Shown: positions 1 to 64,000 of the stretch, in pieces
Layout of the letters: every line of letters begins with the position of its first letter
Position numbering within the stretch: the stretch's first letter is position 1
Assembly (NCBI RefSeq): GCF_000730165.1
Contig: NZ_CP022112.1
Location: forward strand, 1,404,001 to 1,468,000
Origin: Nitrospirillum viridazoti CBAmc
Lineage (GTDB): Bacteria > Pseudomonadota > Alphaproteobacteria > Azospirillales > Azospirillaceae
DNA: 64,000 nt
Direction: 5' to 3'
The notes under the pieces: generated by a model
Seen by the model: the letters and a program-made list of their open reading frames with translations, nothing else
What the model was told of the DNA's origin: nothing
Database searches by the model: none
Position numbers and translations under genes: made by a program

Positions 1-692
1 TAGGCGCTGTTGTAGGACCCGGGCGTCAGCACCGCCACGGTGGGGGCATCGCGGCAGGCGGGCGGCGCCACCGACTTCAGCGTGTCCAGCAGGTCTTCCG
101 GGTAGTGGGAGACGGGCGCCAGCTTGTGCATGCCGCAGAGGTCGGGTAACAGGCGCAGCATGGCCTCGCGGTTTTCCAGCATGTAGGAGACACCGGACGG
201 CGTGCGGCAATTGTCTTCCAGCACATAGAAATTGTCCGCATCCAGTCGGACGATGTCGATGCCGGCCACATGGGTGTAAGCGCCGGCCGGGGGCAGGAAG
301 CCCTGCATCTCGGGTCGGAAGCTTTCGTTCCCCAGCACCATGCGTTCCGGCACCTTGCCCGCGCGCAGGATGTGGCGTTCGCCGTAGACATCGGCCAGGA
401 AGGCGTTCAGCGCCTTCACCCGCTGGTGCAGGCCCAGCGACAGCCTGTCCCATTCGGCCCGCGCCAGCACGCGGGGAATGATGTCGAAGGGGATCAACCG
501 TTCCGGATCCCCACCTTCCGTGTACACCGCGAAGGTGATGCCCACACGCCGGAACAGCGTCTCCGCCTCGCGGCGCTTCAGTTCCAGTTTGTCGGACGGC
601 ATTTCGCGCAGCCATCGTTCGATGTCCGCATACGGGCCGCGCACCTCATCCGACATGCCCATTTCATTGAATGGACCGTCTGCTTTCGCCAT
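1..692 (-). CDS. Circularly permuted ATP-grasp protein (DUF404/DUF407 type), 3' part cut by window edge
   Basis: Open frame on the minus strand from ATG at 692 running off the left edge, about 230 residues visible. The visible part reads as the N-terminal DUF404 region: an IPFDIIPR stretch near residue 70, a GNESFRPEMQGF stretch near 125, then VAGIDIVRLDADNFYVLEDN and a final TPGSYNSAY just before the edge. These are hallmarks of the circularly permuted type-2 ATP-grasp family, presumed carboxylate-amine ligases often encoded beside alpha-E and transglutaminase-like genes; any such partners lie outside this window. A GGGGAAGGGG ribosome site lies just before the ATG. An in-frame ATG at 707 is a weaker alternative because it precedes that site. 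Substrate unknown. Confidence 0.85.
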   Translation of the reverse strand, partial: MAKADGPFNEMGMSDEVRGPYADIERWLREMPSDKLELKRREAETLFRRVGITFAVYTEGGDPERLIPFDIIPRVLARAEWDRLSLGLHQRVKALNAFLADVYGERHILRAGKVPERMVLGNESFRPEMQGFLPPAGAYTHVAGIDIVRLDADNFYVLEDNCRTPSGVSYMLENREAMLRLLPDLCGMHKLAPVSHYPEDLLDTLKSVAPPACRDAPTVAVLTPGSYNSA

Positions 693-1093
693 AAACCCCT
701 TCCCCATCGGTAGGCCCGACTGATTGGTTGAGCAAGAGCCACGCCAACTCGGCCTAGCCTAGGAACTGCCCAGGAAATATGCGTTCCGCCAAGGACGCAA
801 AAGCATGGGCGCCCAATGCGCAGGCATCCGCCCGCCGTTCATCGCCCATAAATTGTGCAGATGCTCTTATAGCCCTGGCCTCCGCCCGATGCGGACCCCG
901 ATGCGGACCGTTGCGGCGATATGATCACAGGTTTCCTCCTCAACCGCGCGCCGGCCGCCCTGGCAAACCAAAAGGCGCGCTTATCCTTGTCTGCCTTCAA
1001 TCGAACAGGCCCTGCGCCAGGTCAAGACCCGGCCAGGACAGTCAAAAGAAGTTCACTTGAGGGAACGGGGTTTCAACCGGCGGCTTCTATCGC
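693..1093. other. Non-coding upstream region with a 12-bp tandem repeat
   Basis: About 400 bp between the start of the ATP-grasp gene and the end of the LysR gene. A short open frame on the plus strand (779-1060) has an Arg/Pro/Ala-rich product with no recognisable feature and is taken as noise. A perfect 12-bp tandem duplication of CCGATGCGGACC lies at 886-909. The promoter of the ATP-grasp gene should be here. No clear -35/-10 pair was picked out. Confidence 0.5.
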
Positions 1094-1984
1094 TTAAGCC
1101 AAATCCCGGCGGCCCATTTCGTCTAGAAAGGCGCTAGCCGCGCGGCTTAGCCCGCGATCGGCATGACGCACCAAAGTGAAGGCGCGCGGGGCCAGGGCCA
1201 AGGGCACGGGATGCAGCAGCCCCACCTCGATGCTGCCGCTGGCGACGGAGGCCGACAGCGCCGCCGCGCCGCCGCCCGCCTCCACCGCCGCCCGCACCGC
1301 CTCGTTCGAAGGCAGCTCCAGCGCGATGCGCAACCGGGCGGTATCCACGCCCAAGTCCGCCAGGGCCGCCAGGAAGGCGGAGCGGGTGCCCGAGCCCTGT
1401 TCCCGCATGATCCAGGGCGTCTCGTGCAGGTCGGCCGGCGCCACCGTCTCGCGGAAGGCCCAGGGATGATGGGGGGCGACCACCACCACCAGCTGGTCCA
1501 GCGCCACCTGGTGGGCGGACAGGTCAGGGCTGTCCACCGCCCCCTCGACGAAGCCCAGGTCGGCCGTGCCGTCCAGCACGGCGGCCGCCACCTGCGCCGT
1601 GTTGCCGATGGTGAGGTCCAGGTCCACACCCGGGTGCCGGTCGCGGAAGGCCACCAGGTGGCGCGGCAGCCAATAGCTGGCGATGGTCTGGCTGGCCTGC
1701 ACCCGTAACTGCCCGCGCTGCAGGCCCGACAGTTCGGCCAGCGCCCGTTCGGCCATGTCGGCCCGGGCCAGCACGGCCTTGGCCTCCGCCAGGAACAGGC
1801 GGCCGGCCTCCGTCAGGGTGATGCCGCGGCCCACGCGGTTGAACAGGGCCGTCTGGTAGCGATCCTCCAGCGCCGCGACGGCGGCGCTGGCCGCCGACTG
1901 TGCCAGGTTCAGGGCGCGTGCCGCCTGGGTCACGTGCTGGCGTTCCGCCACCGCCACGAAGATGCGCAACTGTTCCAGGGTCAA
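1094..1984 (-). CDS. LysR-family transcriptional regulator (YeiE/CysL-like)
   Basis: 296-residue LysR regulator. The winged HTH occupies residues 1-60 (MTLEQLRIFVAVAERQHVTQ, then the recognition helix AQSAASAAVAALE). A periplasmic-binding-protein-like effector domain covers about 90-290. The first codon is TTG (1982-1984); there is no upstream in-frame ATG and only a weak ribosome site. Regulators of this YeiE/CysL type commonly neighbour YeiH exporters. Here the yeiH-like gene is in the same neighbourhood (4695-5729), but an FtsX permease gene lies between them. Sulfur-anion control is an inference from that pairing. It is divergent from the permease gene, so the roughly 250 bp between them probably carries both promoters. 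Confidence 0.85.
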   Translation of the reverse strand: MTLEQLRIFVAVAERQHVTQAARALNLAQSAASAAVAALEDRYQTALFNRVGRGITLTEAGRLFLAEAKAVLARADMAERALAELSGLQRGQLRVQASQTIASYWLPRHLVAFRDRHPGVDLDLTIGNTAQVAAAVLDGTADLGFVEGAVDSPDLSAHQVALDQLVVVVAPHHPWAFRETVAPADLHETPWIMREQGSGTRSAFLAALADLGVDTARLRIALELPSNEAVRAAVEAGGGAAALSASVASGSIEVGLLHPVPLALAPRAFTLVRHADRGLSRAASAFLDEMGRRDLA

Positions 1985-2231
1985 GGGTTGGGCCCGCCGT
2001 CAGGGTGCCGCCGGAAGCGGCGGCGTCGCCGCCACTGTAGCGCAGGCGAAGGGTACGCGGCATCATTGTCCGGAAGCGGGCAACCAGGCTGTCCGGAAAC
2101 GGACAAGGCGCGGTTCCGGACAGCGCCCCGAGGCCTTTGTATTGAGTGATTCCAATGGCTTAAGCGGTGGTCCGCCCTTTGCTTGCGGGCGCGGCGGCCC
2201 CGCAAACGGGGTGGGGAACAGGGAAGCGACC

Positions 2232-4643
2232 ATGCTGTACATCGCGGCAAGCCAGGCCATGCGGTCCTTGCGGCAGGTGAAGGCCGACATCGTCATCAGC
2301 CTGGCCGGGCTGGTGGTCGGGCTGACGGCCAGCCTGTTGATGGCCTTGCTGATCCGCGACCAGATGGCCTACGACACCTTCCTGCCCGACCATGCCCAGC
2401 TGTACCTGGTGGACAGCGTCCTGGCGCCAGTGGATGAGGTCCAGGATCCGGGCCCCCTGGTGCGCTGGCGCACCCCGCCCGATCTGGCCGCCACGCTGGT
2501 GGCGGAGGCGCCGGAGGTGGAGGCGGCCGCCCGCCTGCTGGACGACGCCCGCAAGATCCGGCGCGGAAGCGCGGCCTTCCGCGAGTTCGTCACCTGGGTC
2601 GATCCCTCCTTCGCCGACATCATGCGCCTGCCGGCGGTGGAAGGCGACCTGAAGGAAAGCCTGGCCGACCCGGGCGCCGTGGCCCTGACGCAGACCATGG
2701 CGCGCAAGCTGTTCGGGCCGGAATCCCCCCTGGGGAAGCGCATCGAGCTGGACGAACGCACGACGCTGCGCGTGCGCGCCGTGCTGAAGGACCTGCCGTT
2801 CCGCAGCCATATGCGGGAGGTGATGATCCTGGCGTCCTCCGCCTCGCCTTATTCGCCCTTCAGCGCGCCCCAGTCCCGTGTCGACGGGCCACGGGCGGAT
2901 GACGACCAGGCGGCGGCGCGGACGACGGGCGACGTCTACACCTATGTCCGATTGCGCGACGGCGCCGACCCGGCGGCGGCGCAAGCGACCCTGGATGGGC
3001 TGGCGGCCCGGCACTGGGGGGCAGGACACCCCGGCGGGCAATCGCCGCAGCTGGTGCCCATGACCGGTCTGCAGCTACACGCCGGCCTGAACCCCGACCG
3101 GCTGAACCGCATGTACATGATCGGCGGCATCGCCCTGCTGACCCTGCTGATCCCCTGCATCAACTTCATCAACATGGCCACGGCGCGGGCCACCCGCCGC
3201 GCCGTGGAGGTGGGGGTGCGCAAGATGGGCGGCGCGCGGCGGCGCGACCTGGTGATCCAGTTCATGCTGGAAACGCTGATCCTGGTGGGCATCGCCATGG
3301 TCATCGCCCTGTCGCTGACCGAACTGGCCATCCCCCAGGTCAACCGCTTCCTGGACGCGCGGCTGTCGCTGGACGCCGCCTCGCCCGAGGTCGGAGCCAT
3401 CGTCGCCGGCCTGGGCGCGGGCGTCACGCTGCTGGCGGGGTTCTACCCCGCCCTGGTGCTGGCGGCGCACCGGCCGGTGGCCATCCTGAAGGGCAACGGC
3501 CCGGGAACGGCGGCCCCGGTGGTGGACCGCACGGCCCGGGTGCGGCAGATCCTGATGATGGGGCAGTTCATGCTGCTGGTCATGCTGCTGGTGGGGGCGT
3601 CCGTCACCTATCGCCAGCAGCAGCTGCTGACCCGCGACCGCGTCTCCTATGACACCGCCGACATCCTGATCCTGGACGCCAACTGCCCGGAATCCATCCG
3701 CATCGGCCTGCAACACATCGACGGGGTGAAGGGCGTGGGCTGCACCGGCATGGAAAGCCTGGAGCGCAGCCGCCCGCTGGTGACGGCCACGCTGAACGAT
3801 GGCCACGCCGTCCGCCTGAACCGCGTGGCGGCCGACCCCGGCTTCCTGCCCGTGTTCCACCTGCCGGCCCTCGCCGGGCAGCTGCCGGACCCCAAACGCC
3901 CCAGCACCGTGCGCCACAAGGTGGTGATCAACGAAACGGCCGCGCGGGCCTTGGGCAACGACATGCCGGAGGACGCCATCGGCCAGGCGCTGCACCTGCC
4001 GGGCGTGGACGGCGACGTGCAGGTGGCGGCGGTGGTGCCCGACTTCCCCATGGGGTCGCTGCAGGACAAGATCGCCCCCACCTTTTTCGTCAGCGATCCC
4101 GGCGGGTACGAGCTGATGTACGTGAAGCTGTCGCCGGGCGACCGCACCCGGACGCTGGCCGCCATCGACGCCCTGTGGCGCCGCATGGGGGAGCTGTCGC
4201 CCAGCGACCGCTATTTCTTCGATGATCACCTGAACTCGCTGACCAGCCTGATCCGGCATGAGACCCAGATGATCACCTTCTTCAGCCTGATCAACCTGGG
4301 CATGGCCTGCGCCGGCATCTACGGCCTGTCGGCCGTGACGGCGGAGCGGCGGACCAAGGAGATCGGGGTGCGCAAGGTCTACGGTGCCTCGCTGGCCGAC
4401 ATCCTGCGCCTGCTGTTGTGGCAGTTCGCCAAGCCGGTGCTGCTGGCCAGCGCGCTGGCCTGGCTGCCGGCCTACCTGTTCCTGCACCGCTGGCTGGCCG
4501 GCTTCGCCTATCACGTGGACATCGGCCCCTGGACCTTCCTGGGCCCCACCGCCCTGGCCCTGGCCATCGCCGCCGCCACCGTGGCCGGCCAGACCATCCT
4601 GATCGCCCGCGCCCGCCCGGTGCTGGCGCTGCGGTACGAATAG
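2232..4643 (+). CDS. FtsX/MacB-type ABC transporter permease, orphan
   Basis: 803 residues from ATG 2232, which has a GGGAAG ribosome site. The frame is open further upstream, but that part does not look coding. Order: short cytoplasmic N-terminus, TM1 (about residues 17-40), a large MacB-like periplasmic domain, an FtsX core of three TM segments (about 295-410, with RRAVEVGVRKMGGARRRDL), a second periplasmic domain, and a second FtsX core (about 680-790, with ERRTKEIGVRKVYGAS). This double-length layout is that of permeases handling lipoproteins, peptides or antibiotics without transporting across the inner membrane. No ATPase gene is adjacent, so its nucleotide-binding partner must be elsewhere. 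It is convergent with the YeiH-like gene and shares a hairpin terminator with it. Confidence 0.85.
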   Translation: MLYIAASQAMRSLRQVKADIVISLAGLVVGLTASLLMALLIRDQMAYDTFLPDHAQLYLVDSVLAPVDEVQDPGPLVRWRTPPDLAATLVAEAPEVEAAARLLDDARKIRRGSAAFREFVTWVDPSFADIMRLPAVEGDLKESLADPGAVALTQTMARKLFGPESPLGKRIELDERTTLRVRAVLKDLPFRSHMREVMILASSASPYSPFSAPQSRVDGPRADDDQAAARTTGDVYTYVRLRDGADPAAAQATLDGLAARHWGAGHPGGQSPQLVPMTGLQLHAGLNPDRLNRMYMIGGIALLTLLIPCINFINMATARATRRAVEVGVRKMGGARRRDLVIQFMLETLILVGIAMVIALSLTELAIPQVNRFLDARLSLDAASPEVGAIVAGLGAGVTLLAGFYPALVLAAHRPVAILKGNGPGTAAPVVDRTARVRQILMMGQFMLLVMLLVGASVTYRQQQLLTRDRVSYDTADILILDANCPESIRIGLQHIDGVKGVGCTGMESLERSRPLVTATLNDGHAVRLNRVAADPGFLPVFHLPALAGQLPDPKRPSTVRHKVVINETAARALGNDMPEDAIGQALHLPGVDGDVQVAAVVPDFPMGSLQDKIAPTFFVSDPGGYELMYVKLSPGDRTRTLAAIDALWRRMGELSPSDRYFFDDHLNSLTSLIRHETQMITFFSLINLGMACAGIYGLSAVTAERRTKEIGVRKVYGASLADILRLLLWQFAKPVLLASALAWLPAYLFLHRWLAGFAYHVDIGPWTFLGPTALALAIAAATVAGQTILIARARPVLALRYE

Positions 4644-4670
4644 GGGCCCGCCAACAGCGCCGGCGGGCCC
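4644..4670. terminator. Hairpin between convergent genes
   Basis: Perfect 9-bp stem GGGCCCGCC / GGCGGGCCC (4644-4652 and 4662-4670) with a 9-nt loop, starting directly after the permease stop codon. There is no T-tract on either side, so it may act as a weak bidirectional terminator or RNA-stabilising end. Confidence 0.6.
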
Positions 4671-4694
4671 GTCGTCAGAGGGGCGAGGATCGCT

Positions 4695-5729
4695 TCACGC
4701 CCATACCGTGACGATCAGCACCAGGCTCAATCCTGCGATGAACAGGCTGGCCAGGGCGCCCAGGGCCAGGGGGGCGAAGCCCTTGGCGGCCATGCGGCCG
4801 ACGTGTGTGTGCAGGCCCATGGCGGCCAGGGCCAAGGTCAGCAGGCTGGTGGTGACGCCGGGGGCCCAGTCCTTCACCACGGCGGGAACGGCGTGCAGGC
4901 TGTTCAGGGCGACCAGGGCCACGAAGCCCAGGATGAACCACGGCATGGGCATGGGCTTGCCACCCGTGCCTTCCCGCCGGCGGCGCAGGGCGCCCAGCGA
5001 CAGGACCAGGGGGGCCAGCATGGCCACGCGGGTCAGCTTGGCCACCGTGCCGAACTCACCGGCCTGCTGGCCCGACTGGAAGGCGGCGGCCACCACCTGG
5101 GCGATCTCATGGATGGAGGCGCCGGCCCACAGGCCCACGGCGCGGGGCGCCAGGTGCAGGGCGGCACCCAGGGCCGGGTAGCTCAGCATGGCGATGCTGC
5201 CGAAGACGGTGACGCAGGCGACGGCGTAGGCCGCGTCCTCGTCATCCGCCTGGGTGACGGTGTTGGCCGCGACCACAGCCGACGCGCCACAGATCGAGGT
5301 ACCGGCGGCGATCAGTTCCGCCAGCGGCGCCGGTACGCCCAGCCAGCGGCCCACCGTCTTGGTGAAGACGAAGGTGGCCACCAGGCTGAGGGCGATGATG
5401 GCGACGCCCGTGGGCCCCACCGCCGCCACCTGGGCCGCCGTCAACTGCAGGCCCAGAAGGGCCACGGCGATGCGCAACAGGCGCTTCAGCACGAAGGTCA
5501 CCCCGGCCTGCGTCACCCTGGGCAGGCCCACCGCGCTGCGCAGCGCGATGCCCACCACCACGGCCAGGATCATGGGGCTGAACAGTCCCAGGGCCGGCAC
5601 CCGGTGCAGGGCAAGGCCGGCCGCGGCCGGGATGAGGCAGTAGACCAGGCCCGGAACCAGGCGGGTGGCTGAGGACAGCGCGGGCCAGCGGACAGCGGAT
5701 GCGGCGGCGGTGTGGGCGGTGTGGACCAT
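4695..5729 (-). CDS. YeiH/UPF0324 family putative sulfate exporter
   Basis: 344-residue membrane protein with about ten hydrophobic segments. It matches the UPF0324 (YeiH) family in length and in the signature ELIAAGTSICGASAVVAANT (about residues 138-157), followed by DEDAAYAVACVTVFG and IHEIAQVVAA. Family members are described as putative sulfate or sulfur-anion exporters of the inner membrane; substrate is not proven. Starts at ATG 5729. A hairpin lies 24 bp upstream and separates it from dacF on the same strand. The LysR gene at 1094-1984 is the likely cognate regulator. Confidence 0.87.
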   Translation of the reverse strand: MVHTAHTAAASAVRWPALSSATRLVPGLVYCLIPAAAGLALHRVPALGLFSPMILAVVVGIALRSAVGLPRVTQAGVTFVLKRLLRIAVALLGLQLTAAQVAAVGPTGVAIIALSLVATFVFTKTVGRWLGVPAPLAELIAAGTSICGASAVVAANTVTQADDEDAAYAVACVTVFGSIAMLSYPALGAALHLAPRAVGLWAGASIHEIAQVVAAAFQSGQQAGEFGTVAKLTRVAMLAPLVLSLGALRRRREGTGGKPMPMPWFILGFVALVALNSLHAVPAVVKDWAPGVTTSLLTLALAAMGLHTHVGRMAAKGFAPLALGALASLFIAGLSLVLIVTVWA

Positions 5730-5752
5730 AATGGCGGTGCCTTGATACGAAA

Positions 5753-5780
5753 GGGGCGCGACCCCACTGGATCGCGCCCC
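5753..5780 (-). terminator. Probable terminator of the carboxypeptidase gene
   Basis: Perfect 9-bp stem GGGGCGCGA / TCGCGCCCC (5753-5761, 5772-5780), 10-nt loop. Read on the minus strand it is followed by TTTCG. It sits after the carboxypeptidase stop codon (5849) and just before the YeiH-like start (5729). A second small hairpin, CAACAG/CTGTTG, is at 5811-5828. Confidence 0.6.
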
Positions 5781-5848
5781 CCAAACATCGCCATTTCACA
5801 CAAAACCATCCAACAGATTGTTCTGTTGATATCGATCTTCTTTTCAGA

Positions 5849-6988
5849 TCAATCTGCGGCGACCTTGTGGTGGTGCCCGTGCGTCTTGCCGGCCACCTTG
5901 CCCTTGGCGGCCTTGCCCGCCACCTTCACCGTCCTGGCATGGGCATGGGCCGTCACATGCCTGCCGGCGTGACCCGAGGCCACGCGCTGGTGCGCGGCGG
6001 CGGCGTGGCCGCGCCGCTGCACCGGTGCCACGGCCACGTGCACGGTGCGGGCCCGGCCGGCATGGGCGACGCGGCCCGTGCCACGGGCGCGGGCCACCCG
6101 GGTCAGGGGGCGGCCGGCGGCCAGCGCCACCAGCTTGGGGTCGGTGTCGCGGTTGGCGAAGGCGTTGTCCAGCAGGGTCGCCATCAGCGTGTCGCGGGTC
6201 TTGGCGCTGCTGCCGCCGAACACCACGCCAAACAGGCGGCGCCCGTCATGCACGGCCGAGGACACCAGATTGGAACCGGAGGCGTTGGTGAAGCCGGTCT
6301 TCATGCCGTCCATGCCGGGGTAGCGGTACATGAGGCGGTTATGGCCGGTCAGGTGGCGTCCCTCGAAATCAAACTCACGCGTGGCGAAGTAGTGATAGTC
6401 CTGCGGGAAATCGCGATGCAGCGCCATGGCGAGGCGCGACATGTCACGCGCCGTCGTCACCTGCTCGCGATCGGGCAGGCCCGAGGCGTTGCGGAACACG
6501 GTGTTGGTCATGCCCAGCTGGTGGGCCTTGTCCGTCATCATGCGGGCGAACACCTGTTCGCTGCCGCCGGCCAGGGCTTCGCCCACCACGGTGGCGCCGT
6601 CATTGGCGGAAATGACGATCATGCCCAGGACGCAGTCCTTGACGCTGACCGTCTGCCCGACCTCCAGCCCCAGCTTGGTCGGTTCCTTGTTGGCGGCGTT
6701 GCGCGACACCGGCAACTCATCCTCCCAGTGCAGGCGCCCCTGGTGGATGGCCTCGAAGGTGAGGTAGAGCGTCATCATCTTGGTCAGCGACGCCGGATGG
6801 TTCTGCTCATCCGGGTTCACGGCGTTCAGCACCTCTCCCGTGCCGCCGTCGACCACCAGGGAGGCATAGCCCGCCTGCGCCGGGTGGACCGCCCCCAAGC
6901 CGACGGCCACCGCCCCCAGCGCCGCGACGACAGTCCCCAGCCGGCCCAGAACACGCCGCGCCACCCCAATCGCCCCCTTGAAACCCAC
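5849..6988 (-). CDS. D-alanyl-D-alanine carboxypeptidase (peptidase S11, PBP5/DacF-like) with a basic His/Ala-rich tail
   Basis: 379 residues, GTG start at 6988 behind an AGGAG ribosome site 7 nt away. Signal peptide roughly residues 1-39 (ends PAQA). The three active-site motifs of the S11 family are intact: SLTK at 67-70 (nucleophile Ser67, Lys70), SAN at 127-129, KTG at 230-232. The enzyme trims the terminal D-Ala of peptidoglycan pentapeptides in the periplasm. After the catalytic domain (about residue 285) the usual beta domain and amphipathic anchor are replaced by about 90 residues rich in His, Ala, Arg and Lys, ending GKTHGHHHKVAAD. Such tails occur in alphaproteobacterial DacF-like proteins; function unknown (wall or metal binding is a guess). 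Confidence 0.9.
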   Translation of the reverse strand: MGFKGAIGVARRVLGRLGTVVAALGAVAVGLGAVHPAQAGYASLVVDGGTGEVLNAVNPDEQNHPASLTKMMTLYLTFEAIHQGRLHWEDELPVSRNAANKEPTKLGLEVGQTVSVKDCVLGMIVISANDGATVVGEALAGGSEQVFARMMTDKAHQLGMTNTVFRNASGLPDREQVTTARDMSRLAMALHRDFPQDYHYFATREFDFEGRHLTGHNRLMYRYPGMDGMKTGFTNASGSNLVSSAVHDGRRLFGVVFGGSSAKTRDTLMATLLDNAFANRDTDPKLVALAAGRPLTRVARARGTGRVAHAGRARTVHVAVAPVQRRGHAAAAHQRVASGHAGRHVTAHAHARTVKVAGKAAKGKVAGKTHGHHHKVAAD

Positions 6989-7004
6989 CGTGCCGCTCCT
7001 CTCG

Positions 7005-7033
7005 CCCTAGGGAATGGAATACTGTCCCTAGGG
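7005..7033. promoter_or_regulatory. Paired CCCTAGGG palindromes upstream of dacF-like gene
   Basis: Two identical 8-bp palindromes CCCTAGGG (7005-7012 and 7026-7033), 21 bp apart start to start, i.e. two helical turns. Together they form a larger dyad, CCCTAGGGA / TCCCTAGGG. They lie 17-45 bp upstream of the GTG start of the carboxypeptidase gene, a position suited to a repressor operator. No regulator is assigned. Confidence 0.5.
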
Positions 7034-7215
7034 GTAGAAGATTCAACGGATTCTGTCCAGGTATTGGGTGGAATAAAGATGACGCAACAAGATAAAGGGT
7101 GATTCACCCGGCTGTGGGGGCGCCAGCCGCCAGGCTACCCGGTCACCAAAACAGCAGTTTCGATCCCTGCGATTGGCGCTACCATTGGTGGCCCGCTACC
7201 CACCAGGCCGCCGCC

Positions 7216-7803
7216 ATGCATCCGTCCCCCGTCCCCGGAACCCCCGACGCGCCCTGGCGCTACTGGCGTCCTGGGGACGGCGCGGCCGTTGAAGTGGGAA
7301 CGGTGCGCGGGCGCGACGTGGCCCTGCCCGTCCATTTCCATGAGGAGGACCAGGTGACCATGGTCCTCCTCGGCGTGCGCCGCTTCGTCGTCGCCGGCGT
7401 CCCGGTCGAGGTGGCGGCGGGCCAGGCCGTGCGCATCCCCGCCGGCGTGCCCCACCTTTCCCTGCCCAGCCCGGCGGGCGTGGTGTGCACCAACCTCTAC
7501 CTGCCGCCGGGCACCCCGCGGCCGCCGGCCGACATTGACGCCGGTTGGGAAACCGTGACCCGGGCGGCGGCGCTGGCGGGCCTGAGCCGTGAGGGCTATT
7601 CCCGCCGCTTCAAGCGGTTGCACGGTATGGCGCCGCAGCGGTTCCGCCTGCTGGACCGGCTGAACGCCGCCCGCGCCCTGCTGCGCCAGGGTGAAGCCAT
7701 CGCTGCCGTGGCGGCCGACACGGGCTTCGCCGACCAGAGCCACCTGGGCCGCTGTTTCCGCGGCACCTTCGGTGTCACGCCGGGACGCTATCGCGCCGGC
7801 TGA
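7216..7803 (+). CDS. AraC-family transcriptional regulator with N-terminal cupin
   Basis: 195 residues from ATG 7216. The frame is open from GTG 7099, but the extra residues are unlike the family. N-terminal half: a cupin-like sensor (PVHFHEEDQVTMVLLG, then AGQAVRIPAGVPHLSLP). C-terminal about 85 residues: the AraC double HTH (AALAGLSREGYSRRFKRLHGMAPQRFR, then IAAVAADTGFADQSHLGRCFRGTFGVTPGRYR). Short AraC regulators of this type commonly control a neighbouring exporter; the DMT gene starts 79 bp downstream on the same strand, so it is the likely target or operon partner. Confidence 0.85.
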   Translation: MHPSPVPGTPDAPWRYWRPGDGAAVEVGTVRGRDVALPVHFHEEDQVTMVLLGVRRFVVAGVPVEVAAGQAVRIPAGVPHLSLPSPAGVVCTNLYLPPGTPRPPADIDAGWETVTRAAALAGLSREGYSRRFKRLHGMAPQRFRLLDRLNAARALLRQGEAIAAVAADTGFADQSHLGRCFRGTFGVTPGRYRAG

Positions 7804-7882
7804 GGTCACACCCGTTCTATAGCGCGGCGCGGCGCACCGTTATCGGTGGTGCCACCTTCACCCTTTTGGAAAGCCGCGCCCC

Positions 7883-8347
7883 ATGCCATCCCTCGCCCCA
7901 TCCCTCGCCACCGTGCTCTCGTGCTTGCTGGTGGTCGCCGCCGGTGTCAGCCTGGCCGTGCAGCAGGTCCTGAACGCCAATCTGCGCATGGCGCTGGGAT
8001 CACCCTGGTGGGCGGGCTTCACCAGCTATCTGGTGGGGATGGCGGCCATGCTGCTGCTGGCGCTGACGATGCCCGGGCCCCGGCCGACGGCGGCGGCATT
8101 GGGCGCCACACCGGGGCCGGCCTGGGCCGGCGGCCTGTTCGGCGCCGCCTTCATCGCCACCGCCATCCTGATGATCCCGCGCTTGGGCGCCGCCACCGTC
8201 CTGGCCTTGATCGTGGTGGGGCAGATGCTGTGCGGCCTGGTCATCGACCATATCGGCGCCTTGGGAGTGACCCCGCACCCCGCCGGCGTCGCCCGGCTGC
8301 TGGGCGCGGCGCTGCTGATCCTGGGCGTCGTCCTGGTACGCCGATAG
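7883..8347 (+). CDS. DMT-superfamily membrane transporter (DUF606/YdcZ-like)
   Basis: 154 residues with five hydrophobic segments. The N-terminal pattern, SLAVQQVLNANLRMALGSPWWAGF followed by SYLVGMAAM, is typical of the half-size DMT family once called DUF606, in which two copies assemble to make a transporter. Substrate unknown. Probably co-regulated with the preceding AraC gene; a CACCG-ttat-CGGTG hairpin (7835-7848) lies between them. Confidence 0.8.
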   Translation: MPSLAPSLATVLSCLLVVAAGVSLAVQQVLNANLRMALGSPWWAGFTSYLVGMAAMLLLALTMPGPRPTAAALGATPGPAWAGGLFGAAFIATAILMIPRLGAATVLALIVVGQMLCGLVIDHIGALGVTPHPAGVARLLGAALLILGVVLVRR

Positions 8348-8521
8348 CGACCTGCCGGTGCCGCCGATGCATGATATCGGAAACCCCGATTTTACCGCCC
8401 TGTCCCCGCCTTCTAGTTTAGGGGCGCCATGGTTCGGAGGCCGGCGGGAAAAGCCCACCCCGGACATGCCAGGAGGATAACGGACCGGCGCCCGCGCCCG
8501 TCCCCAGGGAGGGTATTTGAC

Positions 8522-9733
8522 GTGGCTTCCAAAAGTCGGACGGCCGGCCCGGCGCAGGGGCTGGCGCTGCTGCTGCCCAGCACGATGTCGGTGATGGGTG
8601 TCGTCGTGCTAGCACCGGTGCTGCCGCAAATGCTGGCGCATTTCAAGGACATGCCCCAGGCCGATTACTGGGTGCCCATGATCCTGACGACACCGGCGCT
8701 GTGCGTGGCCCTGTTCTCCGCGCCCGCCGGTTGGCTGGCCGACCGCTTTGGCCGCCGCCGGCTGCTGATGCTGTCCATGCTGCTGTACGCCGTCTGTGGC
8801 GTCGCCCCGCTGGTCCTTGATGATTTCCGGGCCATCCTGGCCAGCCGCGTGGTGGTGGGGGTGACGGAGGCAGCCGTCATGACCCTGACCACCACCTTGA
8901 TCGGCGACTACTTCAGGGGGCACCAGCGGGAGAAATGGCTGGCGCTGCAGACCGCCGTCGCCTCCATCTCCGCCGTGGCGCTGTTCGTCATCGGCGGCGC
9001 GCTGGGCGCCATCAGCTGGCGGGCCCCTTTCGCCGTTTATGCCAGCAGCCTGCTGCTGCTGGCCGGCATCCGCTTCTTCACCTGGGAGCCGGAGGAGACC
9101 GAGGACGTCCTTCACCATCCCGAGGCGCACCGGACCGTGGCCCTGCCCTGGGCGCGCCTGGGCGGCATCTGCGCCATTACCGCCTTCGCCGCCGTGCTGT
9201 TCTATACCGTGCAGGTGGACCTGTCCCTGGCGCTCACCGGCCGGGGCGTCACCGACCCCGCCGCCATCGGCGGAATGACGGCGGCGGCCAGCCTGGCGGT
9301 GCCGGTGGGCACCATCGCCTTCCAACGCCTGTCCGGCCTGCCGGTGGCCATGCTGTTGCTGATGGCCTTCGCCCTCTGCGGCGCGGGCTTCAGCGGCATG
9401 GCGCTGGCGACCGGCCATGGATGGCTGCTGGCCTCCGTGGCGCTGGCCCAGTTCGGCTGCGGCCTCATCCTGCCCACCCTGCTGACCTGGGCCCTGCGCG
9501 GCCTGGCGTTCGAGATCCGCGGCCGGGCCACCGGCCTGTGGCAAGCGTCCTTCTTCGTTGGGCAGTTCCTGAGCGCCTTCGTGGTCACCACCCTGTCCCA
9601 TCGTTTCGGCGACATCTTCAGCGCTTTCCTGGGCCTGGCCATCGCCAGCGGCATCGCCGCCGCGCTGGCGCTGGGCGGTCTGGCGCTCATGGGCAACCGC
9701 GCCCAGGAGACAATCGCGCCCGGGGTGCGCTGA
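8522..9733 (+). CDS. MFS transporter
   Basis: 403 residues, GTG start at 8522 chosen because AGGGAGGG lies 8 nt upstream; an upstream in-frame extension to 8429 is Arg/Pro-rich and not family-like. Twelve hydrophobic segments are expected. The MFS signature between TM2 and TM3 is present (GWLADRFGRRRLLMLSMLLY, about residues 58-77). Cytoplasmic-membrane secondary transporter, substrate unknown. It ends 18 bp before the stop of the convergent oxidoreductase gene. Confidence 0.85.
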   Translation: MASKSRTAGPAQGLALLLPSTMSVMGVVVLAPVLPQMLAHFKDMPQADYWVPMILTTPALCVALFSAPAGWLADRFGRRRLLMLSMLLYAVCGVAPLVLDDFRAILASRVVVGVTEAAVMTLTTTLIGDYFRGHQREKWLALQTAVASISAVALFVIGGALGAISWRAPFAVYASSLLLLAGIRFFTWEPEETEDVLHHPEAHRTVALPWARLGGICAITAFAAVLFYTVQVDLSLALTGRGVTDPAAIGGMTAAASLAVPVGTIAFQRLSGLPVAMLLLMAFALCGAGFSGMALATGHGWLLASVALAQFGCGLILPTLLTWALRGLAFEIRGRATGLWQASFFVGQFLSAFVVTTLSHRFGDIFSAFLGLAIASGIAAALALGGLALMGNRAQETIAPGVR

Positions 9734-9751
9734 CGGTCCGGTCTTCCTTAC

Positions 9752-10870
9752 TCATGCGTCCAGCAGGTCAGCCACCGCCTCACCGATGGCCAGCGAGGAG
9801 GTCAGCCCCGGGCTTTCGATGCCGAACAGGGCCACCAGGCCCGGCAGGCCGTGGGCCGGCTGCCCGTCCAGGCGGAAGTCGGGCTGCGCCTCGCCGGGCC
9901 CATGGATCTTGGGCCGCACGCCGGCGTAATCCGGCACCAGGGCGCCGTCGGGCAGGCCCGGCCAGAACCGGCGGATGTAGCGGTAGAAGCCGTCGGCACG
10001 GCCGGGATCCACGCGATAGTCCGGCGCCTCGACATATTCCAGGTCGGGGCCGAAGCGCGCCTGCCCGCCCAGGTCGCGGCGATAGTGCACGCCCAAGGCG
10101 CCGGGAATGGGGGGTGGATAGACCAAGCGCTTGAACGGCGCCCGGCCATTGAGGGCGAAGTAGCTACCCTTGCCGTAGTGCGCCCGGGGGATCAGGTCGG
10201 CCGGGAAGCCCTCGATACGGGCCGCCACATCCTGGGCCGACAGGCCCGGCGCGGTCACCAGCAGACGGGTGGTGACGGTGGTGGGATCGCGCCCGCCGGT
10301 GCGCACGGCATAGCCGCCGCCCCCCAGGGGGGTGGCACCCAGCACCGGCGTGCCGGTGACCACGGCGCCATCCCGCCCCTCGATCTCTCCCCGCAGCGCC
10401 ACCATGTAGCCATGGCTGTCGAAGATGCCGCTCTCGGGCGAGATCAGGGCGGCCACGGCGCGCAGGTCCGGCTCCAGCGCGTGCACCTCGGCCGCGCTCA
10501 ACCAGCGCATGCCTTCCACGTCGTTGATCCGGGCCTGGTTCAGGATGCCCTCCAGCCGGGGCACCTCCGCCTCTTCCGTCGCCACCACCAGCTTGCCACA
10601 CTTGTCGTAGGTGACGCCGTGGGCATCCAGGAAGGGGTACAGCATCCGCCGCCCGGCAACGCAGAACCGCGCCCGCAGGGATCCGGTGGGATAGTAGAGG
10701 CCGCCGTGCGCCACCTCGGAATTACGGGAGGACACGCCTTGGCCGATGGCGTCCTCCGCCTCCAGCACCGCGACGGTCAGGCCGCGCAGGGCCAGGGCGC
10801 GGCCGCAGGCCAAACCCACGGCCCCCGCCCCCACAATGATCGCGTCGAAATCCGTATCCGCGCCGGCCAT
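9752..10870 (-). CDS. FAD-dependent oxidoreductase, L-2-hydroxyglutarate oxidase/dehydrogenase-like
   Basis: 372 residues with an N-terminal dinucleotide-binding fold (AIIVGAGAVGLACGRALALRG, about residues 10-30) of the DAO superfamily. The NSEVAHGGLYYPTGSLRA segment (about 50-67) is characteristic of the L-2-hydroxyglutarate dehydrogenase (LhgO/L2HGDH) branch, as is the C-terminal GIESPGLTSSLAIGEAVADLL. It would oxidise L-2-hydroxyglutarate to 2-oxoglutarate; the exact substrate is inferred. ATG 10870 has a GGAGCAAGG ribosome site. It is divergent from the unknown gene at 11122, with an AT-richer promoter zone around 10935-10975. Confidence 0.85.
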   Translation of the reverse strand: MAGADTDFDAIIVGAGAVGLACGRALALRGLTVAVLEAEDAIGQGVSSRNSEVAHGGLYYPTGSLRARFCVAGRRMLYPFLDAHGVTYDKCGKLVVATEEAEVPRLEGILNQARINDVEGMRWLSAAEVHALEPDLRAVAALISPESGIFDSHGYMVALRGEIEGRDGAVVTGTPVLGATPLGGGGYAVRTGGRDPTTVTTRLLVTAPGLSAQDVAARIEGFPADLIPRAHYGKGSYFALNGRAPFKRLVYPPPIPGALGVHYRRDLGGQARFGPDLEYVEAPDYRVDPGRADGFYRYIRRFWPGLPDGALVPDYAGVRPKIHGPGEAQPDFRLDGQPAHGLPGLVALFGIESPGLTSSLAIGEAVADLLDA

Positions 10871-11121
10871 GCCTTGCTCCCGTCCTATCCGCGGTCAAAT
10901 CTGCCCGGACGGTGCCGCGTCGCGCAATGCCGCAGGCATAAACACTATTTCAAACCTTTAAGATAATTGTCGGCCAAGGGACGGGGGCGTATTACCTTGG
11001 GGATGTTCGTTTACCTGCCGGAAATATCCGCAGGCCATAATGGATGCCGTTGGCGCATGGGCTATGGGGTTGGAAGCATGGGGTTGAGCACGGCTTGCCA
11101 CGGCGGTCTTCGGGGCAGGGC

Positions 11122-12705
11122 ATGACACCGGCGGAAGAGGATCGTGCCCGCACGCTGACCGACTTGGTGGACCGACTGTCCCCCGAGGCCGCGCGCAAAC
11201 TGTTCGAAGAGGTCGACTCCAGCCCGGACCAAAGCCGGACCATGGTGCGCCGCGCCCTGATCCACAAGCTGAACGCCCAGCGCCAGGCCCACGCCCGGCG
11301 CCAGTTCACCCAGCTGTTCGAACCTTTCCTGACCAGCGACCCCTGGCTGCTTCGCGAAGAGTTCCACTGTCCCGGCAGCATCCACCCGCTGGACGTGGGC
11401 GGCCTGTGGTCCGCCCTGGCCGCCAAGCCGCTGGCGCCGCTGAGCCGCTCGGTGGATGAGATCCTGTCGGCCCTGGCCCAGGAACAGCCGCTGTTCGTGG
11501 TGCTGCGCACGCCCAAGGCCCTGGCCCTGCGCGAGGAATTGCGCGTGGCCGCCGCCGCGCGGCTGTCACAGACCCTGCAGGACAAGGCCGCCACCAAGGA
11601 TTTGCTGGAGGCGATGAACGCCTGGCGCCGGACGGAGGCGACGCGCAAGAACCTTGGGGTGGTGCCCCGCCCGCTGGTGCTGGCCGACCTGTCGCTGCTG
11701 TACATGCTGCTGGAGAACGGCGGTCCCTATTCCCGCCTGGTCATGGGCCTGAACGGCAATGACGACAATGGCGGGGCCGACGGGGCGGCGGCCGTGCTGT
11801 CCTTCCAGGCGCCGGGGGTGCCCGCGCCCCAGGCCAGCCAGCTGACCCTGCTGATGCCCCTGGTGCTGCTGAACCGTCACCGCGCCTACCGGCAGATGAG
11901 CGGCTATCTGGTGCAGGGCCCCCCCGACTGGCAGCCGGTGCTGCTGTCGGCCCTGGTGCGCCATCTGGCCCGCACCTGCCAGGTCCTGGCTGACGAACTG
12001 GGCGCCCTGGCCGGCGCCGGCGAGGTGGCCCGCCGTCCCCTGGTCGTCGCCTCAGAACGGCGCGAGTTGCTGGAGCGGGAGCTGGTCTACCTGGACGACC
12101 TGTTGACCCTGTTCGACGAATTCGACCTGCTGCGCGATGGCCGTGAGGCCAGCCTGGCCCACAGCACCCTGGACACCATGATCAAGAAGGTGGAAGGCGC
12201 GCTGTACCCCTACCTGTCCACGCGCGTGTCGGTCACGGCCCATGCCAAAGGCCGGATGGCGCTGGACCATGCCGCGCTGGCCTGGGCGCTGGGCTACACC
12301 ATGCGCTGGCGCAACACCCTGACGCGCAGCCTGCACTGGGGCACCCGCTACAGCGACTTCCGCGAGCGGCTGGTGGAGGATCTGACGGACGCCTACCGCG
12401 CCGCCTTCTCCCGCACCGAGGCGGGCGACAGCCGCGAGCGGCTGGGCCAGGCCGTGCGCGCGGCGGAGCTGTCGCAGGCCGTCGGCGCCGATTTGCGCGA
12501 AAGCATGACCCTGCTGGACCAGGGGCTGGTGCAGACGGCAACCGACCGCCTGCGCGACGCCACGCCCATGACCGGCGCCGAGATGGCCCTGATCACCACC
12601 CTACTGGTCAAGGCGCAGAACGAGCTGCGCCGGACCAAGCACTGGCGCGATGCCAACCTGGTGAACTTCGTCACCCTGGCCGAGGGGCGCGGGCTGAAAG
12701 GTTGA
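11122..12705 (+). CDS. Unrecognised 527-residue soluble protein
   Basis: Good codon bias over its whole length. ATG 11122 is preceded by GGGG about 6 nt away; an earlier in-frame ATG at 11044 is possible. The product is predicted mostly alpha-helical, leucine/alanine/arginine-rich, without signal peptide or membrane segments. It begins with an acidic helical section (LTDLVDRLSPEAARKLFEEVD). Later parts read like helical repeats without a motif I can name. It ends 3 bp from the stop of the convergent MsrQ-like gene. I do not recognise the family and assign no function. Confidence 0.75.
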   Translation: MTPAEEDRARTLTDLVDRLSPEAARKLFEEVDSSPDQSRTMVRRALIHKLNAQRQAHARRQFTQLFEPFLTSDPWLLREEFHCPGSIHPLDVGGLWSALAAKPLAPLSRSVDEILSALAQEQPLFVVLRTPKALALREELRVAAAARLSQTLQDKAATKDLLEAMNAWRRTEATRKNLGVVPRPLVLADLSLLYMLLENGGPYSRLVMGLNGNDDNGGADGAAAVLSFQAPGVPAPQASQLTLLMPLVLLNRHRAYRQMSGYLVQGPPDWQPVLLSALVRHLARTCQVLADELGALAGAGEVARRPLVVASERRELLERELVYLDDLLTLFDEFDLLRDGREASLAHSTLDTMIKKVEGALYPYLSTRVSVTAHAKGRMALDHAALAWALGYTMRWRNTLTRSLHWGTRYSDFRERLVEDLTDAYRAAFSRTEAGDSRERLGQAVRAAELSQAVGADLRESMTLLDQGLVQTATDRLRDATPMTGAEMALITTLLVKAQNELRRTKHWRDANLVNFVTLAEGRGLKG

Positions 12706-12708
12706 CGC

Positions 12709-13569
12709 CTACGCCCGCGCCAGCCGCCGCGCGCGCTGCTTCAGATCGCCCACCATGGACGCCAGGGTCAGGCCCAGGCCGCCGGCCAGGACGTACCAGG
12801 CGGGGCGGATGCCGGCGTCCCAATCGAAGCTGAGGTTGGCTTCCAGCACCAGATCCGGGGGCAGATGACGCACGGCCCAGAAGCCCAACGCCTCCGCCCC
12901 CGCCGTGCCGAGGGCCGTCAGGACGCTTAGCCCCAGCAGCACGGGTACCGAGCGCGCCCGACCATCCGGCAGCACGCGGTTCAGCAGGCGGTAGGCCAGC
13001 AGCCAGGCCAGCCAGCCGGCCATCAGGGTGGGCACCGTCACGTCGGCCTTTTCCTGCAGGAAATAATGGACCAGGCCCAGGATGGCGATGGGATAGACCA
13101 GGGCGTGCAACCGGCGCCAGCGCGGCCCCCCCAGCCGCTTGATCATCCCATCGGTGGAGGTGACGCCCAGCGCCACCAAGCCCAGCAGCGCCACGAAGCC
13201 GATGGTGAGGTAGACGCGGCGCGCGATCTCGGACGCGATGTGCAAAAGGTCCAGCGACTGGTCGGCGGCGTAGCCGCCCAGGTGGACCACGGCGTAGAGG
13301 CAGGCGGCCACGCCGATGCGCCGCCGCACGGTCATCAGCGCCGGCCAGCGGGCGATGCGCGCCAGCGGGGTCACCAGCAGCGACAGTAGCAGGAAGCGGA
13401 AGGTCCACACGCCCACCTCATGGATGAAGGCGTTGTAGGGCCGGGGGCCCAGCTGCCCCATGATGGCGTCATAGGCGACGAGGGCCATGGGCAGGCAGAG
13501 ACCCGCCAGCACCAGGGTCATCAGCCAGGAATAGCGGCCGGCCCTGTCCTGCCACAGGCGCCAGTTCAT
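12709..13569 (-). CDS. MsrQ/YedZ-like haem-binding membrane protein, long form
   Basis: 286 residues. Residues 50-200 match the ferric-reductase-like core of MsrQ (YedZ): an Arg pair (RRRIGVAACLYAVVHLGGY) with the His of the haem site, GMIKRLGGPRWRRLHALVYPIAILGLVHYF, and hydrophobic segments around them. MsrQ passes electrons from quinones to periplasmic MsrP for repair of methionine sulfoxide. Here no msrP gene is adjacent, and the protein carries about 80 extra C-terminal residues with two or three more membrane segments than the roughly 200-residue standard. It may serve another partner. ATG 13569 has a GGGAG site. Confidence 0.75.
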   Translation of the reverse strand: MNWRLWQDRAGRYSWLMTLVLAGLCLPMALVAYDAIMGQLGPRPYNAFIHEVGVWTFRFLLLSLLVTPLARIARWPALMTVRRRIGVAACLYAVVHLGGYAADQSLDLLHIASEIARRVYLTIGFVALLGLVALGVTSTDGMIKRLGGPRWRRLHALVYPIAILGLVHYFLQEKADVTVPTLMAGWLAWLLAYRLLNRVLPDGRARSVPVLLGLSVLTALGTAGAEALGFWAVRHLPPDLVLEANLSFDWDAGIRPAWYVLAGGLGLTLASMVGDLKQRARRLARA

Positions 13570-13593
13570 GCCCAGCTCCCGGGGAAGCCGCTG

Positions 13594-13608
13594 CAGTATG
13601 CAATACTG
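13594..13608. promoter_or_regulatory. CAGTAT-gca-ATACTG dyad in divergent promoter region
   Basis: Perfect 6-bp inverted repeat with a 3-bp centre, 25 bp upstream of the MsrQ-like start and about 205 bp upstream of the secreted-protein gene at 13814. Symmetry and location suit an operator. Regulator unknown. Confidence 0.4.
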
Positions 13609-13813
13609 TTTGCAAAACTGACAGCAAAAGCGTCGGACATCTCTGTTGCATAACGCATTATCTTCGCCTTTTCAGAGGGATGGAGCCGACGCGCCACCCT
13701 CAGTTAATTCCTTATTTACCGTACCGCGCGCGGCTATCCGCCGCATCTGGCCCGGTCCTTGCTTTAACCAGTCCCCAAAAGGGCTGCAAGCCCATCGGAA
13801 CCGAGGACCTTTC

Positions 13814-14275
13814 ATGACCCGCCTGTTGACAGCCCTGATCCTGGGCTGCTTGGCATGGGCCGCCGCCATCGCGCCGGCCCGCGCCGCCACCGCCAGGAAC
13901 ACCATCGGCCTGAAGGCCGCCGTCGTCACCGCCTGCACCGTGGATGTCACCGACCTGGGCGTCGCCCTGGATGTGGTGGGCGGGGAGACCAAGCGCCAGG
14001 TAGGCAGCGTGGTTGAAAACTGCAACGATGCCAAGGGCTACACCATCACGGTCAACTCCGCCAACAATGGCAAGCTGCAGTCGGGAAAGAACACGGTCAC
14101 CTTCACCACCCTCTATGACGGCACCAGCGGCAACGGCAGCGGCAGCGTCTCGGTCACCCGGTCCAAGGCCACCTTCGCCAAGACGGCCGCCCTGGCCGTG
14201 ACCATCGCCGGCAACGCCAAGACCATCGCCGGCCACTACACCGACACCCTGACGGTGACCATCAAGGCGAAGTAA
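13814..14275 (+). CDS. Secreted spore-coat-U-like (SCPU/CsuA-type) protein
   Basis: 153 residues with a clear Sec signal peptide (about residues 1-25, cleavage after ARA). The mature part is a small Thr/Ser/Gly-rich beta-sandwich with two cysteines (ACTVDVTD and VENCNDAKGY) likely to form a disulfide, ending AGHYTDTLTVTIKAK. This is the C-terminal strand pattern of the spore coat U / Csu pilin family. No chaperone or usher genes are next to it, so a pilus role is not supported here. ATG 13814 has GAGGA 7 nt upstream. It lies directly upstream of the CreBC-like operon on the same strand. Confidence 0.65.
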   Translation: MTRLLTALILGCLAWAAAIAPARAATARNTIGLKAAVVTACTVDVTDLGVALDVVGGETKRQVGSVVENCNDAKGYTITVNSANNGKLQSGKNTVTFTTLYDGTSGNGSGSVSVTRSKATFAKTAALAVTIAGNAKTIAGHYTDTLTVTIKAK

Positions 14276-14297
14276 GGCGGCGGGCCCTGACCGCCCG

Positions 14298-14319
14298 TCT
14301 GCACAAAATCTGCACAAAA
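14298..14319 (+). promoter_or_regulatory. 11-bp tandem direct repeat resembling a CreB tag
   Basis: TCTGCACAAAA occurs twice head to tail (14298-14308, 14309-14319). The core reads TGCAC-N6-TGCAC, the same layout as the E. coli CreB binding site TTCAC-N6-TTCAC with one change per half. A third TGCAC lies at 14355, exactly 44 bp (four periods) after the second. OmpR-family regulators bind direct repeats of this 11-bp period. The repeat lies 63 bp upstream of the first gene of the response-regulator operon, so autoregulation is likely. Confidence 0.55.
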
Positions 14320-14381
14320 GACGCTGAATATCTGCTGACCGGCGCCCGCAGGGCTGCACGGTCGCGTCGCATAACGGCGGC

Positions 14382-14543
14382 ATGACATCCGCCGGAACCC
14401 CACCCCTGACTCCCACGCCTGTCCCCCTGCCGCCGTGCGTCCTGCGCGACGGATGGTGGCTGGCGGCGAACCCGCGCCCGGGTTCCTGGGGCCCGACGGC
14501 CGTCATCCTGCCCTTCAAGACCAGGAAGACCCCGGCCCCATGA
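14382..14543 (+). CDS. Small gene (53 aa), first of four 4-bp-overlapping genes
   Basis: Open frame of 53 codons whose ATGA end overlaps the start of the next small gene. The product is Pro/Thr-rich at the N-terminus (PLTPTPVPLPPC) and then contains LRDGWWLAANPRPGSWGP. It has no recognised domain, signal or membrane segment. The case for its being real is the unbroken series of 4-bp overlaps down to the kinase gene and its position just after the repeat at 14298-14319. No clear ribosome site was seen. No function is assigned. Confidence 0.45.
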   Translation: MTSAGTPPLTPTPVPLPPCVLRDGWWLAANPRPGSWGPTAVILPFKTRKTPAP

Positions 14544-14782
14544 CCGACACCATCCCCGTCACGACCGCCGGTGCTGCGCCTGGCGGCGACGCCCCCGGCT
14601 TGCCTGTCGCCGGCTTGGCGACGCTGGCGAGCCATTTGTTTCATGACGCGCCGCTGGGCATTGCCCCGCCGGTCTTCCTGACCCGCCACGCCGATTGGCG
14701 CAGCTGGACCGTACGCGATCAGGGCTTGCGGGACTATCTGGCCGCCCATCCAGATGGTATCGATCAGACGAGCCAACCATGA
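14540..14782 (+). CDS. Small gene (80 aa) translationally coupled to response regulator
   Basis: ATG 14540 lies inside the stop of the preceding 53-codon gene (ATGA), and its own stop overlaps the response-regulator start (ATGA, 14779-14782). The N-terminal 25 residues are Ala/Gly/Pro/Thr-rich; the C-terminal half (SHLFHDAPLGIAPPVFLTRH, then DWRSWTVRDQGLRDYLAAHP) looks folded. No known family recognised. Because both ends overlap neighbours by 4 bp it is probably translated with the two-component system and could modulate it. That role is inference only. Confidence 0.55.
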   Translation: MTDTIPVTTAGAAPGGDAPGLPVAGLATLASHLFHDAPLGIAPPVFLTRHADWRSWTVRDQGLRDYLAAHPDGIDQTSQP

Positions 14783-15519
14783 TGGGCATCATGCACCGCA
14801 TCCTTGTCGTCGATGACGATCCCCACATCCGTGACGTCCTATGCTTCGCCCTGGAGAAGGCGGGCATGGCGGCGGAGTGGGCGGGCAACGGCGTGGACGC
14901 CCTGGACTTGGCCACCCGCAACCCGCCCAGCCTGGTGGTGCTGGACGTGGGCATGCCGGAGATGGACGGGCTGGAGGTCTGCCGCCGCCTGCGGCGCGCC
15001 TCCGACGTGCCCATCCTGTTCCTGTCCGCCCGGGATGAGGAGATCGACCGCGTGCTGGGGCTGGAGATGGGCGGCGACGATTACGTCACCAAGCCGTTCA
15101 GCCCGCGTGAACTGGTGGCCCGCGTCAATGTCATCCTGCGTCGCGCCCGGGGCGCGACCGTGGTGGCAACGCCGCAGGAGGACGCCCCGCCCCTGACGCC
15201 CTGCCCCATAGTCAGGGGCGCCCTGATGCTGGACAGCGCCGGCCACCGGGCCACTATGGCCGGCCGTGAGCTCGGCCTGACGGCCCGCGAATTCATGATC
15301 GTGAAGACCCTGGCCGGCCGGCCGGCGGTGGTGTTCAGCCGCAACCAGCTGATGGACGCGGCCTATCCCGACAACATCCACGTCTCCGACCGCACCATCG
15401 ACAGCCATGTGCGCAACATCCGCGCCAAGTTCCAGGCGGCGGGCTGCGAGGACGCGGTGGAGACGGTGCACGGGGTGGGCTTCCGCCTGGGCCCCTGCAC
15501 CACGGGCACGGCGCCGTGA
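14779..15519 (+). CDS. OmpR-family response regulator, CreB-like
   Basis: 246 residues from ATG 14779, which overlaps the upstream small gene; ATG codons at 14782 and 14791 are alternatives. Receiver domain residues 6-120 with acidic pocket DDD at 12-14, phospho-acceptor Asp56 (VVLDVGMPEMDG) and the conserved Lys in GDDYVTKPFSPREL. A C-terminal winged helix (about 150-240) has YPDNIHVSDRTIDSHVRNIRAKF. The stretch ILFLSARDEEIDRVLGLEMG is close to E. coli CreB. It overlaps the kinase gene by GTGA. It probably binds the direct repeat at 14298-14319. Confidence 0.9.
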   Translation: MMGIMHRILVVDDDPHIRDVLCFALEKAGMAAEWAGNGVDALDLATRNPPSLVVLDVGMPEMDGLEVCRRLRRASDVPILFLSARDEEIDRVLGLEMGGDDYVTKPFSPRELVARVNVILRRARGATVVATPQEDAPPLTPCPIVRGALMLDSAGHRATMAGRELGLTAREFMIVKTLAGRPAVVFSRNQLMDAAYPDNIHVSDRTIDSHVRNIRAKFQAAGCEDAVETVHGVGFRLGPCTTGTAP

Positions 15520-17114
15520 CACCCCTGCGCGTCCGCGCCAAATGGCGCCCATCGCTGGGCATGATCGTGGTGGCGGTGCTGCTGGCGGTCGCGGCATTGC
15601 CCCTGGCCGGCCTGTTCTTCTTCCGCCTTTATGAGAACCAGCTGGTCCGTCAGACGGAGGCGGAGCTGATCGCCCAGGCCAGCGTGCTGGCCGCCGCCTA
15701 CGCCGACGCGGTGGAGCGGCTGGACCCACCGCCGGCCCTGTCGCCCACCCCCCTCACATCCCTGACACCAGAGGAGCGCTTCCACCCCATCGAGCCGGCG
15801 CTGGACCTGACCAGTGATGATGTGCTGGGCGCCCGGCCGGCGGCCGTGCCGGCCACCGCCGCCGTGGACCCGGCCCTGCAGGCCATCGGCGCCCAAATCT
15901 ACGCCATCGCCTGGCGGGCGCAGGACCAGACGTTGGCCGGCGTGCGCGTGCTGGATTTCAACGGCACCATCCTGGCCGGGGCGGAGGAGGTAGGCCTGTC
16001 CCTGGCCGGCGTGCCGGAGGTGGCGGGCGCCCTGGCCGGCCAATACCACGCGGCCCTGCGCGTCCGCCGGTCGCAGCATGAACCGCCGCCGCTCTATTCC
16101 ATCAGCCGGGGGACGGGGGTGCGGGTGTTCGTGGCCCTGCCCGTCATCGCCCATACCCAAGACGGCGACCGGGTGGCCGGCGTCATCTACGCCTCGCGCA
16201 CACCCAACAACATCTTCCGCCACCTGTATGGAGAACGGCGCAAGGTGGCCCTGGCCGGCGGCTGCATTCTGGCCGTCATCCTGATCATCGCCTTCGTTTT
16301 TTCCCGCACCATCACCCGCCCCATCCACCAACTGGTGCGCCAGACGCGGGAACTGGGCACCCGCGGCCTGGATGAGGGGCCGGCCGACGCGCCACACTAC
16401 GGCACCCGGGAAATCGCCCTGCTGTCGCAAAGCTTCCACGACATGGCGCAGCGCCTGTCCGACCGATCGCGCTACATCACCACCTTCGCCGCCCATGTCA
16501 GCCACGAGCTGAAGTCGCCCCTGACTGGCATCCAGGGAGCGGCGGAGCTGCTGCACGACGATTTGGAGGGGGAAGAGGCCATGGATGCCAGCCAGCGCCG
16601 GCGCTTCCTGGGCAACATCCTGGCCGACACCCGCCGCCTGACGGCCCTGGTGCAGCGGCTGCGCGACCTGGCCCAGGCGGACAACCCGGTGCGCGGTGGT
16701 CGCACCAGCCTGGCCGCCGTCTGGCCCGAGTTGGCGGCCCAGTTCCCCCGCCTGGCGCTGACCGTCAGCGGTGAGGACGCCGCCGTCGCCATGTCGGCGG
16801 AGAACGTGATGATCCTGTTCGGCCACCTGGCGGACAACGCCGGCCGCCACGGCGCTACCGCGCTGGACATCGCCGTGGCCTTCCGCGACTGGGCGGTGGT
16901 GGTCACCGTGGCCGACAACGGCCACGGCATCTCCCCCGCCAACCGCGACCGGGTGTTCGACGCCTTCTTCACCACCCGGCGGGACAGCGGCGGCACCGGC
17001 ATGGGCCTGCACATCGTGCAGTCGCTGCTGCGCTCGCACGGTGGCGACATCCGCCTGGGCGATGCGCCGGAAAGTGGCGGGGCGGTGTTTGAGGTGACCC
17101 TGCCCCGGGCCTGA
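15516..17114 (+). CDS. Membrane sensor histidine kinase, CreC-like
   Basis: 532 residues, GTG start overlapping the regulator stop. TM1 about residues 16-38, a periplasmic sensor of about 210 residues with a Cache-like end (VRVFVALPVIAHT, then DRVAGVIYASRTPNN), TM2 about 248-268, HAMP about 270-320. The H-box SHELKSPLTGIQGAAELL has phospho-accepting His330. The ATPase domain follows with N-box LADNAGRHG, G1 VADNGHGIS and G2 GTGMGLHIV. It autophosphorylates and passes phosphate to Asp56 of the preceding regulator. The ligand is unknown. E. coli CreC is similar in the H-box region; the sensor domain is much longer here. Confidence 0.9.
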   Translation: MTPLRVRAKWRPSLGMIVVAVLLAVAALPLAGLFFFRLYENQLVRQTEAELIAQASVLAAAYADAVERLDPPPALSPTPLTSLTPEERFHPIEPALDLTSDDVLGARPAAVPATAAVDPALQAIGAQIYAIAWRAQDQTLAGVRVLDFNGTILAGAEEVGLSLAGVPEVAGALAGQYHAALRVRRSQHEPPPLYSISRGTGVRVFVALPVIAHTQDGDRVAGVIYASRTPNNIFRHLYGERRKVALAGGCILAVILIIAFVFSRTITRPIHQLVRQTRELGTRGLDEGPADAPHYGTREIALLSQSFHDMAQRLSDRSRYITTFAAHVSHELKSPLTGIQGAAELLHDDLEGEEAMDASQRRRFLGNILADTRRLTALVQRLRDLAQADNPVRGGRTSLAAVWPELAAQFPRLALTVSGEDAAVAMSAENVMILFGHLADNAGRHGATALDIAVAFRDWAVVVTVADNGHGISPANRDRVFDAFFTTRRDSGGTGMGLHIVQSLLRSHGGDIRLGDAPESGGAVFEVTLPRA

Positions 17115-17144
17115 CACCGGGCGCGTCCGCCAGACGCCCGCACG

Positions 17145-18365
17145 TTATTTCCGGCCGCCCAGCGCCGCCGCCGTATCGGCCACCAGCGCCACCACCAGGG
17201 CGATCGCGCCGCAGAGGAAGATCAGGGCGTAATCCTGGCCGCTGTGGTTGAACAGGTAGGAATAGCCGTAGCCGGCCAGCGCCTGGAACAGGGCGAAGGC
17301 GGTCGTGGCGCGGCTCCACGCCGCCTGCTGCTGCTTGTGACTGTGCGGCAGCAGTTCGCGGATTCGGCCCAGCACCAGGGGCACGATGCCGGCGGTGAAA
17401 ATGCCCAGCACGACGGTGGCGGCGGCGATGGCGGCGGGATGGCCGCTGACCGCCAGCAGGGCCACCGCCCCCGCCTGCAGGACCAGGGACAGACGATAGG
17501 CCAGCCCCGCACCCAGGCGGTCGGCCATGGGGCCGCTGACCAGGGGGCCGGCGATCGCGGCGATACCATACAGCACCCAGTAGAACGCGCCGACGTCCGC
17601 CCCCCGGCCCAGGCCGCGCGCGACATAATCGACCAGCAGCACCATGACCGGCACCAGGCCCAGGGCGTTCAGGGCGTATTCGGCGTAGAGCACGCGCAGG
17701 ATACCGCCGGTGCGCCCACCCTCCGCCTCACCCGCTGTCGCGATGGGGGCCGGCAGGTCCCTCGCCGGCCAGCCGAACCAGCTGAGCACCGTCAACAGCA
17801 GCGACAGGCCGCCCAGGCCCACCCAGGTCTGCACCAGGCCCAGGCGCAGCAACGCCGGCACCACGGTGCCCGACGCGGCGATGCCCAGCCCCAGGCCGAC
17901 GAAGATGATGCCGCTGACCAAGCCGCGCCTGGCCGGCGGGATGTGCGGCAGGATGGATGTGGCCACCAGCACCATGATGGCACCGCCGGCCAGTCCGGAC
18001 AGGAAGCGCCAGACGAAGAACCAGGCGAGCGACACGGGGAAGGCGCAGGCGAAGAACGCGACGGTGACCGCCAGCATCATCAGGCGCAGGACCCAGCGGC
18101 TGGTCAGGCCCGCAGCCAGGGGCCGGCCCAGCAGCGCGCCCGCCAGGTAGCCGGCAAAGTTGGCCGCCCCCAGGGTAACCACGTCGCCGGCCGCGAACCA
18201 GTGGGCGGCGATCAGCGGCGGGATCAGGGGCGTGTAGGCGAAGCGCGCCAGGCCGACGGCGACCAGGCTGCCGCTGAGCCCGGCGATGGCGGCCATCCAG
18301 GACGCGGCGGACAAGCCGGGGGCGTTCCGGGGGACGGCGCCGTCCCCGGTGGTGAAGGTGGACAT
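17145..18365 (-). CDS. YbfB/YjiJ-family MFS transporter
   Basis: 406 residues, about twelve hydrophobic segments. The N-terminal SLVAVGLARFAYTPLIPPLIAAHWF and NFAGYLAGALLGRP are typical of the YbfB/YjiJ (MFS_4) family, as are LARFAYT near TM1 and GLVSGIIFVGLGLGIAASGTVVP near TM5. Substrate unknown. Last gene of a TetR-GST-MFS run on the minus strand, 44 bp after the GST gene, so a regulated detoxification or efflux unit is a reasonable reading. Confidence 0.87.
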   Translation of the reverse strand: MSTFTTGDGAVPRNAPGLSAASWMAAIAGLSGSLVAVGLARFAYTPLIPPLIAAHWFAAGDVVTLGAANFAGYLAGALLGRPLAAGLTSRWVLRLMMLAVTVAFFACAFPVSLAWFFVWRFLSGLAGGAIMVLVATSILPHIPPARRGLVSGIIFVGLGLGIAASGTVVPALLRLGLVQTWVGLGGLSLLLTVLSWFGWPARDLPAPIATAGEAEGGRTGGILRVLYAEYALNALGLVPVMVLLVDYVARGLGRGADVGAFYWVLYGIAAIAGPLVSGPMADRLGAGLAYRLSLVLQAGAVALLAVSGHPAAIAAATVVLGIFTAGIVPLVLGRIRELLPHSHKQQQAAWSRATTAFALFQALAGYGYSYLFNHSGQDYALIFLCGAIALVVALVADTAAALGGRK

Positions 18366-18409
18366 GGAATGAACCGCCTATGCTGCGGCCGGCCGCGGAC
18401 GGCCCGGCG

Positions 18410-19117
18410 CTATTTGATGGTGGGTGTGTTGGTCGAGGTCTGGCCGAACAGGATCTTCTTCCCCTCCTCCGTCACCGTGGGACGGGTGCGCAGGGGCTCC
18501 CCCTTGGCATAGGCGCGGACGGTGGCGGGACGGGCGGCCACGGCCTCGAACCAGCGCTTCAGGTCGGGGAAGTCGTCCAGGTTCTGCTGCTGGCGCTGCC
18601 ACGGCACGATCCAGGGGTAGATCGCCATGTCGGCGATGGAATAGTCGTCACCGGCCACGAAAGGGCGGCCCGCCAGGCGGCGGTTCAGCACGCCGTACAG
18701 GCGGTTGGTCTCATTGACATAGCGGGTCATGGCATAGGGGATGCGTTCCGGCGCGTACTGCACAAAGTGATGGTTCTGCCCGGCCATAGGCCCCAGGCCG
18801 CCCATCTGCCAGAACAGCCATTCCATCACCGTCTTGCGGCCGCGCACGTCGGCAGGGATGAAGCGGCCGGTCTTTTCCGCCAGGTACAGCAGGATGGCGC
18901 CGCTTTCGAACACGGTAATGGCATCGCCCCCGTCAGCCGGCGCGGTATCGATGATGGCCGGCATGCGGTTGTTGGGGGAGAACGCCAGGAAGTCCGGCTT
19001 GAACTGGTCGCCGGCGCTGATGTCCACCGGGTGGATGGTGTAGTCCAGCCCCGCCTCTTCCAGGAACAGGGTGATCTTGTGGCCATTGGGGGTGGGCCAG
19101 TAGTACAGCTCGATCAT
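18410..19117 (-). CDS. Glutathione S-transferase family protein (YfcG/Ure2p-like)
   Basis: 235 residues from ATG 19117, chosen because TGAGG lies 6 nt upstream; GTG 19129 is an in-frame alternative. Thioredoxin-like N-terminal domain (MIELYYWPTPNGHKITLFLEE) with the SPNNRMPAIID glutathione-site motif and ESGAILLYLAEKTG. Helical C-terminal domain with DDYSIADMAIYPWIVPW. The YfcG/Ure2p-like branch commonly acts as a disulfide-bond reductase rather than a classical transferase. It follows the TetR gene with an 8-bp gap and precedes the MFS gene. Confidence 0.9.
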   Translation of the reverse strand: MIELYYWPTPNGHKITLFLEEAGLDYTIHPVDISAGDQFKPDFLAFSPNNRMPAIIDTAPADGGDAITVFESGAILLYLAEKTGRFIPADVRGRKTVMEWLFWQMGGLGPMAGQNHHFVQYAPERIPYAMTRYVNETNRLYGVLNRRLAGRPFVAGDDYSIADMAIYPWIVPWQRQQQNLDDFPDLKRWFEAVAARPATVRAYAKGEPLRTRPTVTEEGKKILFGQTSTNTPTIK

Positions 19118-19125
19118 CGAATACC

Positions 19126-19728
19126 TCACGGGATGGGCGGGGGCTCGCAGGGGTCCAGCAGGGCCAGGGCCGGGCGGGCCATGCTCTCAAGCTGGTCACG
19201 GTCGGCATGCAGGCGCGCCATGACGCGCATGGCCACCACCACGCTCAGGAACAGCTGGGACAAGTCTTCCGCCGGCTGGGCGGGGGATATGGTGCCGTCG
19301 GCCTGGCCCGCACGCAGGTGGCGCAGGAAAAAGGCGCGGATTTCACCCAGGCCGCCGGCCACCTCCTCGCGGATGTCCGGGTCCTGGGCCGTCACGTCCA
19401 GCGCGGCGTTGATCAGCATGCAGCCCCGCCGCTGCGGATCACCCAAGGAGCGTTCGACGACATCGGCCAGGTAGCCGGACACCGCCTGGCGTGGCGGCAA
19501 CCGGTCCAGCCGGGCGATGCGCTGGCTCAGCGTCCCGCTCAGATACTGGTCCAGCGCCTTCATGAACAGGCCGCGCTTGTCGCCGAAGGCGTTGTAGAAG
19601 CTGGCCGTGGTCAGCCCCATGCGCGCTGCCAGATCCCGGGTGCTGGCGGCGCCATAGCCCTGGGACCAGAACCCATCGACGGCGGCCTGCAGCGCCACCC
19701 CCTCATCAAACTCGCGCGGCCGCGCCAT
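19126..19728 (-). CDS. TetR/AcrR-family repressor
   Basis: 200 residues. N-terminal HTH (residues 1-60: MARPREFDEGVALQAAVDGF, then TRDLAARMGLTTASFYNAFGDKRGLFMKALDQY) followed by a helical ligand-binding domain with RRGCMLINAALDV, common in TetR proteins controlling detoxification genes. First gene of the operon with the GST and MFS genes, hence probably autoregulated and their repressor. It is divergent from the patatin gene across an AT-rich gap (19729-20024). Confidence 0.9.
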   Translation of the reverse strand: MARPREFDEGVALQAAVDGFWSQGYGAASTRDLAARMGLTTASFYNAFGDKRGLFMKALDQYLSGTLSQRIARLDRLPPRQAVSGYLADVVERSLGDPQRRGCMLINAALDVTAQDPDIREEVAGGLGEIRAFFLRHLRAGQADGTISPAQPAEDLSQLFLSVVVAMRVMARLHADRDQLESMARPALALLDPCEPPPIP

Positions 19729-20024
19729 GGCGGTCCCTCCTCAAATCCGGAAAGAACCGCCGTACGCCCATGCGGGGCGGTTCTGTATCGCTCGCTCCAG
19801 TTAAATTAGAGCACCCGATACAGAACACAAGCCCCATCGCGCGAAAATCAGTGTGCCGTGAGATGAAAGACGGCAAGGCAGCGCGCCCCGGCCCGCTCAG
19901 CAAAACTCGCGCAATAGATGCGTTTGAAAACAAATTTATATTAATAGTTGATATTCTAGTCGAAAATTCTATGATCGAATCCCGACGGCTTCGCCACTCC
20001 CAGACAATCGAGGAAGGCGCGATT

Positions 20025-21923
20025 ATGGCTCAAGGCTCACCCCCGTCCGCTCTTTCGGAAGATGAAAAAGCCAAGTTCTTGGCCTGGCCCCCACCGGTCA
20101 CGGACCGGACCTTCGAACTGGGTCTGGTGTTGGGTGGCACGGTATCCGCTGGCGCTTACACCGCCGGCGCCCTGGATTTCCTGATCCAGGCGCTGGATCA
20201 CTGGCATGGGCAGAACCCACCGCACAAGGTGCTGCTGCGCCTCGCGGCGGGCACCTCCGGCGGTGCCGTCTGCGCCGCCGTCCTGGGGGTGTCGCTCAAC
20301 AAATCCATTACGCCTGTTCGCCAAAGCCAGGCCGAATTGAACGTCGAAGGCAACGATGCCCGCAATGCGCTGAAAGACGCATTGAAGGACAATCCGTTCT
20401 GGCAGCTATGGGTCGAAAGTCTGGATCTGAATCCCATGCTGGATACGGACGATCTAGACCAGGATCAGCCCGCAAGGGCGCTGCTGAACGACACCCCCAT
20501 CAAGCACGCGATGACAGCGGTCCTGCAGCGCACGATCACCCCTGGCACTCTATCCCGGCCTTGGGTCGCCAACCCCTTCCGGGTGGCAACGACGGTCTGC
20601 AATCTGCGGGGCGTGCCCTACACAGTGGCCGGCGCGCCCATCATCGGCCCCTACAGCGGCAACGCCTTCGTCGAACATGACGATTATGCCTGGTTCGCCT
20701 TGAGCGATCCCAACCGCCCCGCGCCCCAAGACTTGCGCCCCAACGAATTCCACCTTCCCCGGCCCCCCGCCGAGCAGAATGGCAGTTCCTACGACATCCT
20801 GGGCCGGTTCGCCCGCGCCTCCGGCGCCATGCCGGTGGGGCTGCCGTCACAGGAACTGAGCAGGCCGGCCATCCATTATCTCTACCGGCCCTATACCCGC
20901 GTTAATGACTACGGCGTACCCGGCATCGGTTGGCCTAAACCGGACTGGTCGGAACTGCCCGAAGTGCTGGCCGGCGGTGATTACACATTCACCGGCGTCG
21001 ACGGCGGGACCATGAACAACGACCCCGTCAAGATCGCCCATGACGCACTGGCGGGTGTCGGGCAACACAACCCCCGGCCCCCCGGCCAAGCCAACCGCGC
21101 GCTGCTGCTGATCGATCCCCTGGTCGACAAACCCACCCATATCGAGGCAGTCGACGGCAGCTTGGTGGCCACGGTCAAAGCGGTGATCAATACCTTCGTC
21201 CATGGCAGCCGCTATCTGACGGCAGACCTGGATCTGTTCCAGGATCGGGACGTGTTCAGCCGCTTCCAGCTTGTCCCCAACCGCCTCGCCGAAAACGGAC
21301 TGCCCATTCCCGGCGACAAAGCGCCCCTGGACAAGGACAAGAACGCTCCCGTCGGCGAGGCCGCCTTAGCGGGAACCGACCTGTTCGCCATGGCGGGTTG
21401 GTACGCGCGACCCTTGCGCGTGCACGATTACCTGCTGGGCCGCTTCAACATGGCGACCTACCTCCGCACCGAAATGATCTTGCGGGCGAGCAATCCGGTG
21501 TTCGACGGTTGGTTTCCCGACCGACTGGATCTGCTCAAGGATTACGGGCTCACCGAACGCGGCACCCCCTTTCCCGGGGAGGTGCAAGCGGGCACCGACC
21601 GCGCGGTCTTCTTCCTGCCCATCATTCCCGTTCCGGAAGGGAGCTTTGGGGTTCAGCCGCCCGAATGGCCGACCGACGCGCTGGACACCGAAGATTTGGA
21701 GGCCTTGAGCGACCGCATCGATCAACGCGTGGAAGTGCTGCTGAAGAAGGTGCGGGCAGACAGTCTGCCGGGCTTCGGTCCCTGGCTGTTGTCGCTGGTG
21801 GCCAGCGGCGGCATCGCCTCAGCCCTCACCGACCGCATTATGGACGACCTGAAGAAGACACTGGCAGACCGCGGACTGATGTCCACGCCGCCGGAAAATC
21901 CACCGGATGTCCCCGGCCCCTGA
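20025..21923 (+). CDS. Patatin-like phospholipase
   Basis: 632 residues from ATG 20025, with AGGAAGG 7 nt upstream; the frame is open further back (to 19770), but that part is AT-rich leader. Catalytic parts of the patatin fold: oxyanion region GLVLGGTVSAGAYTAGAL (about residues 31-48), nucleophile Ser78 in GTSGG, and the Asp of the dyad in DGGTMNNDP (about Asp326). The protein is much longer than minimal patatins, with a charged C-terminal part. It should hydrolyse acyl lipids. No signal peptide was seen. The upstream 100 bp are unusually AT-rich for this genome and probably hold the promoter. Confidence 0.85.
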   Translation: MAQGSPPSALSEDEKAKFLAWPPPVTDRTFELGLVLGGTVSAGAYTAGALDFLIQALDHWHGQNPPHKVLLRLAAGTSGGAVCAAVLGVSLNKSITPVRQSQAELNVEGNDARNALKDALKDNPFWQLWVESLDLNPMLDTDDLDQDQPARALLNDTPIKHAMTAVLQRTITPGTLSRPWVANPFRVATTVCNLRGVPYTVAGAPIIGPYSGNAFVEHDDYAWFALSDPNRPAPQDLRPNEFHLPRPPAEQNGSSYDILGRFARASGAMPVGLPSQELSRPAIHYLYRPYTRVNDYGVPGIGWPKPDWSELPEVLAGGDYTFTGVDGGTMNNDPVKIAHDALAGVGQHNPRPPGQANRALLLIDPLVDKPTHIEAVDGSLVATVKAVINTFVHGSRYLTADLDLFQDRDVFSRFQLVPNRLAENGLPIPGDKAPLDKDKNAPVGEAALAGTDLFAMAGWYARPLRVHDYLLGRFNMATYLRTEMILRASNPVFDGWFPDRLDLLKDYGLTERGTPFPGEVQAGTDRAVFFLPIIPVPEGSFGVQPPEWPTDALDTEDLEALSDRIDQRVEVLLKKVRADSLPGFGPWLLSLVASGGIASALTDRIMDDLKKTLADRGLMSTPPENPPDVPGP

Positions 21924-21929
21924 CCCGCC

Positions 21930-23147
21930 TCACGCCCCCCACACGTCGCGCGCGAAGCGCAGGACGTTGCCGCCCAGGATTTTATCGATGCGGGCTGCCT
22001 TGTGGCCGCGCTTGGACAACAGGTCGGCCAGGTGGGCGAACTGGCCCGGGCCGCGCAGGTCGACCACGAAGGGGTAGGTGTCCTCGGACTCGCCGGTGGC
22101 GCTGATGCCGGCGGCACGGCGCCGCTGGATCTCCTCGCGTAACACGGCGCGGTAGCGGTCCAGGTCGTCGATGCCGGTGACGTCGCCGTCGGTGCCGATG
22201 GCCACGTGGTCCTCGCCGCAGACGTCCAAGGCGTGCTCGATATGGCGCACCACGTCCTCGGCCTTGGCGTGGCCGTCCGGCGTCAGGAAGGGCATGAAAT
22301 AGATGCCGACCACGCCGCCGCCCTGGGCCACGCCGCGCAGCTCCGCATCCGTCTTGTTGCGCGGCAGGTCGCACACGGCACGGCAGCCGGTGTGGCTGAT
22401 GGTGATGGGGCCCTTGGCCACGGCCAGGGCGTCCAGGCAGGTCTTCTCGCCACTATGCGACAGATCGACCATGACCCGGGCGGCCTGCAGCCGCTCCACC
22501 GCCTGTCGGCCAAAGTCGGTCAGCCCGGTGTTGGGCGCCATGGAACCGGCGCCCAGCGGGTTGGCGGGGTTGTAGGTCAGCTGGATGATGCGCACGCCGA
22601 GATCGGCGAACAGCTCCACCCGGTCCAGATCGCCACCCAGCTGCACCGCGTTCTGGAAGCCGTAGATGACGCCCAGCTGGCCCTGGGCCTGCGCCGCGAC
22701 GATGTCGGCGGCGGTGTGGACCTTGCACAGCGCGCCGGGATGCTGGCGGATAAGCCGGTCCCAACGGCCAATGTCACGCACCGTGAACTCGAACGGGTCC
22801 ATGGGGCCGGAGACATACCCTAGGGTCAGGTTCACGGCCGTCAGGCCGGACTGGCGCACATCGGCCAAGGCGCGGGCGTCCACCTTGGCCTGCGGCGTGT
22901 CCGGCAGCCGGGCCGCCGCCGACTGCGGATCCAGCGCGGCATCCACCTCGATGTTGGGGTTGGAGAAACCGCCCAGAAAATTGATGACAGGCGCACGCAA
23001 GGAGGTCTCCGCGACAGGCTTGCCGGCAGGGGGGCCAGCGGAGGCGTCGGGGGCGCGACTGCGCGCCAGTACCGGGCCGGCGGCCAACCCGCCGCCCAAG
23101 CTCGCCATTGCACCCGCCAGCACGGCGCGGCGATCCATCATTGTCAT
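21930..23147 (-). CDS. Membrane dipeptidase (peptidase M19) with Tat-like signal
   Basis: 405 residues from ATG 23147, with GGGGA 4 nt upstream. The N-terminus MDRRAVLAGAMASLGGGLAAGPVLA looks like a twin-arginine signal. The catalytic domain follows the renal-dipeptidase family: VMVDLSHSGEKTCLDAL, ITISHTGCRAVCDLPRNKTD, and DHVAIGTDGDVTGIDDL near the C-terminus. Zinc-dependent hydrolysis of dipeptides in the periplasm is expected. The first metal-site HxD of classical members is replaced here by INFLGGFSNPNIEVD, so metal ligation differs from the canonical form. Its stop lies 6 bp after the convergent patatin stop. Confidence 0.8.
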   Translation of the reverse strand: MTMMDRRAVLAGAMASLGGGLAAGPVLARSRAPDASAGPPAGKPVAETSLRAPVINFLGGFSNPNIEVDAALDPQSAAARLPDTPQAKVDARALADVRQSGLTAVNLTLGYVSGPMDPFEFTVRDIGRWDRLIRQHPGALCKVHTAADIVAAQAQGQLGVIYGFQNAVQLGGDLDRVELFADLGVRIIQLTYNPANPLGAGSMAPNTGLTDFGRQAVERLQAARVMVDLSHSGEKTCLDALAVAKGPITISHTGCRAVCDLPRNKTDAELRGVAQGGGVVGIYFMPFLTPDGHAKAEDVVRHIEHALDVCGEDHVAIGTDGDVTGIDDLDRYRAVLREEIQRRRAAGISATGESEDTYPFVVDLRGPGQFAHLADLLSKRGHKAARIDKILGGNVLRFARDVWGA

Positions 23148-23347
23148 CCGGTCCCCATTTCCCGTCAGGCGCCCGCCCTGCCGCCGGGTCGCCACCCTCA
23201 CGATTGCGCAAAGCCTGGGAAAAAGGAAGGACGACGTGGCCCCTTCCACAGCACGCCATCCCGCCGCCCGGCCACCGTTTGTCATCCGCGCCAGACTGTG
23301 CCTTGATGACGGGCGCCGCCTGCGGCCACTGGAGGGGAAGTGCACGG

Positions 23348-25063
23348 ATGTCCAAACCGGGCTTGCGGGTCCTGATCATCGGCGGCTACGGCACCTTCGG
23401 CGGCCGAATCGCCACCCTGCTGGCGGATGAGCCGGGCCTGACCCTGGTCATTGCCGGCCGGTCGGCGGGCAAGGCCGCCACCTTTTGCGCGGCCCTGGCG
23501 CGGGCACGCGGCGCCACCCGGCTGTCGGCCCTGGCCTTCGACCGCGACGGTGACCTGACGCCCCAACTGTCGGCCGCCGCGCCCGACCTGGTGATCGATG
23601 CCACCGGCCCCTTCCAGGTCTATGGCGACGCGCCCTACCGCGTGGTGCAGGCCTGCCTGGACCTGGGCCTGCCCTATCTGGACCTGGCGGACGGCGCCGA
23701 CTTCGTCATGGGCATCCAGGCCTTTGACGGGGCCGCCCGCGCGCGCGGCGTTCCCGTGCTGTCGGGGGTCAGCAGCTTCCCCGTGCTGACGGCGGCGGCC
23801 GTGCGCCACCTGACGCCGGGCTGGACAGCGGTAACGGGCATCACGGCGGGCGTCGCCCCCTCCCCCTACGCCGTGGTGGGCGCCAACGTGCTGCGCGCCA
23901 TCGCCAGCTATGCCGGCCGGCCCGTGCCCCTGATGCGCGACGGCGCCTGGACCCAGGGCCAGGCCATGACGGAGGTGCGGCGCCGCACCATCGCCCCGCC
24001 GGGCGTCCTGCCCCTGCGCAACACCCGCTTCGCCCTGGTGGAGGTGCCAGACCTGCGGGTGCTGCCGCCCCTGTGGCCGGAGATGCGCGACATCTGGGTG
24101 GGGGCGGGCACGCGGCCGGAAAGCGTGCACCGGGTCATGACCACGCTGGCCTGGCTGGTGCGCCTGAAGGTGCTGCCCAGCCTGCTGCCCCTAGCGCCCT
24201 TGTTCCACTGGGGCGCCGGCATCCTCCGCTGGGGGGAACATCGCGGCGGCATGGTCGTCGAGGTCACGGGACGCGACGCTGAGGGCCGTCCGGCCACCCG
24301 GTCCTGGCACATGGTGGCGGAGGGGGATGACGGCCCCTACATCCCCGCCATGCCGGCCGCCGCCCTGGTGCGCCGCTGGCTGGCGGGATTGCCCCCGCCC
24401 GCCGGCGCCCGCGCCGCCGTCACCGACCTGGAATTGGCGGACTATCAACCCCTGTTCGCCCCCCGCGACATCCACACCGGCGTGCGCGATACGCCCGGGC
24501 CGGAGACGCCCCTGTTCGCCCAGGTGATGGGCACTGAGGCCTGGGACCGGCAGCCCGCCGCCTGGCGCGCCCTTCATACCCTGCCCACCGATGGGCCCGG
24601 TATATGGCGCGGCTGTGCCGCCGTCACCCGGGGGCGGAGCCCGCTGGCCCGCCTGGCCGCCCTGGTGGTGGGCTTCCCGCCCAGCGGCACCGACGTGCCC
24701 GTCACCGTTACCCTCAGCCGCACCGCAGAGGACGGCGAGCTGTGGGTACGCGACTTCGCCGGCCGTCGCTTCGCCAGCCGGCAAAGCCTGGGCCGGGGCC
24801 GCAACGAGCATCTGGTGGTGGAGAGCTTCGGCCCCGCCGCCTTCGCCATGGCCCTGGTAGCCAACGCCGATGGCGTGACCCTGGTCTTGCGCCGCTGGAC
24901 CCTGTTCGGCCTGCCCCTGCCCCTGTGGCTGGCACCGCGCAGCGACGCCACCGAGACGGTGGCGTCCACGCCGGGCGGCGACCGCTTCCACTTCAACGTC
25001 CGCCTCAGCCATCCGCTGGCGGGACTGATCGTGCATTACCGGGGGTGGCTGGGGCCCGGCTGA
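23348..25063 (+). CDS. Saccharopine dehydrogenase-like NAD(P)-binding protein with C-terminal DUF4166-type domain
   Basis: 571 residues from ATG 23348, with GGAGGGG 8-14 nt upstream. N-terminal Rossmann fold (VLIIGGYGTFGGRIATLLAD, about residues 8-27), then a saccharopine-dehydrogenase-like region (LVIDATGPFQVYGDAPYRVVQACLDLGLPYLDLADG). The last roughly 180 residues (from about 385) read as a DUF4166-type domain. This two-domain layout is seen in uncharacterised bacterial proteins, and the reaction is unknown. Its stop abuts the stop of the convergent LysR gene with no gap. Confidence 0.75.
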   Translation: MSKPGLRVLIIGGYGTFGGRIATLLADEPGLTLVIAGRSAGKAATFCAALARARGATRLSALAFDRDGDLTPQLSAAAPDLVIDATGPFQVYGDAPYRVVQACLDLGLPYLDLADGADFVMGIQAFDGAARARGVPVLSGVSSFPVLTAAAVRHLTPGWTAVTGITAGVAPSPYAVVGANVLRAIASYAGRPVPLMRDGAWTQGQAMTEVRRRTIAPPGVLPLRNTRFALVEVPDLRVLPPLWPEMRDIWVGAGTRPESVHRVMTTLAWLVRLKVLPSLLPLAPLFHWGAGILRWGEHRGGMVVEVTGRDAEGRPATRSWHMVAEGDDGPYIPAMPAAALVRRWLAGLPPPAGARAAVTDLELADYQPLFAPRDIHTGVRDTPGPETPLFAQVMGTEAWDRQPAAWRALHTLPTDGPGIWRGCAAVTRGRSPLARLAALVVGFPPSGTDVPVTVTLSRTAEDGELWVRDFAGRRFASRQSLGRGRNEHLVVESFGPAAFAMALVANADGVTLVLRRWTLFGLPLPLWLAPRSDATETVASTPGGDRFHFNVRLSHPLAGLIVHYRGWLGPG

Positions 25064-25915
25064 TCACGCCGCCCCCTGCAACCTCACCGCACTATCGGTG
25101 ATGGCCTGGGCCAGGGCCGCCGCCGGGCCGCGCCCCGTGGCGCCGGGGCCGGCCAGGACGAATTCGACATCCACCAGGGGCGGCAGATGCGGCACCTCCG
25201 CCATGCCGCTGGGCAGCATGGCGCGCGGCTGGACGGTGACGCCCAAGCCGGCCAAGGCCGCGGCGCGCAAACCGCTGAGGCTGCCGCTGACACAGGCGAT
25301 GCGCCAGGGGCGACCGTGGCGTTCCAAGGCTTCCAGGGCGACGGAGCGGCTGATGCTGGGCGGGGTATACAACACCAGCGGCACGGGCTTCGCGGGGTCC
25401 AGCACCTCCCCCTCCCGCCCCGCCCAAACGAAGCGGTCGCGCCACAGCGGGCGGCCCAGCGTGTCGCCCGGGCGGCGCTTGGCCAGCACCAGGTCCAGCT
25501 CGCCCGCGTCCAGCTTCTGATAGAGGAAGCCGCTGAGGCCCACGGTCAGCTCCAGGTCCACCGCCGGGTGGCGGCGCACGAAGGCGGCCAGCACGTCGGA
25601 CAGGTGGGAAATGACGAAGTCCTCCCCTGCACCCAGCCGCACCCGGCCGCGCAGGTCGGCGCCGGCGAAGTGCTGGCGCGCCCGTTCCTCCAGCTCCAGC
25701 ATGCCGCGAGCGAATTCCACCAGCGCCTCGCCATCCGCCGTCAGGCGCACGGTGTGGGTGTCGCGCACGAACAGGCGGCGGCTCACCGCCTCCTCCAGCC
25801 GGCCGATCTGCTGGCTGACGGTGGACTGGCGCAGGCCCAGCCGGCGGCCGGCCTCGGTAAACCCTTGGGCGCGCGCCACTTCCATGAAGGTGCGCAACAA
25901 CGTGGTGTCCAGCAT
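25064..25915 (-). CDS. LysR-family transcriptional regulator
   Basis: 283 residues from ATG 25915, which has GGGGA 5 nt upstream and gives the usual MLDTTLLRTFMEVARAQGF start; ATG 25921 and 25942 are alternatives. HTH with LGLRQSTVSQQIGRLEE, effector domain from about residue 85. Divergently arranged with the YfeH-like transporter gene, the typical LysR-target pattern. A 20-bp dyad at 25937-25956 lies between the two genes and overlaps the longest possible start, which favours the shorter start. Confidence 0.85.
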   Translation of the reverse strand: MLDTTLLRTFMEVARAQGFTEAGRRLGLRQSTVSQQIGRLEEAVSRRLFVRDTHTVRLTADGEALVEFARGMLELEERARQHFAGADLRGRVRLGAGEDFVISHLSDVLAAFVRRHPAVDLELTVGLSGFLYQKLDAGELDLVLAKRRPGDTLGRPLWRDRFVWAGREGEVLDPAKPVPLVLYTPPSISRSVALEALERHGRPWRIACVSGSLSGLRAAALAGLGVTVQPRAMLPSGMAEVPHLPPLVDVEFVLAGPGATGRGPAAALAQAITDSAVRLQGAA

Positions 25916-25936
25916 GCCCATCCCCGGCGACGATAC

Positions 25937-25956
25937 GATCATTCATGAATATGATC
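25937..25956. promoter_or_regulatory. Candidate LysR operator
   Basis: Dyad GATCAT-N8-ATGATC with centre TCATGAAT. It contains AT-N11-AT, the LysR-box pattern, and a perfect ATTCATGAAT palindrome at 25941-25950. It sits between a LysR gene and a divergent transporter gene, about 22 bp from the preferred LysR start and 113 bp from the transporter start. Confidence 0.55.
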
Positions 25957-26068
25957 ACAATAACAATTGTAAGCAGTCTTCAAGATGGACCGTCCAGCAC
26001 TTTATGATGGTGCGTCATCTTGTTCCGCCCTTGCCCCGGAACCGCCGCCCGTACAAGGTTGTCAGCCC

Positions 26069-27139
26069 ATGTCCGTCCCCGCCGCACCAGCCCCCGCCGC
26101 AACCGCCCCTGGCCCATCCATGCCCTCCTCCCGGAAGCCCTCTACGGCTCTGCTGTGGCTGGCGCGCCTGAAGCCCGACACCTTCACCCTGCTGCTGGTG
26201 GGCACGGTGGTGCTGGCCTCGTTCCTGCCGGCCAAGGGCGCCATGATCGGCGTGGCCAACGGGGCCACGGACGTGGCCGTCTTCCTGCTGTTCTTCCTCT
26301 ACGGCGCCCGGCTGTCGCGCGAGGCGGTGATCGGCGGGCTGACGCAGTGGCGGCTGCATCTGCTGGTGACGCTGTGCACCTTCGCCCTGTTCCCCCTGGT
26401 GGGGCTGGCGCTGAAGCCGCTGGTGAACCTGGATATTCTGACGCCCGACCTGTATCTGGGCGTGCTGTTTCTCTGCACCCTGCCGTCCACGGTGCAGTCG
26501 TCCATCGCCTTCACCTCCATCGCCGGCGGCAACGTGGCGGCGGCCATCTGCAGCGCCTCGGCCAGCAACCTGCTGGGCATGGTGATCACGCCGGTGCTGG
26601 TGGGCCTGCTGCTCAGCAAGGCGGGCGCCGGCTTCTCGGCCGACGCCCTGACCTCGGTCTTCGTGCAGCTGTTGCTGCCCTTCGTGTTGGGCCAACTGCT
26701 GCGGTCCCGCATCGGGGGCTGGGTGGCGCGCAATAGGAAGGTGCTGGGCCCCGTCGACCGGGCCAGCATCCTGCTGGTGGTCTACGGCGCCTTCAGCCAC
26801 GCGGTGAACGAGGGCATCTGGCGCCAACTGGACGTGGCCAGCCTGGTGAAGGTGGTGCTGGTCGACGGCGGCCTGCTGGCCCTGATCCTGGTGCTGACCA
26901 CTGTCATCAGCCGCCGCTTCCACCTGTCGCGGGCCGATGAGATTGCCGTGGTGTTCTGCGGGTCCAAGAAAAGCCTGGTCAGCGGCATCCCCATGGCCAA
27001 CGTGCTGTTCGCCGGCCATGCCATCGGGATGATCGTCCTGCCCCTGATGCTGTTCCACCAGATCCAGCTGATGGTCTGCGCCGTGCTGGCCCGGCGCTAT
27101 GCGGGCAGCCATCCGCCGGGGTATGTGGTGGCGGAATAA
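26069..27139 (+). CDS. Bile acid:sodium symporter family transporter, YfeH-like
   Basis: 356 residues from ATG 26069 (AAGG about 11 nt upstream); the frame is open earlier, but the added residues are not family-like. It has about ten hydrophobic segments and very close agreement with E. coli YfeH (SBF_like family) in VQSSIAFTSIAGGNVAAAIC, FCGSKKSLVSGIPMANVLF and the end PLMLFHQIQLMVCAVLARRY. Secondary transporter of the inner membrane; substrate not established. Probably controlled by the divergent LysR gene. Confidence 0.88.
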   Translation: MSVPAAPAPAATAPGPSMPSSRKPSTALLWLARLKPDTFTLLLVGTVVLASFLPAKGAMIGVANGATDVAVFLLFFLYGARLSREAVIGGLTQWRLHLLVTLCTFALFPLVGLALKPLVNLDILTPDLYLGVLFLCTLPSTVQSSIAFTSIAGGNVAAAICSASASNLLGMVITPVLVGLLLSKAGAGFSADALTSVFVQLLLPFVLGQLLRSRIGGWVARNRKVLGPVDRASILLVVYGAFSHAVNEGIWRQLDVASLVKVVLVDGGLLALILVLTTVISRRFHLSRADEIAVVFCGSKKSLVSGIPMANVLFAGHAIGMIVLPLMLFHQIQLMVCAVLARRYAGSHPPGYVVAE

Positions 27140-27188
27140 CCAAGCCTTCCCGAGAGATGCCCCGCCGGCGCCTGAGGTAAAGGAACAC

Positions 27189-28571
<1,383 letters not shown>

Positions 28572-28889
28572 GCCCGTAACCCTATTCCCGCGCGGGCCCG
28601 TCCCGCCGTGGCAGCGCACCGTTCGGACGGCGAACCTCACGGGCGGCCAACCGCCAGGCGCCTTGATACAAGGTTCGCGGGATGCCCGCCACAGGCATCG
28701 CCACATCATATAATTTGATATATTTTAAAATGAAGCGGGCCCGGGAAGGCTGTCCTTCCCGGGCCCGCCGTCAGGGGGCAAGGCTGTCGTGTTCCGCCCA
28801 ACCAAGGCGCGTCCCGAGGTGTCGAGGGGCCTCGGGCTTCCGTCCCGTGAGGCCGACCCCGGGCGGGGACGCCCAGGTCGGTCACAGGG
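28572..28889. other. Intergenic region between TonB receptor and sdaA
   Basis: About 318 bp without a gene. From right to left on the minus strand it holds roughly 120 bp of GC-rich 3' sequence after the receptor stop, a strong terminator (28735-28768), an AT-rich block (28700-28734) that is the likely sdaA promoter, and a small GATGCC/GGCATC hairpin (28681-28699) in the sdaA leader. Confidence 0.5.
28735..28768 (-). terminator. Strong terminator of the TonB receptor gene
   Basis: Perfect 15-bp stem with a 4-nt loop (28735-28749 / 28754-28768). On the minus strand it is followed by TTCATTTTAAAATAT, an AT-rich tail. This is the strongest hairpin seen in the window. Confidence 0.85.
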
Positions 28890-31064
28890 TCAGAACGTCT
28901 TGGTCACGCCGAAGTAGAAGCCGCGGCGCGGGCCATATTGCGGGGCGCCCACGCCGACCCCCGTTCCGTCACGGATCTCATACTTCTCATCGAAGACATT
29001 GATGACGTCGAAGCGCACGTCCATCAGGCCCACGGTCGGCAGGTCCAGGGTCTGGACGGCGCCGAAGTTGACCTGGACATAGCCCGGCAGGGCGGCGCCA
29101 TTGGGCGTGGCGCCGTCGGCCCGCAATCCCGAACCGTAGATCAGGTCGGTGGTCAGCAGCGTCCTGTCGATGCGGTAGCTGGCGCCGGCCGACGCGGTGA
29201 AGCGCTGGTCATGGTCCACCGGGATGAAGTGGTTGGAAATGTAGTCCAGGTCATCCTGGCTGAAGCTGAACTGGCTGGAGACGATCTTCTTGCCCTCGGC
29301 CTTCGACACCGCGAAGTTGGCGTAGGACTGGAAGTTGTCGACCGCATAGGTCAGCGACAGCTCCACACCCTTCTGCGTGCCTTCGTCATAGTTGAAAGGC
29401 GTCAGGATGATGGGGGCGCCGAACTGGCCCTCGTCCAGCATGTTCTTGGACTTCTTGTAATAGCCGTCCAGGCCCACGGTCAGGGCGTCGGTCAGCTTCT
29501 GTTCGATGCCGACGTCGAAATAGTTGGCGCGTTCGGCCTTGGGCGCGTCGTTGATGCTGCTGGCGGCGGCGGCGCTGGTGCCGGCGTATTTGGTGACGGC
29601 CGTGTTGGACACCAGCTCGAACGGCGGCGGGGTGAAGTAGCGGGAATAGCCGGCGTGCACCGTCGTGCCCGGCGTCGCCTGCCACACCAGGTTCACGCGC
29701 GGGCTGAACTGGCTTTCGCTGTCGAACTGCTGGAAGCTGTCGAAGCGGCCGCCGACGTTCAAGGTCCAGTCCGGCGCGAACTTCCATTCGTCCTGGATGT
29801 AGACGCTTTCGCTGTAGCCGGTCTTGCCGAAGGTGTCGTGCACGCTAGTGGGGGTGCTGCCGATCTGGTTGCCGTCGTCATCCACCGGGAACACCTGGGA
29901 ATTGGTGATGCCGGACGAACGCTCGACCTGCAGCAGCAAGCCGGCCCGCAAGGTGTGGTGGTCGTTGACCACCCAGCTGCCGTCTGTCTGCCAGCCGCCG
30001 GCGATGGAGCGGCGGTAGGCTTCCTGCGAGATGCCGTTGTACAGCAGGTCCGGGACGGGGTCGGGCTTGAACCACAGGCTGGAATAACGGCCATAGACCG
30101 AGGACTGGATGGTCACCGCGTCCAGCGCCTTCAGGTAAGTCGCGGCGGCGTAGTGGGTGATCTCGCGCTGGTTCTCGTCGATCTTGTCGCTGGGGTAATC
30201 GGTCTGGCCGTTGAAGTTGTAGCCCAGGCTGGGCGACTGGCCGGAGCGGGTGGGGATCTGGAACTGCCCGCGCTCCGTCCCCGCCATCAGGCTGACCTGG
30301 GTGTCGGGATCCAGGATGTCCTGCAGGAAGACGAAGCCGCGGCCGTTTTCGGTGCGGTCGTGGTTGGGTTTGCCGCTGCCGTCGGGGCTCTCGATGCCCA
30401 CGCCGCTGGTCTTGAAATCACCCGAGGCGAAGTAGTTCAGGTTGCCGGAGGAACCGGAAATGTCGAAGCTGGTCTGCAGCGTATTGTAGCTGCCGCCATA
30501 GACGCTGATGTCGCCACCGTTGTCGAAGGCGCCGGACTTGGTCTGGATGTCGATGATACCGGCGGTGCGCAGGCCGTATTGCGCCGGCAGGGCACCGGTC
30601 ACCAGGCTGACGCTGTGGGCGAAGCGGGGGCTGAGCGTCTGGCCGAAGCCGCTGATGCCTTCCGGCAGGATGACGCCGTTGATGCGGTATTGGACGTTGG
30701 CGTGCTCACCCCGGATGTGCAGCTGGCCGAAGCTGTCCTGCGCCACGCCCGGCGCCTGCAACATGACCTGGTTCAGGCCGTTGTTCACACCGCCGGGCTG
30801 CGCCTCGAGCGCGCTTTCGTCCAGCTTGTAGGTGGAGGCGCCCAGGTCGGGCTGGATGCTGTTGCGCGCGTCCAGCAGGCGCTTGGCGGTGATGACGATC
30901 TCGGGCACCGGGCCGCTGGCGGAACTGTTGCCCAGCTGGCCGCTGGCGCCGGCCGGCTCCGCCGCCGCGTCACCCGCGGGATTATCCGCGGCCAGGGCCA
31001 CCGTGCTGACCGAACCCAACAGAATGGCGCCCATCACCCCGGCGCGCCCCACCTTGAAAGCCAT
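28890..31064 (-). CDS. TonB-dependent outer-membrane receptor
   Basis: 724 residues. Signal peptide about 1-25 (cleavage after ALA), a TonB-box-like EIVITA near residue 55, then a plug domain (GQLHIRGEHANVQYRINGVILPE, with the LHIRG motif), and a 22-strand barrel ending in Phe (GFYFGVTKTF). Takes up a large substrate, such as a siderophore or carbohydrate, using TonB energy; the ligand cannot be told from sequence. No FecIR-type sigma/anti-sigma genes adjoin it. It is transcribed alone between a strong terminator downstream and a long upstream region with a 36-bp dyad. Confidence 0.92.
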   Translation of the reverse strand: MAFKVGRAGVMGAILLGSVSTVALAADNPAGDAAAEPAGASGQLGNSSASGPVPEIVITAKRLLDARNSIQPDLGASTYKLDESALEAQPGGVNNGLNQVMLQAPGVAQDSFGQLHIRGEHANVQYRINGVILPEGISGFGQTLSPRFAHSVSLVTGALPAQYGLRTAGIIDIQTKSGAFDNGGDISVYGGSYNTLQTSFDISGSSGNLNYFASGDFKTSGVGIESPDGSGKPNHDRTENGRGFVFLQDILDPDTQVSLMAGTERGQFQIPTRSGQSPSLGYNFNGQTDYPSDKIDENQREITHYAAATYLKALDAVTIQSSVYGRYSSLWFKPDPVPDLLYNGISQEAYRRSIAGGWQTDGSWVVNDHHTLRAGLLLQVERSSGITNSQVFPVDDDGNQIGSTPTSVHDTFGKTGYSESVYIQDEWKFAPDWTLNVGGRFDSFQQFDSESQFSPRVNLVWQATPGTTVHAGYSRYFTPPPFELVSNTAVTKYAGTSAAAASSINDAPKAERANYFDVGIEQKLTDALTVGLDGYYKKSKNMLDEGQFGAPIILTPFNYDEGTQKGVELSLTYAVDNFQSYANFAVSKAEGKKIVSSQFSFSQDDLDYISNHFIPVDHDQRFTASAGASYRIDRTLLTTDLIYGSGLRADGATPNGAALPGYVQVNFGAVQTLDLPTVGLMDVRFDVINVFDEKYEIRDGTGVGVGAPQYGPRRGFYFGVTKTF

Positions 31065-31503
31065 ACCTTCCCACCTTTCGTGAAGGCCGCCCCAGCGCGG
31101 GCGGCCCCTGTTCCCTTCATGCCGCCCCCTTGGGCCCAGGCCAACCGCCCCCGTTGCCGCACCCAGGAATGGGCGCGGCCGGCGAGAGCGGCTGGGTGGG
31201 CTGGAGACAGGACCCGAACTGCCAAGTTTCGTTATGTTATAGTATAACGTGACTTGGTTCTAACCCGCCTACCGGGGTGCGTCAACGGGAAAGCGCAGGT
31301 GCAGCAAAAGACAGAAGGTCGCAGGGGGACGGCCGCTGGCGGCCCGCGCAAGGCCGTGCCCGAGATGACCCTGCGGCGGGATGCGCCCCCGCCGTCGGCG
31401 CAGTGGTCAAACGGACGCGGCCGCACTAGGATCGCGCGCGATTCCAACCCCGCGCCCCGGCATCCAGGCCGAGAGGGGCGCGCCGCAACCCGTCAGGTGC
31501 CCG
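31065..31503. other. Divergent promoter region between TonB receptor and purC
   Basis: About 440 bp with no convincing gene. It must contain the promoters of the receptor (minus) and of purC (plus). The outstanding element is the 36-bp dyad at 31222-31257. The rest is GC-rich and without a clear purine riboswitch or -35/-10 pair. Confidence 0.5.
31222..31257. promoter_or_regulatory. 36-bp two-armed dyad, candidate operator
   Basis: Outer arms CCAAGT (31222-31227) and ACTTGG (31252-31257). Inner arms CGTTAT (31230-31235) and ATAACG (31244-31249), all on one symmetry axis, with an 8-bp AT-rich centre. A second, overlapping palindrome GTTATagtATAAC (31236-31248) shares the right inner arm. It lies 158 bp upstream of the TonB-receptor ATG and 246 bp upstream of purC, in an otherwise GC-rich region. 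Confidence 0.55.
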
Positions 31504-32475
31504 GTGGACCTCACCCCTTCCGATCTCGCCCCCGCCAACGTCCTCGATGACGCGACCATCCCGGAACTGCCCAAGCACTACCGGGGAAAGGTGCGCGACA
31601 ACTATGACCTGGCGGACGGCCGGCGCATCATCATCGCGTCCGATCGCCTCAGCGCCTTCGACCGCATCCTGACGGCGGTGCCACACAAGGGGGCCGTGCT
31701 GACCCAGACGGCGCGCTATTGGTTCGAGGCCACGCGCGACCTGTGCCCCAATCACGTCATCGACTATCCCGATCCCAACGTGGTGGTGGCCAAGCGCCTG
31801 GACATCCTGCCGGTCGAGGTGGTGGTGCGCGACTATCTGGCCGGCACCACCAGCACCTCCATCCTGTCCATGTACAAGAAGGGGGAACGCACGATGTACG
31901 GCGTGACCCTGCCGGACGGCCTGCGCCCCAACCAGAAGCTGCCCCAGACCATCATCACCCCCACCAGCAAGGCCTTCGACGGCGGCCATGACGAACCGCT
32001 GACCCCGGCGGAGATCGTGGAGCGCAAGCTGCTGACCGCGGCCCAGTGGGAAGAGCTGTCGGCCAAGGCGCTGGCCCTGTTCGCCCGCGGCCGGGAACTG
32101 GCGGCCCAGCGCGGCCTGATCCTGGTGGACACGAAGTACGAGTTCGGCCTGGACCAGGACGGCAACATCATCCTGGCCGACGAGATCCACACGCCGGACA
32201 GCAGCCGCTACTGGTTCGCCGAAACCTACCCCGCCAAGTTCGAGGCGGGGGAGCGGCCGGAGAGTTTCGACAAGGACTTCGTGCGCAGCTGGGTGGTGGC
32301 GCGGTGCGACCCCTACACCGACGACGTGCCGGAGATCCCGGGCGACGTGGTGCTGCAGGCGGCGGCCATCTACATCCAGGCCTATGAGATGATCACGGGT
32401 GAGACCTATGTACCCGCCCGCGACCCGGACGGGGTGCTGGCCCGCATCCGCCGCAACCTTTCCCGATACTTCTAA
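31504..32475 (+). CDS. purC: Phosphoribosylaminoimidazole-succinocarboxamide synthase
   Basis: 323 residues from GTG 31504 (AGG about 8 nt upstream). SAICAR-synthetase fold: [28 protein letters not shown] (ATP-binding hairpin), [19 protein letters not shown] and [14 protein letters not shown]. Adds aspartate to CAIR in purine synthesis. The length is that of the longer PurC type. Followed after 18 bp by purT, so the two form a purine operon. Confidence 0.95.
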
Positions 32476-32493
32476 GCCGGAACCGCCGCCATC

Positions 32494-33669
32494 ATGACCG
32501 CGACCGCCAAAATCCTGCTGCTGGGCTCGGGCGAGCTGGGCCGGGAGTTCGTCATCTCCGCCAAGCGCTACGGCGCCCACGTCGTGGCCTGCGACGCCTA
32601 TGCCGGCGCGCCGGCCATGCAGGTGGCCGACGAGTCCGAGGTGTTCTCCATGCTGGACGGGGAGGCGCTGAAGGCCGCCATCCTGCGCCACAAGCCGGAC
32701 TATATCGTGCCGGAGGTGGAGGCCATCCGCACCGAGGTGCTGCAGGAGATGGAGGCCGCCGGCCACACCGTGGTCCCCAGCGCCCGCGCCACCTACATGA
32801 CCATGAACCGCGACCGCATCCGTGAGGTGGCGGCCACGGAACTGGGCCTGCGCACCTCGCGCTACCGCTACGCCGAAAGCCTGGAAGAGGTTCGGGCGGG
32901 GGCGGCGCACACCGGCCTGCCCTGCGTGATCAAGCCGGTCATGTCCTCCTCCGGCAAGGGACAGAGCACGGTGCGCACGACGGACGAGCTGGAAGCCGCC
33001 TGGAACTACGCCGTGGCCAACATGCGCGGCGACCGCCGCAAGGTGATCGTCGAGGAGTTCATTGCCTTCGACTATGAGATCACCCTGCTGACCGTGCGCA
33101 CGCGCGACGGCGTGGTGTTCTGCGAGCCTATCGGCCACCGTCAGGAACGTGGCGACTACCAGGAATCCTGGCAGCCCGTGCCCATGGACGCCAAGGCCCT
33201 GGCCGCCGCCCGCGACATGGCGGAGAAGGTGGTGGACAACCTGGGCGGCTACGGCCTGTTCGGGGTGGAGTTCTTCGTGGCGGGCGACGACGTGGTGTTC
33301 AGCGAGCTGTCACCCCGCCCGCACGACACCGGCATGGTGACGCTGATGTCGCAGAACCTGTCGGAATTCGACCTGCACGCCCGGGCCATCTTGGGCCTGC
33401 CCATTCCCCGCATCACCCTGCGCGGCCCCACCGCCAGCGCCGTCATCCTGGCCAGCCAGGACTCCAGCCATTTCGGCGTGGAAGGCCTGGCCGATGCCCT
33501 GGCCCTGGGCACGTCCGAGCATGACGTGGAGGTGCGCATCTTCAACAAGCCCACCACCCGGCCCTATCGCCGCATGGGCGTGGCCCTGGCCGAAGGCGCC
33601 ACGGCCGACGAGGCCCGCGCCCTGGCCAAGCGGGTGGCCGACACGGTGTGGCTGAGCTACCGCGACTAA
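32494..33669 (+). CDS. purT: Formate-dependent phosphoribosylglycinamide formyltransferase
   Basis: 391 residues, standard PurT length. ATP-grasp enzyme with N-terminal [17 protein letters not shown], central [17 protein letters not shown] (nucleotide loop), [17 protein letters not shown] and [15 protein letters not shown] (metal and ATP ligands). Makes formyl-GAR from formate and ATP, independent of folate. Together with purC it gives two successive-stage purine genes. The purT/purK distinction is supported by [13 protein letters not shown] and the C-terminal [22 protein letters not shown]. Confidence 0.95.
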
Positions 33670-33673
33670 AGCC

Positions 33674-34801
33674 GTGAACGCCGCTGCCATAGACCTGTTC
33701 CTGCGCGGTGGCGTGGTCAGCCTGCTGGTCCTGCTGGCCGGCCGTCTGCTGGCGGAATACCCCCGGGTGAATGCCGCCCGGCTGGGCGCCCTGTTCGCCA
33801 TGGGCAGTGCGGCCTACACCTTGTGCACCCTGGCCGGCGTGCATGCCTGGGCCGGGGTTGGCGCGGCGCCACTGATGGGGCTGGCCACGGCCAACAGCTT
33901 CATTTTCTGGCTGTTCGCCTGCAGCCTGTTCGACGACGCCTTCCGCCCCCGCGCCTGGCACGGGTTGGTCTGGCTGGCGCTGGCCGCCACGGGCATCACC
34001 CAAGGCCTGGTGCTGGTGCCGGGCCACCATGCGGCGGCCCGTCCCCTGGGCCTGGTGCTGGACCTGCAGCCCCTGCTCTGGGCTGGCCTGGCCGCCTGGC
34101 AGTCCGTGGCCACGGCCGCCGCCGACCTGGTGGAGCCGCGCCGCCGCCTGCGGCTGTTCATCGTGGCCGCAGCGGCCCTGCATTCCATCGTCACGGCGCT
34201 CGCCACCCTGGCGGGCCCTTCCTCGACGGGGCGGGAACAGGCCGCGGGCGCCAGCGGCAACCTGCTGGACGCGGCCGGCCTGCTGACCATCGCCGGCGTC
34301 ATCGCGTGGTCGCTGCTGCGCGTGGGCGGCGGTCAGGCCCTGTTCCACGATCCGTGCCCACCTGTCCCTGCCGCGCCGCCGGCACCGGAGTCGGAACCCA
34401 CCGCCGTCGATCCCATCTGGGTGACGGCGCTGGAACGCGCCATGCGCCTGGACCGCGCCTATCGCCGCGACGGCCTGACCATCGGTCAGCTGGCGGTGGA
34501 GCTGGGCCTGCCCGAGTACCGTCTGCGCCGACTGATCAACCAGGGCCTGGGCCATCGCAACTTCAACGCCTTCCTCAACCACTACCGCCTGGCGGAAGCC
34601 AAGGCCGCGCTGGCCGATCCGGCACAGGCCGAGGTGCCCATCCTGACCATTGCGCTGGACGCGGGCTTCGGCTCCCTGGGTCCGTTCAACCGCGCCTTCA
34701 AGGCGGACACCGGCCTGACACCCGGCGACTATCGCCGCCAGGCCCTGGCCGAACCGTCGAAAAGTGTGGCAACGGCTAGCCGGATTTCAAATCCGGCATG
34801 A
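33674..34801 (+). CDS. Membrane-anchored AraC-family regulator
   Basis: 375 residues, GTG start 4 bp after the purT stop. The N-terminal about 220 residues contain six to seven hydrophobic segments. The C-terminal about 100 residues form an AraC DNA-binding domain (LAVELGLPEYRLRRLINQGLGHRNFNAFLNHYRL, then ILTIALDAGFGSLGPFNRAFKADTGLTPGDYRRQ). Proteins of this layout sense at the membrane and often control a neighbouring gene; the serine hydrolase starting 58 bp downstream is the obvious candidate. A 19-bp palindrome overlaps its last codons. Confidence 0.85.
   Translation: MNAAAIDLFLRGGVVSLLVLLAGRLLAEYPRVNAARLGALFAMGSAAYTLCTLAGVHAWAGVGAAPLMGLATANSFIFWLFACSLFDDAFRPRAWHGLVWLALAATGITQGLVLVPGHHAAARPLGLVLDLQPLLWAGLAAWQSVATAAADLVEPRRRLRLFIVAAAALHSIVTALATLAGPSSTGREQAAGASGNLLDAAGLLTIAGVIAWSLLRVGGGQALFHDPCPPVPAAPPAPESEPTAVDPIWVTALERAMRLDRAYRRDGLTIGQLAVELGLPEYRLRRLINQGLGHRNFNAFLNHYRLAEAKAALADPAQAEVPILTIALDAGFGSLGPFNRAFKADTGLTPGDYRRQALAEPSKSVATASRISNPA
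34779..34797. promoter_or_regulatory. Perfect palindrome at the end of the AraC gene
   Basis: GCCGGATTT-c-AAATCCGGC, 9-bp arms around one base, lying within the last codons of the membrane AraC gene and 63-81 bp upstream of the serine hydrolase ATG. It is suited to be the operator of the downstream gene; no T-tract follows, which argues against a terminator. Confidence 0.45.
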
Positions 34802-34819
34802 TCGCGCGGGACCGGAGCG

Positions 34820-34850
34820 TCAAGGCTGGCGGCCTCTCCCCCAGCCTTGA
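34820..34850 (+). promoter_or_regulatory. Leader hairpin before serine hydrolase
   Basis: 10-bp perfect stem TCAAGGCTGG / CCAGCCTTGA with an 11-nt loop, ending 9 nt before the ATG at 34860. No Shine-Dalgarno sequence is evident in the 9 nt between. It could influence translation or be a weak terminator of the AraC gene. Confidence 0.4.
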
Positions 34851-34859
34851 GCGCCGCCC

Positions 34860-36251
34860 ATGCCGCCCCGTCTGCTATCCGCCCTGCTGCTAACCCTGGC
34901 CCTGACCGCTTGCGACGGTGCCCGCCGCGCCGCGTCGGTGCCGGCCCATTTCACCAGCCACCAGATCTGCTCCGCCGTGTTCGTCGGCGGGTTGGACGCC
35001 GCCACCTTCTTCGACCAGGGTGTCGCCCCGCAGATGCGGCCGGGGGGCGCCCTGACCCGCTATCAGGTCGATTACGACACCGGGACCGTCACCGTGCGGT
35101 TCGCCGGCCTGGTGAAGAGCAAGGCGGTATACGAAGGGCCGGCCGGCTGCCGCGTGCTGACGGCGGAGGATCCGCCGCCCGGGCCCCGCATCGCCCTGCC
35201 GCCGCCGGCCCCGGCCCTGCTGCCGCCCATCGCCGGACCTGACGTGGTGGCACCCGCCGATCCCACCCTGACGGCGGCGCTGGACCGGGCCTTCGCCGAG
35301 CCGGATAAGGCCCCCCACCGCTGGACCAAGGCGGTCGTCATCCTGCACGATGGTAAGGTGGTGGCGGAGCGGTATGCCCCCGGCGTGGGTGTCGACACGC
35401 CCCTGATCGGATGGTCCATGACCAAGTCGGTCACCAACGCGCTGATCGGCATCCTGGTGCGGCAGGGCAAGCTGACGGTGGACCAGCGCCTGGACGTGCC
35501 GGCTTGGGACCATGATGCGCGCCGGGACATCACCGTGGACGGCCTGCTGCGCATGACCAGCGGGTTGGACTTCGGCCAATCCCTGACCGCCGACTGGACC
35601 AGCATGGCCGACCCGACCACGCAGATGGTTTATGCCCGCGCCGACATGGCGGCGATGGTGGAGGCCGCGCCAGCCAAAGCGCCGCCCGGCCAGGTCTGGA
35701 CCTACAGCAACGGCAACACCCTGCTGCTGTCCCGCCTGATCAAGCAACGGACGGGCGGAAGCGGCTCGGAAGTCCTGGCCTTCGCCCACCGTGAGCTGTT
35801 CGACCCCCTGGGCATGGAGCATGCCACGCTGGAACTGGACGCCACCGGCACACCCATCGGATCCAGCCATATGTGGGCCACGGCGCGGGATTGGGCGCGC
35901 TTCGGCCAGCTGTTCCTGGATGATGGCGTGGTGGGCGGCCGGCGCCTGCTGCCCGAGGGCTGGGTGGACTATTCCGCCCGCCTGACGCCGGGGTCGGAGG
36001 ATTTCGGCTATGGCGCCGGCTTCTGGACCAACCGGGCCGGCTCTGCGAACAATGGGGGCGCCGCTGCCCGGCGGGTGCGCGCCGGCATGCCGGCCGACAG
36101 CTTCATGGCCCGCGGCAACCAGGGCCAGTCCATCATCATCATCCCCAGCGCCCGCCTGGTAATCGTTCGACTGGGCATGTCCTATCAGCCCGAGGGCGAT
36201 ATTCTGGCGCTGGAGCGGCTGGTGGCCGATACGGTAGCGGCCTTCAAATGA
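34860..36251 (+). CDS. Lipoprotein serine hydrolase (class C beta-lactamase family)
   Basis: 463 residues. Lipoprotein signal MPPRLLSALLLTLALTAC with lipobox LTAC, so the mature protein is anchored at Cys18. The beta-lactamase/esterase domain (about 130-460) has SMTK (nucleophile about Ser186, Lys189) and YSNGN (Tyr of the second motif). In place of KTG it has a GNQGQ region before IIIIPSARLVIVRLG, usual for esterase- or peptidase-like relatives. Substrate unknown; it need not be a drug-inactivating lactamase. Likely controlled by the upstream membrane AraC regulator. Confidence 0.87.
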   Translation: MPPRLLSALLLTLALTACDGARRAASVPAHFTSHQICSAVFVGGLDAATFFDQGVAPQMRPGGALTRYQVDYDTGTVTVRFAGLVKSKAVYEGPAGCRVLTAEDPPPGPRIALPPPAPALLPPIAGPDVVAPADPTLTAALDRAFAEPDKAPHRWTKAVVILHDGKVVAERYAPGVGVDTPLIGWSMTKSVTNALIGILVRQGKLTVDQRLDVPAWDHDARRDITVDGLLRMTSGLDFGQSLTADWTSMADPTTQMVYARADMAAMVEAAPAKAPPGQVWTYSNGNTLLLSRLIKQRTGGSGSEVLAFAHRELFDPLGMEHATLELDATGTPIGSSHMWATARDWARFGQLFLDDGVVGGRRLLPEGWVDYSARLTPGSEDFGYGAGFWTNRAGSANNGGAAARRVRAGMPADSFMARGNQGQSIIIIPSARLVIVRLGMSYQPEGDILALERLVADTVAAFK

Positions 36252-36258
36252 GCGCCAC

Positions 36259-36310
36259 TTGTGCCATATGGCAGTTAGTCCTATATTGACTGCCGTATGG
36301 CATTAAGGAG
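36259..36310 (+). promoter_or_regulatory. Promoter, two operators and ribosome site of the toxin-antitoxin operon
   Basis: -35 TTGTGC (36259-36264), 17-bp spacer, -10 TATATT (36282-36287). Two 12-bp palindromes, TGCCATATGGCA (36262-36273, perfect) and TGCCGTATGGCA (36291-36302, one mismatch), flank the -10 and are 29 bp apart start to start. An AAGGAG ribosome site (36305-36310) lies 6 nt before the antitoxin ATG. This is the layout expected for autorepression by an Xre-type antitoxin. Confidence 0.75.
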
Positions 36311-36316
36311 TTCGCC

Positions 36317-36730
36317 ATGGCCCAGGCCCTACCTGCCAGCACGCCCGATGCGGCCGTCCCCGGCGCCGTCACCCAGGCCGAGGGGGCGGCCATGCTGCGC
36401 GCCGTTTTCAACCTGTTCCGCCTGTGGGGGGTGGACGATGGCCAGGCCCGCGTGCTGTTGGGCCAGCCCAGCCCGTCCACCTTCTACCGCTGGAAGCGGG
36501 GCGACATCGGCAGCCTGCCATCGGACCTGCTGTGGCGCCTGGGCGACCTGATGGGCATCCACAAGGCCCTGCGCTATCTGTTCATGGAGCCGGAGCGCGC
36601 CTATGCCTGGGTAGCCAAGCCCAATGCCGCCTTCCACGGCAAGTCGGCGCTGCAGCGCATGCTGGCCGGCGCCCCGTCCGACCTCACCGCTGTGCGCAAC
36701 TACCTGGATGCGGAGCGCGGCGGGTGGTGA
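36317..36730 (+). CDS. Xre/MbcA/ParS-type antitoxin
   Basis: 137 residues. N-terminal HTH-like part (MLRAVFNLFRLWGVDDGQARVLLGQPSPSTFYRWKRG) and the C-terminal toxin-binding domain of the MbcA/ParS/Xre family ending with DLTAVRNYLDAERGGW. It neutralises the RES toxin encoded next and should repress its own promoter through the two palindromes upstream. It overlaps the toxin gene by 4 bp (GTGA), the usual coupling. Confidence 0.9.
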   Translation: MAQALPASTPDAAVPGAVTQAEGAAMLRAVFNLFRLWGVDDGQARVLLGQPSPSTFYRWKRGDIGSLPSDLLWRLGDLMGIHKALRYLFMEPERAYAWVAKPNAAFHGKSALQRMLAGAPSDLTAVRNYLDAERGGW

Positions 36731-37440
36731 CGCCGCCCGACACCCCGCCCACCACGGCCCTGGACTGGCGCCCGGCCTACCGCATCGTCCGCACCATCTA
36801 TCCGCCCGTCTGGCTGTTCGAGGATATCGCCGACCCGGCTGATTGGGACCTGATCGCCAGCGCGGAAGCCAAGACCAATCCGCGCGTGCGGGATGAGGTG
36901 GGCGACCTGTCGCTGGTGCCGGCGGGCCGCCGCCTGTCCGGCCCCGGCGCCAGCTTGGCCATGGGCGCCTTCACCCACACCTCCACCGACCGGCCCAGCC
37001 GTTTTTCCGACGGCAGCTTTGGCGTGTGGTACTGCGGTGACCGCTTCGAGGTAGCGCTGATGGAAACCGTCCATCACTTCGGCCGCTTCATGCGCATGAC
37101 GGATGAGCCGGCGGCCGACGCCCAGTTCCGCGAGCTGACCGCCCGCGTGGCCGCCAGCCTCCACGACGTGCGCGGTGAGGCCTTCCAGGACTGCCTGGCG
37201 CCGGACGATTGGGCGGCGGGTCAGGCGCTGGGCAAGCGGCTGAAGGCCCAGGGCAGCGACGGCGTGCTGTACCCCAGCGTGCGCTGGCCCCAGGGCCTTG
37301 CCGCCGCCCTGTATTACCCCGACCTGATCACCCCGCCCATCCTGCAGGCCCGCACCCTGCGCTATCATTGGGATGGCCGGGCCGTGACCCGCTACATCGT
37401 CATCGGCGAGGATGAGTGGCGGGCGATGCCGGAGCCCTAA
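36727..37440 (+). CDS. RES-domain toxin (NAD+-consuming family)
   Basis: 237 residues, GTG start overlapping the antitoxin stop; GTG 36724 is an alternative. The RES family is named for conserved Arg, Glu and Ser: YRIVR (residues 18-22), ALMETVHHFG and LYPSVRWPQG are the candidate regions. Characterised members (MbcT, and RES toxins of other bacteria) break down NAD+ and arrest growth unless bound by their antitoxin. NAD+ targeting here is inferred from family. The gene is followed by a terminator shared with the convergent fpr gene. Confidence 0.9.
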   Translation: MTPPDTPPTTALDWRPAYRIVRTIYPPVWLFEDIADPADWDLIASAEAKTNPRVRDEVGDLSLVPAGRRLSGPGASLAMGAFTHTSTDRPSRFSDGSFGVWYCGDRFEVALMETVHHFGRFMRMTDEPAADAQFRELTARVAASLHDVRGEAFQDCLAPDDWAAGQALGKRLKAQGSDGVLYPSVRWPQGLAAALYYPDLITPPILQARTLRYHWDGRAVTRYIVIGEDEWRAMPEP

Positions 37441-37446
37441 AAAGAA

Positions 37447-37477
37447 ACGGCCGCGCCCCGGGTGGGAGCGCGGCCGT
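37447..37477 (-). terminator. Terminator of ferredoxin reductase gene
   Basis: 10-bp perfect stem ACGGCCGCGC / GCGCGGCCGT (37447-37456, 37468-37477), followed on the minus strand by TTTCTTTT. It also lies just after the RES gene stop, so it may serve both convergent units. Confidence 0.8.
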
Positions 37478-37503
37478 GAACCGTACCGACGGGGATCGCT
37501 GGA

Positions 37504-38277
37504 TCAGCGCTCCACGAAGGCTTTCTCGATGACGTAGTGGCCGGGCTCGTTCGAGCTGCCTTCGCTCATGCCGGCCTCTTCGCACAGGTCCTGCAGATCC
37601 TTCAGCACGCCGGGGCCGCCGCAGATCATGACGCGGTCCTGGGCCGGATCGAACGGCTTCTCACCAATGTCGGCGAAGAACTTGCCGTTTTTGATCAGGT
37701 CGGTCAGGCGGCCTTCCGTGCGGAAGGGCTCACGCGTCACGGTCGGGTAGTAGACCAGCTTGTCGCGCAGCATCTCGCCGATGAACTCGTCATTCGGCAG
37801 GTGCTTGGTGATGTCGTCGTAGTAGGCCAGCTCAGCCACGCGGCGCACGGTGTGGGTGACCACCACCTTCTCGAAGCGCTCGTAGACGTCGGGGTCCTTC
37901 ATCAGGCTCATGAACGGGGCGAGGCCGGTGCCGGAGCCCAGCATGTACAGGGTGCGGCCGGGCAGCAGGTTGTCCAGCAGCAGGGTACCGGTGGCCTTGC
38001 GGCCGTACAGCACCTCATCCCCTTCCTGGATGTGTTGCAGGCGGGAGGTCAGCGGACCGTTCGGCACCTTGATGCTGAAGAATTCCAGGTGCTCTTCATA
38101 ATTGGTGCTGGCCATGGAATAGGCGCGCATCAGCGGGCGGCCGTCGACTTCCAGGCCCACCATGGTGAATTCACCGTTGCGGAAGCGGAAGGACGGATCG
38201 CGGGTCAGCCGGAAGCTGAACAGGTTGTCAGTCCAATGGTGGACGTGGGTGACCTTGCCGGACAGAAACGCGCTCAT
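37504..38277 (-). CDS. fpr: Ferredoxin-NADP+ reductase
   Basis: 257 residues, the bacterial Fpr type. FAD domain with FTMVGLEVDGRPLMRAYSMAS (RAYS flavin motif). NADP domain with LYMLGSGTGLAPFMSLM and VMICGGPGVLKDL, ending HYVIEKAFVER as in Fpr proteins. Transfers electrons between NADPH and ferredoxin or flavodoxin in the cytosol. ATG 38277. The upstream 320 bp contain AT-rich tracts likely to include its promoter. Confidence 0.94.
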   Translation of the reverse strand: MSAFLSGKVTHVHHWTDNLFSFRLTRDPSFRFRNGEFTMVGLEVDGRPLMRAYSMASTNYEEHLEFFSIKVPNGPLTSRLQHIQEGDEVLYGRKATGTLLLDNLLPGRTLYMLGSGTGLAPFMSLMKDPDVYERFEKVVVTHTVRRVAELAYYDDITKHLPNDEFIGEMLRDKLVYYPTVTREPFRTEGRLTDLIKNGKFFADIGEKPFDPAQDRVMICGGPGVLKDLQDLCEEAGMSEGSSNEPGHYVIEKAFVER

Positions 38278-38598
38278 CCTCGCTATACCCTCTTTCCTGA
38301 CACACCGGAAAACATCGCTTTAAGCCGGGGAGAATGGCGGTTCCACGCCTTTCCGCAAATGCGAAAATACACTGCCCTGGATCGCTGCGACTGCATATCT
38401 GGTCGAATAATCTGATATTACAAGAAAAGAACGGGGAAAAAATTTCCTTTCCCACCAAATCATGTGATCAACCAAAGGATGAGGGCGGCACCGCCGCGAT
38501 GCCCCTATCCTAAATGGTCACCCTGTTCGGACAGGGGCGTTTGCGCTTTCTTTACGGTATGGGCCGCAGAATACCCATACCGATCCTGGGGAGAGGAC
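38278..38598. other. Divergent promoter region of fpr and the chemoreceptor gene
   Basis: About 320 bp without a gene. Middle part AT-rich (38395-38465), with a GGGAAA/TTTCCC inverted repeat (38434-38439, 38448-38453). No definite promoter elements assigned. Confidence 0.4.
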
Positions 38599-40011
38599 AT
38601 GGCCGTGGACACCCACCAATCAACACCGCTGCGCGCCGACGCCGGCACGCTGATCGCCGACATCGCGACCGAGGTCGGGCACCTGAGCGTCGACATCGCC
38701 GATGTGGTCGGCAACATCCATCAGGTGGACAGCGCCATCGACAACCAGGGCAAGCAACTGGCCGGCATCCAGGCGGCGACGCGCGACATCGTCGCCAGCA
38801 ATCGCGCCATCGCCGGCATGGCCCAGGCGACGCAGGGCGTGGCGGCGGGCGCGCGGCGGGACATCGACGCCTCGGCCGGGGAAATCCGCCAGTCGCTGTC
38901 CGCCATTGGCGACCTGGTCGCGGCGGTGAACGCCAGCGCGGACGAGCTGGGCGGGCTGGAGGGCGCCATGGGCCGCGTGGCCCGCGTGTCCAGCGACATC
39001 AACCGCATCGCGGCCCAGACCAACCTGCTGGCCCTGAACGCCACCATCGAGGCGGCACGCGCCGGGGAAGCCGGCAAGGGCTTCGCCGTCGTCGCCACGG
39101 AAGTGAAGGCCCTGGCCCGCCAGACGGCCGAGGCCACCGCTGAGATCGACGCCACGCTGAAGGCCCTGACCGAGCAGGTGCGCCGGCTGACCGCCCGCAT
39201 GGCGGCGGGGTCGGAACAGGCTGAGCGCGTGGGCCGCAGCACCGCCACCATCGGCCAGGCGGTGGAAACCGTGGGCACGGCCGTGGCCCAGGTGGAAGAG
39301 AACGCCACCGCCATCGCCGGCGCCACCGGCGATATCGCCCGGCGCTGCGACGGCTTCCAGGAGACGGTGGACGCGCTGCACCGTGACGCGGCATCGTCCG
39401 GCACGGCGCTGAAGACCGCGACCACCCACCTGGACCGCACGCTGGAACGGGCGGAGGCCATCATGATGCTGACCGCCACGTCCGGCTACGCGACGGAGGA
39501 CACGCCCTTCATCAACCGGGCGCGCGAGGTGGCGGGCCAGATATCGGCCCGCATGGAACAGGCCCTGGCGGCAGGGGAACTGACCATGGAGGACCTGTTC
39601 GACACCGACCTCAAACCCATCGCCGGCAGTAACCCGCAGCAATACATGACGCGCTACATCCCCTTCCTGGACGCGGCCGTCACCCCCCTGCACGATCCCG
39701 TGCTGACCATGGACCCGCGCATGGTCTTCTGCGCGCCCACCGACCACAACCGCCTGATCCCCTGCCATAATCCGCAGTTCCGCAAGGCCCACGGACCCGA
39801 CTCGGTGTGGAACGCCGCCAATGGCCGCAACCGCCGCGTCTACGCCGACAAGACGGCCACCGCCGTCAGCCGCGGCACCGCGCCGTTCCTGCTGCAGACC
39901 TATCGCCGCGACATGGGCGGCGGCGTCTTCGCCCTGATGAAGGACGCCTCCGCCCCCATCTGGGTGCGCGGGCGGCTATGGGGCGGCCTGCGGGTCTGCT
40001 ACCGCGCCTGA
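38599..40011 (+). CDS. Soluble methyl-accepting chemotaxis protein with C-terminal sensor-like domain
   Basis: 470 residues from ATG 38599 (GGGGAGAGG upstream). There is no membrane segment. Residues about 15-320 are coiled-coil with the MCP signalling tip [40 protein letters not shown]. The C-terminal about 140 residues form a separate domain with [47 protein letters not shown] and a final [10 protein letters not shown]. This domain is seen at the end of several alphaproteobacterial chemoreceptors and presumably senses a cytoplasmic signal. Couples to CheA/CheW encoded elsewhere. Confidence 0.88.
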
Positions 40012-40179
40012 GGTCAAGGCCAAACCCAATCCCTTTTCGCCGGGCTGCAACACCAGCGTCACAAGACTGGCATACGCTGGGATTAGCATGCGGTTAAACG
40101 TGCCTGCCCGGGGGGCGGGCGGCACGCGGCTGCGGTCCCCAAACCCATGGGGCGCGGCATTCAGGGGGAATGAAGCGAC

Positions 40180-40689
40180 ATGGCGAAGGTCTACCGCGTT
40201 CTGTTTCTATGCCAGTTCAACTCCGCCCGCAGCATCATGGCCGAGGCGCTGATGCGCCATTGGGCCGGCGGCCGGTTCGAGGTGTTCAGCGCCGGGTCCG
40301 ACCCGCTGCCGGAATGCAACCCCATCGCCCTGGACCTGCTGACCAAGGCCCGCATTCCCACCGAGGGCCTGCATCCCAAATCGTGGAACGAATTCGCGGG
40401 CCCCGACGTGGCGCCCATGGACTTCATCTTCCACACCTGTGACACGAGCGCCAAGGCGGAAGCGCCCCATTGGCCCGGCCACCCGATGATCGCCCACTGG
40501 GGCTTCCCCGACCCGCAGGGGTTCAAGGGGTCGGAGGTGGAACAGCGGGCCCTGTTCAATCTGCTGTTCGGCATGATCGAGCGCCGGGTGCGCATCTTCT
40601 GTTCGCTGCCCGAGCAAAGGTTGGCCCGCCTGACAGCCGAGGCGCTGACGGCGATGCACAGTGAGGAGGGTTGGGCGGCGGCCGGCTGA
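40180..40689 (+). CDS. Low-molecular-weight phosphatase/arsenate reductase family protein (ArsC-like)
   Basis: 169 residues. P-loop C-x5-R-S at residues 11-18 (LFLCQFNSARSIMAEAL), the catalytic signature of LMW protein tyrosine phosphatases and thioredoxin-type arsenate reductases. The N-S-A-R form and the general-acid-region WGFPDPQGF favour the arsenate-reductase side. No arsR or arsenite exporter is adjacent. Followed by a paralogue lacking the catalytic Cys. A 10-bp bulged hairpin (40099-40126) lies in its upstream region. Confidence 0.85.
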   Translation: MAKVYRVLFLCQFNSARSIMAEALMRHWAGGRFEVFSAGSDPLPECNPIALDLLTKARIPTEGLHPKSWNEFAGPDVAPMDFIFHTCDTSAKAEAPHWPGHPMIAHWGFPDPQGFKGSEVEQRALFNLLFGMIERRVRIFCSLPEQRLARLTAEALTAMHSEEGWAAAG

Positions 40690-40733
40690 GCCGGCCCTTC
40701 CCCAGCCCTCCCGCCCCGTACCGGACGAGTCCC

Positions 40734-41306
40734 ATGATGCCGCCCGACAGCCCGACGCCGGACATGATCTTGCCCCAGCCGCCGAACGGCACCCGCTACG
40801 GCATGGTGAACCGGCGCCTGGGCGTGCTGTTCGTCGGGCGGGTCAACGCCGGGCGCAGCATGATGGCGGAGGCGCTGCTGCGTCATCATGCGGGGCACCG
40901 ATTCGACGCCCACAGCGCGGGCCTGACCCCTGTGGACCGGCCGAACCCCTACGCCCTGGCCCGCCTGCGGGCGGAAGGTGTCGCCACCGGCGGCCTGGCG
41001 CCCAAGCCGCTGGAGCGCTTCATGGCGCCGGACGCCCCGCCGGTGGACATCGTCATCACCGTCAGCGAGCTGGCGGCGACGGGCATGGCCGGCGCCTGGC
41101 CGAGCCAGCCGGTGACGGCGCACTGGGCCCTGCCCGACCCGGACCCCGCCCTGTATCCGGATGCCGACGCGCCTGAGGTACTGGTGGACGCCATCTTCCA
41201 GGATTTACGGCGACGCATCGATGTGTTGTCCGTCCTGCCCGCCCACTGCCTGCTGGCGCTGAGCCAGTGGCGGGATGAGGACGAGGACGGGCTGCGCACC
41301 GCCTGA
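40734..41306 (+). CDS. LMW-phosphatase/ArsC paralogue with catalytic Cys replaced by Gly
   Basis: 190 residues from ATG 40734, 44 bp after the ArsC-like gene. The fold matches its neighbour over the whole length (MMAEALLRHHAGHRFDAHSAGLTPVDRPNPYALARL, then VTAHWALPDPDPAL). The P-loop reads VGRVNAGRS: Gly35 replaces the catalytic cysteine while Arg41 and Ser42 are kept. It also has an N-terminal extension of about 25 residues. It cannot be an active LMW phosphatase by the known mechanism; a binding or regulatory partner of the active copy is a reasonable inference. Confidence 0.8.
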   Translation: MMPPDSPTPDMILPQPPNGTRYGMVNRRLGVLFVGRVNAGRSMMAEALLRHHAGHRFDAHSAGLTPVDRPNPYALARLRAEGVATGGLAPKPLERFMAPDAPPVDIVITVSELAATGMAGAWPSQPVTAHWALPDPDPALYPDADAPEVLVDAIFQDLRRRIDVLSVLPAHCLLALSQWRDEDEDGLRTA

Positions 41307-41792
41307 TTCCGCGAGACGGAAAATCCCGGCAGGCGCATAATTAAGCCGCCGATGGATAAAGCATACCCAGGGCGGCCGATAATTCAGCTGGACATAGCAA
41401 TCATTGCATTTTTTCCGGAATTCGCGAAAAGCGAGTGCCGTGTTGTGACACCGCTCACTGGCAGCGGCGTGACGCCCTGCCCATAGTCCGCTGCAATAAT
41501 GAGGGCCCATGGGATCGGACGGATCGGGTGCGGGGGCATCGGATCGCCGGGGACAGGCCATCGTTTAGGAAAGCGCACCGCTGCCGGCTGTAGCCGCCTG
41601 CCCTAAGGATTTCCTTGGGGGCGAGACGGCGCGGAAGGGTTTGCCCTTCGCATCCGGTGGACAGCCATCGCCCGGTTCACGCCGTGGCGGCGCGTTGCCG
41701 CGCGTGTGCGATTTCGAGACCGACACCATCGCCCACCCGGCGGGATCGTCCCGCCGGAACCTGGGCATTTTGCGCCGAGCGAGACCGACACC
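41307..41792. other. Upstream region of the RND efflux operon
   Basis: About 485 bp without a convincing gene. An imperfect 20-bp dyad centred on GAATTC (41411-41430; arms TTTTC and GAAAA) is a candidate operator. A 14-bp direct repeat, GAGACCGACACCAT, occurs at 41716-41729 and again at 41781-41794, where it runs into the adaptor start codon. No local TetR/MarR regulator gene. Confidence 0.4.
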
Positions 41793-43049
41793 ATGGAATC
41801 CCAATCGACCGTGACCACCGTGCCGAAACCGGGTGCGCCGCCGACGGGACTGTCGCGCACCGACTACCGGGGGCAGAACGGCCGCCAGCGCCCGCCGCGC
41901 ATCGCCCTGTTCATGGTCATCACCGTCATCGCGCTGGCCATCATCGGCGGCCTGTTCGTGGCCTATGACCGCGTCGTCCGCCCAAAGATGATCGGCGAAT
42001 TCCTGAAGAGCATGATGCCGCCGCCCGCCGCCGTCGCCACCGCCGTGGCCCAGGCCGAGGACGTGCCGCAGCTGCTGCCCGCCGTGGGCAGCCTGCAGGC
42101 CGTGCACCAGGTGACGGTAACGCCCGAGGTGGGCGGCTCGGTCACCAAGATCCTGTTCCAGTCCGGCGCCACCGTCAGCGCCGGCACCCCGCTGCTGCAA
42201 CTGAACGACAAGCCGCAGCAGGGCGACTTGGCAAACTACAAGGCCCAGGCCAAGGTGGCCGAGCTGGACCTGGCCCGCTATCGCGCCCTGGTGGCCAAGC
42301 AGGCGACCTCGCAGCAGACGGTGGACCAGCAGGCCGCCGCCCTGGACCAGGCCAACGCCAACATCGCCAAGACCAACGCCCTGATCGCCCAGCTGCTGGT
42401 CCGGGCGCCGTTCGACGGCGTGCTGGGCGTGCGCCAGGTGGATGTGGGGCAGTACGTCAAGGCCGGCGACGCCGTCGTCACCCTGACCGACCTGGACGAG
42501 CTGTACGCCAACTTCACCCTGGCGGAGGGCGAACGCGGCCGCGTGACCGTGGGCCAGGCCGTGCGCGTGACGGTGGACGCCTTCCCCGGCCGCGTGTTCC
42601 AGGGCACCATCACCGCCATCGATCCCCAGATCAGCAGCGACACCCGCACCGTGAAGCTGCAGGCCACCATCCCCAACAAGGATCACGCCCTGCAACCGGG
42701 GATGTTCAGCAACGTCACCGTCGTGCTGCCGGCCACGCCCAACCAGGTCACCCTGCCGGAAACGGCCGTCGATTATTCGCTGTACGGCAACAGCGTCTAT
42801 ATCGTCCGCCCGACGGTGGACAAGGACGGCAAGCCGGTGAATGGCGCGGACGGCAAGCCGTCCCTCCACGTCGAGCGCATCTTCGTCAAGACCGGCGACC
42901 GGGCGGACGGCAAGGTCGTGGTGGTGAGCGGCGTGAAGCCTGGCGACCGCGTGGTGGCCGTGGGCCAGAACAAGCTGCAGAACGGCGCCGCCGTCAGCCT
43001 GTCGGACCAGGGCCCGCCGCCCGCCCCGGCCCAGACGCCGCGCCCCTGA
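41793..43049 (+). CDS. RND efflux periplasmic adaptor (HlyD/AcrA/MexH-like)
   Basis: 418 residues from ATG 41793. One N-terminal membrane anchor (about residues 30-55), then the adaptor layout: lipoyl half-motif GSLQAVHQVTVTPEVGGSVTKILFQ (about 95-120), helical hairpin (YKAQAKVAELDLARYRALVAKQATSQQTVDQ and on), second lipoyl half LVRAPFDGVLGVRQVDVGQYV, beta-barrel and membrane-proximal domains. Joins the inner-membrane pump to an outer-membrane channel. No channel gene is in the operon, so a shared TolC/OprM-type protein is likely. Followed by the pump gene after 75 bp. Confidence 0.92.
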   Translation: MESQSTVTTVPKPGAPPTGLSRTDYRGQNGRQRPPRIALFMVITVIALAIIGGLFVAYDRVVRPKMIGEFLKSMMPPPAAVATAVAQAEDVPQLLPAVGSLQAVHQVTVTPEVGGSVTKILFQSGATVSAGTPLLQLNDKPQQGDLANYKAQAKVAELDLARYRALVAKQATSQQTVDQQAAALDQANANIAKTNALIAQLLVRAPFDGVLGVRQVDVGQYVKAGDAVVTLTDLDELYANFTLAEGERGRVTVGQAVRVTVDAFPGRVFQGTITAIDPQISSDTRTVKLQATIPNKDHALQPGMFSNVTVVLPATPNQVTLPETAVDYSLYGNSVYIVRPTVDKDGKPVNGADGKPSLHVERIFVKTGDRADGKVVVVSGVKPGDRVVAVGQNKLQNGAAVSLSDQGPPPAPAQTPRP

Positions 43050-43071
43050 TCCAGTCATAGACCCGAAATCA

Positions 43072-43107
43072 GGACCGGCCGCGCCCATAGCGGCGCGCGG
43101 CCGGTCC
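43072..43107 (+). promoter_or_regulatory. Intra-operon stem-loop between adaptor and pump genes
   Basis: Perfect 13-bp stem GGACCGGCCGCGC / GCGCGGCCGGTCC with a 10-nt loop, between the adaptor stop and the pump ATG (43125), without a T-tract. It may stabilise the adaptor message or reduce read-through, setting adaptor:pump stoichiometry. AGGGGA follows as ribosome site. Confidence 0.55.
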
Positions 43108-43124
43108 CAGGGGACACCCCGACC

Positions 43125-46100
43125 ATGAAATTCACCGATCTATTCATCAAACGGCCGGTGCTGGCGCTGGTGGTCAGCCTGCTGATCCTGCTGCTGGGCC
43201 TGCGGTCGTTGTCGACCCTGCCCATCCGGCAGTATCCCAAGCTGTCGTCCACCACCATCAGCATCACCACCGTCTATCCCGGCGCCACGGCCGACCTGAT
43301 GCAGGGGTTCATCACCACCCCCATCGAGCAGGCGGTGGCCAGCGCCGATGGCATCGACTACATGACCAGCAACTCCGTCCAGGGGCAAAGCACGGTCACG
43401 GTCTACGTCAAGCTGAACTACGACCCCAGCCAAGCCATGACCGACGTCATCGCCAAGGTGCAGCAGGTCAAGTACCTGATCCCGAAAGAGGCGAACGACC
43501 CGGTCATCACCAAGTCGACGGGCGACACCACGGCGGTGATGTACCTGAGCTTCGCATCCAAGGAGCTGCCGGGCTCGGCCATCTCCGACTATCTCACCCG
43601 CGTGGTGCAGCCGCTGATCGCCACAGTCGACGGCGTCGCCTCGGCCGACATCCTGGGCGGCCAGACCTTCGCCATGCGCCTGTGGCTGGACCCGGCCCGC
43701 ATGGCGGCGCGCGGCGTTTCCGCCGATGACGTGGCCAACGCCCTGCGCAACAACAACGTGCAGTCCGCCCCGGGCCAGGTGAAGGGCCTGTTCACCGTGT
43801 CCAACGTCACCGCCGACACCGACCTGACCAGCGTGGATGATTTCCGCCGCATGGTGGTGAAGGCGTCGGGCGGGGCGGTGGTACGGCTGGAGGACGTCGC
43901 CTCCATCTCGCTGGGCGCCCAGAACACCAACAGCGCCGTCATGTTCAGCGGCCTGAACGCCGTGTTCATCGGCGTGCAGGTGACGCCCACGGGCAACCCG
44001 CTGCAGATGGTGCAGAACGTGCGTGAGAAGATCCTGCCGGAGATTCAGCGCAACCTGCCGCCCGCCATCGAGATGAAGGTGGCCTATGACGCCACCAACT
44101 TCATCAACGCCTCGATCAGCGAAGTGGAGCACACGCTGATCGAGGCCATCGGCATCGTCATCGTCGTCATCTTCCTGTTCCTCGGATCCCTGCGGTCGGT
44201 GCTGATCCCCGTGATCACCATCCCGCTGTCGCTGATCGGCGCCTTCACCCTGATGCTGGCGGCGGGGTTCAGCCTGAACCTGCTGACCCTGCTGGCCATG
44301 GTGCTGGCCATCGGCCTGGTGGTCGACGACGCCATCGTGGTGGTGGAGAACGTCTACCGCCACCTGGAGGAAGGCAAGACGCCGGTGCAGGCGGCCCTGG
44401 TGGGTGCCCGCGAGATCGCCGGCCCCGTCATCGCCATGACCATCACGCTGGCGGCGGTCTACGCCCCCATCGGCCTGCTGGGCGGCGTCACCGGCGCCCT
44501 GTTCCGTGAGTTCGCCTTCACCCTGGCCGGCTCGGTCATCATCTCGGGCGTGGTGGCTCTGACGCTGTCGCCCATGATGGCGTCGGTGCTGCTGCCCAAG
44601 GGCGGCGACCACACCGCCTTCTCCCGCTTCATCGACCGCACCTTCAACGGCCTGGCCAACTTCTATGAGCGGCGGCTGACCCGCGCACTGGACTATCGTC
44701 CGGTCGTCCTGGTATTCGCCGTGGTCGTGCTGGCCAGCATCCCCTACCTGTACCTGCACGGCCGGGCGGAACTGGCCCCGGAAGAGGACCAGGGCATCCT
44801 GTTCAGCCTGTTCAAGGGCCCGCAGTACGCCAACATCGACTATACCCAGCATTATGCCCAGCAGCTGGACGCCGCCGGCGGCACCCTGCCCGAGGGGCGG
44901 GAGCGCTTCCTGATCAGCGGCACCTCCGGCACCAGCCAGGGCATCGCGGGCGTGTTGCTGAAGCCATGGGGGGAGCGCGACCGGCCCATCCAGCAGTCGC
45001 TGGCGGCGCTGCAGGCGGCGTTCAACCAAGTTCCGGGCGAAAAGGCGCTGGTGTTCAACCTGCCGCCCCTGCCCGGCACCACCGGCGGCCTGCCGGTGCA
45101 GATGGTGCTGAACGGGACCCAGGGCTTCCCCGCCATCTATGAGGCGATGGAGAAGATCAAGGCCGCCGCCAACGCCAGCCACAAGTTCCTGATCGTGGAC
45201 AGCGACCTGGACTACAACACCCCCGTGGTGCGCATCCACATCGACCGGTCCAAGGCCAACGAGATGGGCGTCACCATGGCCAGCATCGGCGATACCCTGG
45301 CCCTGATGGTGGGTGAGAACTACGTCAACCGCTTCAACCTGCAGGGCCGGTCGTACGAGGTCATCCCCCAGGTGCCGCGCATCGACCGCCTGACGCCGGA
45401 CAAGCTGACGCGCTTCTACGTCACCTCCGTCACCGGCGACCAGGTGCCGCTGTCCACCTTCCTGCGCCTGGAAGAGGGCACGGATCCCAACGCGCTGACC
45501 CACTACAACCAGATGAACTCCGCCACCTTCCAGGCCGTGCCCATGCCGGGCGTGTCCATGGGCGAGGCGGTGGCCTTCCTGGAAGACCAGGTGAAGCAGC
45601 TGCCGGCCGGCTACAGCCACAGCTATCTCAGCCAGACCCGGCAGTTCGTCGAGGAAGGCAACCAGTTGGCCATGACTTTCGGCTTCGCGCTGATCGTCAT
45701 CTTCCTGGTGCTGGCGGCGCAGTTCGAAAGCCTGCGCGACCCGCTGGTCATCATGGTCAGCGTGCCCATGTCCATCTGCGGCGCGCTGATCCCGCTGTTC
45801 ATCGGCATCACCTCGATCAACATCTACACCCAGGTGGGCCTGGTGACGCTGATCGGCCTGATCTCCAAGCACGGCATCCTGCTGGTGGAATTCGCCAACG
45901 AGATGCAGGTGAAGGAAGGGCTGGGCCGCCGGGAGGCCATTCTGCACGCCGCCCGCGTGCGCCTGCGCCCCATCCTGATGACCACCGCCGCCATGGTGGT
46001 GGGCCTGCTGCCGCTGCTGATCGCGTCGGGCGCCGGTGCCGCCAGCCGCTTCTCCATCGGTCTGGTGGTGGTGACCGGCATGTCCATCGGCACGCTGTTC

Positions 46101-46199
46101 ACCCTGTTCGTCCTGCCGGCGGTCTATACCCTGCTGGCCAAGGACCACAAGGCGGCCGCCAGTTCACGCCGCCTGCGCGAGATCGCCGAGGTCGCCTGA
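43125..46199 (+). CDS. RND-family multidrug efflux pump (AcrB/MexI-like)
   Basis: 1024 residues, standard HAE1-RND length. Twelve TM segments with two large periplasmic loops. The proton-relay Asp pair is at residues 401-402 (AIGLVVDDAIVVVENVYRHLEEG, TM4). N-terminus MKFTDLFIKRPVLALVVSLLILLLG and C-terminal SKHGILLVEFANEMQ are typical. Exports hydrophobic compounds from inner membrane/periplasm through the adaptor. MexI/MuxB-like sequence style, but the substrate is not predictable. Ends with a textbook terminator. Confidence 0.94.
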   Translation: MKFTDLFIKRPVLALVVSLLILLLGLRSLSTLPIRQYPKLSSTTISITTVYPGATADLMQGFITTPIEQAVASADGIDYMTSNSVQGQSTVTVYVKLNYDPSQAMTDVIAKVQQVKYLIPKEANDPVITKSTGDTTAVMYLSFASKELPGSAISDYLTRVVQPLIATVDGVASADILGGQTFAMRLWLDPARMAARGVSADDVANALRNNNVQSAPGQVKGLFTVSNVTADTDLTSVDDFRRMVVKASGGAVVRLEDVASISLGAQNTNSAVMFSGLNAVFIGVQVTPTGNPLQMVQNVREKILPEIQRNLPPAIEMKVAYDATNFINASISEVEHTLIEAIGIVIVVIFLFLGSLRSVLIPVITIPLSLIGAFTLMLAAGFSLNLLTLLAMVLAIGLVVDDAIVVVENVYRHLEEGKTPVQAALVGAREIAGPVIAMTITLAAVYAPIGLLGGVTGALFREFAFTLAGSVIISGVVALTLSPMMASVLLPKGGDHTAFSRFIDRTFNGLANFYERRLTRALDYRPVVLVFAVVVLASIPYLYLHGRAELAPEEDQGILFSLFKGPQYANIDYTQHYAQQLDAAGGTLPEGRERFLISGTSGTSQGIAGVLLKPWGERDRPIQQSLAALQAAFNQVPGEKALVFNLPPLPGTTGGLPVQMVLNGTQGFPAIYEAMEKIKAAANASHKFLIVDSDLDYNTPVVRIHIDRSKANEMGVTMASIGDTLALMVGENYVNRFNLQGRSYEVIPQVPRIDRLTPDKLTRFYVTSVTGDQVPLSTFLRLEEGTDPNALTHYNQMNSATFQAVPMPGVSMGEAVAFLEDQVKQLPAGYSHSYLSQTRQFVEEGNQLAMTFGFALIVIFLVLAAQFESLRDPLVIMVSVPMSICGALIPLFIGITSINIYTQVGLVTLIGLISKHGILLVEFANEMQVKEGLGRREAILHAARVRLRPILMTTAAMVVGLLPLLIASGAGAASRFSIGLVVVTGMSIGTLFTLFVLPAVYTLLAKDHKAAASSRRLREIAEVA

Positions 46200-46225
46200 C
46201 GGCGCTTCAGCGGTGCTGAGTATGG

Positions 46226-46260
46226 AAACGGCCGGGGTCGCTCCCCGGCCGTTTTCTTTT
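46226..46260 (+). terminator. Rho-independent terminator of the RND operon
   Basis: 12-bp perfect stem AAACGGCCGGGG / CCCCGGCCGTTT (46226-46237, 46243-46254) with a 5-nt loop, continuing into TCTTTT, 27 bp after the pump stop codon. Confidence 0.92.
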
Positions 46261-46317
46261 GGAGGCACGGGCGGCCCTGGCCAAAGGTGAGCCCCCTTTT
46301 GCACCGGGCCGCCCGCG

Positions 46318-46346
46318 TTGACACAAGAACAAAAGCGGAACAGTAT
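46318..46346 (+). promoter_or_regulatory. Candidate promoter of the TIR gene
   Basis: Perfect -35 hexamer TTGACA (46318-46323), A-rich 17-bp spacer, poor -10 CAGTAT (46341-46346). About 107 bp before the preferred GTG start. The spacer is distinctly AT-richer than its surroundings. Confidence 0.4.
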
Positions 46347-46453
46347 CGGGGTGGGGGAACGGCGCGCCGCGCTGGCCGGCGGCCCCGTCGCGGTGGGACC
46401 GCATGCGCCAGCGCCCTGAAAATCCTTGGTTCTGGTATCGGCGGAGGCCTGCC

Positions 46454-46903
46454 GTGGTGCGCGTGTTCATGTCCTATTCCCACATCGACGAAGCCTTGCG
46501 CGACCGGCTGGAGGTGCATCTGGCGCCCCTGAAGCGCCAGGGCGTGGCCCTCTGGCACGACCGGCGCCTGCTGGCCGGCGACGCGCTGGAGGACGGCATC
46601 GGCGCGGCCCTGGCCGAGGCCGACGTGGTGTTGCTGCTGGTCAGTCCGGATTTCCTGGCGTCCTCCGCCTGCCATGACGGGGAGATGCAGCACGCGGTGG
46701 ACCGCCACCGGACGGGGCGCGCGCGCGTGATACCCGTCATCCTGCGGGCCTGCGACTGGCTGTCCACGCCGCTGCGCCACCTGCTGGCGGTGCCGCGCGA
46801 TGGCCGGCCGGTCACGCTGTGGCCCGACCAGGATCAAGCCCTGCACGAGGTGGCCGTGGCCATCCGCCGCGCGGTGCTGGAGCGCACGCCGCTCGCCAGC
46901 TGA
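46454..46903 (+). CDS. Stand-alone TIR-domain protein
   Basis: 149 residues from GTG 46454, chosen for the strong GGAGG site 6 nt upstream; ATG 46403 would add 17 basic/aromatic residues. The whole protein is one TIR domain: strand A VRVFMSYSHIDEALRD, BB-loop region LWHDRRLLAGDALEDGI, DVVLLLVSPDFLASSACHDGEM with the expected catalytic Glu77. Bacterial TIR domains commonly break down NAD+ or make cyclic-ADP-ribose signals. Most are fused to a sensor or sit in Thoeris-type operons; neither is seen here. It is convergent with a 75-aa gene. Confidence 0.85.
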   Translation: MVRVFMSYSHIDEALRDRLEVHLAPLKRQGVALWHDRRLLAGDALEDGIGAALAEADVVLLLVSPDFLASSACHDGEMQHAVDRHRTGRARVIPVILRACDWLSTPLRHLLAVPRDGRPVTLWPDQDQALHEVAVAIRRAVLERTPLAS

Positions 46904-46922
46904 CCCGCCGCCCCCTGGGGCC

Positions 46923-47150
46923 TTACTTCCTGGGGGAGGCGCCGCCGGTCAACACGACCGGCGTCCAGCCCCGGGCACGGCCGTTGTCGCGCAGTCGCAC
47001 GGCCGGCACGCCATCGCCGGCGCGATCCAAATCGACAATTTCTCGCAATCTGCGAGCCAAAATGGGATCGCCGGCGGCGTCCAGTTCATCGGCCGCGCGC
47101 TCCAGTTTGCGGCGGATTTCCTCGGCGTCGTAGTAGGTGATGTCTTCCAT
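46923..47150 (-). CDS. Small unknown protein (75 aa), convergent with TIR gene
   Basis: ATG 47150 with AGGTG about 6 nt upstream. N-terminal half strongly helical and charged (MEDITYYDAEEIRRKLERAA, then LARRLREIVDLDRAGDG), C-terminal half basic and Gly-rich (RLRDNGRARGWTPVVLTGG). No recognised family. Its stop is 19 bp from the TIR gene stop. Size and helical N-terminus would fit a regulatory or antitoxin-like partner, but the convergent orientation argues against a classical operon. Confidence 0.55.
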   Translation of the reverse strand: MEDITYYDAEEIRRKLERAADELDAAGDPILARRLREIVDLDRAGDGVPAVRLRDNGRARGWTPVVLTGGASPRK

Positions 47151-47320
47151 GGCGGCACCTGTGACCTTTGTACACATGCCATTAACGCAAAGTCCGTGCC
47201 GGTTCCGACCTAACCCTTGGGATGCGGCATCAAGCGACTGTCGCACTATGCACCCGGACGTGGTAGGCAAGGCCGTCCGCGAACGCTTCCAAGATCTTGG
47301 CCCCAGGAAATCCCCTCACG

Positions 47321-48346
47321 ATGTCCCCCGTCCTGGTCACCGGCAGCGCCGGGTTCATCGGCAACCACGTGGCGCTGGCCTTGCTGCGACGGGGCGTGGC
47401 GGTGGTGGGGCTGGACAACATGACTCCCTACTACGACGTGGCCTTGAAGGAGGCGCGGCTGGCCCGCCTGCGCCCCTTCCCCGGCTTCACTGAGGCGCGC
47501 ATCGACCTGGCGGACCGCGCCGCCGTGGCGGACCTGTTCCACACCCACCGCTTCGGCCGGGTGGTGCACCTGGCGGCCCAAGCCGGCGTGCGGTATAGCC
47601 TGGAGCATCCGGCCGCCTACGTGGACAGCAACCTGGTGGGTTTCGTCAATGTGCTGGAAGGGTGCCGGGCGGTCGCCTGCGCCCACCTGATCTACGCCTC
47701 CACCAGCTCGGTCTATGGCGCCAGCACCGCCATGCCCTTCAGCCCGCACGGGGGGGCTGACCACCCCATGACGCTCTACGCCGCCACCAAGCGCGCCAAT
47801 GAGCTGATGGCCCATTCCTACAGCCACCTGTTCCGCATACCCGTGACCGGCCTGCGGCTTTTCACCGTCTATGGCCCCTGGGGCCGCCCGGACATGGCGC
47901 TGTACAAGTTCGCGCAGGCCATCGTCGAGGGCCGGCCCATCGAGGTTTACGGCGAGGGGCGCATGCAGCGCGACTTCACCTACATCGACGACGTGGTGTC
48001 GGCCATCCTGGCCCTGCTGGACCGCCCGCCGGCCATCGACGCGGCCTGGACCGGCGCCCACCCCGATCCCGCCAGCAGCGGCGTCGCCCCCTATCGCCTG
48101 TACAACGTCGGCAGCGACCGCCCGGTGGAGTTGATGCGCTATGTCCGCCTGCTGGAGGAAAAGCTGGGTATGACGGCGGACATCCGCCTGTTGCCCATCC
48201 AGCCCGGCGACGTGCCCGCCACCTGGGCGGACATCGACGACCTGGCCCGCGACATCGGCTATGCCCCCGCCACGCCGGTGGAAGAGGGCGTGGCACGGTT
48301 CGTCGCGTGGTTCAAGGAGTATACGGCCGCCAGTCAGGCGGGCTGA
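47321..48346 (+). CDS. NAD-dependent epimerase, probable UDP-glucuronate 4-epimerase
   Basis: 341 residues from ATG 47321 (AGGA about 11 nt upstream). Extended SDR: VLVTGSAGFIGNHVALALL (NAD loop), STSSVYG with YAATKRANE (catalytic Ser-Tyr-Lys), GLRLFTVYGPWGRPDMAL and RDFTYIDDVV. The NMTPYYDVALKEARLARL segment near residue 35 is typical of UDP-glucuronate 4-epimerases (CapI/LpsL type), supplying UDP-galacturonate for surface polysaccharide. It lies near an AsnB-like amidotransferase gene, a common partner in exopolysaccharide loci. Confidence 0.9.
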   Translation: MSPVLVTGSAGFIGNHVALALLRRGVAVVGLDNMTPYYDVALKEARLARLRPFPGFTEARIDLADRAAVADLFHTHRFGRVVHLAAQAGVRYSLEHPAAYVDSNLVGFVNVLEGCRAVACAHLIYASTSSVYGASTAMPFSPHGGADHPMTLYAATKRANELMAHSYSHLFRIPVTGLRLFTVYGPWGRPDMALYKFAQAIVEGRPIEVYGEGRMQRDFTYIDDVVSAILALLDRPPAIDAAWTGAHPDPASSGVAPYRLYNVGSDRPVELMRYVRLLEEKLGMTADIRLLPIQPGDVPATWADIDDLARDIGYAPATPVEEGVARFVAWFKEYTAASQAG

Positions 48347-48362
48347 ACCGTCCAGCCGGCCG

Positions 48363-48379
48363 GCCGGGCTGAGCCCGGC
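48363..48379. terminator. Hairpin between convergent genes
   Basis: GCCGGGC-tga-GCCCGGC, 7-bp stem with a 3-nt loop between the stops of the epimerase (48346) and monooxygenase-like (48384) genes. No T-tract, so at most a weak bidirectional terminator. Confidence 0.45.
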
Positions 48380-48383
48380 GTCA

Positions 48384-48680
48384 TCAGGCGACCTCGACCG
48401 GGTTCAGCACCATGGACGTGCGCTCGGCCACGTCGTTGATCCTGGACAGATAGTTCTGGAAGTGGGCCGTCGCGCGGTGGGCGGCGATGGCGTCATTGTC
48501 CACATACAGCTCATCCAGCACGAAGCGGTTGGCGTCGGCCTGGTCCTGCCAAATGTCCCAGCGCAGGTTGCCCGGCTCGGCCCGCGAGGGCGCCACCATG
48601 CCGGCCAGCAGGGCCTTCAACTCGTCCAGCTTGCCCGGCCGGGCGATGAGGACGGCCGTGATCTTCACGCTATGGGTCAT
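48384..48680 (-). CDS. Antibiotic biosynthesis monooxygenase-fold protein (YgiN-like)
   Basis: 98 residues from ATG 48680 with GGAAAG 6 nt upstream; the frame continues upstream through a tandem repeat, which is not taken as coding. Dimeric ferredoxin-like ABM fold: VKITAVLIARPGKLDELKALL, EPGNLRWDIWQDQ, FVLDELYVDNDAIAAHRATAHFQNYL. Relatives act as quinol monooxygenases or dioxygen-handling accessory enzymes; substrate unknown. Follows the AsnB-like gene on the same strand. Confidence 0.85.
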   Translation of the reverse strand: MTHSVKITAVLIARPGKLDELKALLAGMVAPSRAEPGNLRWDIWQDQADANRFVLDELYVDNDAIAAHRATAHFQNYLSRINDVAERTSMVLNPVEVA

Positions 48681-48690
48681 GACGTTCTTT

Positions 48691-48742
48691 CCATTCTTGT
48701 TGCAGGGCCATTCTTGTTGCAGGGCCATTCTTGTTTACAGGG
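48691..48742. repeat. Three tandem copies of a 17-bp unit
   Basis: CCATTCTTGTTGCAGGG occurs twice exactly (48691-48707, 48708-48724) and once with changes (48725-48742, CCATTCTTGTTTACAGGG). On the minus strand each copy carries AACAAGAATGG. The block fills the gap between the AsnB-like stop and the ribosome site of the ABM gene, starting 11 bp from its ATG. Confidence 0.8.
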
Positions 48743-48762
48743 GGTGAGGGCGGGCGGGCCAT

Positions 48763-50691
48763 TCAGTCGGCGTGGGCCACCGTGGCTTTCCACGACAGAT
48801 ATGACAGCACGGTCCAGAGGCGCCCCGCATGGTCGTGGCGGCCGGAAAGATGCTGCCGCCACAGGGCGGCGGCCACCGGCGCCTGGATCAGGGCGTCGTC
48901 GGTGGCGCCATCGAGCAGGCTGGACGCCCAGTCGCGCAGGGGGCCGCGCAGCCAGGCACCCAACGGGGCCCCGAAGCCGGTCTTCGGTGCGGTGACGACA
49001 CCCGGCGGAAGACGATCGGCCAGCATCCGGCGCAGCATCCATTTGCCCCGTCCATCGCGCAGGCGCTGGTGTAGCGGCAGACGCAGGCCCCATTCCACCA
49101 CGCGCGGGTCCAGCAGGGGGGCCCGCGCCTCCAGGCCGGCGGCCATGCTGGCGCGGTCCACCTTGACCAAAACACCGTCCGGCAGATAGCGGGCAAGGTC
49201 GCGCAGCTGCAGGCGCAGGGCGGGGTCGGCGCCCCCCAGGGGCGTGACGGGCGCCAACGCCACGGGGGCGGCCGTCTCCAGCGCCAGGCCTGGGCGCAGG
49301 ATGGCGTCGGCCTTCATGCCCAGCATGGCGATGTAAGCCTGATCCTCGTCCGCCGCCGCCACGGCGCCCAGGAATTTGCCCACCTTGTCCGACGGCTGGC
49401 GCAAGTGGGGCCTCAGCAGATGGACGGCGCCGTCGATCCAGGCGTCGGGCACGGCGGCATCCAGACGGGCCAGGCCATGGCGCAGCCAAGCCGGCCGCCG
49501 CCGCCACCGGTCGATGGACCCCGCCCACAGGTGGCGGGAATAGCCGCCGAAGGCCTCATCCCCGCCATCACCGGACAGGGCCACCGTCACGTGGCGGCGC
49601 GCCAGACGGCACAGCAAGGCCGTGGGAATGGCGGAGATGTCGGCGAAAGGCTCGTCATACATGCCGGCCAGGTGGGGCACCAGGTCCACCACGTCCCCGG
49701 CGCCCACCCGCAGGGTGGTGTGGTCGGTGCCTAGGGCCCTGGCCGTTGCCTCGGCCGCGGCGGACTCGTCGAATTCCGCCTGGTCGAAGCCAATGGTGAA
49801 GCTGCGGATGGGGGTGGCGCTCTGCCCCTGCATCAGGGCCGCCACCAGGGCGCTGTCGATGCCGCCGGAGAGGAAGACGCCCAGCGGCACGTCCGACACC
49901 ATGCGCCGGCGGACCGCGTCGGTCAGCAGGTCGCCGGTCAGACGCAGGATCTCGGGATCCTCCAGCGTCAGCGGGGCGGCCAGGGCGCGGCGGGCGGCGT
50001 CCGCGACCGACCAGTAGGCCCGCGTCTCGGCACTGCCGTCGGCCGACACCGTCATGCAGGTGCCCGGCGGCAGTTGGTGGATGCCGGTGAAGGCCGTGCG
50101 CGGCGCCGGGATAAAGCCGTGGCGGAAATAGTCGGCCAGCGCCGCCTCATCCGGCACGACGCGATAGCCCAGCTCCGCCCGGATGGCTTTGAGCTCGGAC
50201 GCAAACAGCAGCACGCCATTGCTGAGCGACCAGTAGAGCGGCTTTTCCCCCAACCGGTCGCGCACCAGCAGCAGCCGGCGCTCATCCGCCAGCCAGATGG
50301 CCAGGCCGAACATGCCGTTGCAGGCGGCCAGCGCGCGGGCGGCACCCCAGCGCGCGATGGCTTCCACCAGCACCTCGGTGTCGGATTGGCCGCGGAAGAC
50401 CACGCCCTCCCCCACCAGCTGCTGGCGCAGGTCCTGGTAGTTGTAGATTTCGCCATTGAAGGCGACGGTGACGCGGCCGTCGGCCGACGTCATGGGCTGG
50501 TGGCCCAGGGGGGACAGGTCGATGATGGCCAGGCGGCGGTTGGCCAGGGCCACGCCCGCGGAATCATCCTGCCAGACGCCCCGGTCATCCGGCCCGCGAT
50601 GAGCCAAGCGGTCGATCATGACGCCCGCCTGGCGCGCCAACCGGGTGCCGTCCGCCCCGCCGAATACCCAAAGCCCCGCGATGCCGCACAT
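48763..50691 (-). CDS. Glutamine-hydrolysing asparagine synthetase-like amidotransferase (AsnB family)
   Basis: 642 residues. N-terminal class II glutaminase with Cys2 as nucleophile (MCGIAGLWVFGG), HRGPDDRGVW, NRRLAIIDLSPLGHQPM, FNGEIYNYQDLR. The synthetase domain has the ATP pyrophosphatase loop VFLSGGIDSALVAALM (about residue 265), ALSGDGGDEAFGGYSRH and KVDRASMAAGLEARAPLLDPRVVEW. Length and C-terminus fit the group found in exopolysaccharide clusters as well as true asparagine synthetase; the nearby UDP-glucuronate epimerase favours a polysaccharide role, which is inference. A bulged hairpin lies directly upstream of the start. Confidence 0.9.
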   Translation of the reverse strand: MCGIAGLWVFGGADGTRLARQAGVMIDRLAHRGPDDRGVWQDDSAGVALANRRLAIIDLSPLGHQPMTSADGRVTVAFNGEIYNYQDLRQQLVGEGVVFRGQSDTEVLVEAIARWGAARALAACNGMFGLAIWLADERRLLLVRDRLGEKPLYWSLSNGVLLFASELKAIRAELGYRVVPDEAALADYFRHGFIPAPRTAFTGIHQLPPGTCMTVSADGSAETRAYWSVADAARRALAAPLTLEDPEILRLTGDLLTDAVRRRMVSDVPLGVFLSGGIDSALVAALMQGQSATPIRSFTIGFDQAEFDESAAAEATARALGTDHTTLRVGAGDVVDLVPHLAGMYDEPFADISAIPTALLCRLARRHVTVALSGDGGDEAFGGYSRHLWAGSIDRWRRRPAWLRHGLARLDAAVPDAWIDGAVHLLRPHLRQPSDKVGKFLGAVAAADEDQAYIAMLGMKADAILRPGLALETAAPVALAPVTPLGGADPALRLQLRDLARYLPDGVLVKVDRASMAAGLEARAPLLDPRVVEWGLRLPLHQRLRDGRGKWMLRRMLADRLPPGVVTAPKTGFGAPLGAWLRGPLRDWASSLLDGATDDALIQAPVAAALWRQHLSGRHDHAGRLWTVLSYLSWKATVAHAD

Positions 50692-50698
50692 GGTTCCG

Positions 50699-50747
50699 CC
50701 CTGTGATTCCAGGATCCCCGGTGACGGGGATATCCAGGAATACAGGG
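50699..50747 (-). promoter_or_regulatory. Long bulged hairpin in the leader of the AsnB-like gene
   Basis: Arms pair as CCCTGT/ACAGGG, ATTCC/GGAAT, GGAT/ATCC and CCCC/GGGG (19 bp in four blocks with small bulges), loop GGTGAC. The base of the stem is 7 nt from the ATG, abutting the GGAA ribosome site. It could be a translational or attenuation element, or the terminator of the upstream chemoreceptor operon. Confidence 0.5.
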
Positions 50748-50810
50748 CGTTACCGGTCGCCCGCTAGCGAATTGCGCCGGCGGACACTCACGCTTTACGC
50801 GGCGCGCCCC

Positions 50811-52505
50811 TTAGGCGGCACGTAGCGAGGCGATGGCCTTCGACACGCTGGCGCTCAGCGCCGACGTCTCGGACCCCAGCACCTGGGAGGAGGACAGGAC
50901 GTCGTCACTGGAGCGGTGGGTGCTGTCGGCGATGGCCTGCAGGCCGGCCACGTTCTCCGCCACCACGGCCGTGCCCTGGGACGCCATCTGGACGTTGCGG
51001 GCGATCTCGCGGGTCGCGGCCTCCTGCTGTTCCACGGCGGCGGCGATGGCGGAGGAGATGGTGGTGATCTCGTTCACCGTCTGCTGGATGGCGGCGATGG
51101 CGGCGACCGCCTCGCGGGTGGCACCCTGCATGCTGGTGATCTGGCCGCCGATCTCCTCGGTGGCTTTCGCAGTCTGGGTCGCCAGGCTCTTGACCTCGCT
51201 GGCCACGACGGCGAAGCCCTTGCCGGCTTCACCCGCCCGCGCCGCCTCGATGGTGGCGTTCAGCGCCAGCAGGTTGGTCTGGCTGGCGATCTCGCTGATC
51301 AGGCGCACGACGGAGCCGATGCGGTCGCCCTGGTTCTGCAGCCGTTCCATCTGCTGGGTGCTTTCCTCCACCCGGACACGGGCGTTGGTGGCCATGGTGG
51401 CCGCACGGGTGACCTGGCCGCTGATCTCCCCGAAGGAGACGGACAGTTCCTCGGCGGCGCTGGCCACGGCCTGAACGTTGCCGTTGGCCTCGGTCACGGC
51501 GCGGTCGACCACGCTGGTCCGTTCCTGCCCCACCTGGGCCTGGTCGCTGAGGCCCCGGGCGTTGCCGGCCAGTTGCTGCACGGCGGCGTTCAGGCGTTCC
51601 ACCAGGCTGTGGACGGAGCTTTCCAGGCTGTCGGCAATGCGCAACGAGGCCTGGCGCTTCTCCGCTTCCGCCCGCTTCTCGGCCTCGGCCTGTTCCCGGG
51701 TCAGGCGGTCGCGGTCGGCCAAGTTGGCGCGGAAGACGGCCAGCGCGCCGACGATGGCGCCCAGCTCATCCTTGCGGGCCAGCGCCTCGATGTTCACGGC
51801 GGTGTCGCCGGCGGCCAGGGCCTCGGTGACACCGGAGATGCGGTCGATGGACCCCTTCAGCGCCCGCACAATAACGAAGGTGATGGCCGCCACACCCAAC
51901 GCCACCAGCAGCACGACGATGCCCGAGGTGGTCTGGGTGGACGCGGCGCTGGCTTCCATATTCTTGATGGCGGTGGCGGCCGTCGTGCGCTCTTCGCTCG
52001 CGGTCGCGTTCAGGCGGTCCTGCACGCCTTGCAGGCTGGCGCGCAGCGGCTCCAGGAAAGAGACGGCCGACTGGGCGTCGATGCCCAGCATGTCCTTCAC
52101 AAACCCCACCGGCTGGCCCAGCTTGTCGATGTCCTGACCCATCGTCGCCAAGTCCGTCTTCGCCTTGCCATCCGGCAGGCGTGCCTGCGCCCGCAACACG
52201 GCGTCCTTGGCTTTGCCCATGCGCTGGACCACGCCGTCCAGCAGGGCGACGGAGGCCTTGGTGTCGCCGCCGGCGGTGGCGGCGGCCAGGGCGTAATAGA
52301 GATCCTTGGTGGCGCCGTTCAGCTCGCTGGATGCGCTCAGCAATTCGGCGGTGGCCTCGAAACGGACCTCGCCCACATCCTTGGCGGTGGCGGTGATGCC
52401 GCCCACCACCTGGTGGGACGCGACGGCCATCGCCACCAGGGCCACCAGGCCGATGGCGGGGGCCGCGAACAGCTTCAACGCCATGGGAAGATCATCGAAC
52501 CGCAT
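50811..52505 (-). CDS. Transmembrane methyl-accepting chemotaxis protein
   Basis: 564 residues from ATG 52505 (AAAGGA 8 nt upstream); ATG 52514 is an alternative, and a longer frame to 52646 reads through a repeat. TM1 about residues 10-32, a helical periplasmic domain of about 150 residues, TM2 about 190-215, HAMP, then a long coiled coil with the signalling tip [38 protein letters not shown]. Third gene of the run TonB receptor, YfiR-like protein, chemoreceptor, so the periplasmic domain may read the state of the preceding two proteins. Confidence 0.9.
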
Positions 52506-52676
52506 CACCTTCATCCTTTCACCAATCTTGGCCACCAGTCCTGGGCCGGGCTTGCACCCGTCGTCTTCAATTCCTGTGGCTTGAATTCCTGTGGACATGG
52601 TTCCCGGGGACGACGGCGGGATGGACGGCCCAACCCAGCCGCCCACCCCGCCATCCCGGGGCCCTGCCCTGGGTCC

Positions 52677-53135
52677 TTATTTTTCGGTGACCATCATCTT
52701 GAAGTTGGGGTCGAACTCGACGCCGGCGGCGCTTGCCGCCGCCTTGCTGACGTAGATGGTGACCTTCGGCGCCGTCTCGACGGCGATGACGCAGCCGCCG
52801 GCATCGACGCAGGCGACGTCGTTGCCCACGGTGACGGTGCCCTTGGCCAAGGCCTTCTTACCCTCAGCGGCGGAAGACACGAACACGGCGTAGGCGCCGG
52901 GAGCGGCGTCACCGGCGGCGACGGCGGCACCCGGCAGGGCCGCCTGCACCGCCGCCACGGGGGCGGCGCCGGCGGTCACCACCACCTTGGCGCCGGCGGG
53001 GGCCTTGGTGGTCAGGAAGCCGAGGGCCTTGGCGGCGATGGTCACCTGCTTGGCATCCATCTCCGCCGCACCGGCCAGGCCGGACACCGACAGGGCGGCG
53101 GCCAGCACGCCGGTCTTGAGGATCATGCTGTTCAT
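52677..53135 (-). CDS. Periplasmic protein resembling YfiR (DUF4154)
   Basis: 152 residues from ATG 53135 with a GGGGGGAAG ribosome site. Signal peptide about 1-24 (cleavage after AGAA). The mature protein is very Ala/Val-rich. The C-terminal half (VACVDAGGCVIAVETAPKVTIYVSKAAASAAGVEFDPNFKMMV) follows the YfiR pattern of a Gly-rich turn with two cysteines (Cys109, Cys115) and a final strand-helix. YfiR-family proteins are periplasmic and commonly encoded with this type of TonB receptor and a signalling protein. Thirteen bp separate it from the receptor gene. Family assignment is by pattern only. Confidence 0.6.
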   Translation of the reverse strand: MNSMILKTGVLAAALSVSGLAGAAEMDAKQVTIAAKALGFLTTKAPAGAKVVVTAGAAPVAAVQAALPGAAVAAGDAAPGAYAVFVSSAAEGKKALAKGTVTVGNDVACVDAGGCVIAVETAPKVTIYVSKAAASAAGVEFDPNFKMMVTEK

Positions 53136-53148
53136 TGGACTTCCCCCC

Positions 53149-55182
53149 TTAGAACTTGTACGTGGCCGTGCCCCAGACACGCCGTTCGGCCTTAGGGGCC
53201 ACGGACAGCTGGGTGTGGTCCTGCAGCAGATTGCTGCCCGCCAGCGTCAGGGAGAAATCGTCGCTGACCTTGTAGGTGACGGCGGCCTGGGCCGTCAGGC
53301 CCGGGCTGACATCGTAAAGCCGGGTCACGCCGTAGGTGTTGAAGGCCTGATAGTCGGACCGCCACACCAGGAACAGGTCGGTGGTGAAGCGGCCGAAGTC
53401 ATAGCCGACGTTGCCCTTCACCGTGTTCTTGGGCGTGGACTTTTGGAAGTTGGCCGTAACCGTGCCCGGAACGAAGGTGAAGTTATCCGTGGGGTTCAAC
53501 CAATCCCATGAGGCGCTCCAGCGCACCGGCCCGATCTTGCCGCGCAGCTCGACCTCGGTGCCCCACTCAGAACTGCGCCCGAGATTGTCACCCAGGAGGA
53601 TGGTGGGATAACCGTTGATGAAGTGGATGTTCTGGAAGTTGATGGCCTTGAAGTCCTGGGTCTTCTGATACAGGACCGACACCTTGGCCGTGCCGCCTAT
53701 CGCCGCCACCGCCCGCTGGTATCCCACCTCGTAATTGGTCACCACGGTCGGGTTGAGCCGGGGGTTGCCCGTGATCTGCACGGAACCGGGGACAGGCTGA
53801 TTCGGCGCGTTGTTGCCCAGTTCGATCAGCGTGGGGGACTGAATGCCCCGGCCGGCGGTCAGCGTCACGGTATCATCCGCCGTCGGCCGCCAAACCATGC
53901 CGACATTGTATGAGAAGCTGTCGAAGCTGCGGTCGTAGTCGGCCTGCGTGAACGGCACGGGCGTGACCCCGTCATGGTTCAGCATGGTATGGTCCCACCG
54001 CCCAGCAACCGTCAGCGACAAAGTGTCGTCGATCTGCCAGTCGTACATGTTGGACAGGGCGAAATCCTGGTAGCCCGTGGTGGCGTTCTTGACCGGCGTG
54101 GAATCGATGCTGTTGTCGCGGTACTCCATCGCCACGCGCGTGGTCAGGGTCGGCGCCAGCTTCACCAGATCCTGCACCTGCACCACGGTGGTGTCGGTGG
54201 TGGTGGCGTAGGTGCCCGGAGCGCCGCCAGTGACATAGTGCAGGTTGAAATCCAGATGGTTGTTGTAGGCGGTGGCCTCGATCAGGCCCCAATCGGTATC
54301 GGCCTTGACCGTGCCCTTGTAGGAGTGGGTCTGGTAAATGCCCTGGTGCGGTTCCTGCAGCGCACCCACCTCAAACAGGTCGGCACGAGCCCAGGTACCC
54401 TCGAAGCCGGCTTGAACATTGGGTGTGATCTGGGCCAGGCTATCCAAAGACGCCGTGCGGCGCAGGGACTGGTTGTCCCGCAGATGGCGGACCAGCGCGT
54501 CTGAGGATGTCCCGTATTCGTCTATGTTCCAGCCGCCGGCGGACAGGCGCACACCGACCTTGTCGCCCAACTTCACGCTCTTGACGACGCTGACCTCCTT
54601 CTGGCCCTGGGAGCCCACCGTCACCTGGGCGGACCCTACATTGTCGTACAGCGGGTTGTAGGTGATGATGTTGACGACGCCGGAGACGGCGTTGAAGCCG
54701 AACAGCGCGGCCTGCGGGCCCTTCACCACCTCGATCTGGCGGATTTCCGCCAGTTGCACCGGGATGGCGGACCAGATGGTGACGCCGTAATGGTCCAGAT
54801 AGACCTGCCGGCCGTTCACCAGCACCAGCAGGCGCGGGTTGTTGCCCTGGTTGTAGCCGTCGACGCCGACATCGGCGCCGCTGACACCCCACGTCTCCAC
54901 GTCCACGCCGGCCACCCGGTTCAGGATGTCGGGGATGGTGCGGGCGCCGGAGCGGGCGATCTCATCCGCGCTGATGATGGTCATGGGGGCCGGCGCCTCG
55001 CTGGCGCGCTGCGGCTTGCCGGTGGCCGAGGTCGTCACCGCCTCGCCGAACAAATCTTCCAGCGACCCGTAGTTCATCGACTGGGCCTGCGCGCCGGACG
55101 CGAGGGCGACACCCAACAACATCAGTACAAGCCGGGACGGCGAACGCGCCAATTTTGACTTCAAGCACATGGTGTTTTTCAT
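53149..55182 (-). CDS. TonB-dependent receptor linked to signalling operon
   Basis: 677 residues from ATG 55182 (GGGG about 6 nt upstream; TTG 55194 is an alternative). Signal peptide about 1-33 (AQA). The plug domain has LEDLFGEAVTTSATGKPQ, IPDILNRVAGVDVETWG, LLVLVNGRQVYLDHYGVTIW and EIRQIEVVKGPQAALFGFNAVSGVVNIITYNP, the style of receptors encoded beside YfiR-like proteins. The barrel ends in Phe. Outer-membrane location; ligand unknown. First gene of the receptor/YfiR-like/chemoreceptor run. The AT-rich promoter zone is immediately upstream. Confidence 0.9.
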   Translation of the reverse strand: MKNTMCLKSKLARSPSRLVLMLLGVALASGAQAQSMNYGSLEDLFGEAVTTSATGKPQRASEAPAPMTIISADEIARSGARTIPDILNRVAGVDVETWGVSGADVGVDGYNQGNNPRLLVLVNGRQVYLDHYGVTIWSAIPVQLAEIRQIEVVKGPQAALFGFNAVSGVVNIITYNPLYDNVGSAQVTVGSQGQKEVSVVKSVKLGDKVGVRLSAGGWNIDEYGTSSDALVRHLRDNQSLRRTASLDSLAQITPNVQAGFEGTWARADLFEVGALQEPHQGIYQTHSYKGTVKADTDWGLIEATAYNNHLDFNLHYVTGGAPGTYATTTDTTVVQVQDLVKLAPTLTTRVAMEYRDNSIDSTPVKNATTGYQDFALSNMYDWQIDDTLSLTVAGRWDHTMLNHDGVTPVPFTQADYDRSFDSFSYNVGMVWRPTADDTVTLTAGRGIQSPTLIELGNNAPNQPVPGSVQITGNPRLNPTVVTNYEVGYQRAVAAIGGTAKVSVLYQKTQDFKAINFQNIHFINGYPTILLGDNLGRSSEWGTEVELRGKIGPVRWSASWDWLNPTDNFTFVPGTVTANFQKSTPKNTVKGNVGYDFGRFTTDLFLVWRSDYQAFNTYGVTRLYDVSPGLTAQAAVTYKVSDDFSLTLAGSNLLQDHTQLSVAPKAERRVWGTATYKF

Positions 55183-55547
55183 TTTTGACCCCAACTCACC
55201 CGAGACAAGACCAAGACGGATTGTTTCAGGTTAACTGGTTCACATGGCAAGCTGAGCAATCTATGCTTTTGGATATTATTAGGGGAATTTCTTATAAATA
55301 TTCTGTCATCAACTTTGCATTTACCATGTTTGATTAATTAATTCCCCGCATACCCATAATATATAAAATTTTATCGGTCGTATAATTTGAAGACCGCTAC
55401 TTGAGTATGTCGCCCGGTGGGTGGATTGGTGCCATGCGGGGACAGGCCTTCCGGCCGCGTCGGCTTCTTGCGAAAAAGGCATGTGGCGGCAAGGCCTTGG
55501 CAGGGGCGCCGCCAAGCGGCGCGTTCCCCTGGCCCGAAGGTTCCGGC
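55183..55547. other. AT-rich divergent promoter region
   Basis: About 365 bp between the TonB receptor and the MFS gene. The stretch 55255-55395 is the most AT-rich of the window and should carry both promoters. No gene is supported; a small frame across it (55155-55337) is not codon-biased. Confidence 0.5.
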
Positions 55548-56813
55548 ATGCCCAGCGATACACCCACCGCCACCGCCCCAGCGGCACGCGCGACCCAGAT
55601 TGGTAAAGACCTGCCCTATCTTGAGGTCGGCACCGCCGCCTACCGCCGGATGACGGCCATCCTATTCGTGGCGGGATTTTCCACCTTCGCCACGCTCTAT
55701 TGCGTGCAGCCGCTGCTGCCGGATTTCGTGCGCGCCTATGGTATCAGCCCACCGGGGGCCAGCCTGTCGCTGTCCGTCACCACGGCGGCGCTGGCCGTGG
55801 CCCTGCTGGTGGCCGGGGCCATCTCCGACCGCTCGGGGCGTAAGGGCATCATGGTGGCATCATTGGCCCTGTCCGGCGGCCTGGGCCTGGCCAGCGCACT
55901 GGCGCCCAGCTGGCCCCTGTTCCTGGTGCTGCGGGCCCTGGCCGGGCTGGCGCTGGGCGGACTGCCCGCCGTCGCCATGGCCTATGTGGCGGAAGAGGTG
56001 AACCCGAAATCCGCCGGCCTCACCATGGGCCTGTACATCGGCGGCACCGCCATGGGCGGCATGGCGGGCCGCATCCTGACCGTGCTGATCACCGACATTT
56101 CCAGCTGGCGGGTGGCGGTGGGTCTGGTGGGCGCGGTGGGCATCCTGGCCGCCCTCACCGTGGCCATGGCCCTGCCACCGTCACGCCATTTCCGCCAGCG
56201 CGAAGGGGGCCAAGGGATGAAAGGACTGTGGAGCGGCCTGACCGCCGCCTGGCGCCTGCACCTGTCGGACAGCGGACTGGTCGCCCTGTTCGCCACCGGC
56301 TTCCTGGCCATGGGGGCCTTCGTCACCGTGTTCAACTATGTCGGCTTCCGCCTGCAGGCGCCGCCCTTGAACGCACCCCCCGCCACGGTGGCCGTGCTGT
56401 TCCTGGTTTATGTCTTCGGCATCATCAGTTCGCCCCTGTTCGGCGGGCTGTCCAGCCGCTTCGGCCCCGGCCGGGTGCTGGTCGCGTCGGCCGTGCTGAT
56501 GCTGGCGGGCCTGGGCATCATGGACATCGCGCGGCTGGACACGCTGGCGCTGGGCCTGGGCCTGTTCACCTTCGCCTTCTTCGGCGTGCATTCGGTGGCA
56601 TCCGGCTGGATCGGCCTGCGCGCCCGCCAACACCGGGGCCAGGCCTCCGCCCTCTACCTGTTCGCCTATTATATGGGCTCTACCCTCGCCGGGACGGCCG
56701 GCGGCTTTTTCTGGCACGGCTGGGAATGGACCGGCATTACCCTGTTCGTGGGCGGGCTGCTGGGGCTGCTGATCCTGAATGCCCTGGGCCAGGCGGCCGG
56801 GCGCGCCGAATAG
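55548..56813 (+). CDS. MFS exporter, YnfM-like
   Basis: 421 residues from ATG 55548 with GAAGG 7 nt upstream; the earlier frame to 55401 is not family-like. Twelve hydrophobic segments. FSTFATLYCVQPLLPDFVRAYG at TM1, then AGAISDRSGRKGIMVASLAL (MFS loop 2-3), LRALAGLALGGLPAVAMAYVAEEV and GLYIGGTAMGGMAGR. This follows the YnfM branch of drug:H+ antiporters. Substrate unknown. Confidence 0.87.
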   Translation: MPSDTPTATAPAARATQIGKDLPYLEVGTAAYRRMTAILFVAGFSTFATLYCVQPLLPDFVRAYGISPPGASLSLSVTTAALAVALLVAGAISDRSGRKGIMVASLALSGGLGLASALAPSWPLFLVLRALAGLALGGLPAVAMAYVAEEVNPKSAGLTMGLYIGGTAMGGMAGRILTVLITDISSWRVAVGLVGAVGILAALTVAMALPPSRHFRQREGGQGMKGLWSGLTAAWRLHLSDSGLVALFATGFLAMGAFVTVFNYVGFRLQAPPLNAPPATVAVLFLVYVFGIISSPLFGGLSSRFGPGRVLVASAVLMLAGLGIMDIARLDTLALGLGLFTFAFFGVHSVASGWIGLRARQHRGQASALYLFAYYMGSTLAGTAGGFFWHGWEWTGITLFVGGLLGLLILNALGQAAGRAE

Positions 56814-56825
56814 AACAATATTTTT

Positions 56826-56879
56826 GTGTTGTATATCAGATATAACACGTTGACTTGAGTATATGTGTGCGGCCATACT
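56826..56879 (+). promoter_or_regulatory. Operator-like dyad and promoter before the esterase gene
   Basis: Dyad GTGTT-gt-ATAT-cag-ATAT-AACAC (56826-56848, two-base bulge) directly followed by -35 TTGACT (56850-56855) and, after 18 bp, CATACT (56874-56879) as a poor -10. The esterase ATG follows at 56912. The AT-rich stretch stands out from the surroundings. Confidence 0.5.
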
Positions 56880-56911
56880 GCGCTTCACGCGGTAATTCTC
56901 GTGAGGATGCC

Positions 56912-57916
56912 ATGGCCGCCAGCCCCGCCCATACCCCGCCCGATGATAGCGGTTTCTTCGTGCCGGATGACGTGCCCCCGGCCCTGGCCGATCTGCTGCG
57001 GGAGATTGGGCCGCCCCGGTACCGCGACGTGCCGCTGGACGCACTGCGGGCCGGCTATGTGGAAAGCCGCCGCCCCCTGGCACCGGAGCCGCCGGCCCTG
57101 GCATCGGTCATGGACCAGATCATTGGCGGGCCGGCCGGGCCCCTGCGGGTGCGCCTCTATCGCGCCAATTTCGGCTGGCGGCCGGTTCCAGCGCTGCTGT
57201 TCCTGCATGGCGGCGGCTGGACCATCGGCAATCTGGAAAGCCATGACACCCTGTGCCGCCAGGTGGCGGCGGCCTCCGGACACACCGTGGTGGCGGTGGA
57301 CTACCGCCTGGCACCGGAACATCCCTATCCCGCCGCCCTGGACGACGCCTGGGCCGCCCTGACCTGGCTGGCCGCCAGTGCCGAGCGCCTGGCCATCGAC
57401 CCGCTGGCCATCGGCGTGGCAGGTGACAGCGCCGGCGGCAACCTGGCCGCCGTGCTGGCGCTGAAGGCGCGGGACGAGGGCGGGCCGCACCTGAAGACCC
57501 AGGTGCTGATCTATCCCTGCACGGATCTCAACGCCGACCGCCCCTCCCACCACCGCCGCGCCAACGGCTATCTCATGAGCCGGGAGCAATACCTGTGGTA
57601 CGTGGATAACTACGTGAACGGCGCCGATCGCAATGACTGGCGCCTGTCGCCCCTTCTGGCCGACAGCCTGGCCGGGTTGCCGCCCGCCGTCATCCTGACC
57701 GCCGGCCTGGACGTATTGCAGGATGAGGGGCGGGAGTACGCCGCCCGCCTGGCCGGCAGCGGGGTGCCCGTGTTGCACACCGTCTATCCCGACATGGTGC
57801 ACGGCTTCATCACCCTGGGCGGCCGCCTGCCCCAGGCGCAAAAGGCGGTGGCCGATATCGCCAAGGGACTGGCATCCTTCGACATTTACAATTTCATCGA
57901 CGGCGCGGGGATTTGA
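56912..57916 (+). CDS. Alpha/beta hydrolase, hormone-sensitive-lipase family esterase
   Basis: 334 residues from ATG 56912 (GAGGA about 6 nt upstream). Oxyanion motif LFLHGGGWTIGN, DYRLAPEHPYPAALDDAW, nucleophile Ser173 in GDSAGGN, acid in ILTAGLDVLQDEG (Asp) and His in MVHGFITLGG. All are features of bacterial HSL-type esterases, which cleave short acyl esters. No signal peptide. The ybaK-like gene follows after 34 bp, probably in the same transcript. Confidence 0.93.
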   Translation: MAASPAHTPPDDSGFFVPDDVPPALADLLREIGPPRYRDVPLDALRAGYVESRRPLAPEPPALASVMDQIIGGPAGPLRVRLYRANFGWRPVPALLFLHGGGWTIGNLESHDTLCRQVAAASGHTVVAVDYRLAPEHPYPAALDDAWAALTWLAASAERLAIDPLAIGVAGDSAGGNLAAVLALKARDEGGPHLKTQVLIYPCTDLNADRPSHHRRANGYLMSREQYLWYVDNYVNGADRNDWRLSPLLADSLAGLPPAVILTAGLDVLQDEGREYAARLAGSGVPVLHTVYPDMVHGFITLGGRLPQAQKAVADIAKGLASFDIYNFIDGAGI

Positions 57917-57950
57917 TACGCTGCCCCCGACCGAAGGGGGATGAGGAACC

Positions 57951-58436
57951 ATGGCGACCAAGGGAACACCGGCGGTGCGCGCGGTAGAGGCGGCGGGCGT
58001 GGCCTATCGCCTGCTGGAATATGACTACGACCCCAACGCCGCCGCCATCGGCCTGGCCGCGGCGGAAGCGCTGGGGCTGGATCCCGCCCTGGTCTACAAG
58101 ACCCTGGTCTGCCAGTTGGAGGGCGGGCCGGGGGGGCTGGCCTGCGCCATCATCCCGGCCGGGGCGCGCCTGGACCTGAAGGCGCTGGCGGCGGCGGCCA
58201 AGGCCAAGAAGTCGGACCTGGCACCCCAGGCGGTGGCGGAGCGCAGCAGCGGCTATGTCGTGGGCGGCATCAGTCCCCTGGGCCAACGGCGCACGCTGCC
58301 CACCTTCCTGGACCGGTCGGCGGAAGCATTGGCTGAAATCATTGTGAACGGCGGCCGCCGGGGCCTGCAACTGGCACTGGCCCCCGCTGACCTGGTCAAG
58401 GCCGCCAATGCGCGGTGGGCCGACATCACGGCCTGA
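57951..58436 (+). CDS. ybaK: Cys-tRNA(Pro) deacylase
   Basis: 161 residues, standard YbaK length, with GAGGA 5 nt before the ATG. Editing-domain features: VYKTLVCQLEGG, AIIPAGARLDLKALAAAAKAKKSDLA, SGYVVGGISPLGQRRTLPTFLD and the final NGGRRGLQLALAPADLV. Removes cysteine mischarged on tRNA(Pro). Its last codons overlap a short coding-like fragment on the same strand. Confidence 0.93.
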   Translation: MATKGTPAVRAVEAAGVAYRLLEYDYDPNAAAIGLAAAEALGLDPALVYKTLVCQLEGGPGGLACAIIPAGARLDLKALAAAAKAKKSDLAPQAVAERSSGYVVGGISPLGQRRTLPTFLDRSAEALAEIIVNGGRRGLQLALAPADLVKAANARWADITA

Positions 58437-58576
58437 TCCCAACCTTACGCCCCGTTGCCAAAGCCGGCGCCCAGCCCGAGGCGCACCTGGAGACCCGTCA
58501 GCGCATCGACATCCCCAACCCCGTTCAGTCGCCGGAGACGGCCGCCCTGCCGGACAAGTACGGGTTCGGGCATTAG
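58415..58576 (+). pseudogene. Short coding-like fragment, possible gene remnant
   Basis: Frame GTG 58415 to TAG 58574, 53 codons. From about codon 14 onward, almost every third position is G or C, as in real genes here. The product ends IDIPNPVQSPETAALPDKYGF, which reads like the C-terminus of a protein. It overlaps the end of ybaK and meets the cobC stop. I do not recognise it. It could be the remaining tail of a disrupted gene or a small gene. Confidence 0.3.
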
Positions 58577-59589
58577 GACGCCGCCAGCGCCGCCCCCAGC
58601 CGGTCCAGCACACCCCGGTCGGCTGCCAGGCCCAGACGCAGCCAGCCCTGGCAGCCGGCATGTTCCGGGAAGGGTCGGGTCCACAGCCCGGCACATGCCA
58701 GATGCCGCCAGAGCGCGGCGGCGTCACCGGCATCCCCCAGCCGATACAGCGCCGTGCCGCCGATGACGCGCAGGCCACCGGCCCGCAGCACGCCGTCCAG
58801 CGCGTCCGCCGCCGCCGCCAGCCGGCGCCGGGTGGCAGCCTGCCAGTCCAGGTCCGCCAGTGCCACCGCGCCCACCGCCAGGGCGGGGCCGCTGACCGCC
58901 CATGACCCCAACGCCAGACGCACCGCGTCCAGCAGCGCCGGCGGCGCCAGGACGAAACCCAAACGCACGCCGCCCAGGCCGAAGAACTTGCCGAAGGATC
59001 GCAGGATGACCAGCCCCAGCGCGCCGGCGTGGCGACAGAGGCTGCGGGCGGGATCAAGGTCGGCATAGGCCTCGTCCACCACCAGCCAGCCGCCGCGCGC
59101 CGCCAGCCGTGCCGCCCAGTCCAGCAATGCTTCCGCGTCCCAGGTGCGGCCATCGGGATTGTTGGGATTGCACAGCACCACCACATCGGCCGCGTCCACC
59201 GCATCCCCGGGTACCGTCACGGCGCGCACGGCATGGCCGGCGGCGGCCCAGGCGCGGGCGTGGTCGCCATAGGTGGGGCCGACGATGGCAACCTCCCCGG
59301 TGGCGCGCAGACGCGGCAGGGTCTGGATCAGCAGTTCCGATCCCGGTGCCGCCACCAGGCTGTCCGGCGCCGGCGCGCCATAAGCCATGGCCGCCGCCGC
59401 CAGCAGCGCCTGCAGGCCACCGCGCGTGGGTAGGGCCGTCCAGGCCGCGGGCGGGATGGCGGGCAAGGGATAGGGCCAGGGGTTGATGCCGGTGCTGAGA
59501 TCGACCCAGGGCCCGGGCGCATCGGGGAACAGGGCCGCCGCCTGGGTCAGGTCACCGCCATGACGGATCTGGATTTCGGCCGTCATCAT
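58573..59589 (-). CDS. cobC: Threonine-phosphate decarboxylase of cobalamin synthesis
   Basis: 338 residues, PLP-dependent class I/II aminotransferase fold. N-terminal RHGGDLTQAAALFPDAPGPWVDLSTGINPWPYP is the signature of CobC/CobD-type L-threonine-O-3-phosphate decarboxylases. PLP-site regions NPNNPDG, VVDEAYADLDP and the Lys in LRSFGKFFGLGGVRLGF. Makes (R)-1-amino-2-propanol phosphate for CbiB. Divergent from cbiB, with only 17 bp between the two start codons. Confidence 0.93.
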   Translation of the reverse strand: MMTAEIQIRHGGDLTQAAALFPDAPGPWVDLSTGINPWPYPLPAIPPAAWTALPTRGGLQALLAAAAMAYGAPAPDSLVAAPGSELLIQTLPRLRATGEVAIVGPTYGDHARAWAAAGHAVRAVTVPGDAVDAADVVVLCNPNNPDGRTWDAEALLDWAARLAARGGWLVVDEAYADLDPARSLCRHAGALGLVILRSFGKFFGLGGVRLGFVLAPPALLDAVRLALGSWAVSGPALAVGAVALADLDWQAATRRRLAAAADALDGVLRAGGLRVIGGTALYRLGDAGDAAALWRHLACAGLWTRPFPEHAGCQGWLRLGLAADRGVLDRLGAALAAS

Positions 59590-59606
59590 GCTAAACCCCA
59601 GACATC

Positions 59607-60596
59607 ATGAGCGTCTTCCCCACCCTCTACCCCGGCCTGCCCTGGCTGGCCCTGGCCGCCCTGGCGCTGGAGGCCCTGCTGGGCTATCCCGACGCCCTGT
59701 ATGCCCGCATCCGGCATCCGGTGGTGTGGATCGGCGCCCTGATCGGCCGGCTGGACCGCGCCTGGAACCAGGAGGAACGGCCGGCGGCTTGGCGCAAGGC
59801 GGCCGGCATCGCGGCCGAACTGGTGCTGGTGGGGGTGGCGCTGGCTGCCGGCGTCTTGCTGCAGTCCCTGCTGGCGCGCCTGGGTGGCCTTTGGGGAACC
59901 CTGGCGACGGGCCTGGTGGCCGGCACCCTGCTGGCCCAGCGCAGCCTGCACCGTTTCGTCGGCGCCGTGCCGCGCGCCGTGCGCCAGCGCGGGCTGGAGG
60001 GCGGGCGGGAGGCGGTATCCCACATCGTCGGTCGCAACCCGGCCAGCCTGGATGAGGCCGGCGTGGCCCGCGCGGCCATCGAAAGCCTGGCGGAGAATTT
60101 CTCCGACGGGGTGGTGGCGCCGGCCTTCTGGCTGGCGGTGGGGGGACTGCCGGGATTGCTGGCGTACAAGGCCATCAACACCGCCGACAGCATGGTGGGG
60201 CACCGCACGCCCCGGCATGAGGCCTATGGCTGGGCAGCGGCCCGGCTGGACGATGTGGTGAACCTGCCGGCCTCGCGCCTGACGGCCTTGCTGCTGACGT
60301 GCGCGGCCTGGACGCGCGGGCCCGGGCAGGCCAAGGCGGCGCTGTCCGCCGTCCGCCGCGATGCCGGCCACCACCGCAGCCCCAACGCCGGCTGGCCGGA
60401 GGCCGCCATGGCGGGCGCCCTGGGCCTGCGCCTGGCGGGCCCCCGCACTTATGGCGACGTGCGGGTGGACGACCACTGGATGGGTGACGGCCGGGCCGAG
60501 GCCACCGCCGCCGACATCGATGCCGGCCTCAGCCTCTACCGCCGCAGCCTGGCCCTGCTGTGGGGTTTGGCGCTGGTGCTGGCCTGGGTGCTCTAG
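59607..60596 (+). CDS. cbiB: Adenosylcobinamide-phosphate synthase
   Basis: 329 residues (cobD in the aerobic-pathway naming). Membrane protein with HPVVWIGALIGRLDRAWNQ near the N-terminus and the family signature VGRNPASLDEAGVARAAIESLAENFSDGVVAPAFW (about 138-172), then NTADSMVGHRTPRHEAYGWAAARLDDVVN. Joins aminopropanol phosphate, made by CobC, to adenosylcobyric acid. Convergent with bluB with a 5-bp gap. Confidence 0.94.
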   Translation: MSVFPTLYPGLPWLALAALALEALLGYPDALYARIRHPVVWIGALIGRLDRAWNQEERPAAWRKAAGIAAELVLVGVALAAGVLLQSLLARLGGLWGTLATGLVAGTLLAQRSLHRFVGAVPRAVRQRGLEGGREAVSHIVGRNPASLDEAGVARAAIESLAENFSDGVVAPAFWLAVGGLPGLLAYKAINTADSMVGHRTPRHEAYGWAAARLDDVVNLPASRLTALLLTCAAWTRGPGQAKAALSAVRRDAGHHRSPNAGWPEAAMAGALGLRLAGPRTYGDVRVDDHWMGDGRAEATAADIDAGLSLYRRSLALLWGLALVLAWVL

Positions 60597-60601
60597 CGTT
60601 T

Positions 60602-61255
60602 TCATCTCTGAAACAGCACGTCGGACAGCGGATGCCGCTGTTCCCAATGGACGCGTTCCAGTTCGGGCACGTCGTCCGGCTCGGCGGGATAGCCGATGCA
60701 GAGATAGCCCACCAGGCGCCACTCGGCCGGCACTGCCAGCAGGCCATTCATCACCTCCGGCTGCAGGATGGAAACCCAGCCCAGGCCGATCCCCTCCACC
60801 CGCGCCGCCAGCCACAGCGTCTGGATGGCCGCCACGGCGGAATAGGCCAGGGTCTCCGGCATGGTGCGACGGCCCAGGCCTGCGCCCTGCGCCGGGTCGG
60901 GGTCGACGAACACCGCCAGGTGGCAGGGCGCCTCCCGCAAACCCGCGAGCTTCAGGCTGGCGTAGAGGCGGGCGCGGTCCGGCCCCTGGGCCGCCAGCGC
61001 CGCGGCGTTGCAGCGCTCGAACTCCGCCCGCACGGCGTCGCGGCGGGCGGGATCATCCACGCGGACGAAACGCCAGGGCTGGCTGAGTCCCACGGACGGC
61101 GCCAGGCAGGCCAGATCCAGCAGGCATTCCAGCAGGCCGTCCGGCAGAGGGTCGGTACGGAAGCGCCGCACGTCGCGCCGCCAGACCAGCAGGTCCCGGA
61201 AATGGGACCGGAAGTCTGCGTCGAAGTCGGGGCACGGCCTGTCGGGGGCGGTCAT
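60602..61255 (-). CDS. bluB: 5,6-Dimethylbenzimidazole synthase
   Basis: 217 residues. Nitroreductase-like flavin enzyme with [34 protein letters not shown] and [12 protein letters not shown], the BluB form. Breaks down reduced FMN with oxygen to make the lower ligand of cobalamin, which shows an aerobic pathway. ATG overlaps the cobQ stop (ATGA), so it is translated in the cobU-cobO-cobQ-bluB operon. Confidence 0.93.
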
Positions 61256-62745
61256 CGGCTGATGGCCCAGAGCGCGTCGAGATCCAGGTGGCGTTCGGCG
61301 GCCATGGCCAGGTCATCCAGCGCCGCCTCCACCGTGCCGTCGTAACTATCGAGGCCGGGGGCCACGTTCCATCGCCGCAGCCAGGCCGCCCGCTGGGCGT
61401 CATGGCCGAACAGGCCGTGGACATAGGTGCCGGCGACGCGGCCATCAAGGCTGACCGCCCCTTCCGCCACCATGCCGCCGCCCTCGGTGTCCAGATGCAG
61501 CAGCGGCCGGGCGCTATCCGGCCCCTGGGTCACGCCCAGATGCATCTCATAGCCCGTGAGGGCCGACCCGCTGGCGGCATCACGGCCCGTCACCGCCCGC
61601 AGGGTCTTGGCTGGGGCCAGCACGGTTTCCACGTCCAGGTAGCCCAGGCCGGCGGCGGTGCCGGGCGCCCCCTCGATGCCGTCGGGGTCGGCCACGGTGC
61701 GGCCCAGCATCTGATAGCCGCCACACAGGCCCAGTACCCAACCACCCCGGCGCACGTGGCCCGCCAGGTCGATGTCCCACCCCTGCGCGCGGAAGAAGGC
61801 CAGGTCGGCCAGCGTCGCCTTGGATCCGGGCAGGATGACGCCGTGGGCGTCGCCCGGCAGGGGCCGGCCGGGGGGCACCATCGCCACCGTCACGCCCGGC
61901 TCCAGCCGCAGGGGGTCGAGGTCGTCGAAATTGGCGATGCGCGACAGCATGGGCACGGCAATGCGCAAGGGCCCACCGGAGGCGCGTTTCGCCCAGTGGG
62001 CCAAGTCCATGCCGTCCTCGGCCGGCAGGCGGGCCGCCGCCGGCTGGTGCGGCATGACGCCGAAGCAGGGCCAGCTGGTGCGGGCCTCGATCTCCGTCAC
62101 GCCCTTTTCGAACAGGCGGACGTCGCCGCGGAACTTGTTGATGAGGAAGCCGCGGATCTGGGCGCGATCCTCCACGTCCAGCACGCGATGGGTGCCCACC
62201 AGGCTGGCGATGACGCCGCCCCGGTCGATGTCGCCGGCCAATACCACCGGCACGCCGGCCGCACGGGCGAAGCCCATGTTGGCGATGTCGCCGGCGCGCA
62301 GGTTGGTTTCCGCCGGGCTGCCCGCCCCCTCCACCACCACCAGGTCGCACTCCCCCCGCAGGCGGTGGAAGCTTTCCAGCACGGCCGGCAGCAGTTCGCC
62401 CTTGCGGCGCTGATAGGCCGAGGCCTCGGCATTGCCCAACACGCGCCCGCGCAGCACCAGTTGCGCGCCCACGTCCGTCTGCGGCTTCAGCAGCACCGGG
62501 TTCATGTCCACCGAGGGTGCCAGACCGCAGGCGCGGGCCTGCAGCGCCTGGGCGCGGCCGATCTCCCCCCCGTCCGGCGTCACGGCGGCGTTGTTGGACA
62601 TGTTCTGCGGCTTGAACGGGCGCACCCGCAGGCCGCGCCGCGTGTAGGCCCGGGCCAATGCCGCCACCAGCAGCGACTTGCCCACGTCCGAACCGGTGCC
62701 CTGGATCATCAGGGCGCGGGCGCCCCCGGCGGTACGGTCGGCCAT
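61252..62745 (-). CDS. cobQ: Cobyric acid synthase
   Basis: 497 residues from ATG 62745. Dethiobiotin-synthetase-like ATPase domain with [19 protein letters not shown] (P-loop) and [13 protein letters not shown]-terminal glutaminase domain with [13 protein letters not shown] (catalytic Cys) and the His in GTYVHGLFG. Amidates adenosylcobyrinic acid a,c-diamide at four sites. Its start overlaps the cobO stop by one base (TGATG), and its stop overlaps the bluB start. Confidence 0.95.
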
Positions 62746-63365
62746 CAGAAGTCGATCCCGCGCTGCGCCTTGATCCCGGCCTGGAAGGGATGCTTCACCG
62801 CCTGGAACTCCGTCACCAGATCGGCGGCCTCGATGATCTCGGGCTTGGCGTTGCGGCCGGTGACCAGGACATGGGTGTCGGGCAGGCGGGCGTTCAGCCC
62901 GGCCAGCACCTCGGCCACATCCAGGTAGCCGTAGCGCAGCACGATGTTGATCTCGTCCAGCACCACCAGGTGGTACTGCGGGTCGGCCAGCATGCGGCGG
63001 CCCAGCTCCCACGCGCGGACGGCGGCGGCGATGTCACGCTCCTTGTCCTGGGTGTCCCAGGTGAAGCCCTCACCCATCACATGGTGGTCGATCAGGTCGG
63101 AAAAGCGCGTCAGCGCCGTCTGCTCCCCCGTCGCCCAATTGCCCTTCACGAACTGGATGAATCCCACCCGCAGGCCATAACCGGCGGTGCGCAGCATCAT
63201 GCCCAGCGCCGCCGTGGTCTTGCCCTTGCCGGGGCCCGTGTGAACCATCAGCAGGCCCTTCTCCCGCGTGGCCTGCGCCACACGCGCGTCCTGCACGGCC
63301 TTGCGCTTCTGCATCTTCTCGCGATGGCGGGCGGCTTCGTCGTCCGGGGACTCAAGATCGGCCAT
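62745..63365 (-). CDS. cobO: Corrinoid adenosyltransferase
   Basis: 206 residues, CobO/BtuR/CobA type. P-loop [19 protein letters not shown] (about residues 41-59), then [29 protein letters not shown] and [22 protein letters not shown], ending [15 protein letters not shown]. Transfers adenosyl from ATP to reduced corrinoid. Coupled to cobQ. Confidence 0.95.
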
Positions 63366-63383
63366 GGCTATCTCCTTCCGCTC

Positions 63384-63908
63384 TTATTTCACTTTCAGGG
63401 GCAGGCCCGCCACCGTCAGGAACACCTGCGACGCCGTGGCCGCCAGGCGCTGGTGCAGGCGGCCGGCATGGTCGCGGAAGGCGCGGGCCAGCGCGTTCTC
63501 GGGCACGATCCCCATGCCCACCTCATTCCCCACCAGGACGGTGGCGCCGGTGCGGGCGGCCAGCGCCGCCTCCAGCGCGGCGACGGCGGCGGCCACGTCC
63601 CGGTCGGCCAGCATGACGTTGGTCAGCCATAGCGTCAGGCAATCGACCAGAACCGGCCCATCGCCGGCGGCGGCCAGCGCGCCGGCAAGGTCCAGCAGCA
63701 CCTCCACCGTCGTCCAGCCGGGCACCCGCTCGGCCTGGTGGCGGCCGATGCGGTCGCGCATTTCGTCATCCCAGGCCTGGGCGGTGGCGATATAGGTCCA
63801 GGGGCCCGGCAGGGCGGTCACCAGCCCTTCGGCGAAGCGGCTTTTGCCGGAGCGGGCGCCGCCCAGGACCAGGGTGACGCCGGGGACGGCCGTGTGCTCG
63901 TGCGTCAT
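63384..63908 (-). CDS. cobU: Bifunctional adenosylcobinamide kinase/guanylyltransferase
   Basis: 174 residues (cobP in Pseudomonas naming). P-loop TLVLGGARSGKSRFAEGL, WTYIATAQAWDDEMRDRI with the guanylylated-His region GRHQAERVPGWTTVE, and VLVDCLTLWLTNVM, LVGNEVGMGIVPE. Phosphorylates adenosylcobinamide and activates it with GTP for nucleotide-loop assembly. First visible gene of the operon, 18 bp before cobO. Confidence 0.95.
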   Translation of the reverse strand: MTHEHTAVPGVTLVLGGARSGKSRFAEGLVTALPGPWTYIATAQAWDDEMRDRIGRHQAERVPGWTTVEVLLDLAGALAAAGDGPVLVDCLTLWLTNVMLADRDVAAAVAALEAALAARTGATVLVGNEVGMGIVPENALARAFRDHAGRLHQRLAATASQVFLTVAGLPLKVK

Positions 63909-64000
63909 CAGTCAGTTCCATCCCACCCGGTCTCACGCACCGGTGGTACCAGAGGCCAAGACCGGCCGGAAGGATGGGATAGTCTTTCGACGAGACCGGA
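63909..64000. other. Upstream end of the cobalamin operon, cut by window edge
   Basis: 92 bp before cobU. Complementary arms CCGGTCTC (63927-63934) / GAGACCGG (63992-63999) and ATCCCA (63920-63925) / TGGGAT (63975-63980) cross each other instead of nesting. No B12-box or GCCACTG element of a cobalamin riboswitch is visible in this stretch; one could lie beyond the edge. Confidence 0.35.

Follow-up and report, generated by a model that had tools for sequence, protein, structure and literature searches.

In the 64,000-nucleotide stretch of Nitrospirillum viridazoti CBAmc DNA analysed here (the window), four frames of the forward strand, encoding 53, 80, 246 and 532 aa, are chained through the overlaps ATGA, ATGA and GTGA. 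This chain, described in an earlier note on the same DNA, is confirmed by the coordinates of the frames (14382..14543, 14540..14782, 14779..15519 and 15516..17114). The last two encode a response regulator and a histidine kinase. The locus raises the question of what the two small frames are, and what the tandem repeat in front of them is. It is quite likely that the whole operon is one copy, now degraded, of a signalling operon conserved in Alphaproteobacteria and composed of a micro-gene with a DGWW motif, a DUF4153 membrane-protein gene, an OmpR-type regulator gene and a HAMP kinase gene. The copy in the window would include a split head, a deletion scar and a putative operator.

The main scan covered 80 alphaproteobacterial DUF4153 loci. 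A second family of 30 loci and a class-wide sample of 9 DUF4153 loci were also analysed. The regulator gene is downstream of DUF4153 in 76/80 scan loci (75 by script and L046 read from the script output), in 30/30 loci of the second family and in 8/9 loci of the class-wide sample. A description of an operon with these four genes was not found in the literature turned up by searching, and this widely conserved signalling operon around DUF4153 is apparently undescribed so far.

Origin of the 80-codon frame

The 80-codon frame (sm2, 14540..14782, forward strand) aligns at its ends to both ends of a single DUF4153 membrane protein of 504-521 aa in the congeners G003, G005 and G006. It consists of the first ~47 and the last ~35 codons of the intact gene, joined together. 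The intact gene is a clear member of DUF4153 (PF13687), with an E-value of 1.4e-61 and 209.2 bits in G003 and 196.2 bits in G005 (Pfam cut-off 27). In the full G003 protein, the Pfam model spans residues 79-451, and the ends kept in sm2 fall outside this range. The 80-aa protein itself matched no Pfam family, DUF4153 included, and neither did the 53-aa protein (sm1).

Sequence comparison with the congeners shows that ~1.3 kb were deleted in frame between two copies of TTCCTG in a DUF4153 gene of ~514 codons, and that the 80-codon frame is the resulting scar. In G003, TTCCTG occurs at each of the two break points, and it marks the deletion junction in the window (14675..14680, forward strand). 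The same junction is found in G002, and a different, out-of-frame DUF4153 deletion is found in G004. No full DUF4153 gene was found elsewhere in the genome of the window strain (G000) or of G002, both of which were searched; the only remote relative in G000 scored 31.8 bits. Because the grouping of G000 and G002 has a bootstrap value of only 53, a single deletion event shared by the two is likely rather than proven. The three losses of DUF4153 (in G000/G002, in G004 and in G355) are apparently independent, and the micro-gene, the repeat and the regulator were retained after all of them.

Of the changes in sm2 between G000 and G002, 6 are nonsynonymous and 7 are synonymous (one-sided binomial p 0.03). 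This is a weak hint that the remnant may still be constrained. sm2 has Pro at a position where Leu (L52) is invariant in six aligned relatives, and its first helix carries His. The earlier note regarded the 80-aa frame as a gene tuning the sensor system. This is not supported, as the ends of the frame match the intact membrane-protein gene of the congeners.

The 53-aa frame and the DGWW motif

The 53-aa frame (sm1, 14382..14543, forward strand) carries the motif LPPCVLRDGWWL, conserved among relatives as LPxRLxxDGWWL. The micro-gene is present in 75/80 scan loci, 74 by script (2 of them fused) and L092 by eye; fusion to DUF4153 is seen in L051 and L097. The start codon of DUF4153 lies exactly on the stop codon of the micro-gene in 59/71 loci. 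The invariant Pro is encoded by four different codons among 75/75 sequences, and across 81 sequences the pN/pS of the core is 0.54 in frame vs 1.27 and 1.30 in the two alternative frames. By these two measures, the conservation of sm1 is at the protein level. Of the changes in sm1 between G000 and G002, 3 are nonsynonymous and 6 are synonymous (p 0.02). The reading of the 53-aa frame as a genuine conserved gene, with a stop codon that overlaps the start of the following frame, is supported.

The DGWW head peptide was defined by the test motif PxxLxx[DE][GSAD]WWL, located either immediately upstream of DUF4153 or at its N-terminus. The motif is present in the window and in 26/30 loci of the second family, but only in 4/9 loci of the class-wide sample. 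All 26 second-family copies are at the N-terminus of DUF4153, and in 25/30 loci the motif and DUF4153 form one continuous frame. Therefore, sm1 is best read as a separately encoded N-terminal segment of DUF4153, a head split off from the membrane protein, and the role given to it in the earlier note is recast accordingly. The WW element is missing in the other 5/9 loci of the class-wide sample, in G010, and in L072, L107 and L108. Modelled alone, sm1 gave a low-confidence structure (pLDDT 68, pTM 0.22), and in the model of a natural fusion the DGWW segment is below pLDDT 50. As sm1 is kept in the three lineages without DUF4153, it may be able to function without that protein.

This persistence, together with the 3/6 changes in sm1 and the open reading frame of sm2 with its 6/7 changes in G000 and G002, would fit the view of the earlier note that each of the two small proteins works on its own as a modulator of the kinase or the regulator and is kept for direct tuning. 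Such a role is unlikely, since sm2 is composed of two ends of a membrane protein with Pro and His at the positions described above, the matching remnant in G004 is out of frame, and other lineages encode sm1 as a fusion with DUF4153. L088 retains sm1 with no regulator in the fetched stretch. A role of sm1 in cis, as a leader peptide or upstream ORF (attenuator-like or CruR-type) whose translation sets downstream expression, is very improbable. In its favour, tandem Trp codons occur in 75 micro-genes, a set selected by that very motif, and in seven near-variants, and sm1 comes first in the operon, with little variation in its distance from the repeat. However, in 25 second-family loci a membrane protein carries the motif as its N-terminus, sm1 is conserved as a protein, and its stop codon runs into the start of the following gene in the window, as in most scan loci, leaving an attenuator no intergenic room. 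The CruR/DUF2946 upstream ORF is likewise a small ORF with a short conserved motif at the head of its operon. According to PMC9426467, CruR-type upstream ORFs have long intergenic regions behind them that preclude coupling, whereas there is no intergenic spacer here and the motif is also found fused to the next protein.

The repeat upstream of the operon

The repeat TCTGCACAAAA x2 (14298..14319, forward strand) has the form TGCAC-N6-TGCAC and is the only perfect 11-bp tandem within the window. TGCAC starts at 14300, 14311 and 14355, the first 82 bp upstream of the first start codon. The third copy (14355..14359, forward strand) begins 55 bp after the first, that is, 5 x 11. Both the repeat and the 11-bp phase of the third TGCAC, reported in the earlier note, are confirmed. 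The pattern by itself is not significant, as TGCAC-N6-TGCAC was seen in 35/100 shuffles of the window. Nevertheless, the repeat is considered real because it is conserved across relatives.

The repeat was found in five congeners aligned with the window, with TGCAT as the first half in G006, and also in the sixth congener, G001 (L070). In another genus, it is intact in G083 and its second half is degenerate in G010. The third TGCAC is kept in 5/6 aligned Nitrospirillum sequences, and its phase is lost in G010 (43 bp instead of 44 bp). Across many genera, an exact TGCA-N7-TGCA is present in 65/74 micro-gene loci vs 0.011 expected per region, with a distance of 80-82 bp to the micro-gene start in 58/65. 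Six of the nine loci without the exact element have a copy with one mismatch at the usual distance, 80-81 bp. In the second family, 26/30 loci match TGCAC-N6-TGCAC with one mismatch at most vs 0/117 control stretches. These comparisons support the repeat as a conserved cis-element of the operon.

It is most likely that the repeat is the operator of the neighbouring regulator. Sites with 11-bp spacing are common for OmpR/PhoB-type regulators, and L053 and L108 have the regulator and no convincing repeat; L108 has a kinase as well and no micro-gene. A site for another regulator of this type, or a general promoter element, is nonetheless quite unlikely. The element tracks the regulator, not only in the 65/74 loci above but also in the class-wide sample, where it is exact in 7/8 loci with a regulator and has one mismatch in the eighth. 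It is absent from the fetched stretches that lack a regulator, among them those of three scan loci (L072, L088 and L107). Exact copies are rare. The genome scan proposed in the earlier note returned three exact matches in 7.4 Mb, no excess over the three for the reversed control pattern. Apart from the repeat before the operon, one match (L001) is inside an open frame. The other (L002) is 109 bp upstream of a gene for a 192-aa membrane protein and is retained in relatives: exact copies in G000, G002 and G004 and a copy with one mismatch in G003 lie 108-112 bp upstream of this gene, and one with two mismatches lies 94 bp upstream in G006. Autoregulation through a variant tag, as the earlier note had proposed, is strongly suggested by the conservation of the putative operator.

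The regulator, the kinase and DUF4153

The 246-aa regulator (14779..15519, forward strand) has a receiver domain (PF00072, 4.4e-30) and a winged-helix Trans_reg_C domain (PF00486, 1.2e-17), and belongs to the OmpR/PhoB type. The 532-aa kinase (15516..17114, forward strand) has HAMP, HisKA and HATPase_c domains. The label CreBC-like in the earlier note holds only in the sense of a best match. The best NCBIfam models are CreB (240.4 bits, cut-off 273) and CreC (160 bits, cut-off 356), but both scores are below the equivalog cut-offs, and CreD (PF06123) had no match in G000 at E <= 0.001, with a positive E. coli control. The CreBC/CreD system of E. coli, Pseudomonas and Stenotrophomonas shares with this operon an OmpR-type regulator with a HAMP kinase, an adjoining gene for a polytopic membrane protein, and a direct repeat with a 6-bp spacer. 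The E. coli CreB tag is TTCAC-N6-TTCAC, whereas the half-site here is TGCAC. The membrane protein here is DUF4153, encoded upstream of the pair, instead of CreD, and there is an extra DGWW micro-gene or N-terminal segment. PhoB is the third-best regulator model (195 bits, below the cut-off of 296.2). The pho box is also an 11-bp direct repeat with an A-rich spacer, a layout shared here with the different half-site TGCAC.

In the proposed mechanism, the regulator would bind TGCAC-N6-TGCAC as a head-to-tail dimer and control, besides its own operon, at least one more membrane-protein gene. The head peptide would be synthesised just ahead of DUF4153 and dock on its cytoplasmic side. DUF4153 may be a partner or the main output of the kinase, analogous to CreD beside CreBC. 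In the window strain, the membrane protein is lost and the chain of overlapping frames would still bring ribosomes to the regulator and the kinase. More speculatively, the DGWW peptide might serve as a detachable gate in membrane signalling proteins of a new class, acting fused, in trans through the micro-gene, or on the kinase alone where DUF4153 is gone. The last mode is suggested by the three lineages that lost DUF4153 and kept the peptide. If this tentative idea is true, a module of ~20 residues moves between cis and trans within one sensory system.

The operon defined here places DUF4153/DUF4173, a membrane family of unknown function, in a signalling context with its own operator-like repeat, and adds a family of small genes of a kind that public annotation often misses. 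Two origins of micro-genes are seen side by side: a head split off from a membrane protein, and an in-frame deletion that spared the translational chain. A neat row of overlapping small frames is no proof of a functional protein from each. The intact gene of relatives clearly belongs to the family, whereas only its two ends are left in the window. The order DUF4173, regulator, kinase, as in this operon, is also found on plasmid p5 of Rhizobium sp. NLR16a. Rhizobium records name PF13687 proteins "DUF4173 domain-containing protein".

Two small frames and a lost DUF4153 gene

The four frames and three overlaps given in the earlier note were read again in the window: sm1 (53 aa, 14382-14543), sm2 (80 aa, 14540-14782), the regulator (14779-15519) and the kinase (15516-17114). 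That note's headline took both small frames for micro-genes, which holds for only one of them. The 53-aa frame sm1 is a real gene, and sm2 is the deletion scar of a gene for DUF4153, a polytopic membrane protein.

Residues 1-47 and 46-80 of sm2 correspond to the beginning and the end, respectively, of a single uninterrupted gene in three congeners (514 codons in G003, 504 in G006, and 521 in G005), and its full-length product is DUF4153 (PF13687, 209 bits, cut-off 27). In the congener G001, this gene is split across two contig ends. The deletion junction is common to the window genome (G000) and G002, whose grouping has a bootstrap of only 53. TTCCTG is found at both break points in G003 and a single copy remains in the window (14675-14680), a pattern consistent with slippage between short repeats. 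The deletion in G004 is a different one, flanked on both sides by GCGCGAC, judging by relatives; 17 codons remain, out of frame. Neither G000 nor G002 has a full DUF4153 gene of this type elsewhere in its genome, and a search of G004 at E <= 1e-5 gave nothing. One remote second DUF4153 relative, not the lost gene, lies in G000 (L036, G000:C1:1767482-1768252; 31.8 bits).

The remnant has a proline at L52, where leucine is invariant in six aligned relatives, and histidines in its first helix. Between G000 and G002, sm2 shows 6 nonsynonymous and 7 synonymous changes (one-sided binomial 0.03), and sm1 shows 3 and 6 (0.02). The sm2 counts are a weak sign of residual constraint, against a pure scar, perhaps for keeping the frame open. 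Within the genus, DUF4153 identity to G003 is 67% in G006 and 57% in G005. It diverges much faster than the regulator and kinase, which are about 77-97% identical to the window.

DUF4153 is lost, with micro-gene, repeat and regulator kept, in G000/G002, G004, and G355. The full operon is present in G432, a genus-mate of G355. Because the junctions or lineages differ, three separate losses are likely. The head peptide may therefore act also without DUF4153, the losses that keep sm1 being the best evidence. The kinase is also kept in these genomes, with its frame broken in G002 and only part of it covered by the stretch fetched from G355. In a search of 40 relatives, all six congeners carried the kinase, in two pieces in G002 and G005. 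Both breaks (L019:8598-8608 in G002; L020:6496-6519 in G005) lie near residue 290, in the HAMP-HisKA linker, and are due to different small indels, representing real decay or assembly error. A regulator-kinase pair of the window type also occurs in G015 (L022:5492-7893), in whose genome no DUF4153 was found. Next to it are two frames named by reading the sequence, one for an exosortase-like membrane protein and one of von-Willebrand type.

The micro-gene as the head of DUF4153

A profile scan of genome contigs with a six-row DUF4153 alignment yielded 198 loci, of which 80 were kept. They are mostly from Mesorhizobium, with Bosea, Bradyrhizobium, Microvirga, Methylosinus, Methylobacterium, Devosia, Rhizobium, and others. 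A [DE][GSAD]WW[LF] frame precedes DUF4153 in 74 of them by script, and in L092 by eye. In two of the 74 (L051 and L097), the small frame continues without a stop into DUF4153. The micro-gene is absent in L072, L107, and L108, and L067 has no upstream DNA. In L081 it is broken by an internal stop. The micro-gene stop is ATGA in 53/74 loci, and a start codon lies exactly on it in 59/71.

The status of sm1 as a gene is borne out by its conservation across loci and by constraint in frame. In a first set of 75 micro-genes (68 scan loci and seven others), chosen by [DE]GWW[LF], proline at -6 played no part in the choice and is invariant, with four codons in use (25/24/16/10). In the ungapped core of 81 sequences, pN/pS is 0.54 in frame versus 1.27 and 1.30 when read in the other two frames. 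Sm1 matched neither Pfam nor NCBIfam models. In a family sample of 82 genomes, the micro-gene profile matched all seven Nitrospirillum genomes and G083, of another genus (E <= 2.3e-9), with three weak matches elsewhere (E 0.002-0.004). The Rhizobium form occurs in 99 plasmid records. Among the 40 listed, in a gene table incomplete by its own description, some rows annotate a hypothetical protein under the micro-gene, and other rows list DUF4173 alone or nothing. A Neorhizobium galegae plasmid (L023) has a broken DUF4173 frame.

In a second family, 34 of 295 genomes have DUF4153, and the best 30 loci were examined. RGVPxxLxxDxWWL forms the N-terminus of DUF4153, ahead of the first helix, in 26/30. 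Motif and DUF4153 share one continuous frame in 25 of these best 30; L141 has an in-frame stop. The latter locus is a broken operon copy, with the TAG within DUF4153. In a less biased class sample, 9/385 genomes have DUF4153: two carry the motif fused to it, two carry it separately, and five lack the motif, which is thus common, not universal. No DGWW-type motif was found in G010, of the same genus as G083. Sm1 is the head of DUF4153.

The repeat and its predicted binder

TCTGCACAAAA, present twice at 14298-14319, is the sole perfect 11-bp tandem within the 64-kb window. TGCAC-N6-TGCAC alone is unremarkable there, being present in 35 of 100 shuffles. The genome scan proposed in the earlier note gave no enrichment by number (3 matches versus 3 for the reversed pattern), but the repeat is conserved at micro-gene loci. 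It aligns in the window, five congeners and G010 (second half degenerate in the last), and is also present in G083 and G001 (L070).

Among the 74 micro-gene scan loci, 65 have an exact TGCA-N7-TGCA within 200 bp upstream (0.011 expected per region). It sits at 80-82 bp in 58 of them (82 in the window) and at 38 bp in three from Rhizobium. The other nine comprise six with one mismatch at 80-81 bp, one (L051) with a single mismatch 110 bp away, and two (L053, L088) with no convincing repeat. In the second family, TGCAC-N6-TGCAC is exact in 20/30 loci and has at most one mismatch in 26/30, versus 0/117 control stretches.

The regulator adjoins DUF4153 in 76/80 scan loci, 30/30 of the second family, and 8/9 of the class sample. 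L072, L088, and L107, which show no regulator in the fetched stretch, have no repeat; L108 has the regulator and lacks the repeat. This association, taken with what is known of OmpR/PhoB regulators, leads to the prediction that the regulator binds the repeat. A third, weaker half-site, TGCGGAAAAC, follows about 21 bp past the first TGCA in scan loci, mostly of Mesorhizobium, and suggests a predicted three-site binding. In the window, the same strand just upstream (13814-14275) encodes a protein resembling spore coat U (SCPU, 21.0 bits against a cut-off of 22.4). It is matched over its full length in the stretches fetched from G003, G002, G004, and G006 and has no such match in that from G005.

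Possible function and a second candidate target

With gene order, overlap, conservation and loss shown for the operon, a putative mechanism can be outlined. The operon would be autocontrolled through the repeat, and coupled translation would run from the head micro-gene to the kinase. The head peptide may dock on DUF4153, which may be the kinase's partner or output. The nearest analogue of DUF4153 here is CreD of CreBC. According to PMC4689548, creD expression rises in E. coli, Aeromonas, and P. aeruginosa when CreBC is activated, but in Stenotrophomonas CreBC represses creD. PMC4822843 describes both DUF4153 and DUF4173 as having no relation to Cache sensors. Literature searches on DUF4153, DUF4173 and related topics returned, as far as the retrieved texts go, no paper on the present operon. 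As a decayed locus this is an ordinary case; its interest is that it opens the way to a widely conserved and apparently undescribed signalling operon.

One of the two other exact repeats in the genome (L002:1501-1516; G000:C3:99948-99963) lies 109 bp before a gene for a 192-aa membrane protein (L002:829-1407, minus strand), with a third, weaker half-site at +11. This gene is present in 6/7 Nitrospirillum genomes. Five upstream regions were compared, leaving out G001, which ends at a contig edge. The repeat is exact in G000, G002, and G004 and has one mismatch in G003, in all four 108-112 bp ahead of the match start; in G006 it lies at 94 bp, with two mismatches. Since G002 and G003 differ in the neighbouring sequence upstream, the kept repeat is not mere synteny. 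The 192-aa gene may be a second target of the regulator; both targets, the DUF4153 operon and this candidate, encode membrane proteins. A weaker paralogue of the 192-aa gene lies alongside (G000:C3:98702-99229).
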